The notes under the pieces: model-generated | What the model saw: only the letters and a program-made list of their open reading frames with translations | Told to the model about the DNA's origin: nothing | The model's database searches: none | Origin: Candidatus Woesearchaeota archaeon | GTDB taxonomy: Archaea; Nanobdellota; Nanobdellia; Woesearchaeales; GW2011-AR4 | Direction of reading: 5' to 3' | DNA: 33,318 nt | NCBI GenBank assembly: GCA_016185805.1 | Contig: JACPMW010000018.1 | Location: 1 to 33,318 of the forward strand | Program-made: the position numbers and the translations under genes | Part shown: positions 1-33,318 of the stretch, piece by piece | Layout: the number at the start of each line of letters is the position of its first letter | Position numbering within the stretch: the first letter of the stretch is position 1

Positions 1-601
1 AGAATCCGTCCATCAGCGTTGAAATATAATTTTCCTGCAGTTTCCTCAGCTGATACATGCCAAAGATCTGATGCACAAGGCTTTTTATCGGCTCCAAATT
101 TTCCTGCTCCAAATCAGCCCCTATGGAGTCTTCGTGGCTTACTTTTAGTTCCTTGAGCAATTCACCCTTATCCTTCTCAAGTATTTCCATTACAAATTTT
201 TCATGATCTTCCATTGCTCTTGAGAATTCGGGGTTGTACAGCTCGTACCACTCCCTCAGCCTTTTCACAAGAAGGTTTATTGCCTTGTCAAGGTCATCAA
301 CGAGATTGGTTGATTGGATTAGCAGGGCGTCATTGCTTACAGAATTTTTGACATGCAGTTTAGTCAATTGGAGATTTTTACTATAAAACTCATCAAAGAA
401 TTTTTTGTTTTTAAAATACAGCAGGATCTTTTTAATGGCATCCCTATCCGGCTCTTCCAGGCTTTGGTATTTGACTTTTATTTGCCCAATAAACTTTTCC
501 CTATTTTCATAATCTTTAAGGCCTTTAAACAACAACTCATCAGCTAAATCAATCCGCTCGTCAAAGACAAATACCCCAAGTATATTTGAAAAAAGATACA
601 T
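1..601 (-). CDS. NOP5/NOP56-like C/D box RNP protein, N-terminal part, truncated by the left window edge
   Basis: Not in the supplied ORF track. Reverse-strand translation from ATG at 601 is open to position 1: MYLFSNILGVFVFDERIDLADELLFKGLKDYENREKF...LVKRLREWYELYNPEFSRAMEDHEKF...; 'LREWYELYNPEF' is a NOP5/56 hallmark. Confidence 0.9.
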   Translation of the reverse strand, partial: MYLFSNILGVFVFDERIDLADELLFKGLKDYENREKFIGQIKVKYQSLEEPDRDAIKKILLYFKNKKFFDEFYSKNLQLTKLHVKNSVSNDALLIQSTNLVDDLDKAINLLVKRLREWYELYNPEFSRAMEDHEKFVMEILEKDKGELLKELKVSHEDSIGADLEQENLEPIKSLVHQIFGMYQLRKLQENYISTLMDGF

Positions 602-644
602 GAGGGAAAGTATTTAATATTCATTTAAAAATATATAGTAATTG

Positions 645-940
645 ATGACAGTAGCTTATATAACGTGCAGGAATGAAAAAGAAGCGGAAAAAATAGCGAT
701 GCATCTGCTGAAAAAAAGGCTGATAGCATGCGCCAATATTTTTAAAGCGCATATTGGTGGCAGGGCAAGATTATAAATGACAGGGAGCAGGCTGTTATTG
801 CAAAGACCAGCAATAAAAATTTTAAAAAGGTTGTTGCCGAGGTTAAAAAAATACATTCTTATTCAATACCGTGCATTTTAAAGCTAAATGCAGCTGCAAA
901 CAGGGATTATGATGCGTGGGCAAATAAAGAGATGAGATAG
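645..940 (+). pseudogene. cutA: CutA1-like divalent-cation tolerance protein, frame-disrupted
   Basis: Frame 1: MTVAYITCRNEKEAEKIAMHLLKKRLIACANIFKA... then stop. A -1 frame resumes YWWQGKIINDREQAVIAKTSNKNFKKVVAEVKKIHSYSIPCILKLNAAANRDYDAWANKEMR*. Together these give the CutA1 pattern. Confidence 0.85.
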
Positions 941-956
941 ATTATTATAATAGTAA

Positions 957-2562
957 TTGACATTACAGGATATGCCATTACATTTTATAAAAGAGGTGCG
1001 CGACATAAACAGATTCAACCAGATACTTCTAGTCCTGTTTGAAGAGGGCTTTGACCTTCTCCTTTCAAAAATAAACTTAAAGCAATATGTGCCCATAGTT
1101 AAAAGATTCAAGCCAAAAAAAGAAACTGAAGTGAAGCATGAAGTCAGGCTAAGGAAAACTTTGGAAAGGCTTGGCCCGACTTTCATAAAGTTCGGGCAAC
1201 TGCTGAGTGTAAGGCCGGATTTGGTGCCAATAGGGTATTCTAAAGAGCTTGAAAAGCTCCAGGATAAAGTCCAGGAGTTCCAGTTCAATGAAGTAAAGGG
1301 CACAATAGAGAAAGAGCTTGGCAAGAGCCTTGAGCATTTATTCCTGCATTTTGAGAAGAAGCCTATAGCATCAGCTTCCATAAGCCAGGTGCACAAGGCA
1401 ATCCTGAAAAATGGGGATAAAGTTGCTGTCAAGGTCCAAAGGCCCAATGTCAAGCATATTATGGAAACTGACATCGAGATTATGTTTTATTTTGCCAATC
1501 TCCTTGAAAAGCATATTGAAAAATTAAGAAGGTTCAGGCCTGTAAAGGTTGTCAGCGAATTCAAGGAATGGACGGAGAAAGAGCTTGATTTCAGGCTGGA
1601 AGCCAGAAATGCAAAAAGATTTGCACAGAATTTCAAGGGCAGCAGGACTGTAAAAATCCCAAAAATATACGATGAAATGACAAGCGAGAAGGTGCTGACA
1701 ATGGAGTTCATGGAAGGGGTGGAGCTGCACGACATAAAGGAAATAAAAAAAAGAAAATTGGACTTCAACCAAATAATAAAGAATGGCTTTGATGCCGTCA
1801 TGACGCAGGTTTTTGTGCATGGAATCTTTCACGCTGACCCCCACCCAGGCAACATGATAGTGATGAAGGATAATGTGATTGCATTTGTCGATTTCGGGAT
1901 TGTGGGGTATTTTGATGACAGGCTGAAGAACAGGTGCATCGACCTGCTTTACGGCATTGTCGAGCAGGATGAAGAGCTCATAATGGAAACCCTTGTCAGC
2001 ATGGGAATGGAAAACAGCGACATTGATTACGAGCAGCTCAAATCCGACATAGGGTTTGTGATACAGCCGCTGCAGCATGCATCCATAAAAGAGCTGAAAG
2101 TCAGCAAAGTTCTTGAGGAAATTCTTGACATTGCATTAAGGCATGGGCTGAGAGTCCCGGCTTCTTTTGTACTGTTTGGCAAGACAATAATAACCCTTGA
2201 AGGGGTTGCAATTGAATATGACCCTAACTTCAAGCTTGTGGAGACTGCAAAGCCATTCATCGAGCAGCTGATTGCAAAAAGGACCAATCCCATCTACATC
2301 TGGAAGAATTTTGTACATAACATGCACAAGTACAGGAAATTTGCAGAGGAGTTCCCTGAAAAGGCTGAAAGGGCGCTTGACAGGATACAAAAAGGCACAA
2401 TCAAGGTTGACATTGAGGACACCCGCTATTTTGATACAAATCCCAAAAGGTCCTGTAATTTTAGGTATTCCATTTTTGTCTTTCTTCAGCTTCTTGTTCG
2501 CGTCTGCACTCGTATTTGTCCTGTTCTTTTCCATAGTAAGAGAAAGGCTGAGGCATTGGTAA
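957..2562 (+). pseudogene. ubiB: ABC1/UbiB/AarF family atypical kinase; C-terminal membrane segment in a different frame
   Basis: RPDLVP, KVQRPNVK, HADPHPGNM and VDFGIVG motifs. After KVDIEDT the expected hydrophobic tail (PKGPVILGIPFLSFFSFLFASALVFVLFFSIVRERLRHW*) is in the frame of ORF 2272..2562. Confidence 0.85.
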
Positions 2563-2564
2563 AA

Positions 2565-2861
2565 ATGAAAGAGCTGATAAGGAAAAGCGTGCTTCTTGGG
2601 CTTGGAGCAGCCTCGTTGACCAAGGAAAAGGTCGATAAGCTTGTCGCAGAGTTCGTGAAAAGAAAGGCGATAACAATAAAAGACGGCAGATGGATTGCAA
2701 GGCAGGTTTTAAACGAGCTGTCCAAGAGCAGGAAGCAGATTGAAAGGCTAAGCGCAATACAAGCAAAGGTATTGAAGAAAAAAGCGAAAAAACTGGAAAA
2801 AGCGCTTGTGGATAGGGGCACCAAAACGGCCAGAAAGCTGCTAAAGCCCGGAAAGAAATAA
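2565..2861 (+). CDS. Phasin-like small helical protein, wrongly fused to UbiB in the ORF track
   Basis: ATG at 2565, 2 nt after the UbiB-frame stop: MKELIRKSVLLGLGAASLTKEKVDKLVAEFVKRKAITIKDG...; resembles 'LLGLGAASLTKEK.EKLVDELV' phasin-like proteins. Confidence 0.65.
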   Translation: MKELIRKSVLLGLGAASLTKEKVDKLVAEFVKRKAITIKDGRWIARQVLNELSKSRKQIERLSAIQAKVLKKKAKKLEKALVDRGTKTARKLLKPGKK

Positions 2862-2862
2862 A

Positions 2863-3369
2863 ATGCCTCAGGCAGTAGTCCATGTGCTTTTCACAATAAT
2901 TGCATTAGACTTGTTCAGGGACCATTTTTTAAAAGACAAGAAAAAGTTGCCATTGCATTATATTTTTATTGGGGGAGTTGCAGGTCTGTTGCCGGATATT
3001 GACGTTCCATTATTCTGGGTTTTGCATAACTTCCTTGGCTTTGATGTGCCATTCTTCCACAGAATTTTCACGCATACATTCTTGTTTATTTTGCTGTTTT
3101 TAGTTGCAGCGCTGATCTATTTTGACTTTAACAGGAAAGTGAGCAAATTATTCTTTATAATAACTTTTGGAATTGCATTCCATTTATTTCTGGACTGGTT
3201 TTTTACAGGCGGAGTTGCTCCTTTTTACCCATTTTCCGGTGCAGTGTATGGATTGAATGTGTTCGGGATGATAAACTTACCATTGGCTGCCGAAGGGCTT
3301 GAAGCGATTGTACTGCTTGCATGGCTCTGGCATGAGGAAAAATTGCACAGGATAAGCGACTTTATTTAG
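2863..3369 (+). CDS. YdjM/DUF457-like membrane-bound metal-dependent hydrolase
   Basis: GLLPDIDVPLF, HRIFTHTFLF and FHLFLDW motifs with several TM helices. Confidence 0.78.
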   Translation: MPQAVVHVLFTIIALDLFRDHFLKDKKKLPLHYIFIGGVAGLLPDIDVPLFWVLHNFLGFDVPFFHRIFTHTFLFILLFLVAALIYFDFNRKVSKLFFIITFGIAFHLFLDWFFTGGVAPFYPFSGAVYGLNVFGMINLPLAAEGLEAIVLLAWLWHEEKLHRISDFI

Positions 3370-3611
3370 AGGATAAAATTCTTCAAAAACCTTACAATCA
3401 AAGCGGCAAGGAACACAATTCCAACTGCTGTGAATATGGTGCTTCTTTTCCTGTCTTTAATGTAGACTATGAAGCCTGCCAATGAGAGGCCAGCAATCAA
3501 AGAAAGCCATTTCCATACGTCATTGATGTTTGTGTAAAATACATATGCTTCTACCAATGAAATAGGAATTGCAATCTTAAGGATTATCCCCCAGTTATAT
3601 TCTTCTTCCAT
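3366..3611 (-). CDS. Small membrane protein of unknown function
   Basis: 81 aa with hydrophobic helices, packed next to pyrH on the same strand. Confidence 0.6.
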   Translation of the reverse strand: MEEEYNWGIILKIAIPISLVEAYVFYTNINDVWKWLSLIAGLSLAGFIVYIKDRKRSTIFTAVGIVFLAALIVRFLKNFIL

Positions 3612-3616
3612 TTTTA

Positions 3617-4294
3617 TTATTCCATTGTTGTCCCCTTAAAGCTTTTGCCATTCAAAAGATTTTCAAGATTTTTCAAGTCGCTGCCAATTATACTGGCCTT
3701 TAATCCGGATTTTTGCGCTTCTTTGGCAGCAATTGGGTCAAAAGGCACATTCATGCCTGCTTTCCATTTATGGCTTACTATATTGCTGTATTGCTTCCAG
3801 CTTATTTTTTCAATTTTTTTTGCATCTCTGTATTTTTTTGGGTCCTTGTCATAGACATAATTTATATTGCTTATATTGATGACTTCCCTGACACCGAGAT
3901 TTTTAGCAAGCAACACAGCATCGTAATCCGTGCTCCATCCCGGAAGCCATCCAGAGGCTATAAGAACACTTTTTTTGAAGCTTATTTTTTTGGTTGGGTC
4001 AGAAACTATAAAATTCTCGGCTTTGCGGTCAAACAGGGACTTAACAAGATGCGCATTTATCTTCGTCGCATAGATTCCAAGCCAGTCCAGTTTGTCATTG
4101 CCCAAATTTGAAGATTTGGAGGCAATCTGCTGGAAATTCCTCGCAAGTCTGCCGCCGCCGCAGATTATGGCAAATTTATAGCTCTTTTTTATGTATCTTT
4201 CAATTACTGCCTTGAATCCCCTTAAAAAATTGAAATCAAAATCATCAGGGCATATCAATGAGCCTCCCAAGGAAAGGACAATTGTTTTTGGCAT
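3617..4294 (-). CDS. pyrH: Archaeal-type UMP kinase
   Basis: LSLGGSLICP, ICGGGRLARNFQ and WLPGWSTDYDAVLLA motifs of the amino-acid kinase fold. Confidence 0.92.
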   Translation of the reverse strand: MPKTIVLSLGGSLICPDDFDFNFLRGFKAVIERYIKKSYKFAIICGGGRLARNFQQIASKSSNLGNDKLDWLGIYATKINAHLVKSLFDRKAENFIVSDPTKKISFKKSVLIASGWLPGWSTDYDAVLLAKNLGVREVINISNINYVYDKDPKKYRDAKKIEKISWKQYSNIVSHKWKAGMNVPFDPIAAKEAQKSGLKASIIGSDLKNLENLLNGKSFKGTTME

Positions 4295-4352
4295 TACCGA
4301 TTAATTTAAACGAGGCTATAAAAAAGTTTTGGAATAAGGCCACGAAAAATGG

Positions 4353-4706
4353 CTACCGGCTCCCAAGACCGATGAAAGCAACCCCAAGGATTATCAAGCT
4401 AATGCCTGCCCATTTGAACCTGTTCATTTTCTCTCCGAGAAATTTCACGCTTAAGAGGCTGACCCAGATGTAGCCCAATGAAACAAAAGGGTACAGCACA
4501 GACAAGTCACCTCCTTTCAATGCAGGAATGAAAAGCAAAGTGCCTATTGCGTACAATGCGACGCCTCCAAAAAGAGGGTAGTTGGTCGACAGCGACTTCA
4601 GGCTTGACAATTTTTTGGAAGATGCCTTTTTCAGGAGTATGGGTCCAAAAGCGCCTATCAAGGTCGCAGAAATTACAAATCCAATAGCCCAAAGCTGAGT
4701 TGCCAT
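4353..4706 (-). CDS. DMT superfamily (EamA/SMR-like) 4-TM half transporter
   Basis: GGDLSVLYPFVSLGYIWVSLLSVKFLGEKMNRFKW. Likely start is MATQLWAIG at 4706 rather than 4742. Confidence 0.8.
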   Translation of the reverse strand: MATQLWAIGFVISATLIGAFGPILLKKASSKKLSSLKSLSTNYPLFGGVALYAIGTLLFIPALKGGDLSVLYPFVSLGYIWVSLLSVKFLGEKMNRFKWAGISLIILGVAFIGLGSR

Positions 4707-4707
4707 T

Positions 4708-5082
4708 TTATATTGCTCCAGGCACAGAATCCTTGCTCCCATAGCCTATCAGGACAATTCCTGTGATTATTGATGCAACCCCGAGCCACTTAAAACTATT
4801 CATTAACTCATTCAGAAAAAATATGGAGAGAAAGCTGACCCAGATATAGCTTGTCGCTATTATAGGGTACAAAACAGAAACTTCTCCTCCCCTAAAGGAA
4901 AGGATGAGCAAAACCCCCCCAACAATATACAGCAGGATGCCTGCCATGAGGTAATGGTTTGTCAAGATGGCAAATATATCAAAAGACAGGGCTGCAGAGC
5001 CTTTTTTCCAAAACAATTGGGCAGAAGAAGTCAGCAAAGTGGTGAACAAAACAAGCAGTGCAGCTGAAAATTTGGTAGCCAT
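4708..5082 (-). CDS. DMT superfamily half transporter, tandem paralogue of the preceding gene
   Basis: GGEVSVLYPIIATSYIWVSFLSIFFLNELMNSFKW, closely similar to the neighbour. Confidence 0.82.
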   Translation of the reverse strand: MATKFSAALLVLFTTLLTSSAQLFWKKGSAALSFDIFAILTNHYLMAGILLYIVGGVLLILSFRGGEVSVLYPIIATSYIWVSFLSIFFLNELMNSFKWLGVASIITGIVLIGYGSKDSVPGAI

Positions 5083-5122
5083 TTAAGTGATTGATGGTTA
5101 AGCTATTTTTATATTTATTGCA

Positions 5123-6709
5123 TTATTTCAGCATTATCTCCACAAAGGCTGAGTAAGCCGGCCTTGTGACAAAAACCCCTATTGTAACCCCAATTATTGT
5201 TGTTATTGCAAAGCCCTTCAACAAGCCAGCGCCTGCAAATATCAAGGGTATCATTGCGACAACAACAGTCAAATAAGCAAGCATGATAATCAAGAAAGCT
5301 CTCTTCACTTTTTCTTTCCAGTTATAGACATTCGCTGTCTCCCCTTTCAGTGTCTCGTCTGTAATGACAATCTGGTCGTCAACTCCTGTGCCGATAGCGA
5401 CAAGAATTCCTGCGATTGCAGCCAAATCAATGTTCCAGCCTATAAATGCAGCTACGCCAAGCAATATAATAACTTCAGAAAGCATGGTGATTAATATAGG
5501 GATTGCAATCATCAGCTTTCTATATCTTATGCCGACTGTTATTGCAACTGCGGCAATTGCAAGCAGCGACATCAGGATAGCATTCTTGACAAAGCCTTCG
5601 CCCAAAACAGGGCTTATCGAGTCTGTTTTTACAATGCTCAGCTTTACGGGAAGGGATCCTGTTATCAAAATTGTTTGCAGCCTTTTCATGCTTTGAAGTG
5701 AATTGAAGATTGCATCTTGCTCGTTTGCGCCGCTTCCCGAGCCTGAAATTGCAATTTGGGTTACAGCCTGCCCCTTGAGATCAGCGCCTATATTCAGCTC
5801 GTCAACCTTTGCATCATCCAAATAAAGCTCGAGCTTCTCGCTTAAATAATCGCTTCTTCCGGAAACTGAATCGTAGACAACTGCCAAGTCCCTTGTAGCG
5901 TCTGCCTGCCGCTGGGCTGCTTCCTGGCTCAAGGTAATTGAAAACCTGAAGCTGCAAAACCATCGCGAGTTATCTTGGCCGCAGCCGGCTGATGGATCAA
6001 TTCCTGCTTCATTTGCGCTTCTTGCAACGTAAACAATGTCCTGACCACCTTTAAAGACTGTCTTGTTGCCAATCTTTGCCTCAAACTTGCCCTGTTTAGC
6101 AAGCAAATCCTTTACTTCTTCTTCTGTTGCCCCTGCAATCTCAACAACTATGTATTGGCTGCCAGTGCCTAATGGAGGCGGCAAATCGTTGGCCTCCCTG
6201 ACTGTCAAATCCGACAACCCGTAGACATTCAGCCTTTCCTTCATATTGTCAATCAGGACACTGACATCAAATGAGTTGAGCTTAACTTCAGGCTGCAGAA
6301 GCACTCTTGTGCCGCCCTGCAAATCAAGCCCCTTCCTGATATTTGTGGATGGGGCTTCATAAACCCTTAATCCGATATCTTCGCTTGATTTTGTGATCCT
6401 GTAAGAGGCCTTTGTTGTTTTAATTGTGAATGTCCTGTTTAGCTCTGTGGCTGAAAGAAGCTTATAATAATCTTCAACATCAGTTACAGGCTTATTGCTG
6501 ATGGACAATATTTTTTCCCTTGCAACCGGCTGCACATTGGGCTTTGGCTGCGGTATTCCTGCGATGCTTGCAGAACTGTTTGCCAGCACGCTTCTTACAG
6601 CAGCCCCCTTGCTTAAGGTTGGGTGTATTGCCACCAAAGAAACTATTATGAACAGCGCCAGCAAAATTACTCTCCAGTTTGTGATTAACTTCTTGATTTT
6701 ATAGTTCAT
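5123..6709 (-). CDS. secD: Preprotein translocase subunit SecD
   Basis: GLDLQGGTRVLLQP, the C-terminal 6-TM RND-like domain, GTGVDDQIVITDE. Confidence 0.92.
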   Translation of the reverse strand: MNYKIKKLITNWRVILLALFIIVSLVAIHPTLSKGAAVRSVLANSSASIAGIPQPKPNVQPVAREKILSISNKPVTDVEDYYKLLSATELNRTFTIKTTKASYRITKSSEDIGLRVYEAPSTNIRKGLDLQGGTRVLLQPEVKLNSFDVSVLIDNMKERLNVYGLSDLTVREANDLPPPLGTGSQYIVVEIAGATEEEVKDLLAKQGKFEAKIGNKTVFKGGQDIVYVARSANEAGIDPSAGCGQDNSRWFCSFRFSITLSQEAAQRQADATRDLAVVYDSVSGRSDYLSEKLELYLDDAKVDELNIGADLKGQAVTQIAISGSGSGANEQDAIFNSLQSMKRLQTILITGSLPVKLSIVKTDSISPVLGEGFVKNAILMSLLAIAAVAITVGIRYRKLMIAIPILITMLSEVIILLGVAAFIGWNIDLAAIAGILVAIGTGVDDQIVITDETLKGETANVYNWKEKVKRAFLIIMLAYLTVVVAMIPLIFAGAGLLKGFAITTIIGVTIGVFVTRPAYSAFVEIMLK

Positions 6710-7650
6710 ATGTGAATGCCCTTTTTTGCTTTTCTTTCAACGTAAATTCTCAGCAAGCCTACATTCTGTATCCATGTGTTGAAGATGTCCGCAATCAATC
6801 CGAAAAGAAGGATAAGCATTATCTGCCTTATGACTTCTGACTGTGTTACAGCTAATGCAACAATTGTGGATATTATCGCTATTATCGTCATGGTCATTCC
6901 TGTCTTGAATGAGCTTATTATCCTGTCCATGACTGTCCCTTCCTTTCTTTTCAAAACCCTGACAGTCAACAAGATATCAGTGTCAACCGAATAGCCGATA
7001 AGCATCAGGAATGCCGCAATTCCAGCTGTGCCTATCTTGATGCCAAGCAAATTTATAACTGCCAGCGCAACAACCATGTCAGAAAATGCCGCAAAAACGA
7101 CTGCAACGCTTGGTACAAATGTCCTGAAATAAATGAAAACGACAAGACCCATGAACAAGAATGCAACAGCAAGGGCTATGAGAGATTCCCTGAAAAAGCT
7201 TGCCCCAAGCGAAGAGCCGATGATTTCAATGCCATACTCCATATTATCCAAGCCGATATTCAATGAGTCCTCCACAGCATTTAATAAATTTCGGACTTGT
7301 GCTTCATCATTGCCGTTGATATCTGCTTCGATGATAATGCCGGCGATTGCCCCGGCGCTCCTCAATGTCCTTACGCTAATATCGTTATTCGGAAATTTGC
7401 CGGAAATATGCCTTTCAATTTGTTCTGAATCGAATTCTTTTTCAAGAGGTATTGTTATAGTGACCCCTCCTTTCAATGAAACGTCCTTCTCAATGAAATC
7501 CCCGGTTGTATAAACCTGGTAGCTGATTTGGGCAAAGGCAAGAAGCAGAATTATGAATGGGATTGCAAGCAGGAGCTTGTATTTCCTGTCATAAATCTCA
7601 AACAAAGCCTGCTTGATTGATTTTTTTTGCACAGTATCTTTTTGCTCCAT
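6706..7650 (-). CDS. secF: Preprotein translocase subunit SecF
   Basis: SLKGGVTITIPL, SDMVVALAVINLLGIKIGTAGIAAFLMLIGYSVDTDILLTVRVLKR; 4-nt overlap with secD. Confidence 0.92.
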   Translation of the reverse strand: MEQKDTVQKKSIKQALFEIYDRKYKLLLAIPFIILLLAFAQISYQVYTTGDFIEKDVSLKGGVTITIPLEKEFDSEQIERHISGKFPNNDISVRTLRSAGAIAGIIIEADINGNDEAQVRNLLNAVEDSLNIGLDNMEYGIEIIGSSLGASFFRESLIALAVAFLFMGLVVFIYFRTFVPSVAVVFAAFSDMVVALAVINLLGIKIGTAGIAAFLMLIGYSVDTDILLTVRVLKRKEGTVMDRIISSFKTGMTMTIIAIISTIVALAVTQSEVIRQIMLILLFGLIADIFNTWIQNVGLLRIYVERKAKKGIHI

Positions 7651-7699
7651 TTAACCCCCAAAGAAAGCTGATAGAAAAGTATGCACTTAATAAAGCTTT

Positions 7700-9433
7700 T
7701 TATGGCTGTTTTGCAGCATCCCTAACAAATCCATAAAATAAAGGTGACGGATTTCCCAGCCTGCTTTTAAACTCAGGATGCCCCTGCGTTCCCCGAAAGC
7801 TCTGCCCGGGAATCTCAATATATTCCATCAATCTTGTCCTGTCGAACCTTTCATAATAGCCTGAAAATATCATTCCGTTTTTTTCCAGCAAATCCACAAA
7901 TTTTGGATTGACTTCATATCTGTGGCGATGCCTTTCCAAAACAGTTTTTCTGCCCTTTTCCAAAATTCCAAGCCTGAAGGCCTGTGACTTGACTTTCATT
8001 AATTCATTGATTCTCTTTTCATCTTCCTTTAGCCTGCCCGTTTCCAAATACAGCCTCAAAATCTGGCTTTTGTCCTTCAAGACTGCTGCATATTGCCCAA
8101 GCCTCATTGTGCCGCCGAACATGCTTTTTTCAAGGATTTCCTTTTGCGCAGGCTGGACATCAATGACAGGGGAAGAGGTTTTTGGATTGACTTCTGTTGT
8201 GTTTGCATCCTTTAATCCACAGACATTTCTTGCGAATTCAACAACTGCAAGCTGCAGCCCGTAGCATAATCCAAGATAGGGGATTTTGCTGGTTCTTGCA
8301 AAATTTGCAGCCAGAATCTTTCCTTCAACTCCGCTTGAGCCAAAACCACCCGGGACAATTATTCCGTCATAATTCTTCAGCTCGTTCAGATTTTTCTTGT
8401 TGTCCTCGAATTTCTTGGAATCCAGCCAGTCTATCTCCACGCCGACATTCAATGAAGCGCCTGCATGAAGCAGCGACTGGTTTATGGACAAATAGGAATC
8501 TGCCAATGCATAATCCCCGATGTCGATGTATTTCCCTACAATTGCAATTTTAATTGACTTCTTTGGATTCAAAATATTATTGACAAGCTTTTTCCATTCA
8601 TTCCAGTCAGGTGATTTTTTTGCCTTCATGCCGAATTCCTTCAGTATCTTTTCTCCAAGCCTTTCCTTTTCCAGATCAAGAGGAATCTGGTAGACAGTCT
8701 CTATATCAGGCTCTGAAATCACATGCTCGGAAGCGATGTTGGCATAAGTCTCTATTTTCTTTTTTCTTGGAATATCCAAGGCTCTTTTTGCCCTGCATAT
8801 TATGAAGTCAGGAAAGATTCCATGCTCGCTCAGTAATCTTATGGCTTGCTGTGTCGGCTTTGTCTTCATCTCCTCTATATGGCTTGGGATTGGAAGATAA
8901 GTGACAAGAAAATAGATCAAGTTCTGCTTTCCAATATCCCTTTCAAGGCTTTTCAATGCGAACAGGAAAGGAATGTTTTCATAATCCCCAATTGTGCCTC
9001 CAACCTCGACAATTATAAAATCATATGAATCTGATGCTTTCTTTATCCTGTCCTTTATCTCGTCAATTATATGCGGAATGAACTGGACAGTCTGGCCAAG
9101 ATATTCGCCTTGCCGTTCCCGGTCAATGACTGCCTTGTATATCTGGCCTGTTGTCAGGTTGTTTCTTCTTGGAATGTCAATGTTGAGGAACCTTTCATAA
9201 GTCCCCAAATCCTGATCAATTTCGCCTCCGTCATCTGTCACCCAGACTTCGCCATGCTCTGTTGGCCTTAGGGTGCCTGCATCATAATTCAAGTATGGAT
9301 CTATCTTCACAGAAGAGACTTTGTAGCCGTATTCCTGCAATATTTTTCCTATCGAGGCTGTTGTGACACCTTTCCCGACTCCGGACATCACTCCCCCAGC
9401 CACAACAATGTATTTAGGCATAGAAGCTTTCAC
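7700..9433 (-). CDS. pyrG: CTP synthase
   Basis: KYIVVAGGVMSGVGKGVTTASIGKIL; GATase domain PYLGLCYGLQLAVVEFAR, QGHPEF. An alternative start (MPKYIVV) lies at 9421. Confidence 0.97.
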   Translation of the reverse strand: MKASMPKYIVVAGGVMSGVGKGVTTASIGKILQEYGYKVSSVKIDPYLNYDAGTLRPTEHGEVWVTDDGGEIDQDLGTYERFLNIDIPRRNNLTTGQIYKAVIDRERQGEYLGQTVQFIPHIIDEIKDRIKKASDSYDFIIVEVGGTIGDYENIPFLFALKSLERDIGKQNLIYFLVTYLPIPSHIEEMKTKPTQQAIRLLSEHGIFPDFIICRAKRALDIPRKKKIETYANIASEHVISEPDIETVYQIPLDLEKERLGEKILKEFGMKAKKSPDWNEWKKLVNNILNPKKSIKIAIVGKYIDIGDYALADSYLSINQSLLHAGASLNVGVEIDWLDSKKFEDNKKNLNELKNYDGIIVPGGFGSSGVEGKILAANFARTSKIPYLGLCYGLQLAVVEFARNVCGLKDANTTEVNPKTSSPVIDVQPAQKEILEKSMFGGTMRLGQYAAVLKDKSQILRLYLETGRLKEDEKRINELMKVKSQAFRLGILEKGRKTVLERHRHRYEVNPKFVDLLEKNGMIFSGYYERFDRTRLMEYIEIPGQSFRGTQGHPEFKSRLGNPSPLFYGFVRDAAKQP

Positions 9434-9652
9434 CTCGGGAAAGTCCAGAATTAGCCTTGCAAAATTTCGTTGAGTGCATTAATTGCTTATGAAGCAAGTT
9501 TTATTTATAGTTTATGGTTTGATGAATAATTGAGTGTTATTTACAATATTGAAAATAATATTAACGGCATTAGAAAAATTCTCCTGCATTTACACAATGT
9601 ATACTATAGTTTAATAAGATATTTTTCATTATCAGAAAAAGGAGGTTTGAAG

Positions 9653-9946
9653 ATGAAAAAAACAATATTTAGCCTGATTGCGATATTTGCTATTGGATTG
9701 GTGATAGCGGGATGCGCAAAGGGGGTGCGGGAGGCTGCAGCCGAATCGCCGGATGAGGAAGCAGATGGCATTGTTGTAAATGACATGGAAAATGATACAT
9801 CAGGTGCCACAGACACGAACATTGCAGGTGATACAACGACTGGAGGCACAACTAGTGGTGATACCGCTGCAGACACAACCACAAGTGGTGATACAACTAC
9901 AGAAACCAGTACGCAGGATACAACCGGAACTGGCACAACTTATTAA
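9653..9946 (+). CDS. Small Thr/Asp-rich putative lipoprotein
   Basis: Strong Shine-Dalgarno (aaggaggtttgaag ATG). MKKTIFSLIAIFAIGLVIAGC lipobox, then a low-complexity DTTTGGTTSGDT... tail. Confidence 0.75.
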   Translation: MKKTIFSLIAIFAIGLVIAGCAKGVREAAAESPDEEADGIVVNDMENDTSGATDTNIAGDTTTGGTTSGDTAADTTTSGDTTTETSTQDTTGTGTTY

Positions 9947-10081
9947 ATTTTTTATTTAATTATTTTCATATAAAAGGAAGATAGCTTTAAATATTAATTC
10001 TAAGTCCCAGTTTTGTGATGGATAAAGAGGTGAATAGAATACTTAGATATATCATTTGGACATTGATACTTCTCACTTAAA

Positions 10082-10546
10082 ATGCCAAGTGATCTGAAAA
10101 TGAAGACAGACATAGTTGTTGCAGGGCTTATTTTCAACAAGGATAAGGTTCTTTTGGTCAAGCACAAAAAGCTTGGCTTATGGCTGCCTGTGGGAGGGCA
10201 TATTGACAAGAATGAAACTCCTGATGAAGCCCTATTGAGGGAAATAAAGGAGGAAACTAATCTGGAAGTCAGGATTCTCAGCAAGAATAAAATGAGCCTT
10301 GATGGAAATGTCAAGAAAAATCTGGCTGTGCCTTTCCACGCCAATGTGCACTCTGTCGGAGACCATGACCACTGCTGCTTTTTTTATTTGTGCAAATCAC
10401 TTAATTCAAAAAAGCTGAAAATAAACAACGAGCTTGATGATTTCAAATGGATTTCAAAAAAAGAGTTGAAAAGCAAGGGAATTCCTGCAGATGTCGGGAA
10501 TATTGGGTTGAAAGCGTTTGGGCTGTATGAGAGATTGACAAATTAA
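10082..10546 (+). CDS. NUDIX hydrolase
   Basis: Nudix box GGHIDKNETPDEALLREIKEETNLEV. Confidence 0.9.
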   Translation: MPSDLKMKTDIVVAGLIFNKDKVLLVKHKKLGLWLPVGGHIDKNETPDEALLREIKEETNLEVRILSKNKMSLDGNVKKNLAVPFHANVHSVGDHDHCCFFYLCKSLNSKKLKINNELDDFKWISKKELKSKGIPADVGNIGLKAFGLYERLTN

Positions 10547-11109
10547 CCCGATAAACTAATAATTCCAAACAATATAAACAAAACAGAGGTTGCAATTTTT
10601 ATTGTTCTTGCTGGCAATTTTCCTGCTGCTTTAGCTCCTACAAATACGTTCAAGCCAATTGCCAATACAAGCGCCAAAACTGTGCCGACCAATATGTGCC
10701 AAGGCAATAAATATTTCGCAGCCAGCAAGCCAGAACTTATCTGTGTTTTATCCCCAAACTCGCTTAATAAGACTGTAAGAAAGGCAACCAAAAACGGAGT
10801 TTTATTTTCAATTTTCTTTTCATCCTTCCCAGACTTCTTGAAATAAATTTTGCATAATCCATACAAACCCAGCAATATAAATGCAATTCCAACCAATATT
10901 TTTATTAAACCGGTTTTAATTGAAAAGCCAAAAAAATAGCCAAAAAATATTGCGATTGCATCCATAAAGGAATGCGCGATTAATGCGCCAAAGAAGACTT
11001 GAAAGGCTGACTTGTACCTTAACGCCAGCCCCAAAATGACCAGCTGTGTTTTGTCTGCTACCTCAGAAATAAATGTAAAAAACAATGCGATAAAAAATAC
11101 TTCCAGCAT
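10543..11109 (-). CDS. GDT1/TMEM165 (UPF0016) family cation transporter
   Basis: Duplicated E-x-(G/A)-D-K-T motifs: SEVADKTQLVILGLA and SEFGDKTQISSGLLAAKY. Confidence 0.88.
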   Translation of the reverse strand: MLEVFFIALFFTFISEVADKTQLVILGLALRYKSAFQVFFGALIAHSFMDAIAIFFGYFFGFSIKTGLIKILVGIAFILLGLYGLCKIYFKKSGKDEKKIENKTPFLVAFLTVLLSEFGDKTQISSGLLAAKYLLPWHILVGTVLALVLAIGLNVFVGAKAAGKLPARTIKIATSVLFILFGIISLSG

Positions 11110-11142
11110 ATTTGACTTAAATTAACGCAATGATATAAAAAT

Positions 11143-11736
11143 TTAACCTGTGAAAGCCCTTATCAATCCTGTAAAAACCTTGTATCCGTCAAATCCCGGG
11201 ATTGGAAGCATGTTGAAAATAAACAGGAACATGTTAATTCTTTGTGTAAGCATGAGAAGCAGATAATGCTTTTTCCTGTACTTTGTGTATTTTATGATAT
11301 ACCATGGCACAAGCCACAAAACCAAATTGACAAAAGGGCCTGCAAATGCAGTCAATGCAAACTGCAAATGAGTTCCATTTCCGCTTATGCCAACAAATCC
11401 AGGCACGAAAAACATGAAGCCAAAGCCTGTCAATTTTGAGATTATTGTGAATATTCCAAGCATCAGGGTGAAAGTGCTCCTGTAAAAAGCATAAAAAACT
11501 GCATCCAATCCAAACCCCATTGCGACAAACTTGTGCATCAATTCATGCAGGATGATTGCAGGCGCTGTTGCCATTATCGTGAACTTGAAGCCTTCAACAT
11601 CAAATCCTCTTTTGTAATGTGCCAATGGGTCATAATGCTCTTCTCTTCTTACGGGGATAATGCCGGAAAAGATGTAACCCACGAAAAAAGTCATCAAGAT
11701 TAAGTCTATTATTTCGCCTATAGTTATGAGGGGCAT
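11143..11736 (-). CDS. M50/site-2-protease-like membrane metalloprotease
   Basis: HELMH (HExxH) zinc motif, multiple TM helices, NMLPIPGFDGYKVF (NxxPxxxxDG). Confidence 0.85.
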   Translation of the reverse strand: MPLITIGEIIDLILMTFFVGYIFSGIIPVRREEHYDPLAHYKRGFDVEGFKFTIMATAPAIILHELMHKFVAMGFGLDAVFYAFYRSTFTLMLGIFTIISKLTGFGFMFFVPGFVGISGNGTHLQFALTAFAGPFVNLVLWLVPWYIIKYTKYRKKHYLLLMLTQRINMFLFIFNMLPIPGFDGYKVFTGLIRAFTG

Positions 11737-11840
11737 TTATTGTTGGATGGATTTATTGTTATTAAAAGTATTGTTTCATTACTTCAATCCAATTTGAACC
11801 TAAGGAAAGGTATTTATAAAGGGCTATACATACTTGTCTT

Positions 11841-12446
11841 ATGGCAAAGCAGTCATTTTTGCTCGTTTCGTTGCAGGAGGACAAGGCAAAGAAGCTGGCA
11901 CAGGTTGTATCGAATGAAAGCTGCAGGAAGATACTTGACTATTTGACCGAAAAAGAATCAACGGAAACAGAGCTTGCAGGAAAATTGCAGTTGCCCATTT
12001 CCACAGTCCATTACAATCTGAAGCAGCTTGAGGATGCTGGCCTTGTGTCAGCAGAGGAATTCCATTACAGCAAGAAGGGAAAGGAAGTGAAGCATTACAA
12101 GCTAGCAAATAAGTATATTATCATTGCACCGAAATCAACTTTTGGAATAAAGGAAAAATTAAAAAATATTTTGCCTGCTGCAGTTGCAGTTGCTGCTGTC
12201 GGATTTGTGATGCAGTTTATTTCGAGATACCAGCCTGCACCAGAAGCTTATGCAATTGCATCAAGGGAACTGGCGCAGGATGCTATTGCGTCAAAAATGG
12301 CTGTTGAGGCTACTCTGGCACAGCCAAATATTTACATTTGGTTTTTGATAGGGGCTTTGATGATGATAGCATTTTACATAGCTATTGAATATATAAGATA
12401 CAGAAAAATAAATGGAGGATTAAAATGGAAAAAACAAGCTATTTGA
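11841..12446 (+). CDS. ArsR-like winged-HTH regulator with C-terminal TM helices
   Basis: STVHYNLKQLEDAGLVSAEEFHYSKKGKEVKHYKL wHTH plus two TM segments; TATA-like tatttataaa at 11811. Confidence 0.82.
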   Translation: MAKQSFLLVSLQEDKAKKLAQVVSNESCRKILDYLTEKESTETELAGKLQLPISTVHYNLKQLEDAGLVSAEEFHYSKKGKEVKHYKLANKYIIIAPKSTFGIKEKLKNILPAAVAVAAVGFVMQFISRYQPAPEAYAIASRELAQDAIASKMAVEATLAQPNIYIWFLIGALMMIAFYIAIEYIRYRKINGGLKWKKQAI

Positions 12447-13192
12447 CAGCAATCCTTGGAATCGGATTGATTGTTGTTGCTTTGCTTTTGGCATTCAACA
12501 CAAAGTCCGATGTAATTGTAGACCAAAATGGATTGCAGAGGAATACAATAAGCGTCAGTGGAGTCAGTTCTTTGACTGTTGACCCAAACAAGGCAGAAGT
12601 CTATGTGAAGGTTGTGACGCTTGAGAAAACAGCGCAAGAGGCAAAGAACAAGAACAGCCAGATTTCAAAGCAAGTGATGGATGCCTTGAAGAAAGAAGGC
12701 GTCAAGGAAAAAGATATTGAGACATCTCAATTCAATATCTACCCAAGATACGAGTATGAAGAGGTTATTACACCAGACTTCAGGAGCCCATCAAAGCAAG
12801 TCTTGGTTGGATATGAAGTGACAAATGTGCTTAAAGTCACAACACTTGAATTGGAAAAGGCTGGAAAGCTTGTCGATGTTGCAGTTGACAATGGCGCTAA
12901 CAGCATAGACAATGTTGTGTTTGGATTGACAAAAGACAGGGAAAAGGAAGTCAAGCAGCAGGCAATGGTCGCAGCATCAAACGATGCAAGGGAAAAGGCA
13001 GTTGCATTGGCAACAAATGTCGGAGTTACACTTTTGAAGCCGATAACAGTCTCTGAATCGAGCTTCTACTACATGCCTTATGCCGCAAGGGCTGCAGTGA
13101 TGGAAAAGGCAGATGCTGCTGCACCAACTGTAATCAACCCGCAGAAGCTTGACATATCTGCCAATGTGCAGATTGTGTACGAGATTAAGTAA
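12425..13192 (+). CDS. SIMPL (DUF541) domain protein
   Basis: N-terminal TM, then ISVSGVSSLTVDPNKAEVYVKVVTLEKTAQEA...; overlaps the HTH gene. Confidence 0.85.
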   Translation: MEKTSYLTAILGIGLIVVALLLAFNTKSDVIVDQNGLQRNTISVSGVSSLTVDPNKAEVYVKVVTLEKTAQEAKNKNSQISKQVMDALKKEGVKEKDIETSQFNIYPRYEYEEVITPDFRSPSKQVLVGYEVTNVLKVTTLELEKAGKLVDVAVDNGANSIDNVVFGLTKDREKEVKQQAMVAASNDAREKAVALATNVGVTLLKPITVSESSFYYMPYAARAAVMEKADAAAPTVINPQKLDISANVQIVYEIK

Positions 13193-13267
13193 ATTTTTAT
13201 TTATTTTTTATTTTCTTTTTTGATGCTTATCCAAAAATTAATATAGTATTCCTTATTCTAAAAAAAT

Positions 13268-13624
13268 ATGACTGATTTAGTTGCCTGCCTTTCAACTGGG
13301 GAAAAGAGCCGGGCCCATGTTTCAAGGCTTGTGAATGATGCAGACTGGAATAATGTGTTTCTGGTTACAAATGATTTTGGGAAGGAAAATTTCAGGGCTG
13401 ACAGAATGGTTGAGTTTATTGTGGTTGACTTCCAGAAGCCTGTATTTGAGCTGATTGAAGACATAAAGAAAGGGCTTAGGGGCAAAATATCTGACTTGGA
13501 AGTGGCATTGAACATAGTTTCTGGCTCCGGAAAGGAGCACATGGCAATATTGTCTGCATTATTGAAGCTTGGAGTTGGAGTAAGGCTGATGGCAGTGACA
13601 AAAGAAGGGATTAAAGAATTATAA
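13268..13624 (+). CDS. Conserved-looking hypothetical protein, 118 aa
   Basis: Open frame with coherent composition; no family firmly recognised. Confidence 0.55.
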   Translation: MTDLVACLSTGEKSRAHVSRLVNDADWNNVFLVTNDFGKENFRADRMVEFIVVDFQKPVFELIEDIKKGLRGKISDLEVALNIVSGSGKEHMAILSALLKLGVGVRLMAVTKEGIKEL

Positions 13625-14230
13625 CCTATTTTCTTTTATTATCCTTATAAAATCTTCAACTTCTTTCTTAACATCCGCTTTCAAGACTGCAGATATTGCC
13701 ACAGCAGAGTCAGCGCCTGCCATTATGACCTTGGAAATGTTCTGCTTTGTTATGCCGCCTATTGCGACAATGGGCAAATTTGTCTTTTTCCTGACTTTTC
13801 TTATCATTGAAATGCCGCATGGCTTGCCTGCATCCTTTTTTGTTGAAGTTTTGAATATCGGGCTCAAGCCGATATAGTCTGCACCGATTTTTTCAGCCTT
13901 AACTGCTTCCTTTTCATTGTGGACAGTCAAGCCTATTATTTTGTTGCGAAGCAATTTTCTCGCAGAGCGGTATTTCATGTCTTCCTGGCCGAGATGGACT
14001 CCATCGGCGCCAACAGAAACAGCCAATTCAACATCATCATTGATGAGAAATATTACATTGCCTTTATCACATAATTTTTTGAGCTTAAGCGCTTCATTAC
14101 TGTTTGGATTGTTTTTCTCCCTGTATTGAATGATTTTGCAGCCTGCCTTTATGGCTTCTCTTACATCGTCAAGAATTCCTTTTTTGCTCAATCCGGAATC
14201 TGTTATGAAATAGAAGTCAATGCTCTTCAA
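13619..14230 (-). CDS. thiE: Thiamine-phosphate synthase
   Basis: [50 protein letters not shown]. Proposed TTG start at 14230 overlapping thiM; the long 5' extension to 14401 is antiparsimonious. Confidence 0.88.
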
Positions 14231-15023
14231 TCTTTGCCATTTGGGTGAGTTTTTTTGCATCAAGATTAAAGGCTTCGTCATATAAATTTTCCTTGAAAGT
14301 GCCAGGTCCTTTTGAATTTTGGGCTGCAAGCTCGCCTGCAATCCCGAAAGAAGCCAGTGCATATGCAGAGGCTTTTGCATAATCTTTTTCAACTCCTGCA
14401 AATGCCCCGATTATGGATGCTGCCATGCATCCTGTGCCTACAATAGAGCCCATCATCTGATGGCCATTGTTAACAAGATAAACTTTTTTGCCGTCTGATA
14501 TTATATCCTGCTTTCCCGTTATTACAACAGTTGAATTTGCCTTGTTTGCAAAATCTTTTGCCAAATCAGCTAAATTGGCTTCCACTTCTGTTGACTCAAC
14601 TCCTCTTGTTGTAACGTTCATGCCTGCAAGCTTTGCAATCTCGGAGGCATTTCCTTTGATTATATCGACTTTTATTTCTTTCAGAATTCTCAAAGCTTCA
14701 TTGTCCCTCAATTTTGTAGCTCCTACACCTACTGCATCCAATACAACAGGGATATTTTTCTTGTTTGCGCTCTTTCCGGCAGCAATCATTGAATCTATCA
14801 ATTCAGGGGTCAGAGTACCTATGTTCAAAACTAAAGAAGATGCGATTGCAGCCATGTCTGCAGATTCCTCTTTTGCATGGGCCATCACAGGCAATGCGCC
14901 GAAAGCCCTTGTCATATTTGCACAGTCGTATATAGTAACCCAGTTTGTGATGTGATGGACTAATGGCTTATTGCTCCTTACTTTCCCGAATATTTCAGAT
15001 ATCATAATGATTAGGAAATACAT
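14217..15023 (-). CDS. thiM: Hydroxyethylthiazole kinase
   Basis: [62 protein letters not shown]. Confidence 0.93.
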
Positions 15024-15030
15024 GCTATTT

Positions 15031-15594
15031 TTAAAGATTATTGCTCATATAGACAGAATACCCTGATTTTTTTGCAATCACCTTTACATTCCCAAAAACC
15101 TGCTCCATTTTTTTGCTTAAGGAAGCACCGCCTTTGTTATGCCTTGCAACCAGTTGAAGGCTTCCATTGGCTTTTAGATGGCTTTTTGATTCTTCTATTA
15201 ATCTGAAACATAATTCTTTTCCGGCTGTCTGGGGATTGCCTGTTGTCTTTTCATACAGATTGCCTTGGAAAATACCTGCATTTACATTGTTAAGCTTGGC
15301 ATTTTTCTTCGCAAGCATCACTGCCCTTTTGTTGATGTCAGTCATTGCAACATCTGCATTGAATATTTTTGCAGCAGCTATGCCAAGAATTCCTATCCCG
15401 CATCCGATATCAAGGACTTTATTGTTTTTATTGACAATCATATTTTCAGCCAAAATCAAAGTTCCCTTGTCAACCCTGTCCTTGGAAAAAATGCCGGAAG
15501 CAGTGCAGAACTCAAAATTTGTTCCCCTTATTCTTTGGCTTATCTTTTTCAAATCCAATGGGGATTTTTGCTCTTTAGAGTAATAATGTTCCAT
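15031..15594 (-). CDS. RsmC-like SAM-dependent methyltransferase
   Basis: [18 protein letters not shown]; domain similar to small methyltransferases acting on guanine N2. Confidence 0.82.
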
Positions 15595-15620
15595 TTTAAT
15601 TTTTTAATTTAATATTGAAT

Positions 15621-15957
15621 TTTCAAACACTATGCGGAAGACCCACAACGGCGTAAATCCGTTGACACTTTAGGCGATATAAGGGACGTTCTCGGGTTTG
15701 AAATTTTAGTTCGTAATGAGTTTTAGTCAATGCACTTTGAATATTTGTCAAAAACCACCAGTCACAGATTGGTGGCATGATTACATTACTATAAGCATAG
15801 CGTGGTTTTGGACAGCGACATGCGAGTGAACTCGTTTCACTCGCTCACATGCCAATCAAAATTCCACTTATTGACTGGTAATTTTTGAGCACATCCAAAT
15901 TCCATGCAATGTTTTCGCTACACATAAACCACTTATCATAGATAAGTGGAATTTTGA
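15621..15957. other. Hairpin-dense intergenic island A (candidate structured RNA or decayed mobile element)
   Basis: Perfect stems: 15621-15628/15696-15703 (8 bp), 15646-15651/15659-15664, 15755-15760/15770-15775, 15822-15830/15836-15844 (9 bp), 15929-15937/15941-15949 (9 bp), 15856-15871/15942-15957 (16 bp). Confidence 0.65.
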
Positions 15958-15968
15958 TGTTTAAATTC

Positions 15969-16799
15969 CTAAACTTCTTCCTGCTCCATTATGCCGTAAA
16001 GGTTATATAAAATCCTGTCAACGCCCTTTACAAGATCAAGCCCTTTGCCTTCAACGACGATGCAATTTTCATTGTAATAGGCCCTGAATTTGTCGGATTC
16101 CTTGACGTAAAGAACCAATTTGTCCTTGTCCTCGCAAGTCACAATCGGGCGATTTTGGCAGGGCTCTGTCTCATTCCTGTCGCATGCGGCTATTGGATTC
16201 TTTTCGAATACTTTTGACATGTGGGTGTTGAAATCTGCAACTGCCAAGCCAATAAAGGAGAATTCCTTTCCAGTGGGATTGAACGTGACAAAAAATTCTG
16301 GCTTGCTGTCAAAAAATCCAGTATCCATGTTTCCTTCTATAACTATATCCTTCAAGTCTTTTGGAGAATACCTCAAGGCAAGGCTGTATATCCTGCTTCC
16401 TTTTGGGGATGTAAGCTGGGTGTACCACAATCCATCAAGGGTGACAAAGCTGTACACCCCTTTATACACATAGCCTTGCTCCGGCTTTAGCTTTCCTTTC
16501 AAGTTCTCGACATGCAGCTCCTCCAATGTCTTTGGCTCCTGCTTGTAGAAGATGCTGAAAGCAACGACTGCAGCAAAAAGCAGTACAATGGCTGCTATTG
16601 CAATTATCAGCGTCTTGTCAGATTTCTTCGGCTCCTGCTGCTCCTGCCTGTGGATTTCCTGCATTTTCTCTTCTATCTTATCATCAAGCTCCTTGGCTTC
16701 AGGCCCGAGCTTTTCCTCCCATTTTTTATATTCCTCCCTGTCGATTATGCCTGATTCAAGGCTTCCCTTCAAAATATCAAGCTTTTTTTTAGGATCCAT
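15969..16799 (-). CDS. Single-TM membrane protein of unknown function, large extracytoplasmic domain
   Basis: SHOCT-like N-terminus (LDILKGSLESGIIDREEYKKWEEKL), one TM, then a domain ending in PIVTCEDKDKLVLYV...ENCIVVEGKGLDLVKGVDRILYNLYGIM. Confidence 0.7.
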   Translation of the reverse strand: MDPKKKLDILKGSLESGIIDREEYKKWEEKLGPEAKELDDKIEEKMQEIHRQEQQEPKKSDKTLIIAIAAIVLLFAAVVAFSIFYKQEPKTLEELHVENLKGKLKPEQGYVYKGVYSFVTLDGLWYTQLTSPKGSRIYSLALRYSPKDLKDIVIEGNMDTGFFDSKPEFFVTFNPTGKEFSFIGLAVADFNTHMSKVFEKNPIAACDRNETEPCQNRPIVTCEDKDKLVLYVKESDKFRAYYNENCIVVEGKGLDLVKGVDRILYNLYGIMEQEEV

Positions 16800-17383
16800 T
16801 ATTGCAAAACACCCAGTATTCCATACACCAGCCTGTCTTTCACCATTATGAAGTCTGCATTCGATTTTGCTTCAGCGATAATGCAGCTGTTCTCTGCATC
16901 AATTTTTGTTGAATTTCCATGCATAAAGTAAATGACAGGCACATTTAAAGTGGAATCATTGCATGTTATGATGGGCAGGCTAAAAGAATTGTTTGTGGTG
17001 AATCCTTTCCTGACAAAAATGTTGTAATTTGCAAGGGTCAAACCCATCTGGTGATGCGCAAGCGCAATTGACTGGTTGTAAGTGCTGTTGAGGTCGTATG
17101 TTGCATCTATCTCCAGCTTATTTTGCAGCCTTGCAGCGAGGTTTCCTGTTGATTTTATATTCTTAACCTCATCCGGCAAAAAGCTGAAAGCAGCTTCCTT
17201 CCCATTAATCTTCGCAATCCAGATGTTCTGGGAAGGGTTTTTTACAAATTTAATGCCATTGTACTTGACTACCTCATTTGATGGGGAAAAGCCGAAAAAT
17301 ATGAAGCTGAATGAAGTTCCAATCATTATGAAGACAATGAACAGGATGAGCCACCAGTTTTTCCTTTCTTTCTTCTCTTTCAT
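16799..17383 (-). CDS. Single-TM membrane protein, apparent paralogue of the preceding gene's domain
   Basis: N-terminal TM, then ...LPIITCNDSTLNVPVIYFMHGN...ENSCIIAEAKSNADFIMVKDRLVYGILGVL. Confidence 0.68.
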   Translation of the reverse strand: MKEKKERKNWWLILFIVFIMIGTSFSFIFFGFSPSNEVVKYNGIKFVKNPSQNIWIAKINGKEAAFSFLPDEVKNIKSTGNLAARLQNKLEIDATYDLNSTYNQSIALAHHQMGLTLANYNIFVRKGFTTNNSFSLPIITCNDSTLNVPVIYFMHGNSTKIDAENSCIIAEAKSNADFIMVKDRLVYGILGVLQ

Positions 17384-17530
17384 AGTGATGCGAATAAATA
17401 TGGTTATTTAAAGATTTTTATTAATATCTAAGATTTCAAAGGCTTGATTATTCTAAAATCATTCAATCCCGTAAGACTCATGCAATGTTAGATATATTGG
17501 GTGCCCCTATACCAATGTTGAACAATAAAA

Positions 17531-17578
17531 AGATTTATATAGCTGTATATCGTTACCGCTATATCGGAAGCGATACAT
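17531..17578 (+). promoter_or_regulatory. TATA box and candidate PadR operator
   Basis: agatttatatag, then TGTAT...ATACA half-sites (17544-17548/17573-17577) and a TATATCG direct repeat (17546-17552, 17560-17566) just before the ATG. Confidence 0.5.
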
Positions 17579-18076
17579 ATGATGAAAGGCTACTTGAGGC
17601 TGATTGTGATGAAGACTCTTTCTGGCAAGAGGCTGTCCGGCTATGACCTGATAAAGGAAATTGAAAAAAAAACAGGCACCTGGAAGCCGAGCTTTGGCTC
17701 GATATACCCTCTTCTTGAGAAGCTGCTTAAGGAAAAGCTTGTAGAGTTTGAGGCTGAAGGAAGAAAAAAGCTCTATTTCCTGACAGATGAAGGGAAAAAG
17801 CACCTTGTAATGATTGACAAAAGCAAGAACACATTGGCTGACAGGCTTATTGCTGCATGGAAGGCCTTTGGAAAGATAACTGACAAGAGGGAGATGGGAT
17901 TCATGCTTGAAGTTTTCAACAGCATCAGGAAAGGCCATTTGCCATTCAAGGAGCTTCATCCAGAGCTGAATGAATTTCGTGCAACAATATTCGAGCTTTA
18001 CTCTACTGGAAAGGACAGGAAGAAGATAAAAGCTGTATTAAAGGAGACTGTCAAAAAATTAAGAGTAATCAAATGA
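17579..18076 (+). CDS. PadR-family transcriptional regulator
   Basis: LSGKRLSGYDLIKEIEKKTGTWKPSFGSIYPLLEKLLKEKLVEFE. Confidence 0.92.
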   Translation: MMKGYLRLIVMKTLSGKRLSGYDLIKEIEKKTGTWKPSFGSIYPLLEKLLKEKLVEFEAEGRKKLYFLTDEGKKHLVMIDKSKNTLADRLIAAWKAFGKITDKREMGFMLEVFNSIRKGHLPFKELHPELNEFRATIFELYSTGKDRKKIKAVLKETVKKLRVIK

Positions 18077-18759
18077 AGAAATCAGTCATAAAGCTCGAGA
18101 ATGTCTGGAAAATCTACAAGATGGGAAATGTTTCAGTAAATGCCCTTCAAGGATTTAGCCTGGATGTGAGAGAAGGTGAATTTGTAGCTCTAATGGGTCC
18201 ATCAGGATCTGGAAAGTCAACTGCAGTCAATATGATAGGATGTTTGGATGTCCCGACAAAAGGCAGGATAATGCTTGACAGCCATGATATTTCTGAGCTT
18301 CATGAATCAGAATTGGCCCAGATAAGGGGCAGGAAAATAGGATTCATATTCCAGCAGTTCAATCTTGTTCCTACGTTGACTGCAATCGAGAATGTGATGC
18401 TGCCCATGATATTTCAAGGTGTTCCTGAAACTGTCAGGGTGAAAAAAGCAAAGGAATTGCTTGAGCTTGTCGGCTTAGGAGACAGGCTTGAACATAAGCC
18501 ATCTGAATTAAGCGGGGGACAGCAGCAAAGGGTTGCAATCGCAAGAAGCCTTGCAAATGACCCTGAAGTAATATTGGCAGACGAGCCTACAGGGAACCTT
18601 GACAGCAAGACAGGAGCAAATGTGCTTGAGTTTTTGGAAAAATTGCACCATGATGAAAACAAGACAATCATAATGGTTACTCACGATCAAAATCTCGCAA
18701 AAATAGCAGAGAGAATAGAATTTTTGAAAGACGGAAGAATTGTAAAATCAACAAGGTGA
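18073..18759 (+). CDS. ABC transporter ATPase (LolD/MacB-like)
   Basis: Walker A GPSGSGKST, LSGGQQQRVAIARSLA, Walker B VILADEPTGNLD. Confidence 0.95.
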   Translation: MKKSVIKLENVWKIYKMGNVSVNALQGFSLDVREGEFVALMGPSGSGKSTAVNMIGCLDVPTKGRIMLDSHDISELHESELAQIRGRKIGFIFQQFNLVPTLTAIENVMLPMIFQGVPETVRVKKAKELLELVGLGDRLEHKPSELSGGQQQRVAIARSLANDPEVILADEPTGNLDSKTGANVLEFLEKLHHDENKTIIMVTHDQNLAKIAERIEFLKDGRIVKSTR

Positions 18760-18765
18760 ATAAAA

Positions 18766-20013
18766 ATGAAAAAAATAATTTGGTTAATGGTGTTTGTTTT
18801 GAGTTTGAGTGTTGCTTTTGCGGCTGTCAACACACAATATTTTGGCAAAGCCCCTGATTTAAGGGTCAGCATCTCAATGCAGGACCCTGATCCGGTTGAG
18901 CCGGGCAAGGAAGTTGAGGCAAGCTTCAAGCTGGAGAATAACGGGACAACAGCCCATGATGTTGTTTTTGAAATAGTTCCAGAGTATCCATTTTCCATTG
19001 TGCCGGGAGAAAGCTTATCCAAATCTGTTGGAACTATTGGAACTTCCCAGGATGGAAAGCAGAATGTTATTGTAAGGTACAGGCTGAAGGTTGCTCCTGA
19101 AGCTGTTGATGACAGCTATAAGATAAAGGTAAGATACCAAAGCGAGGGGTTTGACACATGGGTCATGCTTGAGAATTTAAGGATAAAGGTGCAGTCAAGA
19201 GATGCAATAATTTCAGTTGACAAGTTCATAACGGAGCCAAGTGTGGTGGAGCCTGGGGCAAAGACGAAATTGACAATTTTGCTGAAGAATTATGCCACTT
19301 CATTATTAAGGGATGTAAAAGTGGCCCTTGACCTTGGAAACAGCGAAACAGCTCCATTCTCTCCTGTCGGCTCAACAAATGAAAAAGTTTTGGCTTACAT
19401 GGAGCCCCAAGTTAGCAAATCAATTGAGTTTGAATTGCTTGTCGATCCCGATGCTGCATCGAAGACATACAAGATACCGGTCAGCATAAAGTATTATGAC
19501 TCGTTGAGCAAAGTCTACAACAAAACCAATCTTGTGACTGTTGTTGTTGGCGGAGAGCCTGATGTGTCAATCTACGTTGACAGCTCTACGATTTACAAGG
19601 CAAAATCTTACGGTGAAATGACTGTAAAGATTGTCAATAAAGGATTGCCTGACATGAAGTTTGTGAATGTAAGGCTTTCCAACAGCTCAAATTATAGGAT
19701 AATCTCTCCAGCTGAAGTGTACATAGGGAATATAGATTCTGATGACTATGAGACTGCTGATTTCAAACTGTACATTGAGAAAACATCTGACAAGAAGGTT
19801 GCGCTTCCATTAACTGTTGCATACAAGGATGCAAACAACAAGAACTATAGGAATGTTGTCAATCTTGAGCTTCCGATTTATAGCTCATCTGAAGCAAAAA
19901 AGCTTGGGCTAAGCGAAGGGAATGGCAAATTTTGGTGGGTTGTCGTTGTAGTGCTTGCTGTTGCTGGATTTTTTGGGTATAGGTATTGGAAGAAGAGAAG
20001 GAAACAAAGATAA
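18766..20013 (+). CDS. COG1361-like secreted/membrane-anchored exporter accessory protein
   Basis: Signal peptide, repeated Ig/CARDB-like segments (EPGKEVEASFKLENNGTTAHDVVFEI; EPGAKTKLTILLKNYATSLLRDVKV), C-terminal TM. Confidence 0.82.
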   Translation: MKKIIWLMVFVLSLSVAFAAVNTQYFGKAPDLRVSISMQDPDPVEPGKEVEASFKLENNGTTAHDVVFEIVPEYPFSIVPGESLSKSVGTIGTSQDGKQNVIVRYRLKVAPEAVDDSYKIKVRYQSEGFDTWVMLENLRIKVQSRDAIISVDKFITEPSVVEPGAKTKLTILLKNYATSLLRDVKVALDLGNSETAPFSPVGSTNEKVLAYMEPQVSKSIEFELLVDPDAASKTYKIPVSIKYYDSLSKVYNKTNLVTVVVGGEPDVSIYVDSSTIYKAKSYGEMTVKIVNKGLPDMKFVNVRLSNSSNYRIISPAEVYIGNIDSDDYETADFKLYIEKTSDKKVALPLTVAYKDANNKNYRNVVNLELPIYSSSEAKKLGLSEGNGKFWWVVVVVLAVAGFFGYRYWKKRRKQR

Positions 20014-20043
20014 TTTATTATTATTTTTTATTTAAAATATATT

Positions 20044-20268
20044 GGCGGCAAACACGGGTTTGTCTGCCAAACCCTATTCGGAAAGGAAAAATCCACACTT
20101 TGTATGGATTTTCCCTCTCCACTCAATTTGCCGCCATGATAACGTGGGCGAAAACTGACTGGACCGAAATGTGAGCGAGTTTCGCAATGAGCTCACTCGC
20201 ATATCACTGAATTTTCAGTTACACAGTTCTGAAAATTCCTTTCGGAATAGGATTTTGGAACAAAATCC
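20044..20268. other. Hairpin-dense intergenic island B
   Basis: GGCGGCAAA/TTTGCCGCC (20044-20052/20127-20135) encloses GGGTTTG/CAAACCC (20056-20062/20068-20074) and AAAATCCA/TGGATTTT (20088-20095/20105-20112). Then GTGAGC/GCTCAC (20171/20191), GAATTTTCAG/CTGAAAATTC (20209-20218/20229-20238), GGATTTT/AAAATCC (20250-20256/20262-20268). Confidence 0.72.
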
Positions 20269-20316
20269 GTGTTTGAGCCCAAAAAGAATGATACCAAGAT
20301 AGACATTAAATTCATA

Positions 20317-21527
20317 ATGCTGAAAGATTACGCAGTTTTTTCGCTGAAGAACTTGAGGAGCAGGAGATTGAGGTCTTGGCTCACGATGATTGGGATATTC
20401 ATCGGAATAGCTGCCGTTGTTTCTTTAATAGGCCTTGGAGAAGGGCTTAGGATTGCGATAACATCGCAGTTTGGATTTCTAGGGCCTGATGTTTTAGGAG
20501 TGCAGGCTTCCGGAATTGCTTTTGCTGGGCCTCCCGGACAGGCTGTTGCAAGTCCATTAAGCGATGAGCTTGTTTCCAAAATTGAAAAAGTCAGCGGAGT
20601 GGAAGCATCAATCCCAAGGTATATCGAGTCTGTGACGCTTGAGTTCAATGACAGGCAGAAGATAGTGATTACAGGCTCAATCCCCGATGGCGAAGACCGC
20701 AAAGTCATCGAGACAATGGTCAATCTGAAGACAGAGCAAGGCAGATTATTGAAGGATGGCGACACAAGAAAAGTGATGGTTGGAAATAACCTCAAGGAAG
20801 ATGATGAATTTGGCAAAGGGATAAAAGTTGGCGACAGGGTTTTGGTGAATAGTGTTAGTTTTGAAGTTGTAGGAATTCTTGAGAAAAAAGGCAGCTTCAT
20901 CTTTGACAACAACATCTTCATGAATGAAAACTCAATGGTTGACATTCTTGGCACAGAAAAAGAGAAAGTGGATGTGATAGCAGTCAAGGTAAAAGACCAA
21001 AGCAGGCCAATATCGAGGAATTGCTTCGAAAAGAAAGGGATGTTGACAAGGGGGAAGAGGATTTTCAGGTGGAAAGCCCGCAGCAGACTCTTGAAGCGCT
21101 GAATTCAACATTGTTTGCTGTGCAGCTTTTTGTCTATATCATTGCTGCAATTTCCCTAGCTGTCGGAGGCATTGGGATAATGAACACGATGTATACATCA
21201 GTTCTTGAAAGGACCAAGGAAATCGGCATTATGAAATCAATTGGGGCAAGAAATTCTGCCATATTCACCATATTTTTTATAGAATCCGGATTGCTGGGGA
21301 CTGTTGGAGGCCTGATAGGAATAATTTTCGGCATGGGCTTTGCTTATGGGATTTCGTTTGTTGGAAGGATAATTTTAGGCTCTGAGCTGATACAGGCAAG
21401 CATTGATCCTTTGCTTGTTGTTGGAGCCCTATTGTTTTCATTTGTTTTGGGCACTTTATTTGGGGTTTTGCCTGCATACCAAGCTTCTAAACTGAATCCT
21501 GTTGATTCGCTGAGGGCTGCAAAATGA
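20317..21527 (+). pseudogene. MacB-like ABC permease, frame-disrupted near 21000
   Basis: MLKDYAVFSLKNLRSRRLRSWLTMIGIFIGIAAVVSLIGLGEGL... in ORF 20269..21102. The FtsX core continues in the frame of 21021..21527 (QANIEELLRKERDVDKGEED...GIMNTMYTSVLERTKEIGIMKSIGARN). Confidence 0.88.
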
Positions 21528-22735
21528 ACATTTACGAAATAAAGTATGCCCTGCAGAATTTCAGCAAGAGAAAATTAAGAAGCTTCTTGACAATACTTTC
21601 CATAATGATAGGGATAACTGCCATTTTTGCGCTTCTTAGCTTTGGGATTGGGATAAAGCAGTATGTCAATGCCCTTGCAGAAGAATCCGGGGGAAATAAA
21701 TTGTTCATACAGGCAAGGGGTATTGGAGCTCCCGGGACTGATGAGAATTTCTTTCTTGACAGCAAGGATGTCGATTTTGTCTCGAAGATAAAGGGAGTTG
21801 ACGAGATTGTGGGCATGTATTTCAAGGTTGGAGAAGTTAAATTCAAGGAGCAAAAGAAGTTTGTCTTTTTGGCAGGCTCTGATACTTCGCATTTGGATTT
21901 CATTGAAGAGACTTTTTCTGTCAAGGTGATTGAGGGAAGAAGGCTGAAGAAAGGAGATTTGGACAAGGCTGTGTTGGGATATAATTACCAGTTTGACGAC
22001 AAGATTTTTGAAAAAGGATTGAGAATAGGAGACAAGTTTGAAATCAATTCCAGGAAGTTTGAGGTGATTGGCTTTTATGAGGAGATTGGAAATCCGCAGG
22101 ATGATTCCAACATATTCATTACGAATGAGGCTTTTGAATCGCTGTTTCCGGCTTCCAAGGACAAGTTTGGGTTTATAATGGCTTCTTCGCAAAAAGGCGT
22201 TAATCCTTCCGAGCTTGCTTCAAGGATTGAGGAAAGGCTTCGCAAGTTTAAGAATCAAGAAGAGGGGAAGGAGAATTTCTTTGTGCAGACTTTTGAGGAT
22301 GCGCTTGCTACATTCAATACAATAATCAATGTAATTAACGGGATGCTTGTGCTTATTGCTTTAGTTTCTCTTGTCGTTGCCTTTGTCAACATAATGAACA
22401 CAATGTACACTGCAATACTTGAAAGGACCAAAGAGATTGGAGTGATGAAGGCGATTGGAGCAACAAATAATGATATCTTGACAATATTTGTGGTTGAAGC
22501 CGGCCTTATTGGCCTGATAGGAGGAGTGCTTGGAGTTTTGCTTGGATACTTTATTTCAAGTGCAGGAGGCTCAATAGCTGCTGCATCAGGATTTGCACTC
22601 TTGAAGCCTGCTTATCCTATTGTGTTGATAATTGGGTGTTTATTGTTTTCCTTAATTGTCGGAGCAACAGCAGGGTTTTTGCCGGCGAGAAGGGCAAGCA
22701 AGCTGAAGCCGGTGGATGCGCTTAGGTATGAGTAA
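21524..22735 (+). CDS. MacB-like ABC permease
   Basis: FSKRKLRSFLTILSIMIGITAIFALLSFGIG; FtsX domain NIMNTMYTAILERTKEIGVMKAIGATN. Confidence 0.93.
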   Translation: MNIYEIKYALQNFSKRKLRSFLTILSIMIGITAIFALLSFGIGIKQYVNALAEESGGNKLFIQARGIGAPGTDENFFLDSKDVDFVSKIKGVDEIVGMYFKVGEVKFKEQKKFVFLAGSDTSHLDFIEETFSVKVIEGRRLKKGDLDKAVLGYNYQFDDKIFEKGLRIGDKFEINSRKFEVIGFYEEIGNPQDDSNIFITNEAFESLFPASKDKFGFIMASSQKGVNPSELASRIEERLRKFKNQEEGKENFFVQTFEDALATFNTIINVINGMLVLIALVSLVVAFVNIMNTMYTAILERTKEIGVMKAIGATNNDILTIFVVEAGLIGLIGGVLGVLLGYFISSAGGSIAAASGFALLKPAYPIVLIIGCLLFSLIVGATAGFLPARRASKLKPVDALRYE

Positions 22736-22928
22736 TGGGAGTGGTGGTTGGGGATGAGTAATTAGAGAATGCATACATCTAAATTGGTACTGAATCATTC
22801 CTTAGGTTTTAGGTATGAATATAAATTTTCTAAAAGTAAAATTACTCTCTTGCCATATAATTTTAAATAGATTATCTTTTCCAGAAAATATTGAATAATA
22901 TTTTCCTATTTTCAGGCATACAAATTAA

Positions 22929-25154
22929 CTAAATTATTTTAAACGCCTTGACTAGCCCATCTTCATCAATCTTAATCTTGTAATCATATTTTATTGATAC
23001 AACTACTTTATTTGGTTCAATTTTTTGTTTTTTATGCTTAGCAGTGAACTCTTCACCAGTCAATATTGTTACCTCAGCGGGAAGTTTGACTTCCCTTTCT
23101 GTCTCATAGATATTTTTATCAAATCTGATATCCCAATGGATCTTTTTAGGGTCAGCCACAAACGCCATTCCAGCCCTGTTTCGATCTATGAAACTTAAGA
23201 CTTCTAATTCCTCCTCTTTAATCAGTATATACTCTTTATTAGCTCTAGAATGGTCGTATCGAATTAAATTTCTAATATCAGTTTTAGCATTTAGTGGCCA
23301 TAATAAAATCTTACCTTTCAGTTGATCAACCGACAATTTGTTAATTTCCAATTCAAAGTTATCCTCTTTTGTGATATCCACTATGGGCAATTTCAAATTT
23401 GTCAATTCCCTAACCAAAAAGTGCAATTCTGATTCCGCCAGCTGAGATCCTAAATCATATCCAGAATGATCAGTAGCATAATGATGATTTCCAGACGTAT
23501 CTACAAACCAAATTCTATCAAAAATTAAATTATGAAATAACGATTTATATTTTCCAGTTATATTTCCAATAGTTACAGCTTTGGATATTTCAGACCTAGA
23601 ATTATAGCCATCTGCAAACTTACTACAAAATTCTTTCTTTTTTTCATTGCTTAATCCTTTACCTAGGTCATAGTTTTCAATCATTTCTTCATATCTTTTA
23701 CTATTATCAATTATGTATTGTATAACTATCAAAGGTGAAACATTGATTCCAAATCCTAATTGTAAATATTCTAATTTCCAATCTTGTTTAATTATAAACT
23801 TGGCCTCGTTCTCAGATGATATGAGCGTTCTAATCAATGGTAAGTCATCAGGTTTATTTTTCTTTATACTAATATCTGAAAATATTTTTCCAACATCATC
23901 TACATTTTGAGGCTTATATGCAATCATTATACACAAAACAAAAAATTTAAATTTCATAACTTCATCTTCCATAGAGAAATAGTCAGTGATACTTAATAGA
24001 TGTATTAAGTCTCTAACTTTAAGACTTATCACTCCACCCTCATTAACCAAAACATAATTTTTTGGTCTGATAATTGAATAATCAAATATCTTTTTCAAGA
24101 ATTCAACATTATCATTTTCTAAGCAATAACATCCAATTTTATAAAATTGTTTAGATAGAAATAAATCTCCATATATTTTAAATTTAGAGTTATTAGAAAA
24201 GAAACTTAATTCATTTTCAAATATTGTAATTCTAAAATTATCCTCATTATTTGAATTGATTATTTGAAGATTTGCTTGATAAAGGAAACTTTCATATAGC
24301 CCAATATATTCATCTTTCATTGGTTTCTTATCTTCTAAATTTCTATTTTTTGGATCGTAAATAACATCTATAACATCCCTATAAGTATACATGATCCTGT
24401 TACATAAAGTACTTTTTTCTTCTAAGCATATAGATAAACAATCATTTAGATTTTGAAATAGATACTCAATTACACCACCCCTTTTATCGATTCGTGAATT
24501 TTCAAAAAGGGCTAGCCTAATATAGTCAAGTTGAAGAGTTGCATAAATACTCTGTTTTTGACGAATCAGGTGCCTAAACAACCTTAAATATGAATTGACA
24601 ATTTCCTGCGTGGTAATAAAAGTATCATGGTAAATTTCTTCCTTAGAATTAATTATTTCGGAAGACTCTTTATATTCGGAAAATGCTTTTCTCATAAAAA
24701 ATAGATTTAGCGCAAGTTTACTATTTAACACCTGCGATAATATCTTATAAACTAGTTCTAAAGTAACCCTATCAAAATAATTAATCTCAATAATATTATT
24801 TATAATCTTATTATAAAACGAATAGGCATTAGAAAGTTCTTTTCCAACGTTTTGTCCTTCTGATAATAAACTATATATCGCTCCAATATTATTTATATAA
24901 ATACGCAAGAGAGTTTTCATACCTTCAAAATCATTATTTTCTATGCTAGTTAGAATAAACTCACTTAATCTTTGATTAATCTGTGTTAATAATTCTGGTC
25001 TTTCCCCTTCACTGAGCAATAATTTATTTTTTTCAATGTCTAATATTGGCAATAACTCAAAATAATAATTAGAATTATAATTTTCCTTCAAACTCCGATT
25101 TATATTCTGTAATTGATTTATCAATTCTCCGTAGAGTACTAATTTATTTTTCAT
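22929..25154 (-). CDS. Large helical (solenoid-like) protein of unknown function
   Basis: 741 aa uninterrupted ORF, mostly helical-looking, no recognised enzyme motif; 11-nt overlap with the upstream gene. Confidence 0.7.
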   Translation of the reverse strand: MKNKLVLYGELINQLQNINRSLKENYNSNYYFELLPILDIEKNKLLLSEGERPELLTQINQRLSEFILTSIENNDFEGMKTLLRIYINNIGAIYSLLSEGQNVGKELSNAYSFYNKIINNIIEINYFDRVTLELVYKILSQVLNSKLALNLFFMRKAFSEYKESSEIINSKEEIYHDTFITTQEIVNSYLRLFRHLIRQKQSIYATLQLDYIRLALFENSRIDKRGGVIEYLFQNLNDCLSICLEEKSTLCNRIMYTYRDVIDVIYDPKNRNLEDKKPMKDEYIGLYESFLYQANLQIINSNNEDNFRITIFENELSFFSNNSKFKIYGDLFLSKQFYKIGCYCLENDNVEFLKKIFDYSIIRPKNYVLVNEGGVISLKVRDLIHLLSITDYFSMEDEVMKFKFFVLCIMIAYKPQNVDDVGKIFSDISIKKNKPDDLPLIRTLISSENEAKFIIKQDWKLEYLQLGFGINVSPLIVIQYIIDNSKRYEEMIENYDLGKGLSNEKKKEFCSKFADGYNSRSEISKAVTIGNITGKYKSLFHNLIFDRIWFVDTSGNHHYATDHSGYDLGSQLAESELHFLVRELTNLKLPIVDITKEDNFELEINKLSVDQLKGKILLWPLNAKTDIRNLIRYDHSRANKEYILIKEEELEVLSFIDRNRAGMAFVADPKKIHWDIRFDKNIYETEREVKLPAEVTILTGEEFTAKHKKQKIEPNKVVVSIKYDYKIKIDEDGLVKAFKII

Positions 25155-26631
25155 TTTTTACCCTTTCATGAATTTTCAAAAATCTTCTAATACCTTCTTC
25201 AATAACATCTTGTTTGTCTTCTTCAATACCTTGACTTAAGTAGCTTCCCAATATTTTGATGTCTTCTATGTTATCCAATTTAAGTGCCTTAATATTTTCT
25301 AATGGGTCAATCAAAACAATGATATGTACCCAAAAGTAAATTAGCAAGACTAAAATGAAAATCATAATGCCAAAATTTAGAAATAAATTTTGAATTTTAT
25401 AGTAAAATAAGGATATATTCAATAATAATACAAAAACAAAGAGCAGAAAGCATAACTTAACTTTAAAATCTCTTTTTAATGCATCCAGAACATTTCTTTG
25501 ATATCTCTTAGAATAAGTTCCTATAATAAAAAGAATCACAGAAAAAAATATTGCAAGAATACTACCAACTAAACCAATAAATGCAAGTTGAGTGTCATCA
25601 TTTATTAAATCCTCTTTTAATTTACTAATTGAAGTATTTTGTTGACTTCCATCATCTTTTTGGAGCGTTTTTGAGCTATTCTTAGGTTGTTGATTCTTTT
25701 CAATCTGTAATTGCCTAGACTTATAAATTGGTATATTTTTAGTAACAACATCTTCTATCTTCCCAAGTAATAGATAAGAATTTGGAAATGTGTTGAAACT
25801 GACCACTATAATTGAGTTATAGGGTTGTGTAAGCAAAACGGAAGAATTTAATACCAAATATCGAACTGACCTGCCAAAAGGTTGATTTGTGCCATTATAA
25901 ATCACTATATTTTTATTTGAATATGTTACTTCATTTATGATCGGCGGTATAATTCCAATTGGTTGAATTTTTACCATTACATCTTCATTGTCATAATAAA
26001 ATTCTTTATCCAAAGTGATCTTAACATTCGAGAATAAGAACATTATAAATGATGCATAAACAATAAATAGAACAATATTAAGGATACCTTTCAAATAAAC
26101 TTTTTTGGACTTAAGTTGAGTTTTGAATTCGTTGTACAACCTGTCACTCATAATTGCATCGTTTTTCATTAGTGGTTTTAAGAAAATTATATAGAAGCTA
26201 ACAGCGTAAATTAAACCAAGTATTATTCCTACAAAAGTTCCAATACTTCTTCCATAATTAAAGGAGAAAACTACTACTAAAAACGAAATGAATGAATTAG
26301 CAGCTAATATTGGCCATCCAGTAATTACCGCAATATATGACTCTTTTTTCTTTAGAGCAATCTTATCTAAATCTGCATCTTTACTTTCCTCAAAAAAAGT
26401 TTCATAATATATTGCACGAATTATAAGACATATATAGCCGCATAAAAAATAAGTGAAAAATACTAAAGCAAATAAAATCCATTCGTAGTCATATTTGAAT
26501 ATCTCAGCTCTGCTAAATTGAATGCTTAATATTAATTTAAAAGATCCAAATAAAACTGCAACAAAAATTCCCAGTATAGTTAGTAATGTAGGAAGATTAG
26601 AATTATGTGATGTTTTATCGTTAGGTTCCAT
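25144..26631 (-). CDS. Polytopic membrane protein with extracytoplasmic domain, unknown function
   Basis: Several hydrophobic segments either side of a soluble beta-rich-looking region. Likely start MEPNDK at 26631, close to its TATA-like element. Confidence 0.7.
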   Translation of the reverse strand: MEPNDKTSHNSNLPTLLTILGIFVAVLFGSFKLILSIQFSRAEIFKYDYEWILFALVFFTYFLCGYICLIIRAIYYETFFEESKDADLDKIALKKKESYIAVITGWPILAANSFISFLVVVFSFNYGRSIGTFVGIILGLIYAVSFYIIFLKPLMKNDAIMSDRLYNEFKTQLKSKKVYLKGILNIVLFIVYASFIMFLFSNVKITLDKEFYYDNEDVMVKIQPIGIIPPIINEVTYSNKNIVIYNGTNQPFGRSVRYLVLNSSVLLTQPYNSIIVVSFNTFPNSYLLLGKIEDVVTKNIPIYKSRQLQIEKNQQPKNSSKTLQKDDGSQQNTSISKLKEDLINDDTQLAFIGLVGSILAIFFSVILFIIGTYSKRYQRNVLDALKRDFKVKLCFLLFVFVLLLNISLFYYKIQNLFLNFGIMIFILVLLIYFWVHIIVLIDPLENIKALKLDNIEDIKILGSYLSQGIEEDKQDVIEEGIRRFLKIHERVKNEK

Positions 26632-26660
26632 ACAATTCAAACTCCACCCCAAAAATAGGT

Positions 26661-26725
26661 GTATTTAAGCTTTTGATATTTAAATTATTCTAATAATTAA
26701 TCAAAATTTCGGAAAGCTTAAATAC
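26661..26725. promoter_or_regulatory. Mirrored divergent promoter pair
   Basis: GTATTTAAGCTTT (26661-26673) and its exact reverse complement AAAGCTTAAATAC (26713-26725). Confidence 0.7.
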
Positions 26726-26763
26726 CGGCTCTTGGAGATACCATGTTAAATGGTGATAGTCCA

Positions 26764-27777
26764 ATGTCCAAGCACGAAGAAACAATCTTTGAAATTGACA
26801 GAATATTATCCAACGTTATTAAATCAATAGATCCTTCTATATTAAACTTCTTCAAGAACTATTTTGAAAAGAATATGTTTTATTTGTATGGTGATAAACT
26901 TGAATTAACACTTGTAGCTGATACAAATATTGTTATAAGTGATGCGTTATCTTATATCAAACATAAGAAGTCATTTTTGTTAAATTTGATAAAATCCCCG
27001 TTCATTAAGTTATTAGCTCCACCATGGTTAAAGGAAGAGTTAGAAAAAAAGATACCACAAGTTTCTAAAAAGCAGAAAATAGATGAAACAGAATTTAGAA
27101 TAATAATCGAAGTTTTCCTTAAAAATATCACTATCATCAATTCTGAAAGTGAAGAAGCCAAGAGTAAAGCATTTTCAATGATTGGTGAAAGAGATGAAAA
27201 AGACATCCCGTACGTAAGCTTGTACCTTTCAATTAAATCTAATGGCATACTGACTAAAGATAAGCATATGACTGGAATTGTAGATATAAGAACTTGGAGT
27301 AGACCAGGAATAGCTGGGAATGTCACAAGTATATTCGAAAAAGGAGCACTATCTTTCGTTTTTATAGGAGAAGGATTACCGGTAATAACTCAACTCATTT
27401 ATGAACTCTGTGCATTAATATTAAGAGGAATTTGGGAAGCAACCTTAATGATTGCAGGTGCCATTACCGCCTTGATTAAAGGTGGAATTAATGCAGTGTC
27501 TAAATCACCAGATTGGTTTAAGGCCTTATTAGGCATACTTGCTATTATTTTACTAATAAACGATAAAAGCAGAGAATCCGTTATTGATGGAATTAATAAT
27601 TTTGTACAAGGCGTCATAAACGTTTTAAAATGGTTTTATGAAGTATTTAAAAGCATAATAGAGGTCATTACCTCATTTATTGAATATGGATTAGTTACAT
27701 TATATTACCTTTTAACTAAAGTTGCAGATACTATTTCCACATACCAGAATATTCAACAAAAAAGTATATCCGCTTAG
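26764..27777 (+). CDS. PIN-domain nuclease with C-terminal membrane region
   Basis: VADTNIVISD, PPWLKEELEKKI, ERDEKDIPYVSLYLSIKSNGILTKDKH (D/E/D/D pattern), then several hydrophobic segments. GGTGAT before ATG 26764; ORF-track start at 26743. Confidence 0.78.
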   Translation: MSKHEETIFEIDRILSNVIKSIDPSILNFFKNYFEKNMFYLYGDKLELTLVADTNIVISDALSYIKHKKSFLLNLIKSPFIKLLAPPWLKEELEKKIPQVSKKQKIDETEFRIIIEVFLKNITIINSESEEAKSKAFSMIGERDEKDIPYVSLYLSIKSNGILTKDKHMTGIVDIRTWSRPGIAGNVTSIFEKGALSFVFIGEGLPVITQLIYELCALILRGIWEATLMIAGAITALIKGGINAVSKSPDWFKALLGILAIILLINDKSRESVIDGINNFVQGVINVLKWFYEVFKSIIEVITSFIEYGLVTLYYLLTKVADTISTYQNIQQKSISA

Positions 27778-27782
27778 ATTAT

Positions 27783-28004
27783 CTAATAAACTCTTTCTTC
27801 ATTGGACTCTAATGCTTCTATCATATTATAGCATTTTTCCTGCCGTTTGCTTATGTCTTTATCTTTCAAATAGTAATATGTACCACTTTCCTCATCTTGT
27901 AATTCACTTTGATAGATTGCTAGTGCCGATCTTAGAATATCTAATTCAAAAAAATCCAATTCTATTTGTACTTTCTCTTTTTCAAAATTTACAATTGTTT
28001 TCAT
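27783..28004 (-). CDS. Small acidic hypothetical protein, 73 aa
   Basis: SD-like AAGGTGAT upstream of the ATG; MKTIVNFEKEKVQIELDFFELDILRSALAIYQSEL... Confidence 0.55.
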   Translation of the reverse strand: MKTIVNFEKEKVQIELDFFELDILRSALAIYQSELQDEESGTYYYLKDKDISKRQEKCYNMIEALESNEERVY

Positions 28005-28069
28005 AATATCACCTTATTTAATTTATTAATTTCGCTTTATTTTTCTAGATTAAAGATATCTTATATTAT

Positions 28070-28432
28070 TTATAATCCTCTTATTAACTCCCATCTTTTA
28101 CCATGGATTTTGCCGATTTCCTTGATAAGGTAGTTTTCCCATTTATCAGCTTTATAAGTGTGGATAAAAACAACAGGAATCTTGTTTTTTTCATAAATTT
28201 TCTTCCGATAAGAATAGTCTCTTTTGTCTGTCCCGCAGACTTCAATATAGACACCTAGCTCCGGAAGATAAAAGTCAGGAGTCCATACCCTTGGTCTTTC
28301 CTTATCATCTCTAACGTATATTGGCTGCTCGAAATTCCACCAAATGCCTTGGTCTGCTAAGAAATGAGCAACTTTTATCTCAGCCTGAGTCATATCCTCA
28401 TAAATGGAAATCTGGTATTTTTTCCTTGCCAC
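28070..28432 (-). CDS. PD-(D/E)xK-fold-like nuclease domain protein
   Basis: MTQAEIKVAHFLADQGIWWNFEQPIYV...RVWTPDFYLPELGVYIEVCGTDKRDYSYRKKIYEKNKIPVVFIHTYK. Confidence 0.7.
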   Translation of the reverse strand: MARKKYQISIYEDMTQAEIKVAHFLADQGIWWNFEQPIYVRDDKERPRVWTPDFYLPELGVYIEVCGTDKRDYSYRKKIYEKNKIPVVFIHTYKADKWENYLIKEIGKIHGKRWELIRGL

Positions 28433-28545
28433 AAAGCATAATTTTGGTTTACTTTATTTAATATTTACTAAAACTGGCCAATTCTCGAGAAAGCATGTCA
28501 TTTCCCCTTATGCATCTTCTCTTAATTACCTTAATTACCAAAACC

Positions 28546-28585
28546 TTTATATATGTACCCATCATGTATCTATCATGTAGCTAAA
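28546..28585 (+). promoter_or_regulatory. TATA box overlapped by three 11-nt direct repeats (candidate operator)
   Basis: TTTATATA at 28546; ATGTACCCATC (28553-28563), ATGTATCTATC (28564-28574), ATGTAGCTAAA (28575-28585). Confidence 0.6.
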
Positions 28586-28615
28586 TATATATTTAATTGT
28601 ATTTAAACAGGAGGT

Positions 28616-28885
28616 ATGGAAAAGGGGATGGTGACTGCTGTATCTTTGCTGAAATCCAGCGAATATAGGAAAAGAATCATTCAAGCCATAGGCAGCGATA
28701 CTTTAACCCCTTCTGAAATAGCAAATAAGATAAATATAAGACTAAACCATGTCAGCTTATTCTTAAGGCAGCTAAAAGAAAACAAGCTAGTCAAGTGCCT
28801 CAATGAAGAGCAAAGAAAAGGCAGATTATACGAATTAACAGAGCTGGGCAAAAATGCAATCAATAAACTTAACCAAAAAATTTAA
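28616..28885 (+). CDS. Winged-HTH (ArsR-like) regulator, putative R-M controller
   Basis: LTPSEIANKINIRLNHVSLFLRQLKENKLVKCLNEEQRKGRLYELTELGK; overlaps the methyltransferase by 32 nt. The true start may be the ATG at 28628. Confidence 0.8.
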   Translation: MEKGMVTAVSLLKSSEYRKRIIQAIGSDTLTPSEIANKINIRLNHVSLFLRQLKENKLVKCLNEEQRKGRLYELTELGKNAINKLNQKI

Positions 28886-30131
28886 GGACACAAGCTGGGA
28901 CTTTCAAAAGGCCTTTACTAAATACAGCAATCATGGATTTCATACTTATCCAGCCATGATGATACCCCAAATAACAAAAAGATTGATAGAGATGTATGGG
29001 AATAAAGCAAAAGTCCTTCTTGACCCTTTCATGGGCTCCGGAACTGCCCTTTTAGAGGCCACTTTGCATGACAATTTCAAAAAAGCCTATGGAATAGACA
29101 TAAACCCATTAGCACTATTAATATCAAAAGTAAAGACAACTCCGATAGAGCCAAAGCTTCTGGAAAAAGAATACAAAAATTTAATAGAGAACTGCCAAGA
29201 AGACAAAAAAGACATTAATTTCAGGCAAAAAACAATCGAAAAGCCAAATTTCACAAATATTGACTTCTGGTTCAAGCCAAAAGTGATAACTGATTTAGCA
29301 ATAATAAAAAAGAATATAGATCAAATAGAAAATAAAGACGTAAAAAACTTCTTTTTGGTAGCTTTTTCTGAAACTGTTAGGAATGCTTCAAACACAAGAA
29401 ACAATGAATACAAGCTTTATAGAATGAACGAATCAATGCTAAAAAAGCACAATCCAGATACAATAAATTTATTCAAGGAAAAAGCCGAAGAAAACATGGA
29501 AAGCATGAAAGAATACTATGAAAATTACAATGAAAACTGCAAAGTCCATATTCTGTCTGAAGACACAAGGCATAAAACCTCTATTCAAGACCAAGAAGTT
29601 GATTTAATTGTAACCTCTCCACCATATGGAGACAGCAGGACAACAGTAGCTTATGGCCAATTTTCAAGGCTGTCTTTGCAATGGCTGGGATTAAACAGCA
29701 AGGATGTGCTAAACATAGATAGAATTAGCTTGGGAGGAATTCCAACCAAAGACTTGAATAATAACTTAAAATCCCAAACATTGCAGGAAACTCTTCAAAA
29801 AATCGCTGACAATGATCCAATAAGGGCAAGAGATGTATTAAGCTTTTACGAAGATTTTGATAAATGCGTGCAGGAATTGCACAGAGTTACAAAGCAAGGA
29901 GCTTTCATATGCTTTGTTGTTGGCAATAGGACTGTGAAAGGAGTTCAGATACCGACAGATGAAATCATTTTGGAACTATTTCAATCTAGAAACCATTACA
30001 AGCACCATAATACTTTTATTAGAAATATTCCGCATAAAAGAATGCCAAAATTGAATAGTCCAACAAATATAAGCGGCAATCATGCAATGACAATGAATGA
30101 AGAATGGATTGTGATTTTAGAAAAGCAATAG
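28854..30131 (+). CDS. Type II amino-DNA methyltransferase (m4C/m6A type)
   Basis: Motif I DPFMGSGTALLEA, motif IV TSPPYGDSRTTVAYGQFSRLSLQWLG; FHTYPAMMIPQI N-terminus. Confidence 0.9.
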   Translation: MQSINLTKKFKDTSWDFQKAFTKYSNHGFHTYPAMMIPQITKRLIEMYGNKAKVLLDPFMGSGTALLEATLHDNFKKAYGIDINPLALLISKVKTTPIEPKLLEKEYKNLIENCQEDKKDINFRQKTIEKPNFTNIDFWFKPKVITDLAIIKKNIDQIENKDVKNFFLVAFSETVRNASNTRNNEYKLYRMNESMLKKHNPDTINLFKEKAEENMESMKEYYENYNENCKVHILSEDTRHKTSIQDQEVDLIVTSPPYGDSRTTVAYGQFSRLSLQWLGLNSKDVLNIDRISLGGIPTKDLNNNLKSQTLQETLQKIADNDPIRARDVLSFYEDFDKCVQELHRVTKQGAFICFVVGNRTVKGVQIPTDEIILELFQSRNHYKHHNTFIRNIPHKRMPKLNSPTNISGNHAMTMNEEWIVILEKQ

Positions 30132-30881
30132 CTATATTTCTTCAATATCAAAGACTTTATTCAAATCTTTTTTATGAACTCTAAATCCAGAGCCATGGTC
30201 ATGGGTTTTGCCTTTATTCTTTCCAGTTCCGTAAACTCCTAGCCTAATATCATAAAGTATAATGCCTTCTTCGATAAGCTTAAGAAATTTATCAATAGCC
30301 AATCCTGTCATCAAAATTGCTTTTGTGAAGCTAAAAAATTCTGTACCATTTTCTTTCTTGCTATCTGCATAAATAACTGCTATATTCTTGCATTTTTTAT
30401 TTATTATATTTGTTAAATCATCAAAGCTGTAATAAACATCTTTTTCTATAATCTCTCCAGAAGACAGCTCTTTAACATTAAGATTAATCCTTTGCAATTG
30501 CCTATCAACTTCAAGCTTAAAGCCGTATTTGTCAATGAAAGTGTTGAATTTTGCGCCTGAAACTGTGGTGTGAAGCACCTTGCAATCTGGATGATTTTCA
30601 TGAGGCTTGCCATACTTCTCTCTTAGATTAGTGTTGATTTTCTTTGGGAAAGTAGGTGATTTTGTAAATAGGGTTAGCATGCTTCCAGATAATTCTCTTT
30701 TTGATTTAAGTTCAAGAACGCCTTTATAATCTGCCTCTTTGATGTTATTTTCAGCTATATTCATAAGGTCTTCAAAAGTTTTCCCGATTCCAGTATCATG
30801 AATTCTGTTAGAAGGAATAAAGCCTTTACTCTTGATTTTAGCAAATTCTTTTTTGAAATTTTCAATAACATCTCTATCCAT
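30132..30881 (-). CDS. MvaI/BcnI-family restriction endonuclease
   Basis: GIGKTFEDLMNIAENNIKEADYKGVLELKSKRELSGSMLTLFTKSP (D...ELK active-site pattern); tail-to-tail with the methyltransferase. Confidence 0.85.
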   Translation of the reverse strand: MDRDVIENFKKEFAKIKSKGFIPSNRIHDTGIGKTFEDLMNIAENNIKEADYKGVLELKSKRELSGSMLTLFTKSPTFPKKINTNLREKYGKPHENHPDCKVLHTTVSGAKFNTFIDKYGFKLEVDRQLQRINLNVKELSSGEIIEKDVYYSFDDLTNIINKKCKNIAVIYADSKKENGTEFFSFTKAILMTGLAIDKFLKLIEEGIILYDIRLGVYGTGKNKGKTHDHGSGFRVHKKDLNKVFDIEEI

Positions 30882-30995
30882 AGGTATATTTTTTAGAAAA
30901 TAGTATAAAGCATAATATCACAAGTTAAATACAATTTAGATATAATGCCGCTTATCTTCATTAATGAGAAAAGATATACTTTAGAAATAAATATT

Positions 30996-31190
30996 TTATT
31001 TCCTATACTTCCTTATCCTTTCCAGCGCTTCCTTCCTGGAAAATTTCTCTGTGATGCTTTCTATTTCCTTGACAGAATCTCCTTTGCTGACTCCCAATTT
31101 CTGAAGAAATCTGACAGCCTCAACAGGGCCAAGCTCTTTGTACAGGACCGAAATCCCCCTTTCCAGCAGTGTAGTTTGCATTTTATTCAA
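30996..31190 (-). CDS. Putative antitoxin partner of the PIN protein
   Basis: 64 aa MNKMQTTLLERGISVLYKELGPVEAVRFLQKLGVSKGDSVKEIE..., 8-nt overlap with the PIN gene. Confidence 0.65.
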   Translation of the reverse strand: MNKMQTTLLERGISVLYKELGPVEAVRFLQKLGVSKGDSVKEIESITEKFSRKEALERIRKYRK

Positions 31191-31632
31191 ATTCAGATGG
31201 ATGCCTTATCTTCGTTATAAGCTCTTTTGACAATAAAAAACTTTCTATTTTGCTCTTTCTTTTTAGCAATTCATCATCACAAGTAATAAGAAAATCACAT
31301 ATCCCAACCCCGGCAAAAGCGATATGCAGGCAGTCGTTATAATCGCGAATAAGCCTGTGCATTTCATCAGCAATATCAGTAACAGATTTACTTGTCTGCA
31401 TCCTTTCTGATTCAAAAGCCTCAACCAGATAATATACAGATTCGCGCTTGTTCTTATCATTGATTAAGTCTATTTCTTCATACAATACGTCTGATGTAAT
31501 AATTTCAGCTTTGCCTTCAGTTTTCAGCGATAAGATAGTTAGCGCTCTGTTTCCTTCCTCTTTAAGCCTATAATCTGACTGATCATCAAAAGGCCTGCAA
31601 AATACATTGGTATTAAGCATGATTCTTTTCAT
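31183..31632 (-). CDS. PIN-domain (VapC-like) protein
   Basis: MLNTNVFCRPFDDQ, ITSDVLYEEI, RDYNDCLHIAFAGVGICDFLITCDDELL. Confidence 0.82.
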   Translation of the reverse strand: MKRIMLNTNVFCRPFDDQSDYRLKEEGNRALTILSLKTEGKAEIITSDVLYEEIDLINDKNKRESVYYLVEAFESERMQTSKSVTDIADEMHRLIRDYNDCLHIAFAGVGICDFLITCDDELLKRKSKIESFLLSKELITKIRHPSEFE

Positions 31633-31791
31633 TTCAATTCCAAAATATTTATATTATCCTCTATCTTTGCCTATTTTATGGTCTCAATCTCCGCTCTATC
31701 TGATGGGCGGGTCTTTTTTTAAAGATGCAAGAATTCTTCCTTTATATATTTTAGGCAAGAATGTCCAGTGGTATTTTTCTATATTGAAAAT

Positions 31792-31844
31792 ATACAATTA
31801 CATTTCTCCCAAAAACCAATAAGTTTAACAAAATGTAATTGTAT
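31792..31844. repeat. 14-bp perfect inverted repeat
   Basis: ATACAATTACATTT (31792-31805) and AAATGTAATTGTAT (31831-31844), 25-nt spacer. Confidence 0.75.
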
Positions 31845-31895
31845 CGCTGAATGTGGATTTAGGATTTTAGACTAGCTTTGGTTTCTAAGACTAGT

Positions 31896-32297
31896 TCATT
31901 TGCCTTTCTTCTCAATCTCAAACTTCACTTCTTTTGCATTCCTTATCTTGTAGTAATCAGCCCATTCATAACAAATTATATCAAAACAAGAGCATTTATT
32001 CAGCCAAAGCGTCTTCCATAAGTTAAGCAATCTGTCCCTTTCATATTTGTTTTTGACTTTTTTGGTTTCCTTCAAAACATCCTGATACCATTCACGGCAA
32101 TATTTGCAGCGATGCGTATTGTGGAGAATTTTCTTATGTCCTTTAATTTTAGCCTTGTTAAGAATAAGGACCCTATTGGCTTGCTCAGGGTCATAATAGA
32201 CATTGCTGCATGAGCATTTCCATCCTTCTATTGGATAGTCATTAAACTTTATTACTTTAATATACTTCATTAATTTACCGCATTTGTTGCATTTCAT
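31896..32297 (-). CDS. Cysteine-rich zinc-ribbon protein
   Basis: MKCNKCGKLMKY...GWKCSCSNVYYDPEQA...RCKYCREWY...NKCSCFDIICYEW. Confidence 0.7.
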   Translation of the reverse strand: MKCNKCGKLMKYIKVIKFNDYPIEGWKCSCSNVYYDPEQANRVLILNKAKIKGHKKILHNTHRCKYCREWYQDVLKETKKVKNKYERDRLLNLWKTLWLNKCSCFDIICYEWADYYKIRNAKEVKFEIEKKGK

Positions 32298-32417
32298 TTT
32301 CTTTAATGTATTTTCCTGCCGGATTTGTCTTCTATATCAAAAATCCATACCATAAAAGAGCTTATCTAAAACCATTATAAATAATTATCGCGTTCCAGAA
32401 ATTATTATAAAAGCTTT

Positions 32418-33318
32418 TTATTTCCCCTTGTGCATCTTCCTCAGCTCTTCCTTGAGCATCTTGCCCATTGTGTTCTTGGGAATGGCATCGATAAATTCGA
32501 CAAACTTCGGCTTCTTGAAGGAAGCAAGTTTTTCCTTGCAGAAATTAACCACATCATCATCTTTTAATTTAGAACCAGGATTCAAGACAACATAAGCCTT
32601 TACGCTTTCTCCAAACTCCTTGTCAGGCACTCCAACAACAGCGCATTCCTTCACTTCTGGCATTGATTCAACCACATCCTCTATCTCGCGAGGATAGATA
32701 TTGATTCCGCCACTTTTAATCACATCTTTAGAACGGCCAATAATATAGACATAATTCTTCTCGTCAATTTTTCCAACATCCCCTGTCACAAACCAGCCGT
32801 CCTTGAAGACTTGCTTGTTATAGCTTGGCTTGTTCCAGTAGCCGCTAAAGACATTTGGGCCTTTTATCAGAATTTCTCCTTCTGTGCCGACAGGAACGTC
32901 TTCAAAAATTTCAAGATTAACGATCCTAACCTTGACCCCAGGCAAACAGGGGCCTACAGATCCTGGAACCCTGTCGCCATCATAGGGATTGGAAAAGTTC
33001 ATCATGGATTCTGACATGCCGGCCCTTTCAAGGATTTCATGGCCAAAGGCTTTCTTAAGCTTGGAAAATAGTTCTCTTGATAACGGGGCAGAGCCGGAAA
33101 CAAACAAGCGCATTGAGGATGTGTCATATTTCTCAAGCCCTTCAAGCTCGAGCAATTTGAAATACATTGTGGGAACACCCATGAACAAGGTGACTTTTCT
33201 TTTTGCAATAGTCTCAAGCACATCTTCTGCAACAAACTTCTTCTTTAAAATTGTAAAGTTGCCAACATACAAAGAGCCGCATAAAGCAACTCCAATGCCA
33301 TGGATGTGGTATAAAGGC
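32418..33318 (-). CDS. AMP-dependent acyl-CoA synthetase/ligase, truncated by the right edge
   Basis: VSGSAPLSRELF, GWFVTGDVGKIDEKNYVYIIGRSKDVIKSGGINIYPREIE, PKNTMGKMLKEELR. The frame is open past the listed start (PLYHIHGIGVALCGSLYVGNFT) to position 33318. Confidence 0.93.
   Translation of the reverse strand, partial: PLYHIHGIGVALCGSLYVGNFTILKKKFVAEDVLETIAKRKVTLFMGVPTMYFKLLELEGLEKYDTSSMRLFVSGSAPLSRELFSKLKKAFGHEILERAGMSESMMNFSNPYDGDRVPGSVGPCLPGVKVRIVNLEIFEDVPVGTEGEILIKGPNVFSGYWNKPSYNKQVFKDGWFVTGDVGKIDEKNYVYIIGRSKDVIKSGGINIYPREIEDVVESMPEVKECAVVGVPDKEFGESVKAYVVLNPGSKLKDDDVVNFCKEKLASFKKPKFVEFIDAIPKNTMGKMLKEELRKMHKGK

What the first reader, a model, noticed from the sequence alone, without database searches (positions are those of the whole stretch)
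22929..27777. Candidate undescribed system: membrane protein plus solenoid-like protein divergent from a membrane-tethered PIN nuclease
A 741-aa helical protein overlaps (11 nt) a polytopic membrane protein, and both face a PIN nuclease with an intact D/E/D/D pattern and a hydrophobic C-terminus. The block is visibly more AT-rich than the housekeeping genes to its left and abuts R-M and PIN/antitoxin genes. The architecture suggests a membrane sensor or channel controlling a tethered RNase, possibly abortive-infection-like. Motifs and layout are seen; function is inference.
Basis: partly seen in the sequence, partly recalled or inferred. Interest (0 to 1): 0.78.

Follow-up and report, generated by a model that had tools for sequence, protein, structure and literature searches.

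The report
Archaeal membrane-linked PIN nuclease with orphan operon
A stretch of probably foreign DNA in a tiny archaeon carries an uncharacterised kind of PIN-domain RNA-cutting enzyme with a greasy tail, facing two unknown genes that share its promoter element; the enzyme recurs in distant archaea but never with those two genes, so the proposed three-gene system is unproven.

Summary
The three genes are real and placed as described: a 741-aa helical orphan, a membrane protein of about 8 TM helices overlapping it by 11 nt, and a divergent PIN_2 protein with catalytic D60/E99/D154/D173 and a hydrophobic helical tail. All three lie in a 5.8-kb AT-rich segment (28.7% GC) missing cleanly from a same-genus relative at a variable insertion site (FtsX | AMP-ligase), beside an MvaI/BcnI-type R-M system.

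The PIN protein belongs to a patchy archaeal family, defined here: Altiarchaeales A3 (51% identity, full length), a M. jannaschii plasmid (35%, split by a stop) and three genomes of one further euryarchaeal phylum. None of these five loci has a relative of the other two genes. Those two genes have no relative in any collection I searched.

One new observation supports local coupling. The 111-nt divergent intergenic region has a 13-nt perfect inverted repeat whose arms sit where both promoters should be. Its 12-nt core occurs nowhere else in the 939-kb genome.

Best reading: a membrane-associated RNase/toxin acquired with, and probably co-regulated with, an orphan membrane-plus-solenoid operon. 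Function is inferred. Interest is moderate.

The parts
22929..25154 (-). 741-aa orphan protein, helical N-terminal half, no hydrophobic segment; second gene of the minus-strand operon
   Evidence: no match in Pfam, PADLOC, NCBIfam, PDB, plasmids, phages; no real match in 278 other genomes of its phylum or 390 of another
25144..26652 (-). 502-aa (495 aa from ATG 26631) orphan membrane protein, 8 hydrophobic segments with a loop of about 150 aa between segments 5 and 6; first gene of the operon, overlaps the next by 11 nt
   Evidence: no family and no credible relative
26743..27777 (+). 344-aa PIN_2 nuclease with hydrophobic helical C-terminal extension (start probably ATG 26764)
   Evidence: PF10130 E 1.3e-15; full-length homologue in Altiarchaeales A3, 51% identity; family alignment with invariant D60, E99, D154, D173
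26661..26673 (-). inverted-repeat arm (AAAGCTTAAATAC on the minus strand), at core-promoter position for the membrane-protein operon
26713..26725 (+). inverted-repeat arm (AAAGCTTAAATAC), at core-promoter position for the PIN gene
   Evidence: 12-nt core occurs only at these two places in the 939-kb genome
22736..28541 (.). 5.8-kb AT-rich segment (GC 0.287) absent from same-genus genome G183, where the FtsX stop is followed within about 13 nt by sequence homologous to 28542 onward
27783..28004 (-). 73-aa ORF of unknown function, inside the same segment
   Evidence: no family
28070..28432 (-). 120-aa PD-(D/E)XK-type nuclease, inside the same segment
   Evidence: PADLOC PDC-S69 E 1e-7; PHROG Holliday junction resolvase/endonuclease E 4e-7
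28616..28885 (+). winged-helix regulator
   Evidence: PF12840 E 5e-7; 84% identical copy in G183
28854..30131 (+). type II DNA methyltransferase
   Evidence: PADLOC MTase_II E 5e-148
30132..30881 (-). MvaI/BcnI-family restriction endonuclease
   Evidence: PF15515 E 7e-59

Best explanation
The PIN gene encodes a membrane-associated RNase of a so far unnamed archaeal family (PIN_2 domain plus a helical hydrophobic tail). It was brought into a variable site of a small archaeal genome on a 5.8-kb AT-rich segment, together with an orphan operon for a membrane protein and a large helical cytosolic protein. The two divergent units are probably switched on together through a shared promoter/operator element. 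The most likely working model is a membrane-held RNase acting as toxin or effector, with the membrane protein and its helical partner as the co-expressed membrane-side sensor or restraint. Shown: genes, family, catalytic residues, clean absence in a relative, unique inverted repeat. Inferred: RNase activity, membrane anchoring, co-regulation, the control relation and a defence role.
For: PIN_2 match and invariant D/E/D/D in six members. Full-length family with the same tail in Altiarchaeales, three further euryarchaea and a M. jannaschii plasmid, where the tail continues in the next frame. The 22736-28541 segment is absent from G183, and G204 has an almost empty site of about 18 nt. The same slot in G174 holds two Fic proteins and an Aga_HEPN/PD-Lambda-3-like protein. 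A 13-nt perfect inverted repeat in the 111-nt divergent region was reached in 1 of 5000 dinucleotide shuffles, and its 12-nt core is found only there in the genome. GC3 of the three genes is alike (0.22-0.26), against 0.38-0.40 for the nearest neighbours (28070-28432 and 28616-28885).
Against: No family member elsewhere has relatives of the two partner genes nearby, so the PIN protein does not need them in general. The inverted repeat may be no more than two similar BRE/TATA promoters, and it is absent upstream of the Altiarchaeales and M. jannaschii copies (read by eye). The tail is only borderline for a TM helix in this copy. No homologues or usable structure exist for the two partners.
Confidence: 0.42

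Rival explanations
1. Coincidental neighbours: the PIN-tail gene is a stand-alone mobile toxin/RNase, and the membrane + helical operon is an unrelated orphan pair that landed in the same insertion-prone site.
For: All five homologous PIN-tail loci lack the partners and have different neighbours: type I R-M, an ATP-dependent endonuclease and EVE on the M. jannaschii plasmid; NYN nuclease and Schlafen-AlbA_2 in G543, transposase-like ORFs and a DUF4145 protein in G366; tRNA-Ala/tRNA-Ser upstream in Altiarchaeales. The site takes up different cargo in relatives.
Against: The divergent unique inverted repeat and matched GC3 suggest one unit; the three genes share one cleanly bounded segment.
Confidence: 0.4
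2. Ordinary cellular function: the PIN-tail protein is a membrane-associated RNA-processing or surveillance enzyme, not a conflict gene.
For: Intact, under evident constraint (51% identity along the full length between two archaeal phyla), and not always next to recognised defence genes (G444).
Against: Very patchy: full-length copies in 1 of 279 phylum genomes and 1 of 29 of the Altiarchaeales phylum; plasmid-borne and broken in M. jannaschii; lies on an inserted segment here.
Confidence: 0.13
3. Decaying foreign DNA: the genes are remnants of a plasmid or virus without present function.
For: AT-rich inserted segment; no relatives for two genes; the M. jannaschii copy is split by a stop.
Against: Three long intact frames here and intact catalytic residues; well-formed divergent promoter region.
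Confidence: 0.05

Closest known systems
Pfam PIN_2 (PF10130) / VapC-like PIN toxins
   Same: PIN fold family by sequence (E 1.3e-15) with the D/E/D/D acid set
   Different: Fused to an N-terminal segment of about 50 aa and a hydrophobic helical tail of about 150 aa; no small antitoxin gene beside it in the window; NCBIfam TIGR00305 match far below cut-off
M. jannaschii plasmid PIN protein WP_244409552.1 (NC_001732.1, MJ_RS09165) with the following hypothetical WP_064497002.1
   Same: 35% identity over PIN and N-terminal segment; tail homologous to the next frame (E 1.2e-8); beside type I R-M, an ATP-dependent endonuclease and EVE genes
   Different: Split by a stop; no membrane or solenoid partner on the whole plasmid
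Altiarchaeales archaeon A3 protein (MTER01000168.1, L027:511-1545)
   Same: Same length, 51% identity over PIN and tail
   Different: Downstream of two tRNA genes; no partner genes on its 6-kb contig; upstream region lacks the inverted repeat
Two-component membrane-sensor defence systems (general concept)
   Same: Membrane protein co-encoded with a helical-repeat-like protein and a nuclease nearby
   Different: No sequence match of either partner to any PADLOC model

Membership tests
PIN_2 nuclease (PF10130) | Profile score above the curated cut-off | tested here: met
   58.3 bits against 22.4
PIN_2 nuclease (PF10130) | Conserved acidic active-site residues | tested here: met
   D60, E99, D154, D173 invariant in six members
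PIN_2 nuclease (PF10130) | Metal-dependent RNase activity | not testable with these tools
   needs biochemistry
VapBC type II toxin-antitoxin | Small antitoxin gene adjacent, same operon | tested here: not met
   No small ORF upstream of the PIN gene; the nearest small ORF (27783-28004) is convergent and matches no antitoxin family
Known anti-phage system in PADLOC | Profile match of any of the three proteins | tested here: not met
   0 families for all three at E up to 1
   five homologous PIN loci, none with partners; partners not found in 279 and 237 phylum genomes beyond the window itself, nor in 390 of another phylum
   unique 13-nt inverted repeat at both promoter positions; expression not testable
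Membrane-tethered nuclease | Clear transmembrane helix in the tail | tested here: inconclusive
   hydropathy borderline here, clearer in relatives; AlphaFold tail helical, pLDDT about 60-70

The most novel reading that the evidence does not exclude
The three genes form one divergently regulated membrane surveillance module of a new kind: a membrane protein with an external domain and a large cytosolic helical partner that restrain or trigger a membrane-held PIN RNase. The PIN family is a common effector that has paired with different sensors in different archaea.
Probability: 0.25. Interest if true: 0.68.

Novelty: new variant of a known kind. Interest (0 to 1): 0.42.

Why it matters
It defines an archaeal family of PIN nucleases with a conserved hydrophobic tail that crosses at least four archaeal groups, often on mobile or defence-rich DNA, and matches no named defence model. 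If the PIN is a membrane-held effector, it would be an RNA-cutting counterpart to the membrane-disrupting effectors of abortive infection, in archaea where such systems are poorly known.

Tried and rejected
Single-sequence scans of viral and genome collections found nothing (viral, each protein; genomes, PIN protein only). Weak membrane-protein hits in G004, G024, G062 and G165 were rejected: G024, G165 and G004 were opened and the hits fell in or over unrelated genes or stop-interrupted frames; the G062 hit spans three stops. The G479 hit to the 741-aa protein spans three stops and is rejected. Pattern hits in Bacteroidia, Omnitrophota, Rhodanobacteraceae and Benthicola are chance, lying in unrelated ORFs. 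L026 is a short PIN without the tail. AlphaFold models of the 741-aa protein (pLDDT 39) and the PIN protein (42) are too poor for fold searches, so none was run. Tape-measure PHROG matches of the tail (E 0.03 and above) were rejected as hydrophobic-helix bias. One search returned no self-family hits for the PIN query, a script fault; it was repeated correctly. A viral scan with the six-member alignment was negative. Paper searches gave nothing on this family, and the main PIN classification paper is not held.

Full report
WHAT IS THERE. At their own base composition the chance of such open frames is 10^-32, 10^-20 and 10^-13. GC is 0.287 for 22736-28541 and 0.406 for 1-22735. Right of the block lie a winged-helix regulator, a type II methyltransferase and an MvaI/BcnI endonuclease.

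THE PIN PROTEIN. It matches Pfam PIN_2 (E 1.3e-15, residues 58-178) and nothing in PADLOC or the PDB. Plasmid search found a M. jannaschii homologue (35% identity) whose next reading frame is homologous to the window protein's tail (E 1.2e-8), so that copy is split by a stop. A DNA pattern for its G-x-R-D-x-K-D-[IV]-P-[FY]-V motif in 85,462 species genomes found a full-length homologue in Candidatus Altiarchaeales archaeon A3 (51% identity over 323 residues). A profile of the two found three more with tails in the phylum of Euryarchaeota archaeon RBG_19FT_COMBO_69_17 (G444, G366, G543). Across the six, D60, E99, D154 and D173 are invariant, together with N62, A92-P93, G189, and G201 and S204 at the start of the tail; D151 varies. 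Other PIN hits in the window's own phylum are mostly single-domain proteins of about 140 aa.

THE TWO PARTNERS. The 502-aa protein has 8 hydrophobic segments, five then three, around a loop of about 150 residues. The 741-aa protein has none and a predicted helical first half; its AlphaFold model has pLDDT 39 and cannot be used. Neither matches Pfam, PADLOC, NCBIfam, PHROGs, PDB, plasmids or phages with confidence. Neither was found in 279 and 237 genomes of the phylum apart from the window's own, nor in 390 of another phylum.

DOES THE TRIO RECUR? No. All ORFs around the five homologous PIN loci were compared with both partners: nothing below E = 0.1, while the PIN query hit all five (tblastn agrees). 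The M. jannaschii plasmid was searched whole for both partners, as was G444; the Altiarchaeales genome was searched for the membrane protein only. Two contexts are limited: the Altiarchaeales contig is 6 kb, and the G543 contig ends inside the PIN gene.

WHERE THE BLOCK SITS. In relatives FtsX and the AMP-ligase are neighbours with variable cargo between: about 18 nt in G204, 0.2 kb in G316, 1.0 kb in G183, 2.6 kb in G104, 6.1 kb in G174, 13 kb in G090 and 9.7 kb in the window. In G183 the FtsX stop is followed after about 13 nt by sequence matching window 28542 onward, so 22736-28541 is present or absent as one piece. In G174 the slot holds two Fic proteins and an Aga_HEPN/PD-Lambda-3-like protein. 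In G090 and G104 the cargo looks like transport and metabolism from ORF starts read by eye, so the site is insertion-prone rather than a pure defence island.

THE DIVERGENT REGION. The 111 nt between the membrane protein's likely ATG (26631) and the PIN gene's first ATG (26743) hold a perfect 13-nt inverted repeat, GTATTTAAGCTTT (26661-26673) and AAAGCTTAAATAC (26713-26725). One of 5000 dinucleotide shuffles had an arm pair as long. The 12-nt core AAAGCTTAAATA occurs in the whole 939-kb assembly at these two places only, so it is not the genome's general promoter word. Each arm lies 17-38 nt upstream of a possible start codon, where a BRE/TATA box belongs. I read it as twin promoters or operators of one regulon; this is inference. 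Comparable sequence is not seen upstream of the Altiarchaeales or M. jannaschii copies.

MECHANISM. Most likely: a PIN RNase held at the membrane by its tail, expressed together with a membrane protein and a helical cytosolic partner that sense or restrain it. The nuclease assignment is strong by sequence. Membrane attachment is moderately supported. Co-regulation rests on the repeat. The control relation and a defence role are inferred from context. The main rival, nearly as likely, is that the PIN gene works alone and the operon is an unrelated passenger.

VERDICT. What is new is an unnamed archaeal PIN-tail family and a locus-specific divergent repeat. What is not shown is a three-gene system. 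Interest is moderate: 0.42 as it stands, higher if the trio is found again.

Noticed in passing
window:20269-21527: The first FtsX/MacB-like permease is split into two overlapping frames (277 and 168 aa), while relatives have one frame of about 400 aa (e.g. G174:C16:20524-21717). It is a frameshift in this assembly or a real pseudogene.
   Followed up: partly
window:22735-32418: The FtsX | AMP-ligase junction is a variable insertion site in this family of archaea: near-empty in G204 (L093), R-M remnant in G183 (L061), Fic and HEPN-like genes in G174 (L060).
   Followed up: yes
L061:3955-4860: G183 keeps the winged-helix gene and a shortened MvaI-type endonuclease but no methyltransferase between them: a decaying R-M system.
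   Followed up: partly
L081:6971-10495: In G543 a PIN-tail gene overlaps the end of an NYN-domain nuclease gene, following a Schlafen AlbA_2 regulator: two PIN-like nucleases in one operon at a contig end.
   Followed up: partly
L022:7696-7845: A 49-aa ORF precedes the M. jannaschii PIN-tail gene on the same strand; it could be a small antitoxin and has no counterpart in the window.
   Followed up: no
L027:1743-1911: Two tRNA genes (Ala, Ser) lie about 200 nt upstream of the Altiarchaeales PIN-tail gene, a common integration-site setting.
   Followed up: no
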